Of a stretch of 45,668 nucleotides of DNA, positions 1 to 45,668 are shown piece by piece. Under the pieces are notes generated by a model, which saw only the letters and a program-made list of their open reading frames with translations, ran no database searches and was not told the DNA's origin. The position numbers were made by a program, and so were the translations under genes. The number at the start of each line of letters is the position of its first letter. Within the stretch, counting starts at the first letter, position 1. Source of the DNA: Candidatus Dadabacteria bacterium (GTDB lineage: Bacteria > Desulfobacterota_D > UBA1144 > Nemesobacterales > Nemesobacteraceae); the NCBI GenBank assembly GCA_009837205.1, contig VXTZ01000025.1, forward strand, positions 570 to 46,237, in the 5' to 3' direction.

Positions 1-129
1 TGCTTTGATCAATAGATAATTGAGGGTTTAGAAAACCATTCTTTGTAGTTTCTTCCCTTCCCCTTTTCTCCATTGTTCCCGCGGGATTTAGTAAGTTTTG
101 TAGTATAAGTGCCTTGGATTCTTTAAAGA

Positions 130-1575
130 TCATCTTAGTCCTGTTCCATCTTCCCTATGGTATTTCTCTTTCCATCTTTGTCTGAAGGGTTTTTTCGAGA
201 AGGCAGGAAAGTTTTTTTCTCTAGTCCACTTTGAAAAAGCATATGGAAGTCCCTCTAATTCATTGCCTTTTTGGTAGAAATACTGAAGAAAAACCATCAC
301 TCTTCCTGTAAGATTATAGTAAAATGGCTTACTGAAAACGAAACTCCAGACCCGAAAAGCAATTTTCTCCATGAATCCTGCCGGATCCGGCTTTTTCCTG
401 CCCTGCTCCACTACTTTCTGCCTCAGAGAGAGAAGAACATGGGGAAAATCGATTTTTACCGGGCACACGTCCCTGCAGGCTCCGCAAAGGGATGACGCAA
501 ACGGGAGGTCTGCCGTTTTTTCCAAGTCGTTTAACTGGGGAGTTATTACCGCGCCTATCGGCCCCGAGTAAACCCATCCGTAACTGTGCCCTCCTACCTG
601 CCTGTAAACCGGACATATGTTGATGCAGGCTCCGCATCTTATGCAGTAGAGCGATTCCTTTGTCTCCTCTGATCTTGCTATGTCGCTTCTTCCGTTATCA
701 AGAAAAACAAGGTGAAACTGCCGGGGGCCATCACTCTCCCCTTCCCTTCTGGGGCCCGTTATAAGAGAAACATAAGTGGAGGATTTCTGCCCCGTTGCGC
801 TCCTTGCCAGGAGGCTCAAAAAGATGGAGAGCTGCTCGAACTTGGGAACGATTTTTTCTATTCCCATGATAGCCACGTGTATGTCTGGAAACGTGGTTGC
901 AAGCCTGGCATTGCCCTCGTTCTCCACTATTGCTATGGTTCCACTCTCCGCCACGGCGAAGTTCACCCCGGAAACGCCCATATCTGCCGAGAGAAACTTT
1001 TCTCTCAGTTTTTTTCTCGCTATTTCCGTAAGCTTTTCCGGCTCTTCATACTCGGGCACTCCGAATTTCTCGGAGAAAAGCTTCGATATGTCTTCTTTGG
1101 TTTTGTGGATTGCGGGGGCGATTATGTGGAAGGGATGATCATCGCAAAGCTGAACTATGTATTCCCCGAGGTCTGTTTCCACGGTGTTTATCCCGTTTGA
1201 TATGAGGTGCCTGTTAAGTTCTATCTCCTCTGTGGCCATCGATTTGCTTTTCACGACGTTTCTGACGTTGTTTTCTCTGGCTATATTGACCACTATTGAG
1301 GAAGCTTCTTCGGCATCTTTTGCCCAGTGTACGTTGCCACCCATCCTGATAACGCTTCTTTCAAGTTCCAGGAGATAGCTGTCCAGATTGTTGATCACAT
1401 CTTCTTTTATCCTTCTGGCTTCGGACCTGAGTTCTTCCCACTCAGAGACTTCGTTTACCGCTTTCCGTCTGAAGACTCTTGACCTGTCGGTGAAATTCAC
1501 AAGAGCTTTTTTCAGCTTTGGGCTTTTTAGAGCCTCTACGGAATTTTTCTTGAAATCTATGCGTTCGGTAATCAT
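130..1575 (-). CDS. lutB: LutB-like lactate utilization iron-sulfur protein
   Basis: Iron-sulfur subunit of the LutABC/YkgEFG type L-lactate oxidation system, which passes electrons from lactate to the respiratory chain in the cytoplasm. The 481-residue product has the usual length. The N-terminal two thirds is the LUD domain (AESGTIAIVENEGNARL region). It is followed by two 4Fe-4S motifs, CIRCGACINICPVYR near residue 310 and CGACRDVCPVKI near 365. The ATG overlaps the lutA stop by 4 bp (ATGA), so the two are translationally coupled. No lutC is seen in the 129 bases downstream; it may lie outside the window or be absent. Family assignment is secure; the substrate (lactate rather than another hydroxy acid) follows from family knowledge. 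Confidence 0.93.
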   Translation of the reverse strand: MITERIDFKKNSVEALKSPKLKKALVNFTDRSRVFRRKAVNEVSEWEELRSEARRIKEDVINNLDSYLLELERSVIRMGGNVHWAKDAEEASSIVVNIARENNVRNVVKSKSMATEEIELNRHLISNGINTVETDLGEYIVQLCDDHPFHIIAPAIHKTKEDISKLFSEKFGVPEYEEPEKLTEIARKKLREKFLSADMGVSGVNFAVAESGTIAIVENEGNARLATTFPDIHVAIMGIEKIVPKFEQLSIFLSLLARSATGQKSSTYVSLITGPRREGESDGPRQFHLVFLDNGRSDIARSEETKESLYCIRCGACINICPVYRQVGGHSYGWVYSGPIGAVITPQLNDLEKTADLPFASSLCGACRDVCPVKIDFPHVLLSLRQKVVEQGRKKPDPAGFMEKIAFRVWSFVFSKPFYYNLTGRVMVFLQYFYQKGNELEGLPYAFSKWTREKNFPAFSKKPFRQRWKEKYHREDGTGLR

Positions 1576-2324
1576 TTAGTGTCCTCAAAAGCAATGAGCT
1601 CGGCCAGATGAAGCACTTTTACAGGCATTTTTTTTCTGGATACAAGTCCTTTTATGTTCATGAGGCATCCCATGTCGGTTGAAACGACAGCATCTGCCCC
1701 TGAATCCAGGATCGAGTCTGTTTTTTCCTGAAGCATGGATTTTGATACTTCCGGATACTTAATTGAAAAAGTTCCTCCAAAGCCACAACAGGCATCGGCC
1801 ATCTCCATTTCAACGAGTTCGACTCCGTTAAGGGACCTGATAAGTTCGCGAGGTTGAGAACTTATCCCTAGTTCTCTGAGCGCGTGGCAGGAATCATGAA
1901 ACGTAACCCTGCCCTTGTATGCCGAGTTAAGATTGAGAGCTTCTTTATGCTGGAAAACAAATTCTGAGAACTCATAAATGTTGGATGAAATCTTCTCTAC
2001 TTGGGGCAGTTTTTCTGGGTCATTACGGAAAAGTTCCGCGTAATAGTGTTTTACCATGGATACGCATGAACCCGAGGGACACACGATTGCCTCGTCCCCA
2101 TCGCCAAAAACATCAAGAAAGTGACAGGCGACCTTCTCGGCTTCTTTTGCGTGACCGGAGTTAAACGCGGGCTGCCCACAACATGTCTGCTCTTGCGGAA
2201 ATTCGATTTCCAGTCCCATGCCGGAGAGAACCCTCAGCATTGCTTCTCCTACTTGGGGAAAAAAATTGTCTACAAGGCAGCTTATGAAAAGACGGATTCT
2301 CTGTTTTCTCTCAGGAGGGGTCAT
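1572..2324 (-). CDS. lutA: LutA-like (Fe-S)-binding CCG-domain protein
   Basis: Partner subunit of LutB in L-lactate oxidation. The 250-residue protein carries the two cysteine-rich CCG repeats of the heterodisulfide-reductase-like family. The first repeat has FISCLVDNFFPQVG near the N-terminus with CCGQPAFNSGH near residue 48. The second has HDSCHALRELG followed by CCGFGGTFS near residue 180. Length matches the family (about 240-250). The chosen ATG overlaps by 4 bp a short upstream reading frame of doubtful status; no strong ribosome binding site is visible. It is read into lutB through a 4-bp overlap. Confidence 0.92.
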   Translation of the reverse strand: MTPPERKQRIRLFISCLVDNFFPQVGEAMLRVLSGMGLEIEFPQEQTCCGQPAFNSGHAKEAEKVACHFLDVFGDGDEAIVCPSGSCVSMVKHYYAELFRNDPEKLPQVEKISSNIYEFSEFVFQHKEALNLNSAYKGRVTFHDSCHALRELGISSQPRELIRSLNGVELVEMEMADACCGFGGTFSIKYPEVSKSMLQEKTDSILDSGADAVVSTDMGCLMNIKGLVSRKKMPVKVLHLAELIAFEDTK

Positions 2325-2503
2325 ACTTCATATAAGATAACTTTAACCCACGGGATTTCTACAAACTGTTCCCAGTCTTCCAGCAAATAAGCTTTTGTTC
2401 CGTATAGTCTCAATTCAAATTCTCCATTCTTTATAGATCCATCCGTTAATGAACCGGAAGAGTTAACAAGGGTTTTTGACATCAAAACCAAGTTGGTGGA
2501 CAA
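2321..2503 (-). CDS. possible 60-residue hypothetical protein upstream of lutA
   Basis: A short frame whose TGA overlaps the lutA ATG (ATGA), the spacing expected of a coupled upstream gene. The product is soluble, with an acidic aromatic C-terminal half (KAYLLEDWEQFVEIPWVKV), and matches no family I recognise. It begins only 8 bases from the divergently transcribed HIT gene, so if it is real the two promoters must lie inside each other's coding region. No clear ribosome binding site. It could equally be a chance frame in the lutA leader. Confidence 0.3.
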   Translation of the reverse strand: MSTNLVLMSKTLVNSSGSLTDGSIKNGEFELRLYGTKAYLLEDWEQFVEIPWVKVILYEV

Positions 2504-2511
2504 TCACAGGC

Positions 2512-2853
2512 ATGAGCACGATTTTCACACAAATAATAAATCGAGAAATTCCGGCCGATATAGTATATGAAGATGAGTTCTGTCTGGCTTTCAGGGATAT
2601 AAATCCCCAGGCTCCTGTTCATGTCCTCCTCATCCCGAAAAAGGAAATAATTTCGATGGCGACTGTTAAGACTGAAGATCAGACCGTTCTGGGACACCTT
2701 ATGGTTAAGGCTTCGGAAATAGCCTCAATGCTCGGCCTTAGTGAGAGCGGGTACAGGCTTGTCGTAAACACGAACGAGGATGCAGGACAAAGCGTTTTTC
2801 ACCTGCACATGCATATTCTCGGTGGAAGGACCCTTACCTGGCCCCCGGGGTAA
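2512..2853 (+). CDS. HIT-family (HinT-like) nucleotide-binding hydrolase
   Basis: Histidine triad protein of the HinT branch, a small cytoplasmic purine nucleoside phosphoramidase/AMP-lysine hydrolase. The 113-residue product has the family length, the FTQIINREIPADIVYEDE start typical of HinT, and the C-terminal triad QSVFHLHMHILGGR (HxHxH). A TTG at 2476 would add 12 residues (TSKPSWWTITG) that do not resemble the family, so the ATG at 2512 is preferred. Its ribosome binding site is weak. It is convergent with ileS and apparently monocistronic. Physiological substrate is not deducible. Confidence 0.92.
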   Translation: MSTIFTQIINREIPADIVYEDEFCLAFRDINPQAPVHVLLIPKKEIISMATVKTEDQTVLGHLMVKASEIASMLGLSESGYRLVVNTNEDAGQSVFHLHMHILGGRTLTWPPG

Positions 2854-2880
2854 TTTCATATACTCTGAGGTGTTAGCGGA

Positions 2881-5700
2881 CTAAAGCCCAAGCGCTGATG
2901 CATCCCTCTCGCTGAGGAATCTTCCATTTGACCTTTTCTTTACGGTCCTACCCCTTTTCCAGGACCGCTCGCATCTAGGTTCCTGGGAAAGATCCGTGAG
3001 TTCCACATGGATTTCTTCTCCCGCAAAGACCTCAAATCTGCTTACCCCGCAGAGATCTTCAAGCTCCGGTTCGAACTTCTTTACATTGTCAAAAAGATCT
3101 TTGTTAACCGTCACTGAAAGAGCAACGTCAAGGGGGTTGTTTATGCCGTCCTCCCCCCGCGCATCCTCGAGGGCTTTTAGGCATAGTTTCCTTATATCCA
3201 TAACATCGTTCCAGATTTTATCGGCCTCAACTTTCTTAATGCGTTGGAATGTTTCAAGGTGCACGTTGGCATCGTCCTCTCTTTTCAGGGATTTATAGGC
3301 TTCAAAGGAAGTATGGACTAGGACAGGGGCGAGAAACTTTATGATTCCATCGGCTACCTTGTACATGACCGTCTGGGCGCGTCTTCTTTTCCTGCTGTCC
3401 TTTTTTTCGCAGTAAAGCCTGTCTTTTATGCACTCGAGGTAAACGGCGCTCATCTCATCGCAGCAAAAAGAGAAAATAAGGTCGCTTGCCTGCTTGTAAC
3501 TAAAGCCCGAGTAGGCATCCAAGGTTTCGTTTGCGAACTTGGTGAACTCGCAGTATGCCCAGTGGTCAATCGAGTTCCTGTCATCCTCTTCGAATTCAAT
3601 GCTGTCCTGCGCCGGGTCGAAGTCATTTAAGTTCCCCAGCAGAAACCGTAAGGTATTCCTTATTTTTCTGTACTCGTCCGCGGCGATGTCGAAAAACTCC
3701 CAGTCGACTTTTATATCGTTTGAGTAGCTAAGCGAGCTTACCCACCATCTGCATATGTCCGCCCCGTATTTACGCAGGATATCTTCGACCTCGATCGCAT
3801 TGCCGCCGGATTTGCTCATTTTCCTGCCCCGGGCGTCCACCATGAATCCATGGGTGAAAAGCGCACGGAAGGGAGGTTCTCCGGTTGCTCCCAGGGCCAC
3901 AAGAAGGGAGGACTGGAACCACCCCCTGTGCTGATCCGAACCCTCAAGGTACATATCCGCCGGGTACCCGAGATCTCTTGCGTTGAGGACCGAGTTCCAG
4001 GAAGAGCCCGACTCAAGCCACACGTCAAATACGTCACCGCCTTTTAAAAGGTCTTTCAAATCCTCTTTTGACTTAAGCCAGTCCGGGGCTTCGGGGTCGT
4101 CCTGCGGATCATAGTTATCAAGAAGCTGGTGCGGCTCAGAGAAAAACCAGACGTCAGAACCCTTCTCTCTTATTTTTTCGGCAACGGCCACAACGATTTT
4201 CGCCGTCATAACCGCCCTTCCCTCTCCGTCCGTAAAGTATGGAAGCGGAAGTCCCCATGATCTCTGTCTCGATATGCACCAGTCAGGCCTTGACTCAAGC
4301 ATGCCGCCGAGGCGGCTTCTTCCCCAATCCGGATAGAAATCGATTTTTTTCCCGACCGCGTCAATTGCTATTTCTCTCAGGGTTTTTCCGGTCTCGCCAA
4401 ACGGTTTGTCCATATGTATGAACCACTGATCTGTCGCTCTGAATATGGTAGGCGTCTTGCTTCGCCAGTCATGCGGATAACTGTGTGTATAGGGTTCTGA
4501 GTGAAAAAGGTTTCCAGCATCCGCAAGTCTATGCGTTATCAATTCATTGCTTTCCCAGACCCCCTTCCCTCTCAGCCATTCCGGCGCCGTATCGTCAAAA
4601 GTGCCGTCCTCTTTAACCGGACAGTAGATATCAAGCCCCTCCTGAAGACCGGTTCTGTAGTCTTCATCGCCGTGACCGGGGGCCGTATGGACACATCCTG
4701 TGCCGGTTGAAAAAGTCACGTAATCGGCCGTTACTACGACTGATTTTCTTTCAATAAACGGGTGGTTGCACGATACGCCCCGTTCCGACAATTCCTCTCC
4801 CAGGCAGGAACCGGCTTTTTCGTAATCTTTTCTTCCAGATTTTTCGAAAACTTCTTCGCAAAGTGCCTCGCCGATAATCAGATTCTCACCTTCAGGGGAC
4901 CTGTAAAGACCGTATTTCCCCTTCGGGGCTACGGCGACGGCGAGGTTTGCCGGAAGGGTCCATGGCGTTGTGGTCCATATCATAAGGCATACCCTTTCGG
5001 CTTGTTCCGCGTTAAGGGACGGGGGCAGCGCCGCCGGGTCGTCAACTTCAAAGAGCACGTAGACGCTCCTGTCCTCTCTTTCGTGGTATTCGAGTTCCGC
5101 CTCGGCGAGGGCAGTGCGGTTATCGATTGACCAGTGGACAGGTTTTAAGTCCCTGTAAACAAGCCCTTTTTCAAGCAGTTTCGAGAAGGCCCTTAACACT
5201 CCGGCTTCATAATCGGGGGTCATTGTCAGATAGGGTTTTTTGTAGTTGGCCAGAGTCCCGAGGCGGATCATCTGCTTTGACTGCATTTTTACGTATTTTG
5301 ACGCGTATTTGCTGCAGTTGCGTCTGATTGAGAGCGCCGGCATGGAAGTTGCGTCTTCCCCCAGTTCTTTTAAGACCTTGTGCTCTATCGGGAGACCGTG
5401 GCAATCCCAGCCGGGAACGAAGTCCACGTCAAACCCTTCCATTATCTTTGAGCGCACGACAAGGTCCTTTAGAACCTTGTTAAGCAGATGTCCCAAGTGA
5501 ATGGGGCCATTTGCGTAAGGGGGCCCGTCATGGAAAAGGAACTTTTCACGGTCGCGGCTTTTTTTGCGGATTTCTCCGAAGAGGTCTTCCTTTTCCCAGG
5601 ATTTCTGAATGAGAGGTTCTTTTTGCTGGAGGTTGGCCTTCATCGGGAAATCCGTTCTGGGAAGGTTAAGGGTGTCTTTGTAGTTTATTTTCTGCTGCAT
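2881..5700 (-). CDS. ileS: isoleucyl-tRNA synthetase with eroded C-terminal zinc motif
   Basis: Charges tRNA-Ile with isoleucine in the cytoplasm. The 939-residue length is normal for bacterial IleS. Class I signatures are present: HLGH at residues 68-71 and KMSKSGG near residue 620. The CP1 editing insert (WTTTPWTLPANLAVAV and the GTGCVHTAPGHGDEDY region) is intact. The far C-terminus, which in most bacterial IleS is a CxRCW...LCxRC zinc knuckle, here reads CERSW...FLSERD. Only the first of four cysteines survives although flanking residues still align. A start other than the ATG at 5700 is not suggested. An unknown small gene lies 72 bp upstream on the same strand. Confidence 0.97.
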   Translation of the reverse strand: MQQKINYKDTLNLPRTDFPMKANLQQKEPLIQKSWEKEDLFGEIRKKSRDREKFLFHDGPPYANGPIHLGHLLNKVLKDLVVRSKIMEGFDVDFVPGWDCHGLPIEHKVLKELGEDATSMPALSIRRNCSKYASKYVKMQSKQMIRLGTLANYKKPYLTMTPDYEAGVLRAFSKLLEKGLVYRDLKPVHWSIDNRTALAEAELEYHEREDRSVYVLFEVDDPAALPPSLNAEQAERVCLMIWTTTPWTLPANLAVAVAPKGKYGLYRSPEGENLIIGEALCEEVFEKSGRKDYEKAGSCLGEELSERGVSCNHPFIERKSVVVTADYVTFSTGTGCVHTAPGHGDEDYRTGLQEGLDIYCPVKEDGTFDDTAPEWLRGKGVWESNELITHRLADAGNLFHSEPYTHSYPHDWRSKTPTIFRATDQWFIHMDKPFGETGKTLREIAIDAVGKKIDFYPDWGRSRLGGMLESRPDWCISRQRSWGLPLPYFTDGEGRAVMTAKIVVAVAEKIREKGSDVWFFSEPHQLLDNYDPQDDPEAPDWLKSKEDLKDLLKGGDVFDVWLESGSSWNSVLNARDLGYPADMYLEGSDQHRGWFQSSLLVALGATGEPPFRALFTHGFMVDARGRKMSKSGGNAIEVEDILRKYGADICRWWVSSLSYSNDIKVDWEFFDIAADEYRKIRNTLRFLLGNLNDFDPAQDSIEFEEDDRNSIDHWAYCEFTKFANETLDAYSGFSYKQASDLIFSFCCDEMSAVYLECIKDRLYCEKKDSRKRRRAQTVMYKVADGIIKFLAPVLVHTSFEAYKSLKREDDANVHLETFQRIKKVEADKIWNDVMDIRKLCLKALEDARGEDGINNPLDVALSVTVNKDLFDNVKKFEPELEDLCGVSRFEVFAGEEIHVELTDLSQEPRCERSWKRGRTVKKRSNGRFLSERDASALGL

Positions 5701-5772
5701 CTTATTGTTAGAAGTATTTGCGGGGAGGCTGGGAAACCCGAGGTTTCCGGTCAGTTCGCCGATAATGGATTA

Positions 5773-6111
5773 TCAGACATTATCGAAAAAAGATTCAAAT
5801 TCTTCAAGCAGGGCATTTGAAAACTCCACCCATTCTTCCCATTCGTCCATGTAGTCTCTTGATTCGTCGACTTTTTTCTTGACGATTATTCCGTTGTTGA
5901 ATTTTTCCACAAGAAAATACCCGACTTTCTGGAGTTTTTTTTCAAGTATTGAAGAGTACCTGTGAAGGATTAGTATTCTTTCTTCTTGGGCCTCCCTGTA
6001 TTCTGCGATGAAATAGCCGTTACTCTGGGGTGAAGGCATATCCATTATTGTTGCATGCTTGAACATTGTTGGATTTATGTTCTCAGCCTTCATTGATATG
6101 TAGAGCTCCAT
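5773..6111 (-). CDS. hypothetical protein upstream of ileS
   Basis: A 112-residue acidic soluble protein (MELYISMKAENINPTM...), with charged helices in the C-terminal half (ESRDYMDEWEEWVEFSNALL) and no membrane segment or metal motif. The start is set by a strong GGAGGT ribosome binding site five bases before the ATG at 6111; a TTG at 6126 would place that site inside the gene. It lies 72 bp upstream of ileS in the same direction and may be cotranscribed. The leader between them has a perfect 7-bp hairpin (GGAAACC/GGTTTCC, 5732-5748) with no T-run. Family not recognised. Confidence 0.75.
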   Translation of the reverse strand: MELYISMKAENINPTMFKHATIMDMPSPQSNGYFIAEYREAQEERILILHRYSSILEKKLQKVGYFLVEKFNNGIIVKKKVDESRDYMDEWEEWVEFSNALLEEFESFFDNV

Positions 6112-6181
6112 TCTTACCTCCGCCAAAAAAGAATTTTACAATATTTTTCAAATAATTTCTTGAAGTAAGATTCAAGGCCGT

Positions 6182-7498
6182 TCAGTGCCCCATCTTTTGT
6201 CTCCGATACCGGAACACATCGTAGCCCGCCGCCAGCACGATGGGGGTGAACTCAAGCGGGCGCACCCATATCGGCTGCTGGTACGGCCCCATGGTGTAGT
6301 CGTTAAGGTTAAGCCCGGTTATATAACTCGCAAGTACCGCAAGCGATGCCGTCCACGCCCAGGCGGTTGGGAAAACAGCGGCAAAGGGAAGAAGCCACAG
6401 CAGGTACCATGGATTGATAACCGTCGATACCGCTAGAAGCGCTCCGTAGATCAAGTCACCCCGGGGTATCCGCTCGCCGCTTTTACGGTAGCGAATGCCG
6501 TAAGATATCCACAAAGCGGCAAACCCAAGGCCGAGCACGAGTTTGCTCTCAAATGTCCCCAGAACAGCTGAGAGGAGGCCGAAGAGCGCGGAATTGAACT
6601 CCCACTCCCGGGCGAAAACCGCAAACGATTGCATGTCGGTTCCGCCGCTTAAGACAAACGGTGCGTAGAGACCCAGGAACACGGCTGCCGACAGCATCCA
6701 ATATCTCGGTGCGGCACGAAGGAGCACCAGAGGGACAAGAAGCAGCGCGAATACCTTGGTCGCGGCGGCCATTCCAAGGCAGATGGAAGCGGTTTTCCAT
6801 CGGGATTTTCTTGAGAGAACAATCGCTGCCAGAAGAAAACATACCCCTACTCCGTCTGGGTGAGCGGTAAAAGCTATCTCCTTTACGACAAGTGGACACC
6901 ATGCGTAGAGCATGACATTTCCGGCGGATGTCAGGCGGAAAAGCAGAGCTATGGTCACAAGATCAAATATTATGAGAATTGCCTGGAGCGCCGTTACGCT
7001 TCCCGGAGAGAGATAATAGCCTAGAAGGAAGACAAACTGGGTCACTGGGGCGTAGATGGTTGCCAGCCCGGGGTTGTTTATCTGATCAAGAATCCCCTGA
7101 AACAGCTTTGGAACTGCGGGGTCGGCAAAAAAAGCTTCGGGGGCAATACCGTAAGGAGTGCCGACCGTCGCGAAGCGGTAGCCGTCCCAGAGATACCTGT
7201 AGAAGTCATCCTCAAAAAAAGGTCCACCCAGAAGGCCGCAGAACCTGAATACCGCCGCCCAGAGAAAAATGCGGCCGACCGGGAATCGTTCACCCCGGCG
7301 GGAAATATAAAAATAGAGAAAAAACACCGGAAGCCCCGCACATGCCGCTGTAAGAAAGAACAAGGACAAAGCGGGTTCTCCAGGCTGGCGGGCAAAAAAG
7401 GCCAGAGCGCAATAGGCGGCGGCGCACCATAATCCGGTTATGTCCGTCAGGCGGCGAGCAGCGGTTGAAGACCCGGCGTTCCCATTAAAAGCAGGCAT
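6182..7498 (-). CDS. GT-C type polytopic membrane glycosyltransferase
   Basis: An integral membrane protein of 438 residues with about ten hydrophobic segments. It looks like a polyprenyl-phosphate-sugar dependent glycosyltransferase of the GT-C fold (GT87/mannosyltransferase-like). The acidic motif FFEDDFYRYLWDGYRFATVGTP near residues 93-114, in the first periplasmic loop, is the family's catalytic/metal-binding region. The AHPDGVG stretch and the NPWYLLWLLPF segment are also typical. It probably adds a sugar to an envelope glycan on the periplasmic face. Sugar donor and acceptor cannot be deduced. Ribosome binding site is weak, so the start is uncertain by a few codons. Confidence 0.8.
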   Translation of the reverse strand: MPAFNGNAGSSTAARRLTDITGLWCAAAYCALAFFARQPGEPALSLFFLTAACAGLPVFFLYFYISRRGERFPVGRIFLWAAVFRFCGLLGGPFFEDDFYRYLWDGYRFATVGTPYGIAPEAFFADPAVPKLFQGILDQINNPGLATIYAPVTQFVFLLGYYLSPGSVTALQAILIIFDLVTIALLFRLTSAGNVMLYAWCPLVVKEIAFTAHPDGVGVCFLLAAIVLSRKSRWKTASICLGMAAATKVFALLLVPLVLLRAAPRYWMLSAAVFLGLYAPFVLSGGTDMQSFAVFAREWEFNSALFGLLSAVLGTFESKLVLGLGFAALWISYGIRYRKSGERIPRGDLIYGALLAVSTVINPWYLLWLLPFAAVFPTAWAWTASLAVLASYITGLNLNDYTMGPYQQPIWVRPLEFTPIVLAAGYDVFRYRRQKMGH

Positions 7499-7750
7499 CT
7501 CGGTTCAGAAATAACGCCAGTTACTTGGAGTCATTGCGTTGTCGGCAATTCTCAGAATTATTGCGTGCCCGATGAAGCTTTCTTTTCAATCTGCGGGATA
7601 AACCGTTTCCGCCGGGGGGAGAGACAGAACAAGCCATCGAGAGATATGGGTGACTTTTAATTCTCAAGGGTGCTGTTAGCATTAGAAATAATAATACACA
7701 ATCCGCTTTTTTATTGTTTGCCCAAATTGCCTAATAGAGAGGACGAAAAG

Positions 7751-8620
7751 GTGATAACCCAAAAAACCGCGAAACACGGAACTGCCGGAGGGTTTTTTGT
7801 TTTTATTCTCGTTGTTTCGGCCGTTTTATTTTTTTTTACGTCTCCTGCTTCGGCTAAAACCAAGTCGGTTTCGTTCTGGGACGTAGCGAATGAGTCAAAC
7901 CCGAAAAAGATTGACCACAGCGCCTGGCAGCAACTGCTTGACGGGTATCTGCGGATTCACAGCGCGGGAATAAACAAATTTGACTATGCCGCGCTCAAGA
8001 AAAGCGCCCGGGACAGGGCGAAACTTGAAAGCTATCTTGACTACCTGCAGAAGATCGACCCTAGGGATTATTCGAGGGCCGAGCAGAAAGCATACTGGAT
8101 TAACTTCTACAACGCCCTTACGGTGAAAGTTGTTGCGGATGCCTTTCCCGTTAAGTCCATACTCGAAATATGCGAAGACCGGGCTTCCGGTTCGAAATGC
8201 TCGGGTCCGTGGAAGGAAGTGCGCGCGAAAGTAGCCGGGCGAAGTCTCACTCTTGACAACATAGAAAACGACATTCTCCGTCACATCTGGAAGGATAACC
8301 TTATCCACTACGGGGTCAGCTGCGCGAGCTATGGATGTCCGAATCTTCTTCAGACGGCTTTTACCGGGGAAAACACCCAGAAGCTGCTAGGCGGCGCGGC
8401 GAGAGAGTACGTGAATCATCCGCGCGGGGTGAGCTTCATGGGAAACGATCTGATTGTTATCTCGAGCATCTACGACTGGTATTCGGAGGATTTCGGTAAA
8501 AGCGAGCAGGACATCATCCGGCATCTTGCAAGCTACGCCGATGAAAAGCTGGCAAAAAGACTTCGAAATTTCAAAGGAACGATGGATTACGAGTACGACT
8601 GGAACCTTAACTGCCCATGA
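7751..8620 (+). CDS. secreted DUF547 domain protein
   Basis: A 289-residue exported protein. An N-terminal signal peptide (GGFFVFILVVSAVLFFFTSPASA) is followed by a complete DUF547 domain: GINKFDYAAL, AYWINFYNALTVKVV, the conserved YGVSCASYGCPNL core and a WNLNCP end. DUF547 has no established biochemical role; the conserved Cys and His hint at an enzymatic or metal site. The GTG at 7751 is preferred because GAGGA lies eight bases ahead and it puts the signal peptide at the N-terminus. A GTG at 7670 would prepend 27 residues. It is divergent from the glycosyltransferase gene. Confidence 0.85.
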   Translation: MITQKTAKHGTAGGFFVFILVVSAVLFFFTSPASAKTKSVSFWDVANESNPKKIDHSAWQQLLDGYLRIHSAGINKFDYAALKKSARDRAKLESYLDYLQKIDPRDYSRAEQKAYWINFYNALTVKVVADAFPVKSILEICEDRASGSKCSGPWKEVRAKVAGRSLTLDNIENDILRHIWKDNLIHYGVSCASYGCPNLLQTAFTGENTQKLLGGAAREYVNHPRGVSFMGNDLIVISSIYDWYSEDFGKSEQDIIRHLASYADEKLAKRLRNFKGTMDYEYDWNLNCP

Positions 8621-8860
8621 TTAAAAGCTTTTCCCTGGGCGCAATACAGATTTCCGTTAGCGGAGAAAATCGCCCTGAACATTATCCGCATAGGTTGGTT
8701 ACGCTGCGGAGCGGCGGTTCCGGCCCGTTTCTCGGGGCGAAAAAACTCCGGTCATACCGGATGAGACCCGCCTCTAGGATCCCGTCTGGCATGCCGGAGC
8801 TGATTTAAACTGAGAAGAAGAACAAGTCCGCTTACGTCTGCTCTCTCCGGATCAGGCGCC

Positions 8861-9745
8861 TCAGAAGGAGTAACCGAGAGAAACGGCGAAAATGTTGAAT
8901 TCCCCCGTGTTGCGACCGGCAATAACCCTTGCGTATGAACCGCTTATGCTAGTTCTGTCGCCCGTAAGAAAAGTGAGCGTCGACCCGATGGCGTGAAAGT
9001 CTTCTTCTACCAGCCAGAACCTCTTTCGATTTGGAACATCTTCTATGCCGAACCCGGGACCTCCGAGATCAATCGCATCCCTTGCGTTTTCCATCGTGTA
9101 GTTAACGCTCACTCCGAGCATGTCCGCAAGGATAAGGGTTCCGGTGACGTCGGCGAAAATAACATCTGGAATGTCTTGATTGAGGAAACGGTAACCAAGT
9201 TCGCCGGACATGGCGAAGTTATCAGAGAGAAACCTGCCGACGATTCCAGAAAATTCAACACCATCTCCCCCGTCGCCGATCGAGTTTATGTAGCCCGTGT
9301 CGTAGTTTCCGCCCACTATCCCCCCAATGCGGACGGCGATACTCGGCGCCGATTGGGTTACCGCCTCGTCGACCAGACGAACGGTTACGCCAGCTTTCAC
9401 ATCCGTTATGCCGTTTTCATCGTCAGATTTCTTCGGTCCAGTTCCGACTTTTGAAGCCCGGGACGCTCCCACAGCCAGATCAAGAGCCAAGGAGTCCATA
9501 AGCCCGTACTTGACCTGAACCGTAGCGGTTCCCTGGGTAAGGTTGTTACCATCCCCAAGAGCTCCTCCATTGGGAGCTTTACTGCTGCCGCTCCAGTATT
9601 CTTCAGCACTCTGGTAAATGAGGGAAAGAGAAACGGAACCTCCTCCCGGAGCCGGAAGCCAGGCGGAATTGCCCGCGTTGGCAAGCGGCAGATAGCCGAA
9701 AACCGCAATAATTCCAGAAATTGCAATCAAACTTAATTTTCTCAT
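8861..9745 (-). CDS. outer-membrane beta-barrel protein, transporter-like
   Basis: A 294-residue exported protein with a signal peptide (RKLSLIAISGIIAVFGYLPLANA), alternating amphipathic strands throughout and a terminal GYSF. The terminal Phe is the recognition signal of Bam-assembled outer-membrane barrels. It resembles the small MetA/phenol-degradation type transporter barrels. The ATG at 9745 lies eight bases after AGGAG; the ATG six bases earlier would be too close to that site. It is the second gene of an operon, 29 bp after a small secreted CxxC protein, which suggests a functional pair. Cargo unknown. Confidence 0.8.
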   Translation of the reverse strand: MRKLSLIAISGIIAVFGYLPLANAGNSAWLPAPGGGSVSLSLIYQSAEEYWSGSSKAPNGGALGDGNNLTQGTATVQVKYGLMDSLALDLAVGASRASKVGTGPKKSDDENGITDVKAGVTVRLVDEAVTQSAPSIAVRIGGIVGGNYDTGYINSIGDGGDGVEFSGIVGRFLSDNFAMSGELGYRFLNQDIPDVIFADVTGTLILADMLGVSVNYTMENARDAIDLGGPGFGIEDVPNRKRFWLVEEDFHAIGSTLTFLTGDRTSISGSYARVIAGRNTGEFNIFAVSLGYSF

Positions 9746-9774
9746 AATCATCTCTCCTTTTTTTCTGTATGGAA

Positions 9775-10071
9775 TCAGAGTTTGTAGCGGCGGTTTAGAT
9801 ACTCGCTTACAAGCTTCTTCTCTTCACTGCTGAGGTCCTGCATTTCTCCAAGGCTCTCTTTGAGGCCCATGGCGCTTTCCTTGTTCAGGTCGCCCTTCTG
9901 CATTGAACAGGTGTCGCAGACAAGCTTGCTGAACGTTATCGCCTTTCCCTTGGCGTAATCGCTTCTGGGGCTCGCTCCACTCCCCGCGGAGGCGGAACCG
10001 GACGCGAAAGCCGGAACGTTAATGAGCAGCACTGCCGCCGCAACAAGAAATAAAACGGTAAAGTATTTCAT
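9775..10071 (-). CDS. small secreted protein with CxxC but no haem His
   Basis: A 98-residue exported protein with an N-terminal signal peptide ending near PAFA-SGSA. The mature part has YAKGKAITFSKLVCDTC near residues 39-55, which looks like the start of a class I cytochrome c (YxxGKxxF...CxxCH). The residue after the second Cys is Ser, so covalent haem attachment is not expected. The C-terminus (DLSSEEKKLVSEYLNRRY) also resembles the last helix of cytochrome c. A strong GGAGG ribosome binding site lies eight bases before the ATG. It is first in an operon with the outer-membrane barrel. Possible roles are a thiol, metal or structural partner; function unknown. Confidence 0.75.
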   Translation of the reverse strand: MKYFTVLFLVAAAVLLINVPAFASGSASAGSGASPRSDYAKGKAITFSKLVCDTCSMQKGDLNKESAMGLKESLGEMQDLSSEEKKLVSEYLNRRYKL

Positions 10072-10104
10072 TAGGTCTTCCTCCTTTTAAAAAATTAAAA
10101 GGTA

Positions 10105-10133
10105 ATTGTAACGATTGGTTCTAGTAAATACAA
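10105..10133 (-). promoter_or_regulatory. sigma70-like promoter of the CxxC protein/barrel operon
   Basis: Reading leftward, TTGTAT (10128-10133) and TACAAT (10105-10110) are separated by 17 bases, a good sigma70 match 34 bases before the start codon. Confidence 0.55.
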
Positions 10134-10308
10134 TTATCCAGCTACTGCGAAACCTGACAAAAAAGCGCACTATGCTTCCGAACAGATGGCGTGCTGTTAA
10201 CGGAAACATTTAAAAAATGTCTATTTCTGTTATTTTCTTCCCGAGGATGTATTGTGTTTCAGTAAAGTAAACCGAAGAAAAGCGGAACTTCCGCAAGAGG
10301 AGAGGAAA

Positions 10309-10953
10309 ATGAAGTTCTTCATAGATTCAGCGAACATGGAAGAAATCAAGAGCGCCGCGGCTTTCGGAATAGTGGACGGCGTAACAACAAACCCTTCACT
10401 TGTCTCCAAAGAAGGAAGCCAGGAAAGCTTCGAGGACCTAGTCAAGGAGATATGCGATGTGGTAAAGGGCCCGGTAAGCGCGGAGGTGTTAAGCACCGAG
10501 TATTCCGAGATGATCTCGGAAGGCAGGAGACTGGCGGGTATAGATGAGAATATAGTCGTCAAGCTTCCTATGACCGAAGACGGTGTAAAAGCCACAAAAA
10601 CCCTCTCAGACGAGGGGGTAAATGTTAACGTTACCCTTGTTTTTTCTCCTTCTCAGGCGCTTTTGGCTGCAAAAGCTGGAGCTGCCTACGTAAGCCCTTT
10701 TGTCGGAAGGCTTGACGACGTGTCGTCTAGCGGGATGGACCTTGTGCTTGATATCTGCGAGATCTACGCGCACTACGCCTATGAAACCGAGATACTAGTT
10801 GCAAGTATAAGGCATCCGATGCACATAGTGGAAGCGGCAAAGATGGGAGCCGATGTTGCAACTTTCCCCTACAGGGTATTTACCCAGCTGTTCAAACATC
10901 CTCTCACTGACATAGGACTTGAGAGGTTTCTTAAGGACTGGGGGAAGAAGTAG
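10309..10953 (+). CDS. talC: transaldolase/fructose-6-phosphate aldolase family protein
   Basis: Small-type transaldolase of 214 residues, acting on pentose-phosphate pathway sugars in the cytoplasm. [14 protein letters not shown], the [13 protein letters not shown] strand, the Schiff-base lysine in [11 protein letters not shown] and the [11 protein letters not shown] motif are all present. The ATG at 10309 is preceded by AGAGGAGAGG, and the start matches the family exactly; an upstream in-frame extension to 10252 is not family-like. It cannot be decided from sequence alone whether it acts as transaldolase or fructose-6-phosphate aldolase. The last 23 bases overlap the convergent tlyA. Confidence 0.95.
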
Positions 10954-11698
10954 ATGCAATGCATGAGGCGCAAACTAAGGACTCTCTATTGCCTCCGGAT
11001 CCTTTTATAGGGGATTCAACCAAGCCTTTAATTTTAAATCCTAACTCACTAAGATAGAATAATATTTTGTCGTTAACTTCTTTGAGTTTACCCTCATCTC
11101 TTACTATTCCCTTCGCTCCAACGTCTTTTCTGCCTACCTCGAACTGGGGTTTTATTAGAGCAATCAGCGTTGCGTTATCGGCAAGCACGGAAACGGCAGG
11201 TTCTACTATCATCGTGAGAGAAATAAAAGAAACGTCGATCGTGACTATATCGATTTTTTCTCCGACGTCTTCTGCCCGCAGGTACCTGCAGTTTATCTTT
11301 TCCCTTACTATGACCCGCTTGTCATTTCTAAGCTTCCAGTCAATCTGCCCGTGACCCACGTCAAAGGCATAGACTCTGGATGCCCCAAAATGCAGAAGAC
11401 AGTCCGTAAAACCGCCGGTTGATGCTCCTATGTCAAGGGCGACTTTCCCCCTTATGTCTATATCGAACTCCGTTATTGCCTTCTCAAGCTTAAGCCCTCC
11501 CCTGCTTACGAATCTTCTAGGGTCATGCTCCACTACAACCTCGGAATCTTTTTTTACCGCCGTTCCGGGTTTCTCTACTTTTTTTCCGTCCACCGCAACC
11601 CGCCCCGACATTATAAGCGCCCGGGCCTGGTTTCCGCTTTGGGCAAGTTTTTTTTCGACAAGGAGGCTGTCAAGTCTCGTTTTATTCTTCTCTTTCAC
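10931..11698 (-). CDS. tlyA: TlyA-family rRNA (cytidine-2'-O)-methyltransferase
   Basis: RNA methyltransferase of 255 residues with an N-terminal S4 RNA-binding domain ([22 protein letters not shown]) and a FtsJ-like SAM domain ([21 protein letters not shown]). The later KPQFEVGR motif is typical of TlyA. It probably 2'-O-methylates 16S/23S rRNA. The GTG start lies inside the end of ispA (17-bp overlap). The last dozen residues ([13 protein letters not shown]) do not resemble the family end and are read from the complement of the talC 3' end. This suggests an original stop was lost and the frame ran on into talC. Confidence 0.93.
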
Positions 11699-12575
11699 TT
11701 AACCAGATGGCTATTTCTCTTAGAGGGTTTGGAGTTTTCTGAAAACTTTCAAGCTCTCCTATGGCTTGGTTTGTGAGCTCGGAGACCTTGGCGTTTGATG
11801 CTTGTACTCCCATAACAGATACGTAGGTGTATTTCTTCGCTCCGGTTTTGTCTTCTGACTCCTGTGTTGTGCCGTGACTTCCCGTAACATCCAGAATGTC
11901 GTCTTTTATCTGAAAGGCGATACCTATTTTCTCCGAATAGGATTTGAGCTTCAGGACCTCTTCCTCGCCCGCTCCAGCGAGAATTGCTCCGCTAAGAACG
12001 GATGCTGTGATCATTTTTGCCGTTTTCATTAGGTAAGTATTCGAAATTTCATTAACTGATAAATGCTGTCCCCCGTCCATCTCAAGGTCAAATGCCTGCC
12101 CGAGAACCATTCCCTTCGACCCCGCGGCCTCGGAAATAATGGAAATCACTCGCAATATAAGCTCTGACGATATACTTTCCTTGAGGGACTTTTCCGTTAT
12201 CAGACTGAAGGCATCGGTTAAAAGAGCGTCTCCTGCCAGGGTGGCCACGGCTTCTCCGAAGACCCTATGGTTTGACGGTTCCCCTCTTCTGGTATCGTCA
12301 TCATCCATTGAGGGAAGATCGTCATGAATGATGGAATAGGTGTGGATCATCTCAATCGCGCACGCCGCAGGCAAAACATTTTTATGGCTTCCGCATATAA
12401 GCTCCGCGGTGGCAAGACACAGTATCGGTCTTAGCCTTTTTCCGCCTGGATGTACGCTGTAGGCAATTGATTGATGGAGCTTTGTTTCGGCCTTATCGGG
12501 AGGCAGGTATTCGCGTAGGCTGCGGTCAATGATCTCTTTTCGTGTGTGGAGGTACTCTTTTGTGTCAAAACTCAT
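11682..12575 (-). CDS. ispA: polyprenyl synthetase (farnesyl/geranylgeranyl diphosphate synthase)
   Basis: Condenses isopentenyl diphosphate with allylic diphosphates to make C15-C20 prenyl diphosphates. The 297-residue protein has both aspartate-rich motifs: DDLPSMDDDDTRRG near residues 84-97 and DDILDVTG near residue 225. The GGKRLRP motif near residue 45 binds IPP. It is placed as xseB-ispA-tlyA, a common bacterial order, but dxs, often between ispA and tlyA, is absent here. The ATG follows the xseB TAA directly (TAAATG), so translation is coupled. Product chain length is not decidable by eye. Confidence 0.95.
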   Translation of the reverse strand: MSFDTKEYLHTRKEIIDRSLREYLPPDKAETKLHQSIAYSVHPGGKRLRPILCLATAELICGSHKNVLPAACAIEMIHTYSIIHDDLPSMDDDDTRRGEPSNHRVFGEAVATLAGDALLTDAFSLITEKSLKESISSELILRVISIISEAAGSKGMVLGQAFDLEMDGGQHLSVNEISNTYLMKTAKMITASVLSGAILAGAGEEEVLKLKSYSEKIGIAFQIKDDILDVTGSHGTTQESEDKTGAKKYTYVSVMGVQASNAKVSELTNQAIGELESFQKTPNPLREIAIWLSEREE

Positions 12576-12812
12576 TTACTGTTCTTCATTGCTAAAATCT
12601 TCAAGATCAAAAGTACCGTCGTTTTTTTCCACTATAAGACTTATTTTCTTTTTTACGCTCTCAAGAATTAAATAACATTCCTTTATAAGGCTTGCCCCAC
12701 GTTCGAATTTTTCAATGGATTCATCAAGAGGCAGTTTCCCCGTTTCAAGCGTATCGACAATTTCCTTTATTTCATCAAGAAGGTTTTCAAAGGATTTCAT
12801 CTCGGAACTCAT
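12576..12812 (-). CDS. xseB: exodeoxyribonuclease VII small subunit
   Basis: Small subunit of ExoVII, which degrades single-stranded DNA together with XseA. The 78-residue protein is the normal length and has the conserved core SFENLLDEIKEIVDTLETG...LPLDESIEKFERG, followed by a basic coiled region. The ATG at 12812 lies eight bases after GAGGTG; a TTG at 12836 would place that site in the gene. xseA is not next to it in this window. It is followed by ispA with no gap. Confidence 0.93.
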   Translation of the reverse strand: MSSEMKSFENLLDEIKEIVDTLETGKLPLDESIEKFERGASLIKECYLILESVKKKISLIVEKNDGTFDLEDFSNEEQ

Positions 12813-12825
12813 CTTCTCTTCACCT

Positions 12826-14754
12826 CTACACCTCAATTAACTCTTTTTCGAATTCCCCAAGAACATGAGGGCTTGTTGAAACCGGGTCCACATCGAGAAT
12901 GGACACCATATCTCCCACCTCAAGACTAAAGCCTTCATGGTAAACAGAAACTTCTTCGGTTCTCGTTCTCTCCACGACAAGTGGAATCATGTGCTCCGGA
13001 AGCGATTTTTCAAAATCCATTTTATCGATTGTTTCTTTTTTGATCTGGGATTTGAAGACAACGTATTCCTTAGCAGTAATTTTCGAATATATATCCATCA
13101 CGTCAATTTTTTTTCCGAAAGCAAGGGGAACCCTGAATCTTTCCATGTCCTCAATATCGGAAGGACTCGCCATCCTGTTTATAAGTGCACAAACGTTACT
13201 GACCTTGAAATCTATTCTCACAAGACGACAGGCAAGAACGTTCACATGATCGCTTGTTGTAAGGGATATAAGGGTATCCGGGGAAGAAATTTCCGTCTTC
13301 TCAAGTCCGTCAACGGTCAGGCCGTTTCCCTCAATCGCATTTAGTCCTTGTGATTTGGAAAGCTCGACAAGCCTCCTGTTTGTATCTATTAGGCAGACTT
13401 CTTTTCCTGTTTTTTCAAGCAATCTCGCCAGAAGTCTTGCGAGATTGTTGGCTCCTAGTATCACCACTTTATTCCTATTGTCGTTAACCCCTAGTACCCT
13501 TGAGACAAAGCCTCCTGCACCTCCTTGAAGGAAGACCGAAATAGCTATGGTAAGAAATACAAGTCCTTGGACCGTATTGCCACCCTCAATTTCATGTCTG
13601 TGCAACTCCAGGGCTATAATCGAAGCTATTGACGCGGCGATGATTCCTCTCGGGGAAACGAACGAAAGAAACATTTTTTCCCTGATCGAAAGATTGGAAC
13701 GCATGCAGAGAAGAAATATCTCTATCGGTCGTACGATGAAAAGCAGCCCGAGCACAATCAAGGGGCCATAGATACCCAAATCCTTTATATAATCGAGTTC
13801 AAGGCTTGCCGCGAGAAAAATGAAGAGCAGAGAAATGACAAGAATCGTAAGCTTGCCCTTGAACTTCTTCATTTCCTCTTCCTCTGGAATATTGAGGTTT
13901 CCGACTATAGCTCCTGAGACGATAGCCGCCACGAGCCCGGCATCCAGAGTTACCATTTCTGCAAATCCGTAGACGGCAAGTGCTGAGGCAAGCATAAAAA
14001 GATCTACGAAGTCCTCCATGTAGATATAGAATCTCTTAACTGCAAAGGTCGCTGCGTAACCTCCAAGAAGACCGAAAATCCCACCTACTAGAAACTTGTA
14101 AACGACAAGGAGCACTGCTTGGCCGATCTCCCCGACATGACTTATGAATCCGAAGGTTAAGCCAGACGCAGTCTGGGTGCTTCCGATAAGGACTACCTCA
14201 ACTACAAAAAGAGCTATCAAGGCCCCGATAGGGTCGATCAGAACTCCTTCGTACTCGAGTATGTGTTTTAGGTTTGGCTTAACTTTGAATCTTCTCAATA
14301 GGGGATGGACAACGGTTGGGCCGGTTACTATGACCAAAGCGCCGTAAACGAAGGCCATTTCCCAGGAAAGATCTCCTACAAAGTACGCGAAGACCGCCCC
14401 GCCTACCATCGTAATCATCGCGCCCACGGTTATAAGCAGCAGTATTATGTTCCCGTGGCTACGAGCCTCCTCTTTATTCAGGTTGAGTCCTGCTTCGAAA
14501 AGAACGATGGCTACGCAGAGCTTTATTATTATTTCAAGTCCTTCTCCAAACTCCGAGGGATGGACCAGAGATAAGAATTCCGGACCTACCAAAATCCCGA
14601 AAATGAGGAAAAATACAATATTTGGAAATCCTGTCCTGATGGAGAGCATCTGGCCGACTACTCCCAGCACCAAGGCAAGGGACACCATAACAAGCAAAGA
14701 GATACCCACCCTTTTTACGGAAGTTAGGGTTCGAAAAAGAACCCTTAATGGCAA
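12826..14754 (-). CDS. CPA1-type cation/proton antiporter with C-terminal TrkA-N domain
   Basis: Integral membrane Na+(K+)/H+ antiporter of the NhaP branch, involved in ion and pH homeostasis. About twelve hydrophobic segments fill the first 400 residues, with the NhaP signatures FEAGLNLN, GPTVVHPLLRRF and EGVLIDPIGALIALF. They are followed by a Rossmann nucleotide-binding domain (VVILGANNLARLLARLLE...EVCLIDTN) and a TrkA-C-like tail, which usually gate the transporter by nucleotide. The start is uncertain: the frame opens at a TTG, and a GTG at 14709 or an ATG at 14688 are alternatives. A TATAAT box directly precedes the TTG, which favours a later start. It lies 13 bp ahead of xseB. Confidence 0.88.
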   Translation of the reverse strand: MPLRVLFRTLTSVKRVGISLLVMVSLALVLGVVGQMLSIRTGFPNIVFFLIFGILVGPEFLSLVHPSEFGEGLEIIIKLCVAIVLFEAGLNLNKEEARSHGNIILLLITVGAMITMVGGAVFAYFVGDLSWEMAFVYGALVIVTGPTVVHPLLRRFKVKPNLKHILEYEGVLIDPIGALIALFVVEVVLIGSTQTASGLTFGFISHVGEIGQAVLLVVYKFLVGGIFGLLGGYAATFAVKRFYIYMEDFVDLFMLASALAVYGFAEMVTLDAGLVAAIVSGAIVGNLNIPEEEEMKKFKGKLTILVISLLFIFLAASLELDYIKDLGIYGPLIVLGLLFIVRPIEIFLLCMRSNLSIREKMFLSFVSPRGIIAASIASIIALELHRHEIEGGNTVQGLVFLTIAISVFLQGGAGGFVSRVLGVNDNRNKVVILGANNLARLLARLLEKTGKEVCLIDTNRRLVELSKSQGLNAIEGNGLTVDGLEKTEISSPDTLISLTTSDHVNVLACRLVRIDFKVSNVCALINRMASPSDIEDMERFRVPLAFGKKIDVMDIYSKITAKEYVVFKSQIKKETIDKMDFEKSLPEHMIPLVVERTRTEEVSVYHEGFSLEVGDMVSILDVDPVSTSPHVLGEFEKELIEV

Positions 14755-14775
14755 ATTATAACCCGAGCAGGGTTA
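14726..14775. promoter_or_regulatory. paired short palindromes and TATAAT around the antiporter start
   Basis: Two perfect inverted repeats flank a leftward TATAAT (14755-14760). TAACCC/GGGTTA spans 14759-14775 with a 5-base loop, and AGGGTTC/GAACCCT spans 14726-14745 with a 6-base loop. The shared GGGTT/AACCC core suggests either an operator pair or alternative RNA hairpins. No good -35 box is visible. Confidence 0.35.
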
Positions 14776-14870
14776 AAAAAGAAACAAGAATCCCCCATTT
14801 AGCATCGTGAATTGTCAGAGTAATACTGAAGGATAATTGCAGTTCTCAAAAGAAGGCTATAGTAGCAGAT

Positions 14871-14947
<77 letters not shown>

Positions 14948-14967
14948 ACAGAAGCAATGAACCGAAA

Positions 14968-14995
14968 AATGTAATCAAGACACCGGTTATGTCAA
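14968..14995 (-). promoter_or_regulatory. sigma70-like promoter of tRNA-fMet
   Basis: Leftward TTGACA (14990-14995) and TACATT (14968-14973) separated by 16 bases, 20 bases ahead of the mature tRNA 5' end. The consensus -35 fits a strongly expressed tRNA and implies transcription independent of hemC. Confidence 0.65.
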
Positions 14996-15018
14996 GCAGA
15001 GCACCTTCGGGTGTCTCC

Positions 15019-15915
15019 TTAAAGCCCTGCCCGTTTCATAAGGTCCTTGGCCATAAGAGATCCTTCTGCGGAAGCTTTTTCCGAATCGCACTTCCAGGTG
15101 TTCCTGGAGACTGTCTTTTCCTCCATATCTATAAAAACAGAATGTGCCGATATTTTTCCAAGATGCACTAGCGCACAGCATCCAAGCGGAATTTGGCAGT
15201 CTCCACCAAAAGTTTCCAGGAAGGAGCGTTCAAACACTGCTACGGTTTCTGTGTCCGGGTGCGTGATTGAGGATATGAGGTTTCTGGTTTCGGTATCATC
15301 TTCTCTGCATTCTATGGCGATTATTCCCTGACATGGGGCCGGAACCATGTCATCCTGCGCAAGGTGTTGGGTAATGCGTTCGGAAAGCCCGAGCCGGTTG
15401 AGTCCCGCTGCGGCCAGAACGATTCCGTCAAGGTCTTCTGAGAAAATTTTCTTTAGCCTAGTATCAACATTTCCCCTTATAGGGACAACTTCCAGATTAG
15501 GAAACCTGAAAAGCAGCTGAGCTCTTCTTCTTATGCTTCCGGTCCCCACCCTGCCTTTCCCTCCGAGCTGTTCAAGGGTACGTCCGTCTGCTGAGACGAA
15601 AACATCTCTCGAGTCTTCTCTTTTAAGCACAGAACCTATGATGAGCCCGTCTGGAAGAACTGAAGGCATGTCCTTCATGCTGTGAACGGCGATATCTATT
15701 TCGTCTGAGAGAAGGCTCTGCTCTATTTCTTTTACGAAGATCCCCTTGCCACCCATCCGGGAGATGTCCTCTTCGGAGTTTATATCTCCCGAGGTCTTTA
15801 TTTTCGTTATTTCCATTTCAAGTGAAGGGAAAACAGCGCGAAGTTCTGTTTCGACAAGGCGGGCCTGGCACAGGGCGAGCCTGCTACCCCTGGTCCCAAT
15901 TCTCAGCTTCGTCAT
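15019..15915 (-). CDS. hemC: hydroxymethylbilane synthase (porphobilinogen deaminase)
   Basis: Polymerises four porphobilinogens into hydroxymethylbilane in tetrapyrrole synthesis. The 298-residue protein starts MTKLRIGTRGSRLALCQA. It has VHSMKDMPS, the TGSIRRRAQL strand and the dipyrromethane cofactor cysteine region GGDCQIPLGC near residue 240. An upstream in-frame TTG at 15960 adds a non-family segment, so the ATG at 15915 is used. The gene begins 32 bp inside the end of hemA, which implies coupling. No hemD or hemB follows; the next feature is tRNA-fMet. Confidence 0.96.
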   Translation of the reverse strand: MTKLRIGTRGSRLALCQARLVETELRAVFPSLEMEITKIKTSGDINSEEDISRMGGKGIFVKEIEQSLLSDEIDIAVHSMKDMPSVLPDGLIIGSVLKREDSRDVFVSADGRTLEQLGGKGRVGTGSIRRRAQLLFRFPNLEVVPIRGNVDTRLKKIFSEDLDGIVLAAAGLNRLGLSERITQHLAQDDMVPAPCQGIIAIECREDDTETRNLISSITHPDTETVAVFERSFLETFGGDCQIPLGCCALVHLGKISAHSVFIDMEEKTVSRNTWKCDSEKASAEGSLMAKDLMKRAGL

Positions 15916-17212
15916 AAATATCTGTTGTGTCCTGCGAGGCGTCCACCGGGTCGAGCTCAAAAAGTCTTCTCGTTACCTCGGAGTAAAGAGCCGCTTCGTA
16001 ACCGGATGTTCTCCTCTTCAGGTTGGTGACCGGGTCGTGAAATATCTTTCCGATTATTGAATTTGCCAGGCTTTCTATGATTTCTTTCTGTGCTCCGGTA
16101 CCGCCCTCGAGTTTTCGAAGCGCCTTCTCGACCTCGGTCTTTTTTATTTTCTCGAATTTTTGCTTGATATCGATTATGATGGGAAAAACCTTAAGGCTTT
16201 CCATCCAGTCCATAAAAGCTCTTTCTACGTCCGCAACTATTTCTTCAGCTTTCTTTAGATTTTCTTTTCTGGAATTTAAGTTTTCGCCCCGAACAACTCT
16301 CAGGTCGTCTATGTCGTAGAGGTAAACCCCGGGAATTCTGTTTATCTTCGGATCTATATCGCGCGGGACGGCTATATCGATCATAAAGATCGGATCGTTT
16401 TTCCTGAGCTTGAGAGACTGTTTTATGTGTTCACTTCTTATTATGTAATCAGAAGACCCGGTCGCGGTAACAAGAATATCGATGTCTTTCAGACGGTAAA
16501 GCATCTCTTCGAACCTTACAGGTTTGCTCTTAAAGGATTGTGAAAATTTTTCCGCGTTATGGAAATTCTTACTCGTTACATAGAGTTCCCTTATGTTGTT
16601 TGAGATAAGGTGTTTTGCGAAGAGTTCTCCCATTTCACCGGTTCCCACCAGCATGGCGGTGCGGTTTGCAAGGTTCTCGAATATTCTTTTTGCAAGTTCC
16701 ACTCCGAGGTAACTTATCGAGACCGCCTGAGAAGATATCCCCGTTTCGGCCCTAACTTTTTTCCCGGTGAAAAGAGCTCTGTTAAAAAGCCTGTTAAGTA
16801 TGAGTCCGACCGTATTCTCGGAACGCGCTACGCTGTATGAATTTTTGAGTTGGTTCAGGATCTGAGTTTCTCCGATTACCATGGAGTCAATGCTGGCCGC
16901 CACCCTGAAAAAATGTCTAACCGCATCAGATCCCAAGCGGGTATTCATATAGGGATAAAGGCTCTTGTCCCCAAGCTTATGAAAATCCAGAAGAAAGGAC
17001 CTTATCTCCTCCTCGCATTTTCCACGGTTCTCGGTCACCGCATATATCTCAACTCGGTTACAGGTGGACACTATGAAGCATTCAAGCACATTTTCTCTCA
17101 AACGAAGGATTCGGAGTGCTTCCCTAATATCCTCATCCGAAAAAGAGAACTTCTCCCGCACTTCCACGGGGGTTGTCTTGTAGCTTATTCCGACTGAAAC
17201 TATCTCTACCAT
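15884..17212 (-). CDS. hemA: glutamyl-tRNA reductase
   Basis: First committed step of the C5 tetrapyrrole pathway: reduces glutamyl-tRNA-Glu to glutamate-1-semialdehyde using NADPH. The 442-residue protein shows VGISYKTTPVEVREK, the catalytic cysteine motif VSTCNRVEIY near residue 50, the NADPH fold MLVGTGEMGELFAKHL and the ARS...GKKVRAETGIS region. Length fits the family. It starts 29 bp after the SDR gene and overlaps hemC by 32 bp, so it may be cotranscribed with the upstream pterin-type genes. Presence of hemA implies ALA is made from glutamate, not glycine. Confidence 0.96.
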   Translation of the reverse strand: MVEIVSVGISYKTTPVEVREKFSFSDEDIREALRILRLRENVLECFIVSTCNRVEIYAVTENRGKCEEEIRSFLLDFHKLGDKSLYPYMNTRLGSDAVRHFFRVAASIDSMVIGETQILNQLKNSYSVARSENTVGLILNRLFNRALFTGKKVRAETGISSQAVSISYLGVELAKRIFENLANRTAMLVGTGEMGELFAKHLISNNIRELYVTSKNFHNAEKFSQSFKSKPVRFEEMLYRLKDIDILVTATGSSDYIIRSEHIKQSLKLRKNDPIFMIDIAVPRDIDPKINRIPGVYLYDIDDLRVVRGENLNSRKENLKKAEEIVADVERAFMDWMESLKVFPIIIDIKQKFEKIKKTEVEKALRKLEGGTGAQKEIIESLANSIIGKIFHDPVTNLKRRTSGYEAALYSEVTRRLFELDPVDASQDTTDIYDEAENWDQG

Positions 17213-17241
17213 CTGCTTTTTCCGAAACCGATCTCGCGTAG

Positions 17242-17946
17242 TTATAAATTACCCGTGGATGGAACTATATCAATTTCGTCTATATTCGCTTCGAGGGGCT
17301 GGTTTATGACCGACAGGACTGTTTTCGCTGTAATTTCAGGAGACATCATCTTTGCCCTGTCCCATTCTCCGGGAAGAGAATCCCAGATGTCCGTCTTGGT
17401 CGGACCTGGCAGGACGGCGGAGACCTTTATTCCTCTGTCTCTTACCTCTTCTCTAAGCGAGTTGGTAAAACCTAGGACAGCGAACTTCGAAGCGCAGTAG
17501 GCTGCCCACCCGGGAAAGCCTTTTTTTGAAGCGTTCGAACCGATATTTACGATATGGCCTCCTCTTGGCATAAACGGAAGTGAATGTTTTACCATGAGAA
17601 AGGCCCCTTTTGCGTTTACAGACATCATCTCATCCCACTGTTCGGCGCTGGTTTTTTCTACTGGACCAGTGTGGACTACGCCCGCATTATTGATCAGTAC
17701 GTCAATTCTCCCCTTTTTTTCAGCAACGCTTGAGATAAATTCCCTGACTTCCTCTTCGACCGATATATCAACGGAGGAAATCATGAAATTCCCGGCAAAA
17801 GACGATATTTCAGTCTCAAGAGAAGCCATGGTCTGGATATTCCTTGAGCAAAGTACCGTAAAAAACCCCGCCTCGAGTAATTCAATTGCGGTTGCTTTTC
17901 CTATGCCTCTTGCCGCGCCGGTTACAATCACAACTTTCTCAGCCAT
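17242..17946 (-). CDS. short-chain dehydrogenase/reductase, possibly sepiapterin-reductase-like
   Basis: Classical SDR of 234 residues: NAD(P) motif TGAARGIG near residue 10, VLINNAGVV near 80, catalytic Ser in NIGSNAS and YCASK near 145. The ATG at 17946 has AGGAA about eight bases ahead; a TTG at 17970 would be the alternative. It overlaps the end of the upstream PTPS paralogue by 8 bp, so the two are probably coupled. Because sepiapterin reductase, the step after PTPS in tetrahydrobiopterin synthesis, is itself an SDR, that role is a reasonable inference here. General 3-ketoacyl or sugar-alcohol dehydrogenase activity cannot be excluded. Confidence 0.9.
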   Translation of the reverse strand: MAEKVVIVTGAARGIGKATAIELLEAGFFTVLCSRNIQTMASLETEISSFAGNFMISSVDISVEEEVREFISSVAEKKGRIDVLINNAGVVHTGPVEKTSAEQWDEMMSVNAKGAFLMVKHSLPFMPRGGHIVNIGSNASKKGFPGWAAYCASKFAVLGFTNSLREEVRDRGIKVSAVLPGPTKTDIWDSLPGEWDRAKMMSPEITAKTVLSVINQPLEANIDEIDIVPSTGNL

Positions 17947-18370
17947 CTTGTTTTTCCTCGAAATACTCAAAATAACTTTTCGGGTTCTCCCAGACCCTTA
18001 TACTATCAAGCCTGCCCGGGACGATTTCTGTGAATTTCTGCCACAGGTATTTCCCTATATTTTCAACAGTCGATATGTTCTCCTGAAAAAAATCAATATC
18101 CCTGTCTATCCACTTGTAGTTAAGTTCTTCGATTACGGGTGCCGCCTGTTTTTCAAAGTCTATACGGTTTATGAGCATGCCCGTTTCATCGTCTATTTCT
18201 CCCCCTATTGCCACTTCCACCGTATAGTCGTGTCCGTGTCCCGCGGGATTTGCACATTTGTCAAATATGGCGAAGTTCTCTTCGTCAGACAATCCTTCCA
18301 TAAAAAGCCTGTGGCTTGCGGAAAATCTGAATATTCTCGTAAGAAGTACCTGCTCTTTTCTTTCTAGCAT
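17939..18370 (-). CDS. PTPS/QueD paralogue A: zinc and Cys kept, Asp-His lost
   Basis: Member of the 6-pyruvoyl-tetrahydropterin synthase / 6-carboxy-tetrahydropterin synthase family, 143 residues. The zinc histidines are present (FSASHR and PAGHGHDY), as is the nucleophile cysteine in FDKCANPAGHGH. The Asp-His pair that completes the family's triad (LDHKNL in animal enzymes) is Asn-Tyr here (ELNYKWID). The Glu of the late VWENP motif is kept. It starts by a 7-bp overlap with the end of paralogue B (ATGCTAG), with no ribosome binding site of its own, so it should be made by re-initiation at similar dosage. On its own the active site looks incomplete. Confidence 0.9.
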   Translation of the reverse strand: MLERKEQVLLTRIFRFSASHRLFMEGLSDEENFAIFDKCANPAGHGHDYTVEVAIGGEIDDETGMLINRIDFEKQAAPVIEELNYKWIDRDIDFFQENISTVENIGKYLWQKFTEIVPGRLDSIRVWENPKSYFEYFEEKQDG

Positions 18371-18786
18371 TTGCGGTAGTCGACGAAAAGATCGTCCGTT
18401 TCATACACCCTTACCTTGTAAAGACGACAGTCATCCCTCTCGATGATTTTTTCCTCAATCACTTCCCACAGGACCCTTGCTATGTTCTCCGTCGTCGGTA
18501 TAAGATCCTGAAAACGGGGGTTGTCCTCGTTTAGGTTCTTGTGGTCGAAATCAGCCAGAACCGATGAAATAATCTGCTTCAGATCAAAGAGATTGATTAT
18601 CATGCCCGTCTCCGGGTTTATTTCTCCTTCCACTGTGACTTCGAGCACGAAATTATGCCCGTGTCCGCCCGGCAGGCTCGATTTACCGTAGATTTCGCGG
18701 TTTTTCTCCTCACTCCAGTCTTTATTCCAGTACCTGTGAGAAGCGGAAAACTCGACTTTCTTCGTTATGAGCTTTTTAAAAGACAT
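18364..18786 (-). CDS. PTPS/QueD paralogue B: zinc and Asp-His kept, Cys lost
   Basis: Second PTPS-family protein, 140 residues, very like animal PTPS in layout. It has FSASHRYWNKDWSEEKN, GGHGHNF (zinc histidines), GEINPETGMIINLFDLK, FDHKNLN (catalytic Asp-His kept), PTTENIARVLWE and a VRVYETDD end. The nucleophile cysteine expected in the GKCNNPNGHGH motif is Ser (GKSSLPGGHGH). It precedes paralogue A with a 7-bp overlap and follows nuoM by 50 bp. The pairing with A, which keeps exactly the residues missing here, suggests a hetero-oligomer. Whether the product is a biopterin or a queuosine precursor cannot be told. Confidence 0.9.
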   Translation of the reverse strand: MSFKKLITKKVEFSASHRYWNKDWSEEKNREIYGKSSLPGGHGHNFVLEVTVEGEINPETGMIINLFDLKQIISSVLADFDHKNLNEDNPRFQDLIPTTENIARVLWEVIEEKIIERDDCRLYKVRVYETDDLFVDYRKC

Positions 18787-18836
18787 CGATTTTGATCAAT
18801 CTGGCAACCAGTTTTATCTGAGAATCGGCCATGATC

Positions 18837-20396
18837 CTAAGGCCTGTTTTTCCGGATCTCCGGTACTGCGACGTCTGCGCGGAAAGCTTCCTGCTGCGTA
18901 CCGTCTATCATTCTTGTTATCGTGGGTTCCATTTTTGAGAGAAAGGGCTGGGGGTAGATACCCATAAGGAATATCATAACGGCAAGAGGAATCATAAGGG
19001 CTATCTCTCTGGGATTAAGGTCTTTAAGCCCTGTGTTTATTTTCTTTACTATAGGTCCGAACATTACCCTCTGGTAAGCCCAGAGCATGTAAATGGCTCC
19101 GAGTACAAGCCCCGTGGCTCCAAGTGCCGCGTACAAATAACTCTCTGCGAACACTCCAAGCAGAATCAGAAATTCCCCTATAAAACCGTTTAGAAGAGGA
19201 AGTCCTATCGAGGAGAGCATGGCAATCATGAAAAACAGTGCGTAAATCGGCATTACCTTCGCAAGCCCACCGAACTCAGAAATCATTTTAGTGTGACGTC
19301 TTTCGTATATCATTCCGACGAGAATAAAAAGAGCACCGGTTGAGAGACCGTGACCTATCATCTGGTAGACTCCGCCCTGTACACCGTGGAGATTGTAGAT
19401 GAACACGCCCAGCATTATAAGTCCCATGTGACTTACGCTTGAGTAGGCGACCAGCTTCTTGAGATCCGTCTGCATGAAGGCCACCATCGCTCCGTAGATT
19501 ATCCCGATGATGGAGAGGGCTATTAGAACCCCTGTGTATGCTTCTATCGCCTCCGGGAAAAACGGGATAAGAAATCTTATCACTGCGTAGGTTCCCATCT
19601 TAAGCAGAACGCCGGCAAGTATTACGCTCCCGGGCGTGGGGGCTTCAACGTGCGCGTCGGGAAGCCAGGTGTGAAATGGAAACATCGGAACCTTGATTGC
19701 GAAGGCCAGGAAAAAAGCCAGAAACACAAGCCCCTGGGGACTCAGTATCCCGTCAAAAGCAAGACTGGTCCTTTGGAGGTCGAAAAGATTCATTGACGCA
19801 AAGCCGAACTGGTCTATGTGGGCGTAGTACATGTAGATGATCGCAACCAGCATAAGTCCGCTTCCAAGCGCCGTGTAGATGAAGAACTTTATTGCCGCGT
19901 AAATTCTTCTGGAGGACCCCCAGATTCCTATGATGAAATACATTGGGATCAGTACCGCTTCCCAGAATATAAAGAAAAGAATCATGTCGAGCGCGACAAA
20001 GGTCCCGATAAGCGCTGATTCAAGAAAAAGAGTAAGGCTGAGAAATGCTCTCCATCCGCCTTTTATCGCGTTCCAGGAACAAAGGACCGTGATGGGGAAA
20101 AGGAAGGTCGTTAGAAGCACAAGCAAAAGGCTGAGACCGTCGACTCCCAGATGATAAGACACCCCAAGCTCTGTCAGCCAAGGAATCTTCTCCTCAAACT
20201 GCATTGTGGAAAGCGAACCGTTAAAGCGGAAAAAAAGAGGAAGGGATATCAGGAATTCTACCAGCGTTATTACAAACGCAACTGCCTTTAACTGGTAATC
20301 GGAAACCTTCTGAAAATACGGCAGAACCGCGAGCACGACAGCTCCCAGAAGGGGGAAAAATACGAGCAGGGACAAAATGTTGTTATCGAGACTCAC
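18837..20396 (-). CDS. nuoM: NADH-quinone oxidoreductase subunit M
   Basis: Proton-pumping membrane subunit of respiratory complex I. The 519-residue protein has about fourteen transmembrane helices and the NuoM landmarks: YHLGVDGLSLLLVLLTTF, the FIFWEAVLIPMYFIIGIWG helix with its pumping Glu, HTWLPDAHVEAPTPGSVILA and KKLVAYSSVSHMG. nuoL and nuoN, which normally flank it, are absent. A terminator-bounded gene lies upstream and PTPS paralogues lie downstream, so this copy stands alone. It could be a dispersed subunit of complex I or part of another NuoM-like antiporter assembly. Confidence 0.93.
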   Translation of the reverse strand: MSLDNNILSLLVFFPLLGAVVLAVLPYFQKVSDYQLKAVAFVITLVEFLISLPLFFRFNGSLSTMQFEEKIPWLTELGVSYHLGVDGLSLLLVLLTTFLFPITVLCSWNAIKGGWRAFLSLTLFLESALIGTFVALDMILFFIFWEAVLIPMYFIIGIWGSSRRIYAAIKFFIYTALGSGLMLVAIIYMYYAHIDQFGFASMNLFDLQRTSLAFDGILSPQGLVFLAFFLAFAIKVPMFPFHTWLPDAHVEAPTPGSVILAGVLLKMGTYAVIRFLIPFFPEAIEAYTGVLIALSIIGIIYGAMVAFMQTDLKKLVAYSSVSHMGLIMLGVFIYNLHGVQGGVYQMIGHGLSTGALFILVGMIYERRHTKMISEFGGLAKVMPIYALFFMIAMLSSIGLPLLNGFIGEFLILLGVFAESYLYAALGATGLVLGAIYMLWAYQRVMFGPIVKKINTGLKDLNPREIALMIPLAVMIFLMGIYPQPFLSKMEPTITRMIDGTQQEAFRADVAVPEIRKNRP

Positions 20397-20543
20397 GTTC
20401 AGGCGGACCGAAGCAAAAAGAATAAAATCGCCGTAATTATACTTTCATAAAATTTTGTTCACAACCGCGCACGTGAAAAAATTCAAATTCCTGCGACAGG
20501 TCCTGAAAAAAACTATTGATTACTGAAAGAAATACAGATGACG

Positions 20544-20588
20544 AAAAAGCAGAAGAGCGGAAAATATTTGGTTATCTTCCGCTCTTCT
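20544..20588 (-). terminator. Rho-independent terminator after the LLM gene
   Basis: A perfect 12-bp stem (AGAAGAGCGGAA with TTCCGCTCTTCT, 20551-20562 and 20577-20588) is followed on the minus strand by GCTTTTTC. It lies 15 bases beyond the LLM stop and separates that operon from nuoM. Confidence 0.85.
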
Positions 20589-20602
20589 GATCCGCGAATA
20601 AC

Positions 20603-21538
20603 TTAAGAATACGCTTTAGCTGTTATCTCCATTACCTCTATATTGCTCTGTTTTCCTACTGGTCCGGGAACCAATATTGCAAGATCGACTCCAGCTGCGA
20701 AATGCTCCTCAAGCTTTGCCTTGCAGTCATCGGGTGTACCGGCAAGTGCTACTGAATCTATCAGTTCGTCTGTGAACACTTCGGCCGGATTTGCTCCGTC
20801 CTGCACCTGGTCGATTATATCTCCGAATCCTATGTTTCTTATGAGTCTCTGGTAAAAAGGAAACCTGGCGTATGGACCGAGCCCTCTTTTGGCTGCGGCG
20901 ACGGCCGCGGCTCCATCATCCGAGACAAAGGACGGAATGCCGTTTGTAATTGATATAGCTGAGGGATCCCTTTCCGCTTTCGCGGCGCCCGCAGCGACAT
21001 GTTCTTTTAAGGTAGCTATATAGGCGGGAGGACAAAGATACGGCATAATGCCATCGGCAACCTCTCCAGCAAGCTCCGCGGCAGCTTTTGTAAGGCCGGC
21101 TATGTGGACCGGGAGATCGGGCACTTTTCTTTTAAGAGAAAGCCTTGGAGACGTTCCGTCGGCAAACGCCCTCACTTCCCCGACATAGTTTCTCATGGCC
21201 TCAATCGGGTTTCCCATGTCTATGTCGTATCTGTTGTTGACGGGTTTATGGCTCACTCCGAGTCCGAGAATCATTCTTCCGTCCGTTATTTCCTGTATAG
21301 TAAGCGCTGTCGCGGTAGCAACTACCGGTTGACGCATGTATATGTTAGCTATCCACGTTCCAACGTTTACCCTCTCCGTGCACTCGGCGAATACCTGAGC
21401 GTTCGTTATGGCGTTGTATGGCGGTACTTCCGGAGAGAAAATACCGTCAAAACCTGCTTCTTCCGTGATCTTCGCGAGCTCTCTGAGATCGCTTACGCTG
21501 CATCCCCAAACCGGTGAAGTCGTTGCAATTTTTCCCAT
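20603..21538 (-). CDS. LLM-class flavin (F420/FMN)-dependent oxidoreductase
   Basis: Luciferase-like monooxygenase family protein of 311 residues with a TIM-barrel pattern: EEAGFDGIFSPEVPPY, VNVGTWIANIYMRQP, GRMILGLGVSHKPVN and a late ALAGTPDDCKAKLEEHFAAGVD. This subgroup typically uses F420 or FMN to oxidise or reduce alcohols, ketones or acyl groups. The substrate is unknown. GGAGG lies about six bases before the ATG. It is the second gene of an operon, 21 bp after a radical SAM gene, and ends in a strong terminator. Confidence 0.88.
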   Translation of the reverse strand: MGKIATTSPVWGCSVSDLRELAKITEEAGFDGIFSPEVPPYNAITNAQVFAECTERVNVGTWIANIYMRQPVVATATALTIQEITDGRMILGLGVSHKPVNNRYDIDMGNPIEAMRNYVGEVRAFADGTSPRLSLKRKVPDLPVHIAGLTKAAAELAGEVADGIMPYLCPPAYIATLKEHVAAGAAKAERDPSAISITNGIPSFVSDDGAAAVAAAKRGLGPYARFPFYQRLIRNIGFGDIIDQVQDGANPAEVFTDELIDSVALAGTPDDCKAKLEEHFAAGVDLAILVPGPVGKQSNIEVMEITAKAYS

Positions 21539-21559
21539 TCTAGCCTCCTTAAGTCTTTT

Positions 21560-22456
21560 TCAGTACTGGTTCACCACGTCTCTGTAGTAATCTGGACGAA
21601 GGAAAGCTTCGTCTCTTGTCTTTAACACTTCTTTTATCTCTTCAAGAACTCTGTTTTTTTCTTCAGGGAATTTCGCCCTGACGGGAAGATAATTTGATAT
21701 GTGATTCGAGTAGAAATAGCCGTCGGAAAGCTCCGTATTCTCAACAATAGTCTCAAGCTCCTCTATCATTTGGAACTTGTCCGGAAGTTCAAAGAGACCC
21801 TCCTGCCATTGCTGGTAAATCGGTGCCCCGGGACGAAGCTGGAGAGAAAGAGCCCCGACGTATTCCGGGTCACACTCGGTAAGAAGCTTCCCGGTAGCCA
21901 AAGCGTGTTCCCTGCTCCTGTCCTTCCCGCCGATGCCGAGAAGCACCATGACCGAATTCATTATCCCGGAGGCTTTCAGTTTTCTTGAGGCTTCAACTGT
22001 CTCGGCAAAATTCGCTCCCTTCTCTATTCTCTCAAGAACCACATCGTCTCCGCTCTCAAAACCTATGTAGACCATGCTGAGGCCGTTTTCCCGGAGACGT
22101 GTGAGGTCTTCAACTGATTTTCTGAGTATGTCCCCTATGTTTGCGTACATGGTGATCCTTTCAATATCCGGGGCTTTCTCATAGAGATAGTTCATTATCT
22201 CCATCAGCTTAGCCGTGGAGAGTACAAGTGCGTTGCCGTCTGCAATGAAAACTCTTCGTTCAAGCAACCCGCTCTGCGCCGCGGCATCAATAATTTCTTT
22301 TATTTCCCCCATAGGCCTTACCCTGAACTTCTGGGTTTCCTTTCTGTACATGGCGCAGTAGGTGCACTTGTTATGGGAACAGCCGATTGTGGCCTGCAGA
22401 ATGAAACTTTTATGCTCGCTTGGAGGGCGGAAAAAAGGCGTTACATATTCAGTCAT
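21560..22456 (-). CDS. radical SAM protein with CX4CX2C cluster motif
   Basis: A 298-residue radical SAM enzyme. The cluster-binding motif is IGCSHNKCTYCAMY near residues 25-38, a CX4CX2C spacing found in one COG1032-related family rather than the textbook CX3CX2C. YANIGDILRKS, MVYIGFESGDDVVLERI and GIGGKDR fit the SAM-binding barrel. No B12-binding domain or extra cluster domain is visible. The reaction is unknown. It is followed after 21 bp by the LLM oxidoreductase, so both may act on the same compound. No clear ribosome binding site. Confidence 0.87.
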   Translation of the reverse strand: MTEYVTPFFRPPSEHKSFILQATIGCSHNKCTYCAMYRKETQKFRVRPMGEIKEIIDAAAQSGLLERRVFIADGNALVLSTAKLMEIMNYLYEKAPDIERITMYANIGDILRKSVEDLTRLRENGLSMVYIGFESGDDVVLERIEKGANFAETVEASRKLKASGIMNSVMVLLGIGGKDRSREHALATGKLLTECDPEYVGALSLQLRPGAPIYQQWQEGLFELPDKFQMIEELETIVENTELSDGYFYSNHISNYLPVRAKFPEEKNRVLEEIKEVLKTRDEAFLRPDYYRDVVNQY

Positions 22457-22506
22457 TACAGTAGAAATCTAACAAAATTTCAGAGTCTCTTCAATAAAAC
22501 TTTGCA

Positions 22507-22656
22507 ATGGCAGAAAGCATAGGTTATCCTTGCGCCGTAATGTTTGATCTCGAACCGCACGAAAAAGAAGGGTTTCACTATATCCTTGGCGTACCGTTGC
22601 TTATAGGGCTTATAATGGTCATCGCCTTTCTGACGCACATCATCCTCACTCCTTAG
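22507..22656 (+). CDS. small single-span membrane protein (49 residues)
   Basis: A short frame starting MAESIGYPCAVMFDLEPHEK, with one strongly hydrophobic helix (ILGVPLLIGLIMVIAFL, residues 27-43) and a THIILTP end. The soluble N-terminus followed by one helix is a typical small membrane subunit layout. The TAG stop overlaps the convergent neighbour's stop by 4 bp. No clear ribosome binding site is seen ahead of the ATG, which lowers confidence. Family not recognised. Confidence 0.5.
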   Translation: MAESIGYPCAVMFDLEPHEKEGFHYILGVPLLIGLIMVIAFLTHIILTP

Positions 22657-23126
22657 CCCGTACCCCAACGGATTATCCGCAGCACAAGTTCGCGGATTTC
22701 GATTTCTACTCCCGTACTGTCCCGCAAGAGATATTCCCCGTCTTCTGTCTCTTCCCAAGTTGCCCCGAGAAGTTTTAAGTTCTTCTTTTGGCTTTGGGAG
22801 TCAGAATCAATTTTTCTCCCGACAAATGTAACGGCGTTTCCGTCCCCGCAAAAGACCATTACCAGCTTTGAAGTTCCGAAAAGGAGCAGAAAACCTCGAG
22901 TTTCTTCATCAGCATCAAAAACCGCGTGCATAAAGCCCCGAGGCGGAGCAACCACGCTGATTGCGTCTCGGCCATATTCTTTGTTTAAAGATTCCACGCA
23001 GGTCTCGAAGCTGCGACAGAGAAAATCCGAGGCCTTCTCCGCTTTTCCGCATGTTTTATCCGAGTCGGCCGAGACTTTCTCCTTTTCGTAGAACTCGGCA
23101 ATCCATGGCTGTTTTTTTGTTTCCAC
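22653..23126 (-). CDS. hypothetical cytoplasmic protein
   Basis: A 157-residue soluble protein beginning at GTG, with AGGG about ten bases upstream. It has no signal peptide or membrane span. The middle part alternates hydrophobic strands (AISVVAPPRGFMHAVFDA, GFLLLFGTSKLVMVFCG, AVTFVGRKI), suggesting a compact alpha/beta or beta-sheet domain. The end (VEIEIRELVLRIIRWGTG) is a regular strand-helix pattern. Family not recognised. It is divergent from hflX and convergent with the 49-residue membrane protein. Confidence 0.65.
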   Translation of the reverse strand: METKKQPWIAEFYEKEKVSADSDKTCGKAEKASDFLCRSFETCVESLNKEYGRDAISVVAPPRGFMHAVFDADEETRGFLLLFGTSKLVMVFCGDGNAVTFVGRKIDSDSQSQKKNLKLLGATWEETEDGEYLLRDSTGVEIEIRELVLRIIRWGTG

Positions 23127-23277
23127 GGTGTATTACCCTAATAACTTTTCGCTTCCTACCTGGGGTCTACAGATGAAGAGCCTTATCGTTTTAAACATTG
23201 AAAAATCGGCAAATCGGCAAGCTTTCTCCCACTCTTCGCCGAAAATGCTTCAAATTCTTTGCTCGATGTAATAATAT

Positions 23278-25017
23278 ATGCTTCAAGGGGGACAAAAGAT
23301 AGACAGAATCCATGGAAACACCTCAGGCCTCACCAGAAGCGACCTGAAGAACCTGCTCAGAATATACAAGAGAAAAATCCCTCAAGACCATCTGGTCACC
23401 CTTGAATTTACGCGCACCCTCTTAGCCTTTTCGAAGGAACTCCGAAAAACCATAACGACATTTATCGACCGTAAGGGAAAGATAAGGTTCGTATTCATCG
23501 GAGAACCTTGCGATTTTCCTTTTGAAAATCTACTTGGAAGGATGAGAAGAGCTAAATACAGGCTCAGGGGATTTCGCGCCGTAAGAACTAACCTCAAGGG
23601 GTCTGGTCTCACGAATTCTGATCTGGCGACCCTGGCAAATGAAAGACTCGATCTGGTAGCTTCTGTCTCTTTAGGTCAGAACGGCTCAGCGGGGCGCTTT
23701 GAGTATGCGAACCTTGTCCCACCAGACGGAGAAAACCATGCGAAGTGGGAAATCTCGAAGTTTTCTGACGTAGGTCGCATAAACATTAACCTTGAACAAG
23801 AGATAGCCGCCATAGAACAGTCCCTAAGGAGCGCTTTTCTCAAGAACGGGGGCAAGGAAAACAGGGAAGGAGTCATACTTGTGGGGTTTAGCACCAAGTT
23901 TCGCTACCTTGCTGAAAAATCCTTGGAGGAGCTTAATTCCCTGGCTCTTTCCGCGGAAAAAGTAGTGCTCGACAAGATGGTCCAGATAAGAAAGAACGTT
24001 GATCCTCGTTACCTGGTCGGCAGAGGAAAACTCAGGGAGATCGCTCTTCACGCCAAGCACCTTGGGGCCGACACCATAATTTTCGACACGGAACTTACCC
24101 CCACCCAGGCAAACGCTATCGGGGAAGAGTCCAGTCTTGATATAATGGACCGAAGCCAGCTGATAATACAGATATTCGCGAAACACGCCAAGACAAACGA
24201 AGGAAAAATCCAGGCAAGGCTTGCAGAATTCCAGTACAATCTGCCGAGACTTAAAGGCAAGGGGACGGCTTTTTCCCAGCTGGGGGGTGGAATAGGCACG
24301 AGAGGTCCCGGAGAGAAAAAACTTGAGCAGGAAAGAAGAAACATAAGAAAACAGATTGAACAGCTAGAAAAGCAGATTGACGGCCTTTGCAGAAGAAGGG
24401 AACACACGAGAAAGAACAGGAGAACCTCAATGATCCCGACCCTGTCTTTTATCGGGTACACGAATGTCGGCAAATCCACGCTTTTTAACCGCCTGACCAA
24501 ATCCTCAATAGTTACCCAGGACAAGCTCTTCTCGACCCTTAACCCGACGACAAGAAGGGTCATGCTTCCCGGAGGAAAGCATGTGCTCATGACAGACACC
24601 GTGGGCTTTATAAGCAAGCTTCCCAAGGAACTCATAAATGCGTTCAGGGCAACGCTTGAAGAAATAGGCGAAGCCGACCTGCTGCTTCATGTAGCTGATG
24701 CGAGTGATCCCGAAGTCAGGGACAAAATAGATTCGGTAATTAAGATCGTAGAATCCATGGAGTTCGAAGACATACCAAGCATTCTCGTGTTTAATAAGGT
24801 TGATCAGGCCGATGCAGACACACAAGCCGCTCTTCGCGAGACATTTCCTGAAACTCCGTTTGTATCAGCCAGAAACGGAAGAGATTTCAAAGAGTTACTT
24901 CTCTATTTAGAGAAATTCGTTGAAGAAACTGATGCGGATGCCAAACTTCGGAATTCTAACTTGGAAAAAGAACTGAAAGGCAGTTTCCCGCCTCCTCTGC
25001 TGCATAGTTCCCTTTAG
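23278..25017 (+). CDS. hflX: GTPase HflX, long form
   Basis: Ribosome-associated GTPase that splits stalled or heat-damaged 70S ribosomes. The 579-residue product is about 150 residues longer than E. coli HflX because of an N-terminal extension (residues 1-180). The HflX domain follows (VDPRYLVGRGKLREIA, FDTELTPTQANAI, the glycine-rich SQLGGGIGTRGPGEKKLE), then a coiled coil and the G domain: GYTNVGKST near 393, DTVGF near 440, NKVD near 510. Long forms are known in several phyla. Ribosome binding site is poor; the start is the first ATG. A bidirectional terminator follows. Confidence 0.95.
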   Translation: MLQGGQKIDRIHGNTSGLTRSDLKNLLRIYKRKIPQDHLVTLEFTRTLLAFSKELRKTITTFIDRKGKIRFVFIGEPCDFPFENLLGRMRRAKYRLRGFRAVRTNLKGSGLTNSDLATLANERLDLVASVSLGQNGSAGRFEYANLVPPDGENHAKWEISKFSDVGRININLEQEIAAIEQSLRSAFLKNGGKENREGVILVGFSTKFRYLAEKSLEELNSLALSAEKVVLDKMVQIRKNVDPRYLVGRGKLREIALHAKHLGADTIIFDTELTPTQANAIGEESSLDIMDRSQLIIQIFAKHAKTNEGKIQARLAEFQYNLPRLKGKGTAFSQLGGGIGTRGPGEKKLEQERRNIRKQIEQLEKQIDGLCRRREHTRKNRRTSMIPTLSFIGYTNVGKSTLFNRLTKSSIVTQDKLFSTLNPTTRRVMLPGGKHVLMTDTVGFISKLPKELINAFRATLEEIGEADLLLHVADASDPEVRDKIDSVIKIVESMEFEDIPSILVFNKVDQADADTQAALRETFPETPFVSARNGRDFKELLLYLEKFVEETDADAKLRNSNLEKELKGSFPPPLLHSSL

Positions 25018-25056
25018 TTTCCCAAGGGCTTTAGCAGTCTTGTTCGTAAAAGCAAT

Positions 25057-25106
25057 AAAACAAAAAGGGAGTGACCGTTCGCACGAACACCCCCTTTTTG
25101 TTTTTT
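25057..25106. terminator. bidirectional terminator between hflX and a small gene
   Basis: A 13-bp stem with one mismatch (25061-25073 with 25088-25100) is flanked by TTTTTT on the plus side and AAAA on the left. It can stop transcription from both hflX and the convergent 63-residue gene. The loop holds an inner GTTCG/CGAAC palindrome. Confidence 0.85.
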
Positions 25107-25118
25107 ACTTCCGTGACC

Positions 25119-25310
25119 TTACCAAGGCTTAGACTTGTCGTCCACTCCATCTAGATTCTGGAGCCACTTTGTATGGTCATAAATTGCAGCGTTGAAAGTA
25201 AGAGCCAGAGTGGCGATTATAATACCAACATCGCTGTTCTTGGTCTGCTCGGCTCTTTTCTTTATCTTGTCATGAATCGGATCTGGAATATTGAACGTTA
25301 TTTCTGCCAT
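25119..25310 (-). CDS. small protein downstream of nitroreductase
   Basis: A 63-residue protein starting MAEITFNIPDPIHDKIKKRAE. The start is fixed by GGAGG eight bases before the ATG at 25310. The N-terminal strand-helix pattern (ITFNIPDPIHDKIKKRAEQ) is reminiscent of ribbon-helix-helix proteins, but the second half (VGIIIATLALTFNAAIYDHTKW) is more hydrophobic than a typical DNA-binding RHH. It lies 33 bp after the nitroreductase gene and before a terminator, so it is probably the second gene of that operon. Function unknown. Confidence 0.75.
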   Translation of the reverse strand: MAEITFNIPDPIHDKIKKRAEQTKNSDVGIIIATLALTFNAAIYDHTKWLQNLDGVDDKSKPW

Positions 25311-25343
25311 TACCAAAACCTCCTTGTTTATTTTTGATAAGAA

Positions 25344-26360
25344 CTAGTCGGCATCCCCAATGCCTTTTTCTTCCCTGTACTTCTGGATCTCCTCCCGCTT
25401 TACGGTCGGTTTGAGGGTAAAGCCCGAGGGGTCAGCGGATGCGCCCGCGACCGAAGCCTGGACTGCATCGGCACTGAGGGGTGCAGGTTTCTTGTCTCCC
25501 GCAAGATCCCCAAGCTGGGACTCTTCAAGCTGCCAGTCCGTAAGCCACTCGTCTCCGAGACCGAAACGCCTGGTGAGCTTGTTTATCTCCTCGAGTCTTC
25601 CGGGAAGAGGTCCTGCCGGCTGAAGCATGTTCAGATCCTCTAGAAGCTTTACTACCTCGGGGTCTCTCGGGAAAGCGTTTCCGACCTGCTTTTCGAAGAA
25701 CATTGTTCCAAACGGGGGCCGGCTTCTTGCTCCGCCGCCGTCCATGCTTTCTGCGGGATAACCGACGGTCATAAGCCAGCTGAAAACGTAAGTGTCTGGA
25801 AGATTGAACTTTGCTTTCGTGTTCCTCCTGGCTCCACCGCTGGCACCGTTAAGACAGGTCCCGAGACCCAAGGACGTCGCAACAAGACAGGCGTTCTGTA
25901 TCGCATTTCCAAGATCGATCGCAGCAAGACGGTGCAGTACCGCATCGGGAAGCATTGCGGCAAGCGGGAACAGCCTGGATACCCTGTCATATTCCCAGCC
26001 GTGCGCCTTATCGAGTGCTCCAGTTCTTAGAAGGTCGTGGATAGACTGACCCATTGTGTCGTAGTTGGCCATGTCATAACACCAGAAGATAAGCACGGGG
26101 GCCATCTGCGTTGTGATCTGACTCCAGTCGGATATAAACTCCCATATTTCGGGATCTTCATCCCTGTATACAACTATTGCTCTTTGCCCATTGAAGTTGC
26201 CTGCCGTAGGAGAAAGCCGGGCAGCTTCCAGCATGGCCTGAACCTTCCATTTCTCAACGGACTTATGCGGCTCATACCACCTGATGGACCTTCTTGTTCC
26301 TATGGAACTGAAAGTGTCCATGATACTACCAACTTCGCTGGCACTTGGTACATCACTCAT
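25344..26360 (-). CDS. nitroreductase-family flavoprotein with C-terminal extension
   Basis: FMN-dependent oxidoreductase of 338 residues. The nitroreductase fold is marked by GTRRSIRWYEPHKSVEKWKV near residue 21, AARLSPTAGNFNGQ near 46 and LGLGTCLNGASGGARRN near 163. Usual members have about 200 residues; the last 110 here (LEEINKLTRRFGLGDEW to REEKGIGDAD) form a charged tail outside the common fold. A strong GGAGG lies eight bases before the ATG. It is divergent from the thiolase gene, across a 188-bp intergenic region, and precedes a 63-residue gene. Substrate unknown. Confidence 0.9.
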   Translation of the reverse strand: MSDVPSASEVGSIMDTFSSIGTRRSIRWYEPHKSVEKWKVQAMLEAARLSPTAGNFNGQRAIVVYRDEDPEIWEFISDWSQITTQMAPVLIFWCYDMANYDTMGQSIHDLLRTGALDKAHGWEYDRVSRLFPLAAMLPDAVLHRLAAIDLGNAIQNACLVATSLGLGTCLNGASGGARRNTKAKFNLPDTYVFSWLMTVGYPAESMDGGGARSRPPFGTMFFEKQVGNAFPRDPEVVKLLEDLNMLQPAGPLPGRLEEINKLTRRFGLGDEWLTDWQLEESQLGDLAGDKKPAPLSADAVQASVAGASADPSGFTLKPTVKREEIQKYREEKGIGDAD

Positions 26361-26548
26361 ATTAATAACCTCCTATCTGGGTATTTTTTGTTCAGAATAA
26401 AGCTGAAACTGCATAACATCTCCGAACATCATACCACTAAATCGCAGAAATTTCATCATCAAAAATCAAAATTCCTTAAATTTTACAATGCGGATAGTTT
26501 GGTATACATTTATCGCCGAAATTATAGCGCAAGCAGGAGGAGTTATTA

Positions 26549-27703
26549 ATGAGAGACGTATACATAATAGGAGTGGGAAACACCGCCTGCGGAAGATTTC
26601 CCGATAAACCGGCTCACATTCTCGCAAGAGAAGCCGCATGGGCCGCGATACAGGATTCGGGAATTCACGCGCGAAAGATAGAAATCGCCTTTTGCGGCCA
26701 TGTCTACCAAGGCATGGGAGTCGGGCAGAGAGCGCTTAAGGATATAGGACTTGTCGGACAGCCCACCATAAATGTGGAGGGTGCCTGCGGAAGCGGAACC
26801 CTTTCCCTGTGGGAAGCCTGGAGAACCGTGGCCTACGGTCAGTACGACATAGCGCTCGCTCTGGGCGTTGAGAATCTGAGCAGAATTCTCTCCGGTGGTC
26901 CCCTGCCCCTCGAGGAAGATGACCTTGAGGTATCCATAGGTATGGGAATGCCCGGGCTCTACGCCATAAGAGCTTCAAAGTACATGAGCGAATACGGGGT
27001 CACGATTGAACAGCTGGCCGAAGTCGTCGTAAAAAGCCGCTACCATGCTTCGCTCAATCCTCTTGCCCAGTACAGAAAGACTACAACCGTGGAAGAAGTG
27101 CTGGGTGCGCCGGTGATCGCCGACCCGCTTACGCGTAACATGTGCTGTCCCGTTGGAGACGCAGCCGCGGCCGCGGTGCTGTGTTCCGAGGAGCATGTCG
27201 GAGAGCTTGCTAAAAAGATGCCGATAAAGATCCTGGGATGCGTCGCGCAGTCGGGCAAATACAGCAGCCCCACAGGCCTTACCTGCGATCCTTCGGAGAA
27301 CGTCTGGAGAACCTCCCAGATGGCTTACGAGATGGCGGGACTGGGGCCCGAAGACATGGACGTAGCCGAAATTCACGATGCTTTCTCAATAGCGGAAATG
27401 ATGGTTGTCGAATCTCTCGGTTTTTGCGAGAAGGGAGAGGGAGCAACTCTCATAGACGAAAAAAGCACATGGGTCGGAGGCGACAAAGTCGCGGTTAACC
27501 CGAGTGGCGGCCTGCTTTCACGGGGACATCCGGTCGGAGCTACGGGACTTCTTCAGACTGCCGAGATCGTAAGGCAGCTGAGAGAGGAAGTCGAGCCGGA
27601 GCGCCAGGTAAAAGATGCAAAAGTCGGCATCATCGAGACCATGGGAGGCGCCCAGCCCGCCATGGACGGAATTACCTGCGTCGTGAGCATCCTCGGGAAA
27701 TAA
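26549..27703 (+). CDS. thiolase / SCP2-type lipid-transfer thiolase
   Basis: Thiolase-superfamily enzyme of 384 residues. It contains the nucleophile cysteine in NVEGACGSGTLSLWEA near residue 78, AEIHDAFSIAE near 275 with the catalytic His, and SRGHPVGATGLLQTAEIVRQL near 330. The short HDAF form and lack of a second catalytic Cys point to the SCP2-thiolase branch that acts on branched or sterol-like acyl-CoA. GGAGG lies nine bases ahead of the ATG. It is divergent from a nitroreductase gene. A degradative pathway with the nearby LLM enzyme is possible but not shown. Confidence 0.9.
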   Translation: MRDVYIIGVGNTACGRFPDKPAHILAREAAWAAIQDSGIHARKIEIAFCGHVYQGMGVGQRALKDIGLVGQPTINVEGACGSGTLSLWEAWRTVAYGQYDIALALGVENLSRILSGGPLPLEEDDLEVSIGMGMPGLYAIRASKYMSEYGVTIEQLAEVVVKSRYHASLNPLAQYRKTTTVEEVLGAPVIADPLTRNMCCPVGDAAAAAVLCSEEHVGELAKKMPIKILGCVAQSGKYSSPTGLTCDPSENVWRTSQMAYEMAGLGPEDMDVAEIHDAFSIAEMMVVESLGFCEKGEGATLIDEKSTWVGGDKVAVNPSGGLLSRGHPVGATGLLQTAEIVRQLREEVEPERQVKDAKVGIIETMGGAQPAMDGITCVVSILGK

Positions 27704-27883
27704 AGCAGATACGCTTTAATCAGCGTTCCTTGCAATTCACCGTTTTTTTCTGTGCAGCCAATCTGTGCGTGCGGTGTTTTAACCGCACTCAGAGGGCTAT
27801 TGCGCGATCTTTTCTTGCTCCCTTTCCCCGCCCGTTTTCAATTTCGGGCAATTCCTTGATTCCGCACAAAGAAGAATTATTTT

Positions 27884-30481
27884 GTGTCTGAGATGATTTC
27901 ACCTGAAAAATTCACATTGAAGGCTCAGGAAGCCATTCTGGAGGCACAAAACGCGGCTAGCGACGGCGGAAATCAGGTGATTGACCTGCCCCATCTGTTC
28001 GCGGCCCTTGTAAGTCAGCCCGGGATGCCGACCAAGATTCTGGAGCGACTGGAATCCGACCCCCGGGAACTTGCGCGGACGGCCGCCGAGCAGATATCCA
28101 AGCTTCCCAAGGTAAAAGGGGCATCTGACCAGATATACATGAGCAGGGAACTTGATTCTGCCATCCGGTCGGCCGACAAGGAAGCGCACCATCTTGGAGA
28201 CGCGTACGTGAGCACTGAACATCTTCTGATTGGAGTTGTTTCTCACGCCTCCGGGGCTCTGGGAACCGGATTTTCAGAATCAGGGATGACTAAGGAAGGG
28301 ATCTTAAGAGTACTGAAAGAACTGAGAGGTAACCAGACAGTGAACACGCAGAATCCTGAAGACACCATGGAACCGCTTCGCCAGTACGGAAAGGACTTCA
28401 CCGAACTTGCCCGAAGCGGGAAGGTAGACCCGGTAATAGGAAGGGATGACGAGATAAGGAACGTGATACGGGTGCTCCTTCGAAGAACGAAGAACAACCC
28501 TGTACTCATAGGGGAACCCGGAGTGGGGAAAACCGCCATAGTCGAAGGGCTCGCCCAGCGTATAGTTGACTCCGATGTTCCCGAGGGACTTAAGGACAAA
28601 AAATTGATTTCCCTAGATCTGGGATCCCTGCTTGCAGGAGCAAAGTACAGGGGACAGTTCGAGGAGAGACTCAAGGCTGTACTGAAGGAAGTCACGGAAT
28701 CCCAAGGGGAGATAATTCTTTTCATAGACGAGATACACACCGTAGTTGGAGCCGGAGCAGCCGATGGGGCGATGGACGCGTCAAACATGCTAAAGCCGGC
28801 CCTTGCGCGTGGAGAACTTCACTGTATAGGTGCGACCACTCTTGATGAATACAGAAATCAGATAGAAAAGGACGCAGCCCTTGAGCGGAGGTTTCAGCAG
28901 GTCTACGTCGATGAACCCTCCGTTGAGGAAACCGTATCGATCCTAAGGGGTCTTAAGGAAAAGTACGAGGTTCACCACGGGGTAAAAATTAAGGACGAAG
29001 CCCTTGTTGCCGCCTCCCAGCTTTCAAACAGGTATATCTCCGGGCGGTTTCTGCCTGACAAGGCCGTTGACCTGATGGACGAGGCTTCGGCGCGGCTCAA
29101 AATGGAAATTGACTCTGTGCCGACGGATATAGACGAGATAAAAAGGAAGATAATGCGCCTTGAGATAGAAAGGGAGGGATTCAGAAAAGAGCAAGATCCT
29201 GAACTTCTGGGAAAGGTTAAAGAGATTGAAAAAGATCTCTCAGGACTGAAAGAGGAAGCGGAGATACTTGAAGCGCACTGGCAGAAAGAAAAAGACTGCA
29301 TATCGAGGATAAGAAAGACCAAGGAGGAAATAGAAACCGGAAGAATGGATGCGGAGAGAGCACAGAGAGAGGGAGATCTCTCCCGCGCATCGGAATTTCT
29401 TTACGGCAGAATCCCGGAGCTTGAAAAGGATATGGAGAACCTCGGTGTGGAGCTCTCCGAAATACAGAGCCAGAGGAAAATGCTTCGCGAGGAAGTGAGT
29501 GCCGAGGATATAGCCGCGGTTGTGTCGAAATGGACGGGAATACCAGTATCAAGCCTGGTTGAAGAGGAGGTCGAGAAACTCGTTCACATGGAAGAAAGAC
29601 TCTCGAAGCGGGTGGTGGGACAGCCGGAGCCCATAAGACTGGTCTCAAATGCGCTTCGCAGGTCAAGGGCCGGGCTCTCCGATCCGAAAAGGCCGATAAG
29701 CTCGTTCATGTTTCTCGGGCCCACGGGGGTCGGGAAGACCGAACTTGCCAGATCACTTGCCGAATTCATGTTTGATGATGAAGACGCGATCGTACGGATT
29801 GACATGAGCGAGTATATGGAGAAGCACTCGGTATCAAGACTGATCGGAGCCCCTCCCGGATATGTCGGATACGAGGAAGGAGGACAGCTCTCGGAAACCG
29901 TGAGGAGACGACCCTACTCCGTGGTGCTTTTTGACGAAATAGAAAAAGCGCACTCCGATGTGTTTAACCTGCTTCTTCAGATTCTTGACGACGGAAGACT
30001 CACCGACGGACAGGGAAGAACCGTTGATTTCCGCAACACCGTAATAATAATGACCTCAAACCTGGGGAGCCAGCACATACAGGAGTCGTCAGGAGACAGC
30101 GAGGAAATGGAAAATAAGATAAACGAGATGCTCAGAAATTATTTTCGTCCCGAGTTTCTAAACAGAATTGACGAAGTTGTCATATTCAGCGCCCTAACAA
30201 GAACAGACCTCATTGAGATAGCCGAGATCCAGATTGGGTACCTGAGAGAGAGGCTTGCAGAGAAAAATCTCGCCATAGAACTCTCCGAGAAAGCCGTTAC
30301 AAGACTGGTTGATATTGGTTACGATCCCGTTTTCGGGGCAAGGCCCCTTAAACGCGCCGTACAGAAATATATACAGGACCCGCTTGCAAACGAGATATTG
30401 AAAGGAAATTTCAAGGGTTCGGTCACGGTAAAAGTGGATCTGGACAAAGAAGGAAACTTCACCTTCGGAAGAAGCAACTAA
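27884..30481 (+). CDS. clpB: ATP-dependent disaggregase ClpB
   Basis: Hexameric AAA+ disaggregase that works with DnaK to rescue aggregated proteins. The 865-residue length is normal. Order: Clp-N repeats (1-150), first AAA+ domain with GEPGVGKT near residue 209 and the FIDEIH Walker B, middle coiled coil (about 400-530), second AAA+ domain with GPTGVGKT near 612 and [11 protein letters not shown], then the C-terminal domain. The start could be the GTG at 27884 or the ATG at 27893. The 180-bp upstream region has a GTGCGGT/ACCGCAC hairpin but no sigma32 box that I can identify. Confidence 0.97.
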
Positions 30482-30495
30482 GTGTTGGCGGACTT

Positions 30496-30846
30496 TTAAG
30501 TTACCGCTTCTATGGCTTCGGAGCGGGAATGAAGCACCGACATGATCCGGTCAAAGCACGTGATCTCGAATATTTCTCTCATAGGTTTGGACAGGGAGCA
30601 CACCGCGAATTTCGATTTGATGTCCTGCTGCCTTTTGGCGACAAGCAGGATCGAGCGCAGTCCCGTGCTGTTGATGTAGGTCAGCCCTTTGAGGTCCAGA
30701 ACTATAGGGACTTCCTGCCCCTGGATTTCCTGGAATATCGCGTTGTGAAATTCCCGTCCACTCAGGCCTTTGATCTCGCCGGATATGCTTATTATCAGAG
30801 CTCCTTTGAGCTGATCGACCTCGATTTTAACTTCTGAGTGGCTCAT
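30496..30846 (-). CDS. STAS-domain anti-sigma-factor antagonist
   Basis: A 116-residue single STAS domain protein of the SpoIIAA/RsbV type. The strand LIISISGEI opens the domain, and the phosphorylation loop LTYINSTGLRSIL near residue 60 contains the conserved Ser followed by TGL. Such proteins bind a partner kinase/anti-sigma factor and are switched off by phosphorylation of that Ser. No partner kinase or sigma factor gene is in the window. It is convergent with clpB, with only 14 bases between stops. Ribosome binding site is weak. Confidence 0.88.
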   Translation of the reverse strand: MSHSEVKIEVDQLKGALIISISGEIKGLSGREFHNAIFQEIQGQEVPIVLDLKGLTYINSTGLRSILLVAKRQQDIKSKFAVCSLSKPMREIFEITCFDRIMSVLHSRSEAIEAVT

Positions 30847-30997
30847 TTTAAGTGCTTCTCTATACTATTCAGACGCTGCAGTATTATCTTGAATTTGCTC
30901 TACAGGGAAAATTCATTAAGCCCATGCTCACATCTTATCACACTTTTGGGCGGTGAAGCATATAAACCCGAAAATTTCCGTCCCGGGGTTCTTCTTC

Positions 30998-32731
30998 TTA
31001 TCTCTGTTCAGCTAAAAGAGCAGCAATTTCTCCTGAGACTTCTTCTACCATAATGCTTATTCTCTCACCGGAGTTTCTATTCTTTATCTCCACCTTGCCC
31101 TCTTTCAGGCTTCTTTGCCCGATAGTGACCTGAATCGGGATTCCGAGCAGATCCGAGTCTTTGAATTTCACACCAGCGGTCTCCGCTCTGTCATCAATAA
31201 GAACATCTACTCCATCGTGGAGAAGCGCTGAATATACTTTTTCCGCTACGTCCCTCACATCCTGCTGTTTCATGTTTATCGGAAGCACGGAAACTTCAAA
31301 CGGAGCTATGGGGACGGGAAATTTTATTCCGTACTCATCGTTATTCTGTTCTATCGCTGCTGCTACCGTCCTTCCTATCCCGATTCCGTAACAACCCATA
31401 ACAAGCGGTTTTTCCACTCCGTTCTCATCTACGTAGGTGGCTCCCATGGCTTCGCTGTACTTGGTTCCCAGCTTAAAAACATGACCGACTTCGATGCCTC
31501 TTGACGCCTTCAGAACTCCGTTTTCAGAAACCGGGCACGGGTCCCCTTCCCTTGCCACCCTTATGTCCGCATAGGAGTCGGCTTCAAAGTCCCGCCCGGG
31601 GTTAACGCCGGTTATGTGATAGTCGCCTTTGTTGGCTCCCGTTACGGCGTTTTTCATATTGCGAACGGATTTGTCCGCAATCACCCTCACGTTCTTTCTC
31701 TTAAGTCCCACGGGTCCGCTGAATCCGAGCGGCCCTCCTGAAACTTCCAGAATTGTCTGCGGATCAGCAAGTTCTGCAACGTCACATCCGAGAAAATTTC
31801 GAAGCTTGGTTAGACTGAGCTCTGCGTCTCCCCTTACGAGCGCAACGGCCGGTTCTGTTTCGGTATGCACTATAAGAGTCTTTATCAGTTTTTCCGGACC
31901 GACTTTTAAAAGCTGCGCCACATCCTCAACCGTCTTAAGGCCCGGGGTATGGACCTCGGAGACCTCTTCAAGTCCGGAGGTTGTTCTTGCCCCTTCCCTT
32001 TCGTCTTCTGAGATGCCAATTTTTGCGAGTTCCAGATTGGCGGCGTAATCTGCCTCCGTGGAACTCATTATTACGTCTTCCCCGGTGTCGGCAGTCACCA
32101 TGAACTCATGTGAGAAACTTCCGCCGATGTTTCCTGAATCGGCGGCAACCACGCTGAACGCGAGCCCGCATCTTTCAAATATACGTACATAAGCGTCGTA
32201 CATTGCCTGGTAGGAACGATCCGCTCCCTCATCCGAAACGTCGAAGCTGTAGGCATCTTTCATTATGAATTCACGTGCCCTCATAACCCCAAAGCGGGGA
32301 CGGATTTCATCCCTGAATTTCGTCTGTATCTGGTAAAAATTAACGGGAAGCTGTTTGTAGGAACGAATCTCCTTCCTGACTATGTCCGTTATTATTTCCT
32401 CGTGCGTGGGCCCTAGACAGAAATCCCGCTCGGCTCGGTCCTTGAAGCGAAGCAGCTCCTTTCCGTAGTAATCCCATCTGGCGCTTTCGATCCAAGGTTC
32501 AGCCGGAAGCACTGCGGGCATGAGGAGTTCTATGGCTCCTGCCCTGTTCATTTCTTCCCGCACTATGTTTTCGACTTTTCTTATGGACCTGAGTCCCAAA
32601 GGAAGGTAGTTGTAGATCCCGGCCGCAAGCTTTCTTATCATGCCTGCTCTTACCATAAGCTTGTGACTTACGATCTCGGCATCCGAAGGATCTTCCTTGA
32701 CCGTGGGTATGAAATAGGAAGAAAACCTCAT
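30998..32731 (-). CDS. proS: prolyl-tRNA synthetase, bacterial type
   Basis: Charges tRNA-Pro. The 577-residue class II enzyme has RKLAAGIYNYLPLGLRSIRKVENIVREEM (motif 1 region), the TKFRDEIRPRFGVMRAREFIMKDAYSFD motif 2, an inserted YbaK-like editing domain (residues about 235-390) and the GIGIGRTVAAAIEQ motif 3. The presence of the insertion marks the bacterial form. AAGGAG lies eight bases before the ATG. It is 68 bp downstream of ispG on the same strand. Confidence 0.97.
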   Translation of the reverse strand: MRFSSYFIPTVKEDPSDAEIVSHKLMVRAGMIRKLAAGIYNYLPLGLRSIRKVENIVREEMNRAGAIELLMPAVLPAEPWIESARWDYYGKELLRFKDRAERDFCLGPTHEEIITDIVRKEIRSYKQLPVNFYQIQTKFRDEIRPRFGVMRAREFIMKDAYSFDVSDEGADRSYQAMYDAYVRIFERCGLAFSVVAADSGNIGGSFSHEFMVTADTGEDVIMSSTEADYAANLELAKIGISEDEREGARTTSGLEEVSEVHTPGLKTVEDVAQLLKVGPEKLIKTLIVHTETEPAVALVRGDAELSLTKLRNFLGCDVAELADPQTILEVSGGPLGFSGPVGLKRKNVRVIADKSVRNMKNAVTGANKGDYHITGVNPGRDFEADSYADIRVAREGDPCPVSENGVLKASRGIEVGHVFKLGTKYSEAMGATYVDENGVEKPLVMGCYGIGIGRTVAAAIEQNNDEYGIKFPVPIAPFEVSVLPINMKQQDVRDVAEKVYSALLHDGVDVLIDDRAETAGVKFKDSDLLGIPIQVTIGQRSLKEGKVEIKNRNSGERISIMVEEVSGEIAALLAEQR

Positions 32732-32799
32732 TCGTTTTTCTCCTTTAAAGTGATTTGAACTCAGCTGGAAAACAATTTTGTGTTTGCGGGGTTTTCAGT

Positions 32800-33858
32800 T
32801 CAGTTAACGTAATTTCTCTCTATTTCCTTGACAAGCTCCCCGACCAAATCGGCTTCTCTGAAAGATTTTATCAGTTTTCCGTCCCGATAAAGCATTCCCT
32901 TGCCCCTTCCCCCCGCTATCCCTATATCGGCTTCCGCGGCCTCGCCCGGCCCGTTAACAACGCAACCCAGTATGGCGACTTTAACCGGTCTTGGAAGGTT
33001 AAAACCGGAAACACCTTGCTCAACTTCAGAAACCAGCTTCTCAAGATCTATTTCAAGTCGCCCGCATCCCGGACACGAGATAAGTTCAATTCCGTTGTTC
33101 CTGATTCCAAGGGACCTCAGTATGTTCATTCCGACAACTATCTCCTCCACCGGGTCACCTGTTAAGGACACCCTTATCGTGTCACCTATCCCTTCAGCCA
33201 GAAGCGCTCCTATTCCTATGGCGGATTTCACCGTCCCCATTCCCGGGGTCCCCGCCTCGGTAACTCCGAGATGGAGCGGATATTCGGTCTTGTCCGCGAG
33301 CATTCTGTATGCGGTAATCATTTTCCTCACGTCGGTGGACTTGACTGAAATCTTTATGTCGAGAAAATCAAGGTCCTCGAGTATGCCGACATGCCTCATT
33401 GCGCTCTCAACCAAGGCCTCGGCCGTTGGGTGTTTGTGCTTTTTGAGTATGTCTTTTTCAAGAGAGCCTGAATTCACGCCTATTCTTATGGGAACTCTTC
33501 TTTCCTTGCAGGCGTCAACCACGGCCTTTATTCTGTACCTGGCGCCGATGTTTCCGGGATTTATTCTCATCCCGTCGACTCCCTGTCTTATTGATTCAAG
33601 GGCCAGTCTGTAATCAAAGTGTATGTCTGAGACAAGGGGAATTCTTATCTCTTTTCTTATCGCTCCCAGAGCCTTTGCGGCATCCATGTCGGGAACGGCG
33701 ACCCTGACGATGTCACAACCCGCTTTCTCAAGTCTTTTTATCTGGGAAACCGTTGACGCAACGTCTCTCGTATCGGTAATAGTCATTGACTGAACCGAAA
33801 CGGGAGCTCCCCCGCCTATTTTTACGTCGCCGATTGATATCTGCCGGGATTGCCTCAT
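32800..33858 (-). CDS. ispG: 4-hydroxy-3-methylbut-2-en-1-yl diphosphate synthase
   Basis: Penultimate step of the MEP isoprenoid pathway, a 4Fe-4S reductive enzyme (GcpE). The 352-residue product has VSVQSMTITDTRDV near the start, the NPGNIGARYRIK motif, and two of the cluster cysteines in SCPGCGR near residue 265, with a further Cys in LGCVVNGPGEA near 297. The length corresponds to the common form without the insert seen in plants. The ATG lacks a strong ribosome binding site. It probably leads the ispG-proS pair. Confidence 0.96.
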   Translation of the reverse strand: MRQSRQISIGDVKIGGGAPVSVQSMTITDTRDVASTVSQIKRLEKAGCDIVRVAVPDMDAAKALGAIRKEIRIPLVSDIHFDYRLALESIRQGVDGMRINPGNIGARYRIKAVVDACKERRVPIRIGVNSGSLEKDILKKHKHPTAEALVESAMRHVGILEDLDFLDIKISVKSTDVRKMITAYRMLADKTEYPLHLGVTEAGTPGMGTVKSAIGIGALLAEGIGDTIRVSLTGDPVEEIVVGMNILRSLGIRNNGIELISCPGCGRLEIDLEKLVSEVEQGVSGFNLPRPVKVAILGCVVNGPGEAAEADIGIAGGRGKGMLYRDGKLIKSFREADLVGELVKEIERNYVN

Positions 33859-34079
33859 AACTTGCGGAAAATGCTATTGAATAGTTATTATAGTGTCAAG
33901 AAAGCGCAAGGCTGAATGTATGTTTCAAGTACTTTCTTGGCTCGGCTAATACCCCGGAGTCTTTATTTCTTCTGAAGAGTTCGGCAAAGTATAAGAAGTA
34001 ATCTAAGCGGCATAGAGGAAAGCCGACTCAATAAGTTTTTCATAGTCATTAATAAAGAGGAAATCAGGAGGCGAGAATC

Positions 34080-34484
34080 ATGGGGATAAAAAAGATAATT
34101 CAGATAGACAGGGGCGGTTCCTCCAAGGATAAAAGCTCCGTGTCTTTTACCAAGATTGAAAAGAAGAAAAAACCCGAAAACAGCAACGAAATAACGGAAG
34201 AGACAGTCTACGGCGCTCTTAAGGATGTGTACGACCCCGAACTTCCCGTGAGCATAGTAGATCTCGGACTTATTTACGACACCAAAATCTCCGGGCGCAA
34301 CGTTCAAATCAAGATGACCCTTACCACCCCAGGGTGCGCCATGGGGGCACATATAGCAGGCCAAGCTGAAATGGCCCTTAAAAGCGCGGGAGCCGATAAC
34401 GTTCTTATAGAGGTGATATGGGATCCTCCCTGGAACCCCGACATGATATCCGAGGAAGGAAAAAAGAAACTGGGTATCTCTTAG
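34080..34484 (+). CDS. MIP18/DUF59-family Fe-S assembly protein (SufT/PaaD-like)
   Basis: A 134-residue protein with a basic N-terminal tail of 40 residues, then a MIP18 domain: ALKDVYDPELPVSIVDLGLIYDTKI, with the reactive cysteine in TTPGCAMG near residue 83 and a WDPPWNPDMIS end. Such proteins help mature Fe-S proteins. AGGAGG lies eight bases before the ATG. It directly precedes the mrp ATPase gene (14 bp apart with the preferred mrp start), so the two probably work in the same assembly step. Confidence 0.9.
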   Translation: MGIKKIIQIDRGGSSKDKSSVSFTKIEKKKKPENSNEITEETVYGALKDVYDPELPVSIVDLGLIYDTKISGRNVQIKMTLTTPGCAMGAHIAGQAEMALKSAGADNVLIEVIWDPPWNPDMISEEGKKKLGIS

Positions 34485-34498
34485 GGGGAACTTTCCGC

Positions 34499-35545
34499 GT
34501 GGAACTAAACAGAGAACGGATAATAAAAGTTCTTAAGGGTGTTAACTATCCGGGATTTAACCGGGACATAGTGTCCTTCGGTCTCGTAAAAGACATTCTC
34601 GTGGAAGATTCGAAGGTGACCCTCTCCATAGTACTTCCCAAGCCCGACCAGAAACTTCAGTCCACAATCGAGGAAGAAGTCCGAAAAGCCATTTTCGGCA
34701 TACCCGGAGTTGAAGACCTCTCGATGAAGATCGGCTCGCGACCACAGAAGCAGATAACTGCCGATGCGGGTAGTGAAAAAAGCAAGCTTCCCGATATAAA
34801 GTACTACATAGCCGTCGCAAGCGGCAAAGGAGGGGTCGGCAAGTCAACAATAGCGACCAATCTCTCCCTGGCAATATCAAAAAAAAGACAGAAAGTCGGG
34901 CTTATGGATGCCGATATTTGGGGACCGAGCGCTCCCTTGATGATGGGAATAAGCGAAAAACCCCGCGCAACCGCCGATGATAAGATCGTTCCCATAGAGA
35001 AATTCGGCCTTAAGGTAATGTCTATCGGTTTTCTCGTGAACGAGGAGGACGCTGTTATATGGAGAGGTCCCATGGTACACGGAGCGATAAAGCAGTTTAT
35101 CGAGGACGTTGAGTGGAGCGGAACGGATTACTTGGTAATTGACCTTCCTCCAGGCACCGGGGATGCCCAGCTTTCTCTGGCGCAGACGGCCCCGATAAGC
35201 GGAGGGGTGATAGTAACCACTCCGCAGGACGTAGCTCTAGTGGACGTAAGAAGAGGGATACTGATGTTTAACAAACTGAATATTCCCATTCTTGGTATAG
35301 TGGAGAACATGAGCTATCTCGATATGCCCGATGTAAACGGCAAGATAGACATATTCGGCAGGGGTGGAGGAAGACGTATGGCAGAGAAGTTTGAAGTTCC
35401 GTTTCTTGGAGAAATCCCAATCGATCCGCGGATAAGAATCGGTGGGGATAACGGAACCCCCATTGTGGAGTCTGATCCGCAAAGTGCAGCCGGAAAGGCC
35501 TTTTTTGAGATTGCAGACAGGATACTCGAATCCATAGAGAACTGA
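34499..35545 (+). CDS. mrp: Mrp/ApbC-type P-loop ATPase lacking all cysteines
   Basis: Fe-S cluster carrier family ATPase of 348 residues. An N-terminal MIP18-like domain (RIIKVLKGVNYPGFNRDIVSFGLV) is followed by the deviant Walker A ASGKGGVGKSTIATNLS near residue 108, DADIWGPSAP and YLVIDLPPGTGD. The preferred start is GTG 34499, which follows GGGGGA; the frame extends upstream to 34418 inside the previous gene. The C-terminal CxxC that ligates the bridging cluster in ApbC is replaced: the usual ENMSYxxCPxC stretch reads ENMSYLDMPDV. No cysteine occurs anywhere in the protein, including the N-terminal domain. It is either a chaperone that does not bind a cluster itself or a repurposed ATPase. 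Confidence 0.93.
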   Translation: MELNRERIIKVLKGVNYPGFNRDIVSFGLVKDILVEDSKVTLSIVLPKPDQKLQSTIEEEVRKAIFGIPGVEDLSMKIGSRPQKQITADAGSEKSKLPDIKYYIAVASGKGGVGKSTIATNLSLAISKKRQKVGLMDADIWGPSAPLMMGISEKPRATADDKIVPIEKFGLKVMSIGFLVNEEDAVIWRGPMVHGAIKQFIEDVEWSGTDYLVIDLPPGTGDAQLSLAQTAPISGGVIVTTPQDVALVDVRRGILMFNKLNIPILGIVENMSYLDMPDVNGKIDIFGRGGGRRMAEKFEVPFLGEIPIDPRIRIGGDNGTPIVESDPQSAAGKAFFEIADRILESIEN

Positions 35546-35661
35546 CTGACAAATTTAACCACCCTGGCTAGCTTTCAGGAAGTTACCAATTAGTTGTCAT
35601 CAGGAATACAGGTAGTTTTTCAATCAGGTGTATGAAGACTATGATTGCGGAATGAAAGCAA

Positions 35662-36606
35662 TTAACTGTTTGCCAGCACCGAGCTCATCAGTGCTTCCCG
35701 GGAAGTGTGTTTTGGACGGAACCCGGTCTCTCGTGTCAGCTTCTCGTTGCTGGCCACCCACGGCCATCTTGCGTACTCGATCCCGCACGCGGGAGAATCT
35801 CTTTGCAGTCGCAGCATCCATGTTACCCACGTGATGACCGCGAGAAGCGGCGCTGGAAGGATAATCGCGCGTCTACCCGCAATGCTTGCAATCTCGCTAT
35901 AGGCAACGGTTCCCTCTCCCGTGATGTTGAACACCCCGGAGGCAGGCTTCAGCAGGCACAGCTCAAAGGCGTCTAGCAGGTCGTCCAGATGGATGAACTG
36001 CATCTGCGGGTCCGCACCGAGAACGCGGACGCTCGCCAGTCTGAAAAAGACCTCAGTAACGAAGTTCTCGCATTGGGGCGCCATTACTGTGCACCCCCGC
36101 AGTATGGTGACGCGGGAGTTGGGATTGTTCATTGCGAATGTTTTCAGCTTGAGTTCCGCTGCGGCCTTGTTCTCAGCGTACTGGAAGCCTCGGACGGGCC
36201 TGACGGGTGATTCTTCGGTATACGGCTCCTCAGTCCCGGAACGGGCGCCGTACACAGTGGTGCTGCTGAGGTAGACAAGGTGTTTTATGCCGGCAGCCCA
36301 GCAGTCATGTATCACCTGGGCCGTACCGCTGACATTCACCCTGTGCGCTGCCTTGCGGTCATGTCCGGGCTGCAAGAGAAAGGCCAAGTGGACAACCGCG
36401 TCAACCCGGTACTTTCGAAGAATGTCCGCAGTCGACTCCCGGATGTCCTTCTGGAATGCCGTGACTTTCGGATAGGATATGTCTAGCGGGAGACAGTCAA
36501 GCGCTATAACTCTGTCCACATGGTCTGATTGTGCTAGTCTCTTCACCAGCCTTGAGCCGATGAACCCGGCCGCGCCCGTCACGGCGACAGTTTTCTTCTT
36601 GCTCAT
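35662..36606 (-). CDS. NAD-dependent epimerase/dehydratase
   Basis: Extended SDR of 314 residues. NAD-binding TGAAGFIGSRLVKRL near residue 10, HLAFLLQPG, LVYLSSTTVYGARSG near 120 with the catalytic Ser/Thr, and YAENKAAAELK near 150 with the Tyr-x3-Lys pair. Probably a nucleotide-sugar epimerase or dehydratase. Substrate not identifiable. It is convergent with mrp (116 bp apart) and divergent from the dnaJ-like gene. The codons look more GC-rich than nearby genes, which could reflect transfer, but this was judged by eye only. Confidence 0.88.
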   Translation of the reverse strand: MSKKKTVAVTGAAGFIGSRLVKRLAQSDHVDRVIALDCLPLDISYPKVTAFQKDIRESTADILRKYRVDAVVHLAFLLQPGHDRKAAHRVNVSGTAQVIHDCWAAGIKHLVYLSSTTVYGARSGTEEPYTEESPVRPVRGFQYAENKAAAELKLKTFAMNNPNSRVTILRGCTVMAPQCENFVTEVFFRLASVRVLGADPQMQFIHLDDLLDAFELCLLKPASGVFNITGEGTVAYSEIASIAGRRAIILPAPLLAVITWVTWMLRLQRDSPACGIEYARWPWVASNEKLTRETGFRPKHTSREALMSSVLANS

Positions 36607-36749
36607 GAAATCCTCGTATTTTCTCGTCTATCTTCCGTTTCGTGGTCTACTGCTCGAATGTAGTCCGGCACGGTAGTCAAAAAAGGTACCTCCCGCGGGC
36701 AGCCAAGTATATAACCCCCTAATCAATTTCTTTTAATCTCAAGTAGTAT

Positions 36750-36755
36750 TATAAT
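36750..36755 (+). promoter_or_regulatory. -10 box of the cbpA-like gene
   Basis: TATAAT lies 30 bases before the dnaJ-like ATG. The -35 region is poor (TTTCTT at 17 bases), so this is a tentative promoter. Confidence 0.4.
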
Positions 36756-36785
36756 GAGCATGAGAAAATCGGAGTTTTTACCTTC

Positions 36786-37733
36786 ATGAGCGCGGAAAAA
36801 GATCTTTACGCGGTGCTCGGCGTACCGCGAAACGCGACGCAGGACCAGATAAAGAAAGCGTACAGAGACCTCGCGAGGAAACACCACCCCGACATGAATC
36901 AGGGGGACAAAAGATCCGAGGAGAAGTTCAAGGAAATTCAGCACGCTTACGAAACCCTCTCCGACCCCGAGAAGAAAAAAACCTACGACATGTTCGGAAC
37001 AAGCAGTTTCGGTGGACAGAGAACAGGCGGAGGAAATTACAGGCAGTATTCACGGGGATTTCCTGACATAGATGAAATCTTTAAAGATATCTTTTCGCAG
37101 GGAGGAGGGGCTTACGGTATGGGTGGAGCGAGGGGAAGTTTCGGAGATGTTTTTGATTTCAGTAACGTGCGACAGCAGCCGAGAAGACCGAAAAACATTC
37201 AGCATACTTTAACCCTTGGTTTTGAAACCGCGGTAAAAGGTGGGGAAAAAGAGCTTCTGGTTAAGTCGCCCGAGGGCGGAACCAAGAAAATAACAGTCAA
37301 GATTCCGGCCGGGGTGAAAACCGGGTCCAAGGTAAGATTGCCGGGCAAGGGAGAGCAAATAAACTCCATGGCCGGAGACCTCATTCTCGAAATAAAGGTC
37401 TTGTCCCATCCGGTTTTTAGAAGAGAAAACGACGATATATATATTGATCTTCCGCTAACAGTCTATGAGGCGGCCCTGGGAACGCTGATCGACGTGCCGA
37501 CCATAGAAAGTCCTGTAAAACTTACTATCCCTCCCGGCGTGGGAAGCGGCACGAAAATGAGGCTCAGAGAAAAGGGAGTGAAAAATCCCAAGACCGGCGA
37601 ACGGGGAGATCAATTCGTAGTTATTCAGATAGCAATGCCGGAGGAATCCAGCGAGGATATGAAGAAACTCATGGACGAGATTAAAGAGAAATATCCCTAC
37701 GACCCTAGAAAAAAACTCCTCCAGTATCTATAA
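36786..37733 (+). CDS. CbpA-type DnaJ co-chaperone (no zinc finger)
   Basis: J-domain protein of 315 residues. The N-terminal J domain contains YRDLARKHHPDMNQ with the HPD tripeptide that stimulates DnaK. A Gly/Phe-rich linker (residues about 75-120) and the DnaJ C-terminal substrate domains follow. The cysteine zinc repeats of true DnaJ are missing, so it is CbpA-like. GGAG lies 12 bases ahead of the ATG. It is followed 47 bp later by a DUF1844 gene. It probably assists DnaK under stress. Confidence 0.92.
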   Translation: MSAEKDLYAVLGVPRNATQDQIKKAYRDLARKHHPDMNQGDKRSEEKFKEIQHAYETLSDPEKKKTYDMFGTSSFGGQRTGGGNYRQYSRGFPDIDEIFKDIFSQGGGAYGMGGARGSFGDVFDFSNVRQQPRRPKNIQHTLTLGFETAVKGGEKELLVKSPEGGTKKITVKIPAGVKTGSKVRLPGKGEQINSMAGDLILEIKVLSHPVFRRENDDIYIDLPLTVYEAALGTLIDVPTIESPVKLTIPPGVGSGTKMRLREKGVKNPKTGERGDQFVVIQIAMPEESSEDMKKLMDEIKEKYPYDPRKKLLQYL

Positions 37734-37780
37734 TTGATCCAACGGCGTTAAGAACTTACCTGTAAGGAGAGTGGTTTATC

Positions 37781-38044
37781 GTGAGCGGTGAAAAAGAAGA
37801 ATTAGAGATGGACTTTTCGGGCTTTATTCTCTCATTAAACGCCTCGGCCCTCATTCATCTGGGTGAAATTCCCGATCCCCACTCAAAAAAAAGAGAAGTT
37901 AACATTCCGGCCGCCAAGCACACCATAACCATACTTGAGATACTTGCGGAAAAAACCGAAGGGAATCTGACTGAAGAGGAAAAGCAGCTTCTTGACGACA
38001 TGATTTACAATATTCGCATGAAATACGTAAAGTCCCTGAGCTGA
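37781..38044 (+). CDS. DUF1844 protein
   Basis: An 87-residue cytoplasmic protein with the DUF1844 pattern: MDFSGFILSLNASALIHLGEIPDP, then NIPAAKHTITILEILAEKT and LTEEEKQLLDDMIYNIRMKYV. No function is established for the family. It starts at GTG 37781 with AGGAGA upstream. It probably shares the transcript of the cbpA-like gene. The stop is nine bases from the convergent pfkB stop. Confidence 0.88.
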   Translation: MSGEKEELEMDFSGFILSLNASALIHLGEIPDPHSKKREVNIPAAKHTITILEILAEKTEGNLTEEEKQLLDDMIYNIRMKYVKSLS

Positions 38045-38053
38045 TTCCCCCTT

Positions 38054-38959
38054 CTACATGGTTGAGAGCCTAAGAAACTCTGCGTATCTTTGCTCTATCT
38101 CCTCTTTCCGTAGCGAGCCCAGACGTCTTACGCTGAAATCCTCAACCGTAAAGGAAGCCAGCACACTCCCGTAGGCAACCCCTTTTTTGAAACCGGCAAA
38201 GTCAAGGTCCTTACCTCGAGATGCTACGTAGCCCATGAATCCCCCGGCAAAAGTATCTCCCGCTCCCGTCGGGTCAAGCACTTGCTCAAGCATGTAACTG
38301 GGGGCGAAAAACAGGTCCTCTCGAGAAAAAAGCAAGGCCCCGTACTCTCCTCTTTTCACAATCAGAAATTCCGGTCCCATGTCCATTATCTTTCTCGCCG
38401 CTCTGACCATTAATGGTTCTTCGGATAGCTGTCTTGCTTCAGAATCGTTTATTATGAGAATGTTGACTCTGCCGAGGAGTGTCTTCAGTTCCTGCAGTTT
38501 GTTGTCTATCCAGAAGTTCATGGTGTCGCAGGCCACAATTCGGGGTGAGCTTACCTGCTCAAGGACCTTCAACTGGATCTCAGGATCCGTGTTGGCCAAG
38601 AAAAGATAGTCGGCATTTCTGGATTTCTCGGGAACCACGGGGTCAAGTGATCCCAGAACACCAAGGGTGACGGAGACAGTTTCCGGATCTTTCATATCAT
38701 AGTCGTATCTTCCTTCCCATCTGAAGGTTTCTCCGTCACTGCTGACCGTTACTCCCTCCGTATCAATGCCCCTTGAGCGAAGCAGCTCGGAATGAGCCTG
38801 GGGAAAATCCTCTCCAACGGAGGAAACCATATGAACATCCGTAAAATTACGGGCCGCCAGAGAGAAATAACAGGCAGACCCGCCGAGAACGTTTTCTTCT
38901 CTTCCAAAAGGTGTTTCTATGGTGTCAATTCCTACTGACCCTACAACGACGATGCTCAT
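38054..38959 (-). CDS. PfkB-family sugar/nucleoside kinase
   Basis: Ribokinase-like kinase of 301 residues. It has GGSACYFSLAARN near residue 26, the second signature DPTGAGDTFAGGFMGY near 235 with the catalytic Asp, and NDSEARQLS. The AGAGGT ribosome binding site lies four bases before the ATG. Before the TnpB element inserted, this gene began only eight bases after the mtnP stop, so it probably acts in the same pathway, for example phosphorylating a ribose or nucleoside product of methylthioadenosine salvage. The exact substrate is unknown. Its transcription now may come through tnpB. Confidence 0.9.
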   Translation of the reverse strand: MSIVVVGSVGIDTIETPFGREENVLGGSACYFSLAARNFTDVHMVSSVGEDFPQAHSELLRSRGIDTEGVTVSSDGETFRWEGRYDYDMKDPETVSVTLGVLGSLDPVVPEKSRNADYLFLANTDPEIQLKVLEQVSSPRIVACDTMNFWIDNKLQELKTLLGRVNILIINDSEARQLSEEPLMVRAARKIMDMGPEFLIVKRGEYGALLFSREDLFFAPSYMLEQVLDPTGAGDTFAGGFMGYVASRGKDLDFAGFKKGVAYGSVLASFTVEDFSVRRLGSLRKEEIEQRYAEFLRLSTM

Positions 38960-38993
38960 TGAGACCTCTACATGTATTTTTTCACGATAAGTT

Positions 38994-39000
38994 CAAATCT
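38994..39000. repeat. direct repeat, left flank of the TnpB element
   Basis: CAAATCT here is repeated in the same orientation at 40281-40287. Together they look like a 7-bp target-site duplication around the element. Confidence 0.6.
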
Positions 39001-39150
39001 GTGGGAATTATATACTTGACTAACCATCTGGCTGTCTCGCATCAATTTCACGGGTCGTCGGAGTCTGTTTACTACCAGAACACTCCTCGCCGTGCAGTTG
39101 CGCCATTCCCAGACGCCTTATGTTAATCGTAGCGTTCGTGTCCGCATTGG
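39001..39150 (-). ncRNA. possible omega (guide) RNA at the tnpB 3' end
   Basis: TnpB systems usually make an omega RNA from the 3' end of tnpB plus the right end of the element, with the guide read from the flanking host DNA. If that holds here, the scaffold runs leftward through about 39150-39001, and the guide begins AGATTTGAACTTATCGTG, i.e. the displaced mtnP end. The boundary is approximate and no structure was computed. Confidence 0.3.
39005..39023. repeat. terminal inverted repeat, tnpB 3' side
   Basis: GAATTATATACTTGACTAA, matching the reverse complement of 40262-40280 at 18 of 19 positions. The tnpB stop codon (39020-39022) lies inside it. Confidence 0.75.
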
Positions 39151-40249
39151 ACATAAACCCGCAACTCACACACAGGAACCGCTGTTGAGTTTTGCGGTTC
39201 TCTCTATCCACGTGCCCACAATGCGAACACGTCTGACTTGTATATGCGGGATTTACTTCTATCAGTCTCCCGCATTTGTACTCCAAGTTTCTTCTTACCT
39301 CTCCCAAGGCGGTATCCAGCATTGCCCTGTTAAGCCCCGCCTTCTGCCTTACGTTCTTCCCCGGGTTCTCTATCGTGCCTTTTGCCGAGGCTGTCATGTT
39401 ATTTACCTTCAGGTTTTCCACGACTACCGTCCCGGATTTTCCGGCAATCTTCTGGGTAGTGTGATGAACCCAGTTCTTGCGGACGTTGGCGATATTTCTG
39501 CTTACCTTCGCAAGTTTCTTCTTCGTGTCCCTACGCCTGCCAGAACCCTTGAGCTGTCTCGCCATTCTTCGCTGATACCGCTTCCGCCTTGCTTCCTTCT
39601 TCTTCAGGTCGGGTAGGAAGTAGAAATCCCCGTCAGAAGTGGCGATTTGCCGGACATTCATGTCAACGCCCAGAACCTCGCCATCATCAGGTCTCCGCTC
39701 CACCTCTACCTCATAGGAAACAAACGCTCTCCACCTGTGTCCGTCATGGCGAAGTCTAATCTGCTTCGGTATGCCCTCATAAGGAAAACCTCCCTCTCGG
39801 GTCAGAGTTACCCAGCCAACTCCCTGAATACGCAGCAGACTGTACTTCCTGCTGCGTTTCTCTATCCTGAACTGCCCCGTGCTGGGGAGCGTGAAGCCTG
39901 GAGCATGACGATTTTTGCTGTGAGGCTTGGGAAAGCCTTTCCTGCCCGCCATTGCTTCTCCAAGTGCGTCAGCGAAATACTTGAGCGTATGTTTTACAGG
40001 GTTGGCGGGAAGTTCCCCCAGCCACTCCGTCTCATGCCTTAGCTTGGTGAACTCCACCCCGAGACTGAAATAACTGGTCTGCGGTCTCTCACCCTTGCCG
40101 TTCTTAAACGCCTGATAGTCGGCAAGGTTCCTCTCCCTGAAATGATTCCACACGTACCGGCAAGCCCCGGCTATCTGGAACATCTTTCTCGCCTTCGCCC
40201 TCGTGGTTGGAAGAACAACAAACTCTACTGTGCGTATCTCCTTAGTCAT
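39020..40249 (-). CDS. tnpB: RNA-guided endonuclease TnpB
   Basis: IS605 OrfB/TnpB nuclease of 409 residues, ancestral relative of Cas12. The RuvC catalytic residues are all present: Asp in LGVDMNVRQIATSDG near residue 195, Glu in VVVENLKVNNM near 275, Asp in NADTNATINIRRLG near 372. The zinc ribbon CSHCG...CVSCG is intact. Length is typical, so the nuclease should be active. There is no ribosome binding site: the ATG overlaps the TGA of the interrupted mtnP (ATGA), so it is probably translated by coupling to the host gene. No tnpA is nearby. Confidence 0.95.
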   Translation of the reverse strand: MTKEIRTVEFVVLPTTRAKARKMFQIAGACRYVWNHFRERNLADYQAFKNGKGERPQTSYFSLGVEFTKLRHETEWLGELPANPVKHTLKYFADALGEAMAGRKGFPKPHSKNRHAPGFTLPSTGQFRIEKRSRKYSLLRIQGVGWVTLTREGGFPYEGIPKQIRLRHDGHRWRAFVSYEVEVERRPDDGEVLGVDMNVRQIATSDGDFYFLPDLKKKEARRKRYQRRMARQLKGSGRRRDTKKKLAKVSRNIANVRKNWVHHTTQKIAGKSGTVVVENLKVNNMTASAKGTIENPGKNVRQKAGLNRAMLDTALGEVRRNLEYKCGRLIEVNPAYTSQTCSHCGHVDRENRKTQQRFLCVSCGFMSNADTNATINIRRLGMAQLHGEECSGSKQTPTTREIDARQPDG

Positions 40250-41109
40250 TTTTGTCGCAGATTAGTCAAATATATAATTCCAAATCTATTCTTTGTCTCT
40301 TCAGTTATGCAGTCCGGGGACGTTATTATAGAGTGACCCAGGGCGCCCCCGCAAGGACACTCCCTTTCATCGGGGATAGTGCCAGCTACGGCGGCCACTA
40401 TTTTTTTTGCGGCTTCAACGTTTTTATTCATGATTTCGATTATGTCCGAGACCGTAACGTCGTCATGATCTTCGTTCCAACAGTCATAATCAGTGCAGAG
40501 GGCTATCACGGAATAGCAGATCCCGGCTTCCCTGGCAAGTTTCGCTTCCGGCATCGCGGTCATTCCTATTATGTCCGCTCCCCATTCTCTGTACAGATGG
40601 CTCTCCGCCTTGGTGGAGAACTGAGGGCCTTCAATACAAACATAGGTTCCTCCCGAGTGGACCGTCTCACCGCAGCCAAGCGATGCTTCCCGCAGACAAT
40701 CCGACAGCACGGAACACACAGGGTCGGCCATTGAAACGTGGGCTACTATGCCACCTTCAAAAAAGGTGGAAGGCCTGCGTTTAGTGTTATCGATGAACTG
40801 ATCGGGTATCACTATGTGTCCCGGCTCTATTTCCTCTTTTAAGCTCCCCACGGCGCTTACAGATATAATCCGCTCGACTCCCATGGCCTTCATCGCGTAT
40901 ATGTTCGCCCGGAAATTTATCTCAGACGGGGATATTGTGTGTCCTGTCCCGTGTCTTGGAAGGAAAACCATCTGCACGCTACCGAGGGTTCCCGTAAGCA
41001 AGCTTGAGGAGGGGTCGCCCCATGGAGTCTCCATGGAAACGGTTTTAACGTCCGAAAGCCCTTCCATTTCGTAAAGACCGCTTCCGCCCATTATTCCTAT
41101 AGTTTTCAA
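40246..41109 (-). CDS. mtnP: S-methyl-5'-thioadenosine phosphorylase with replaced C-terminus
   Basis: Cleaves methylthioadenosine to adenine and methylthioribose-1-phosphate. The 287-residue protein has GIMGGSGLYEMEGL, FLPRHGTGHTISPSEINFRANI, the phosphate/base region SVSAVGSLKEEI and the adenine pocket GMTAMPEAKLARE. The last 11 residues (GIIYLTNLRQK after TKNRF) are encoded by the end of the TnpB element. Without the element the frame would read TKNRFELIVKKYM and stop. The enzyme core is intact, so activity is likely kept. The start is coupled to rsmG by a 4-bp overlap. Confidence 0.94.
   Translation of the reverse strand: MKTIGIMGGSGLYEMEGLSDVKTVSMETPWGDPSSSLLTGTLGSVQMVFLPRHGTGHTISPSEINFRANIYAMKAMGVERIISVSAVGSLKEEIEPGHIVIPDQFIDNTKRRPSTFFEGGIVAHVSMADPVCSVLSDCLREASLGCGETVHSGGTYVCIEGPQFSTKAESHLYREWGADIIGMTAMPEAKLAREAGICYSVIALCTDYDCWNEDHDDVTVSDIIEIMNKNVEAAKKIVAAVAGTIPDERECPCGGALGHSIITSPDCITEETKNRFGIIYLTNLRQK
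40262..40280. repeat. terminal inverted repeat, tnpB 5' side
   Basis: Reverse complement reads GAATTATATATTTGACTAA, pairing with 39005-39023. It lies inside the present end of mtnP and encodes residues of the new tail. Confidence 0.75.
40281..40287. repeat. direct repeat, right flank of the TnpB element
   Basis: CAAATCT, second copy of the repeat at 38994-39000; it belongs to the original mtnP coding sequence. Confidence 0.6.
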
Positions 41110-41768
41110 ACTTCCGTCTCCATCTGCCGGGATGTCGGCTTCGCGACGATAATCACCCTTTTCTCACCTGAAAAAGGCAGTTCAAGCTCTTTTGTCAAAA
41201 GAAGTTCCATATATTCCGGATACCGGTTCGCGTAATCTTCCCATTCCTTCTTTCCCCGGGGTCCTTTCATTATAACCATCTCCCCTTCTATATCTAGATA
41301 AGAAGTACCGAGAGCCACGACAGTGCCGACGCTCCCAAGAGCCCGGAACGTCACCCGGTCAAAACCCCCTCTCATCCCTCTATCTACTTCCTCGGCTCTC
41401 CCATGGTGAATATCAATACCGTTGAGTCCGAGAGATCTTTTCACGTCCTTTAAAAAGGCAACCTTCTTTCCAACCGACTCAAGAAGCGTAACGTTAAGGG
41501 ACGGGTCGTGGATAGAAAGCGGAATTCCGGGAAAACCGGCCCCCGTTCCTATGTCAATCACCCTTGAGCCGGGGGGCATGAATTCAGCCACTGTAAGGGA
41601 ATCAATCAGGTGCTTGATTATGATTTCTCGGTCAGTGAGAACCGAACTCAGGTTTATGCGCCTGCCCCACTTGCGTAGCAGGTCAACATAAGAGAGGAAA
41701 AGATCGGTCCTGATGTTTTCAATACCTATTTGGTCTGCGCCTTCTATAAGAAGTCGTTCGTTAGTCAT
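41106..41768 (-). CDS. rsmG: 16S rRNA (guanine527-N7)-methyltransferase
   Basis: RsmG/GidB, which methylates G527 of 16S rRNA. The 220-residue protein has LRKWGRRINLSSVLTDREIIIKHLIDSL, the SAM motif VIDIGTGAGFPGIPLSI near residue 70, and FRALGSVGTVVALGTSYL. It is the second gene of a tight run trmI-rsmG-mtnP: it overlaps both neighbours by 4 bp (ATGA). Confidence 0.95.
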   Translation of the reverse strand: MTNERLLIEGADQIGIENIRTDLFLSYVDLLRKWGRRINLSSVLTDREIIIKHLIDSLTVAEFMPPGSRVIDIGTGAGFPGIPLSIHDPSLNVTLLESVGKKVAFLKDVKRSLGLNGIDIHHGRAEEVDRGMRGGFDRVTFRALGSVGTVVALGTSYLDIEGEMVIMKGPRGKKEWEDYANRYPEYMELLLTKELELPFSGEKRVIIVAKPTSRQMETEV

Positions 41769-42556
41769 TTTGATTCGCGAGCGTCAACATCGCTTATTCC
41801 CTTGAAGGCGAAGGTAAGGAATCCTGTGTGTGCCACGGTTCTGTTATCTGGGCGGGTCTTCCCCTTTTTCACCTGATAGTTCCTCATTATAAGCTCTACC
41901 GTTTCGATTCTCACAAAACCCGTTTCCTCAAGCGATTCCGCAGTTCTTTCCACCTGGTTGTATGTTGGGGAAATGCTCGCGATTCTCCCTCCGGAGGCAA
42001 GAGCCTCGTAAGCCGCCGGAATTCCATACCATGGAGAAGGGAGATCAAGTATCGCGACATCGACATCTTTTTCCTTAAAACCTTCCCTGGCATCGCCACA
42101 GTTAAATTCCACGTATTCAGAAAGCCCCGCCCGTCGTACGTTATCTTTGGCATTATTCATGAACTGTTCTCTTTTCTCGTACGTATAGACTTTTCCGGAA
42201 GGGGCCACCGAATTCGCAAGCGCGATGGTAAGAGCTCCTGAGCCGGTTGCGGCTTCAACAACCCTGGCTCCCGCTCTCACGTCTGTTTTAAAGAGAATCA
42301 AGGCCGCATCCTTGGGATAAACGATCTGCGTAGCCCTTCTCACCTTCATAATCTTCTGTTCCACAGTAGGGTTAAGAAGTACAAAATCGTTTCCAAGGCT
42401 TGAGACTATCGTTTCTCCCCATTCTTTTCCCAGCGCGGTGGAGAGGTCGAGTATCCCCATGTGAGAACTGAACGACTTGCCCTCTTCTACCACCACCATG
42501 AAGCTCTTGTTGTCGGGTGAAACGAGGAGAATGGTATCGCCGGATTTTATTTTCAT
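41765..42556 (-). CDS. trmI: tRNA (adenine58-N1)-methyltransferase TrmI
   Basis: Methylates A58 in the tRNA T loop. The 263-residue protein has the N-terminal beta domain and the SAM-binding stretch ARVVEAATGSGALTIALANSV near residue 98. DVAILDLPSPW near 167 and the late motif VKKGKTRPDNRTVAHTGFLTFA are TrmI signatures. It overlaps the MFS gene upstream and rsmG downstream by 4 bp each, forming one translation unit. Confidence 0.94.
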   Translation of the reverse strand: MKIKSGDTILLVSPDNKSFMVVVEEGKSFSSHMGILDLSTALGKEWGETIVSSLGNDFVLLNPTVEQKIMKVRRATQIVYPKDAALILFKTDVRAGARVVEAATGSGALTIALANSVAPSGKVYTYEKREQFMNNAKDNVRRAGLSEYVEFNCGDAREGFKEKDVDVAILDLPSPWYGIPAAYEALASGGRIASISPTYNQVERTAESLEETGFVRIETVELIMRNYQVKKGKTRPDNRTVAHTGFLTFAFKGISDVDARESK

Positions 42557-43719
42557 GAAAGACGTTTCACCCTCCCTGCACTTATAAAATATTTATAGGT
42601 AAAGATAATGCACCCCGCAAACATGAACATTCCCGTTATCGAATACATGTTCGAAAAACCGTAATCTCGCGCTATGAGTCCGAGAGCGAAGGCAAAAAAG
42701 TTTATCCCAATGCTAAAAGACATGTTAAACGCTCCCATCGCAGTTCCCCTTTCATCATCAAGAGCTCTGTCGATAATCATCGCGCTTATGGTGGGATAGA
42801 GAATTCCGTAACCCAGGCTGAAGACGAAAGAAACCAGAACAGCGCTCAAAGTAGAGTTTATGGAAAAAATCATCAGCAAGGACGACACCATGATAAGCAT
42901 TGAAGGCAGGGCTATTTTCCTTCTCTCAACAATATCTGGAAGCTTTCCTCCCAGGATCCTGATTAATATGACGGTTACCGAATATGTAAGAAAAAAGCTC
43001 CACGCATGAATTCCGTTTTCCTCAAGAAAAACGGAGAAAAAATTAAGCATGCTTCCAAGCCCCACGGCAATTATAAGATTGACCAGCAGAAGCACACGGA
43101 ACCTCTCGGAGAAAACAACGTCGAAAAATCCGCTGAAAATGGATTTCTCGGATACCCTGAAGTTCCCCTCCCGCGAAAGAAAACACAGAATAAAGGCAAG
43201 CAGGCTAAACAAGGAGGTATAGAGAAAGAAGGTCGAGTAGCTGAATCTTTCGATCACAATTTCTCCGATAGTAGGTCCGACCGAGTAAGAAGCTATTGTG
43301 AAGGCTCCAAAAATGCCGAGTCCGTAAGCTCTTATTTCACTGGGAACATAATCGGAGACCGCAGTAGCGGCTGAGGTGAAGAAAAAAGCGAAAGCAATTC
43401 CCTGCATGAGTCTCAGGAGAAATATCTTTACGTCAATATCCGATATAAAAATATAGAGAAAGGAAACCAAAAACATCAGAAAAGAGCCTGCAAGCATGAA
43501 CCTTCTTCGCCCGTAGTGGTCTATCAGATAAGCTGCGAAGGGGATAGCTCCTATTGAAGTTATGCCAAAGGTGCCCATGACATAGCCTATGAGGGCCTCG
43601 TCACCCCCGATATCTTTTATGAAAAGCGGAAGCAGGAAAAAAGAGGAAAAATTGCAGAAAAAGAAAAAATTTCCCAAAGTGACGAGGGAAAAATCTCTGT
43701 ACTTTTGTGCAAAAGACAT
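42553..43719 (-). CDS. major facilitator superfamily transporter
   Basis: Inner-membrane transporter of 388 residues with twelve hydrophobic helices. The MFS loop motif between helices 2 and 3 is AYLIDHYGRRRFMLAG near residue 60. LPDIVERRKIALPS near residue 267 is the equivalent loop of the second half. The predicted cargo is not evident; the layout recalls drug or sugar exporters. It is the first gene of a run MFS-trmI-rsmG-mtnP joined by 4-bp overlaps. Confidence 0.9.
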   Translation of the reverse strand: MSFAQKYRDFSLVTLGNFFFFCNFSSFFLLPLFIKDIGGDEALIGYVMGTFGITSIGAIPFAAYLIDHYGRRRFMLAGSFLMFLVSFLYIFISDIDVKIFLLRLMQGIAFAFFFTSAATAVSDYVPSEIRAYGLGIFGAFTIASYSVGPTIGEIVIERFSYSTFFLYTSLFSLLAFILCFLSREGNFRVSEKSIFSGFFDVVFSERFRVLLLVNLIIAVGLGSMLNFFSVFLEENGIHAWSFFLTYSVTVILIRILGGKLPDIVERRKIALPSMLIMVSSLLMIFSINSTLSAVLVSFVFSLGYGILYPTISAMIIDRALDDERGTAMGAFNMSFSIGINFFAFALGLIARDYGFSNMYSITGMFMFAGCIIFTYKYFISAGRVKRLS

Positions 43720-43800
43720 CCTAAATGGTGACCCGAAAAAAGAAAGTGAGAAAGGGAGTTTACATGATTTTATACTTTCTATCAGGACAACTGTAATTTT

Positions 43801-43828
43801 TTGACATGAAAAGGGTCCGTGATATAAT
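43801..43828 (+). promoter_or_regulatory. consensus promoter of the tRNA-Lys/tRNA-Glu unit
   Basis: Perfect TTGACA (43801-43806) and TATAAT (43823-43828) with a 16-base spacer, 12 bases before tRNA-Lys. Strongest promoter match in the window. Confidence 0.85.
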
Positions 43829-43840
43829 ACGGCATCTTCT

Positions 43841-43913
43841 GAGCCGTTAGCTCAGCTGGTAGAGCAACTGCCTTTTAAGCAGTGGGTCACAGGTTCGAAT
43901 CCTGTACGGCTCA
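43841..43913 (+). tRNA. tRNA-Lys (TTT)
   Basis: Cloverleaf with acceptor GAGCCGT/ACGGCTC, D arm GCTCAGCTGGTAGAGC, anticodon loop CTTTTAA (TTT) and T arm ACAGGTTCGAATCCTGT. A73 discriminator. CCA is not encoded, unlike the two other tRNAs in the window. Confidence 0.97.
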
Positions 43914-43922
43914 ATTCTTGCC

Positions 43923-44000
43923 GTCCCCGTCGTCTAGTCAGGCCTAGGACATCGGCCTTTCACGCCGGTAACAGGGGTTCAAATCCCCTCGGGGACGCCA
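43923..44000 (+). tRNA. tRNA-Glu (TTC)
   Basis: Cloverleaf with acceptor GTCCCCG/CGGGGAC, anticodon loop CTTTCAC (TTC), T arm AGGGGTTCAAATCCCCT, G73 and encoded CCA (43998-44000). It lies nine bases after tRNA-Lys, so the two are probably cut from one transcript. It also supplies the substrate for HemA. Confidence 0.96.
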
Positions 44001-44089
44001 GAAATAATCCCCGGCCTCAATTCGCTAGGTGTTTTCTATACTACGGAGTCAAGTCTTAACAAGAAGATGGGTTAAAACCGGCTTAAACT

Positions 44090-45649
44090 CTAGACATACT
44101 TTTCGTATTCTTTCTCGAAAAGCTCCGAAAGAGTACGAGCCTTGTGATCATATTCGTCCGGATCATCCCATGAAAGTCGAGGCTGTAGAAGAGTTGAATC
44201 AACTCCAGGGCAATCAACCGGCACGGAGAGGTCAAGTATAGGAACTTTGACAAACTCTCTGTCGTCAAGCAAACCGCTTACGGCTGCTGTAACAAGAGCT
44301 CTTGTGGATGGAAGAGGCATTCTCTTGCCGACCCCGAAAGGCCCGCCGGAAATTCCGGTATTTAGAAGCCATACGTTTACTTTGTGTTTTTCCATTCTCT
44401 CTTTCAGCATCGCTCCGTAGAACTTCGGGGGTCTTGGAAGAAAAGGAGACCCGAAACATGAGCTGAAAGTCGCCTGAGGTTTACTCACTCCCCTCTCGGT
44501 GCCGGCAACTTTCGCCGTGTAGCCCAGAAGGAAATAACGCATGGCTTGGTCGGAATCAAGCTTTGATATAGGGGGCAGGACTCCGAAAGCATCATAGGTA
44601 AGCATGAAAATACTTTTGGGAATACTGCCTATTCCTTCCGGAACAATATTTTCGAGCATATCAATCTGGTATGCCCCGCGGGTATTCTCCGTATACCTGT
44701 CGCTGTCAAAATCTATCTTTCCTGTTTCCGGATCAAGTTCGACATTTTCAAGAACCGAACCGAACTTAAGCGCTGCTTGATAAATCTCGGGTTCTGTAGT
44801 CGGGCTAAGCTTTATGGTCTTCGCATAACAGCCACCTTCGAAATTAAAAACCCCTTCATCAAACCAGCCATGTTCGTCATCTCCGATAAGCGCCCTTTCG
44901 GGATCAGCAGAAAGCGTGGTTTTCCCAGTTCCCGACAATCCGAAGAAAAGCGCCACATTTCCGTCCTTTCCGATGTTTGCCGAACAGTGCATTGGAAAAA
45001 CGTTTCTTTCCGGCAGAAGAAAATTCATGGCGGCAAAAACGGATTTTTTCATTTCTCCCGCGTAGCGTGTACCACCGATAAGGGCAATTCTTCGGCTTAG
45101 GTTAAGAAATATAAAGGTTTCGCTGTTAAGACCGTATTTTTCTGGGTTGTCTGCCTTAAAACCCGGGGCTGAAATGACTGTAAAACCCACTTCCTTATGC
45201 GGAAGCTCAGAAACGCCGGGTCGTATGAAGAGATTATTTACGAAAAGATTGTGCCAGGCGAATTCATTAATCACCCTCACGTTTGTTCTGTAGTCCGGAT
45301 GAGCGCAGACCTGCAGGTCTCTCACGAAAACGTCCTTCCCCTTGAAATAATCCATCACCTTCTCGTAAAAGTGATCAAATACCTCTGGTGATACGGGCTT
45401 GTTTACCGCTCCCCAGTCTATATTTTTTTCCGTGGAGGGCTCCTTTACCACAAATCTGTCCTTGGGGGATCTTCCAGTATGAGGGGAGGTGTAGCCTACA
45501 AAAGTTCCACTCTCGCCAATGTGTCCTTCGTTTCTCTTGATCGCCTCTTCGTAAAGCCTGGGAACGGAAAGGTTGTAGTATACTCCCGAAGGTTTCTTAA
45601 GCTGGTGTTTTTCTGAAAGCTCCTTTTCGATTGAAAAATTCTCGGACAT
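44090..45649 (-). CDS. pckA: phosphoenolpyruvate carboxykinase (ATP)
   Basis: Converts oxaloacetate and ATP to phosphoenolpyruvate, the entry to gluconeogenesis. The 519-residue product has GYTSPHTGRSPKDRFVV near residue 47, FPMHCSANIG, the kinase-1a P-loop GLSGTGKTTLSADP near 235, and the GDDEHGW metal motif. The start is ATG 45649, eight bases after GGAGG; a TTG at 45664 would put that site inside the gene. It fits growth on lactate or acyl-CoA, as suggested by lutAB and the thiolase gene. The upstream region is cut by the window end. Confidence 0.97.
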   Translation of the reverse strand: MSENFSIEKELSEKHQLKKPSGVYYNLSVPRLYEEAIKRNEGHIGESGTFVGYTSPHTGRSPKDRFVVKEPSTEKNIDWGAVNKPVSPEVFDHFYEKVMDYFKGKDVFVRDLQVCAHPDYRTNVRVINEFAWHNLFVNNLFIRPGVSELPHKEVGFTVISAPGFKADNPEKYGLNSETFIFLNLSRRIALIGGTRYAGEMKKSVFAAMNFLLPERNVFPMHCSANIGKDGNVALFFGLSGTGKTTLSADPERALIGDDEHGWFDEGVFNFEGGCYAKTIKLSPTTEPEIYQAALKFGSVLENVELDPETGKIDFDSDRYTENTRGAYQIDMLENIVPEGIGSIPKSIFMLTYDAFGVLPPISKLDSDQAMRYFLLGYTAKVAGTERGVSKPQATFSSCFGSPFLPRPPKFYGAMLKERMEKHKVNVWLLNTGISGGPFGVGKRMPLPSTRALVTAAVSGLLDDREFVKVPILDLSVPVDCPGVDSTLLQPRLSWDDPDEYDHKARTLSELFEKEYEKYV

Positions 45650-45668
45650 GGTCGTTGCCTCCAAATTC

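Follow-up and report, generated by a model that had tools for sequence, protein, structure and literature searches.

Adjacent PTPS paralogues with complementary catalytic residues, a probable hetero-oligomeric pterin synthase of Dadabacteria

The gene pair and its catalytic residues

The window (the whole stretch of 45,668 nucleotides that was analysed, from contig VXTZ01000025.1 of a Candidatus Dadabacteria bacterium) contains on its minus strand the overlapping genes of two PTPS paralogues, in the order B, then A, followed by a gene for an SDR oxidoreductase. The features are located as follows:

18364..18786, minus strand: paralogue B, PTPS (PF01242), 140 aa, Asp-His kept, Ser at the place of Cys
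18679..18681, minus strand: codon of Ser36 of B, at the place of the catalytic Cys (coordinate derived by hand)
18541..18546, minus strand: codons of Asp81-His82 of B, retained (coordinate derived by hand)
18364..18370, minus strand: 7 bp (ATGCTAG) shared by the stop of B and the start of A
17939..18370, minus strand: paralogue A, PTPS (PF01242), 143 aa, Cys kept, Asn-Tyr at the place of Asp-His
18254..18256, minus strand: codon of Cys39 of A, retained (coordinate derived by hand)
18116..18121, minus strand: codons of Asn84-Tyr85 of A, at the place of Asp-His (coordinate derived by hand)
17242..17946, minus strand: SDR oxidoreductase, probable third operon gene; from an ATG at 17946 it shares 8 bp with the end of A

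For the SDR gene, the list of open reading frames also offers a TTG start at 17970. In the genus of the source genome the SDR gene comes after A at 12 of 12 loci, and at all of these its open frame overlaps that of A. Its identification as a sepiapterin reductase was considered and rejected as non-specific, the C. tepidum enzyme (2bd0) appearing only in row 22 of the PDB list.

Both proteins are members of family PF01242 / COG0720, with scores of 94.1 bits (A) and 122.2 bits (B) against the Pfam PTPS profile, whose curated cut-off is 22.4, and both possess the three zinc-binding histidines that are a feature of the PTPS family (His20, His45 and His47 in A; His17, His42 and His44 in B). Among solved structures, animal PTPS come closest to both (3i2b; 2.1e-31 for A and 3.8e-35 for B), and human PTPS 3i2b is also the best Foldseek match of the AF2 monomer models of A (mean pLDDT 91.0, TMq 0.86) and B (mean pLDDT 87.5, TMq 0.84). 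A classification of PTPS sub-families by motif assigns CxxxxxHGH to PTPS-II (the biopterin type), CxxxHGH to QueD and ExxHGH to PTPS-III, and calls the function of PTPS-V unclear (PMC5041015). The PTPS-II motif is present in A; B shows the same spacing with Ser for Cys, and in families with intact pairs B carries the motif itself (e.g. CTSxxGHGH). An identity as QueD (PTPS-I) was rejected, as CxxxHGH is absent and scores of 44.2 and 69.0 bits are both below the TIGR03367 cut-off of 89.25, and so was the folate type PTPS-III, as ExxHGH is absent (NPAGHGH in A, LPGGHGH in B). Of the label PTPS/QueD given in the initial annotation, the first part thus holds, with 3i2b as nearest relative and CxxxxxHGH spacing, but the second does not, E. 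coli QueD being a much weaker match for both proteins (5e-8 to 2e-6).

A and B share 52 identities over 136 aligned positions. The characteristic motifs are SASHR, KCANPAGHGH and ELNYKWID in A and SASHR, KSSLPGGHGH and FDHKNLN in B, and in an alignment with human and rat PTPS the Asp-His pair corresponds to Asn-Tyr in A and Asp-His in B, the Cys to Cys in A and Ser in B. Apart from the zinc ligands at positions 20, 45 and 47 there are no histidines in A, and apart from residues 120 and 140 there are no cysteines in B. A triad of Cys, Asp and His is therefore met in neither single chain, A being without Asp-His and B without Cys; jointly, the two proteins have all three residues. The motifs and the alignment confirm the earlier observation that the paralogues have lost opposite halves of the triad and kept the zinc histidines, and the 7-bp gene overlap reported with it was found as well. 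Since the same residue states are present in all 12 genomes of the genus in which the pair could be read, they are not due to chance; the thirteenth genome, G010, has no PTPS match. For A the median omega within the genus is 0.083, based on 63 of 66 comparisons, and for B it is 0.047, based on 62 of 66; both genes are under purifying selection there.

Genome and pathway context

The source assembly (1.69 Mb, 97% complete) contains no PTPS matches other than A and B. QueC and QueF are present in the same genome, and a QueE-like protein encoded beside queC reaches 126.8 of 206.1 bits, which is below the curated cut-off. FolE2 is found in 13 of 13 genomes of the genus, in which there is no full FolE and only one 39-position match, in G004; a loss of the pathway along with folE is ruled out by the presence of folE2. 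Genes for FolE and a sepiapterin reductase are the neighbours expected of PTPS-II. In this genus no folE lies beside the pair and folE2 is located elsewhere (G000:C22:42087-42863). In related families of the class folE follows the pair, and three genomes (G013, G019, G023) contain both folE and folE2. Two genomes of family f6 (G018, G022) have neither a PTPS nor a QueE match and have kept folE; in them QueC (about 58 of 210 positions) and QueF (at the place of folE) are matched only weakly. A biopterin route with an aromatic amino acid hydroxylase behind it was rejected, such hydroxylases being found in 0 of 57 class genomes.

Because QueC, QueF, FolE2 and the QueE-like protein are present and there is no other PTPS match, the pair A/B probably also performs the QueD step. 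By this inference it would occupy the same pathway slot as QueD (PTPS-I), an enzyme of the same fold family which differs in its CxxxHGH motif and in meeting a TIGR03367 cut-off that A and B do not. On account of the Que gene content, the pattern in G018 and G022 and the absence of aromatic amino acid hydroxylases, we infer that queuosine is the most likely destination of the product, perhaps besides an SDR-linked pterin.

Family f8, with genomes of 1 Mb, has its own arrangement. The FolE open frame at its loci (L069, L071, L073, L075 and others) encodes 285-290 aa, as against 186-218 aa at the pairs of other families, and the FolE match begins after a gap of about 300 bases from A. A third PTPS with a full triad (motifs e.g. 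CNNKNYHGHNY and FDHKNLN) is encoded at a separate place (L070, L072, L074, L076 and nine more) and forms its own clade.

Pairs and fusions in Dadabacteria and other bacteria

We sampled 57 genomes of the class Dadabacteria and read the full adjacent pair in 46. Six genomes have no PTPS match (G010, G018, G022, G023, G041, G042), and outside the pair count are also G032 (one match, unread), G029 (two matches, one read), G046 and G048 (one match each, of the third type) and G053 (three matches, of which the third type alone was read). Both triads are intact in 19 of the 46 pairs, the Cys of B alone is lost in 7, and 20 are complementary; loss of Asp-His from A alone does not occur (0), A without Asp-His always being found beside B without Cys. 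The Cys of A is retained in 46/46 and the Asp-His of B in 47/47 cases, and the replacing residues are Ser, Ala or Asn in B and Asp-Tyr, Glu-Tyr or Asn-Tyr in A. In a class tree (IQ-TREE; B and A rows joined, three columns masked, two outgroup rows), a single clade (97/91) holds all pairs with B-Cys loss, and within it A lost Asp-His twice. The order of events in Dadabacteria is thus a single loss of the B Cys and, inside that clade, two losses of the A His.

Pairs in other bacteria were collected by scanning genome_contigs with an alignment of B and keeping the best 80 of 566 loci. The scan patterns were peptides from B, one of them with Asp-His, and no pattern selected A; retention of Asp-His in B is consequently biased in this set. 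According to their titles, these best 80 of 566 loci stem from Chloroflexota, Acidobacteria, Nitrospira, Binatia and others; there are two PTPS ORFs in 62, a two-domain single ORF in 17 and three pieces in 1, folE is present in 67, and a similar SDR lies downstream in 27 and, in a 28th, upstream on the opposite strand. After exclusion of duplicated or broken loci, 75 pairs were available from the best 80 of 566: 43 intact, 21 with A lacking only Asp-His, 5 in which an intact B accompanies an A with neither half, 1 with B lacking only Cys, and 5 complementary. The complementary ones are three pairs from Acidobacteria (DH with Ser, Ala or Asp in B, Cys with RD, GH or RH in A) and two fused proteins of Chloroflexus (Tyr-DH in B, Cys-HL in A). 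Left out of the pair counts were duplicates (L001, L027, L032, L095-L098), a single copy (L063), a locus with A outside the stretch (L057) and L167, with its second gene in pieces. In this last locus, an Acidobacteriaceae pair (L167:2956-3756), the second gene is split over two frames, which represents a frameshift or an assembly error.

In order to reduce the scan bias, further samples were drawn without motifs by applying the Pfam profile to whole genomes. In the phylum of genome G060, 61 genomes were searched and the 20 with two adjacent matches taken; all 20 are fusions, in which B lost both halves (15), lost only Asp-His (3), or the pair is intact (1) or complementary (1). In 18 of 20, B has thus lost Asp-His, alone or together with Cys, beside an intact A, and judged by its residues A alone is complete in this phylum and B putatively a spent module. 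The phylum of G095 comprised 58 genomes, 52 with at least two matches, and 20 fusions were taken besides the locus of G095 itself (L229); in these fusions the B Cys is absent and the B Asp-His and A Cys are kept in 20/20, and A has lost Asp-His in 12/20, residue states that match those of Dadabacteria. Another 20 loci from assorted genomes comprised 15 single copies and 5 pairs, of which 2 are complementary. The check suggested in the initial annotation, whether the two losses co-occur elsewhere, shows for the class that A loss is seen only with B loss (20 complementary, 7 with B loss alone, 0 with A loss alone). Outside the class no general link holds: among the 75 pairs from the best 80 of 566 loci, the 21 A proteins without Asp-His and the 5 without both halves have an intact partner, and the pattern in the phylum of G060 counts against a universal rule of linked losses.

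The total sample comprises 166 B/A pairs or B-A fusions (46 from Dadabacteria, 75 from the best 80 of 566 loci). As 59 of them are fused, both modules are able to exist in one chain. Intact pairs number 64, complementary ones 40, and the remainder have lost only the Asp-His of A (21), only the Cys of B (17), both halves in B (15), both in A (5) or only the Asp-His of B (4). Every complementary pair (40/40) combines Cys of A with Asp-His of B; the mirror state and a loss of the A Cys only were each found in 0/166. When A lacks Asp-His (66 pairs), Cys is still present in 61, the exceptions being five Nitrospirota fusions; when B lacks Cys (72 pairs), Asp-His is still present in 57, the exceptions being 15 fusions of the phylum of G060. 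On the pair tree, parsimony requires 25 changes for Asp-His of A, 1 for Cys of A, 9 for Cys of B, 5 for Asp-His of B and 11 for the complementary state. These counts are limited by poorly resolved forks and cannot separate gain from loss, and genomes within a set are related. In the Nitrospirota fusions mentioned (L099, L126, L127, L141, L145), the second domain is without zinc ligands, Cys and Asp-His, and the first domain is intact.

In every one of the 40 complementary pairs, A and B alike have the three zinc histidines and the Glu; members without both halves often lose zinc ligands (5/15 B, 5/5 A). Neutral decay of a dispensable pathway, to which the absence of folE from the genus of the source genome might point, can hardly be upheld in view of these zinc ligands, of FolE2 in 13/13 genomes of that genus and of omega values of 0.083 and 0.047.

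At the place of the Cys, B of complementary pairs has S, A, Y, N, D, V, E or, once, a gap, and at the place of Asp-His A has DY, NY, HL, EY, RH, RD, GH, DG, AH, DF or GF. Wherever A lacks Asp-His (66 proteins in all), the His position is repeatedly occupied by Tyr or Phe, in distant groups (DY 19, NY 12, DF 3, EY 1, GF 1, QF 1). One could consider A as the enzyme, with a homotypic site that uses Tyr for His, and B as a scaffold, that is a structural or regulatory pseudoenzyme. The recurrent Tyr/Phe would agree with this, as would the phylum of G060 and the five Nitrospirota fusions, which took that path with an intact partner. We nevertheless regard this as very improbable: Asp-His of B is kept in 40/40 complementary pairs, yet lost in scaffold-like B domains, and in 7 of the 40 the A residue at the His position is something other than Tyr or Phe (HL twice, RH, RD, GH, DG, AH); three of these (RH, GH, AH) retain His and are only without Asp.

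As a control we examined 103 stretches with a single PTPS domain (28 of L003-L031, L063, 13 of the third type, 26 of L175-L200, 15 copies from assorted genomes and 20 low-scoring ones), with the Cys scored 3 to 5 residues before HGH. Cys and Asp-His are both present in 99 and both absent in 4, and no copy is half-lost (0/103). The control is biased toward intact proteins, many copies being best-scoring matches; the 20 low-scoring ones were added. Regarding the copies without both halves (L030, L285, L286, L287), the genome of the first (G061) has another, intact PTPS (L246), and those of the other three (G234, G241, G210) also encode B-A fusions.

These figures bear on the possibility that A and B form separate homohexamers which catalyse two steps, each needing only part of the triad, with A, for example, making 6-pyruvoyltetrahydropterin and B cleaving toward 6-carboxytetrahydropterin. 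The presence of QueC, QueF and the QueE-like protein without a QueD-type enzyme would fit such a division, as would the zinc kept by B and the persistence of pairs in which both triads are full (64/166). What makes it improbable are the B-A fusions, the lack of half-lost single copies (0/103) and the highly varied replacement residues in B and A, which look like relaxed constraint and not like one new chemistry.

In a tree of 256 rows A and B each occupy one side of a branch, with support of 89 and 91 only, and in a tree of 347 rows they no longer do so. In the latter, the fusions and pairs that were added have first domains nearest to B rows and second domains nearest to A rows, with the exception of the second domain of L230. 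A test on independent pairs, run on 146 pairs, did not reach significance (median p 0.5), with too few pairs on starred branches.

A putative composite active site

We conclude, with a probability of roughly 0.84, that one hetero-oligomeric pterin synthase is built from two kinds of subunit, A and B, and has a composite active site, its assembly, active site, substrate and product being inferred. Complementary, non-overlapping catalytic losses in co-conserved paralogues are met in the window pair and in 40/166 pairs, with the mirror state in none, and these residue patterns indicate that the two proteins very probably work together. The hetero-oligomeric PTPS proposed in the initial annotation is supported to this extent; association, activity and the term 'obligate' remain inferences. 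The recurrence of one orientation, the order of losses, the single-copy control and the low omega together support the hetero-oligomer and show PTPS here to be an old two-module enzyme.

PTPS reportedly has an intersubunit catalytic triad, which Burgisser is said to have described in 1995. In co-assembled paralogues, one site could draw its Cys from one protein and its Asp-His from the other, and the first loss in one copy would fix the corresponding part of the partner and free the partner's other part. As far as can be judged from sequences alone, the data show a ratchet of this kind. In the composite site, zinc and the catalytic Cys would be contributed by A and Asp-His by B across the subunit interface, and the opposite site, with Ser from B and Asn-Tyr from A, would be free to change. 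The duplication of the PTPS gene would predate the parting of these phyla or their exchange of the operon, the copies having remained adjacent (B, A, often then folE and SDR) or having become fused as a B-A chain. In Dadabacteria, the B Cys, which A could supply, would have been lost first, and later the A His (in the genus of the source genome also the Asp), which B could supply; thereafter neither protein would have a full triad alone. The substrate would be dihydroneopterin triphosphate produced by FolE2, and the product may enter a pterin route linked to the SDR and probably also supplies queuosine synthesis through QueE, QueC and QueF. The constant orientation points to a fixed arrangement of A relative to B, or to an old bias shared by all. 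The PTPS hexamer is described as two trimers (PMC7546909). A3 stacked on B3, a stoichiometry which is inferred, would agree with the fusions and with the three-fold barrel, provided that the triad extends across the trimers.

Some evidence stands against the composite site. The zinc ligands of B are kept in 40/40 complementary pairs and need another reason, because the site of B itself should be dead; 18/20 fusions of the phylum of G060 and the five Nitrospirota fusions do not keep the composite site; and A could work alone if Tyr replaces His. It is conceivable, if unlikely, that one hexamer contains two chemically distinct sites, of which Cys of A with Asp-His of B makes 6-pyruvoyltetrahydropterin and a site of B zinc, Ser and Tyr performs a second step. 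If true, this step might be a side-chain cleavage toward the queuosine precursor, with intermediates passing within one particle, and the zinc ligands of B, the recurrent Tyr in A and the genome without QueD would be explained.

The hetero-oligomer with a composite site can be compared with several known systems. Animal PTPS (3i2b, 1b66) is similar in sequence, fold, zinc histidines, Glu and the CxxxxxHGH motif of A, but has Cys, Asp and His in one chain. Trypanosomatid deoxyhypusine synthase reportedly is a pair of paralogues, a finding attributed to Afanador in 2018. Animal PTPS is described as a hexamer of identical subunits (PMC10767420), and two defective paralogues of the trypanosomatid synthase are reported to assemble with one working and one dead site per heterodimer interface (PMC10820115). 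The latter follows the same logic as A and B, but in an unrelated enzyme and fold, and the complementary state of A and B, found in pairs as well as in fusions, accounts for up to 11 changes on the tree. Uricase and two-domain QueF are bimodular tunnelling-fold enzymes of other families and chemistry than PTPS, with tandem domains and sites at module interfaces; in contrast to these, separate and fused as well as intact and half-lost states coexist in the B/A system. We found no report of a heteromeric or fused PTPS in the literature searched, coverage of which was incomplete, and do not claim its absence from print.

The B/A pairs would represent a natural, repeated experiment in which a homo-oligomer turns into a hetero-oligomer that needs both of its parts, with intact, half-way and completed states all extant, as separate or fused proteins, and the completed state always in one orientation. 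For genome annotation they are a warning, as motif rules for single chains would call A and B inactive or misfile both, and the queuosine pathway of these bacteria would then appear to be without QueD.
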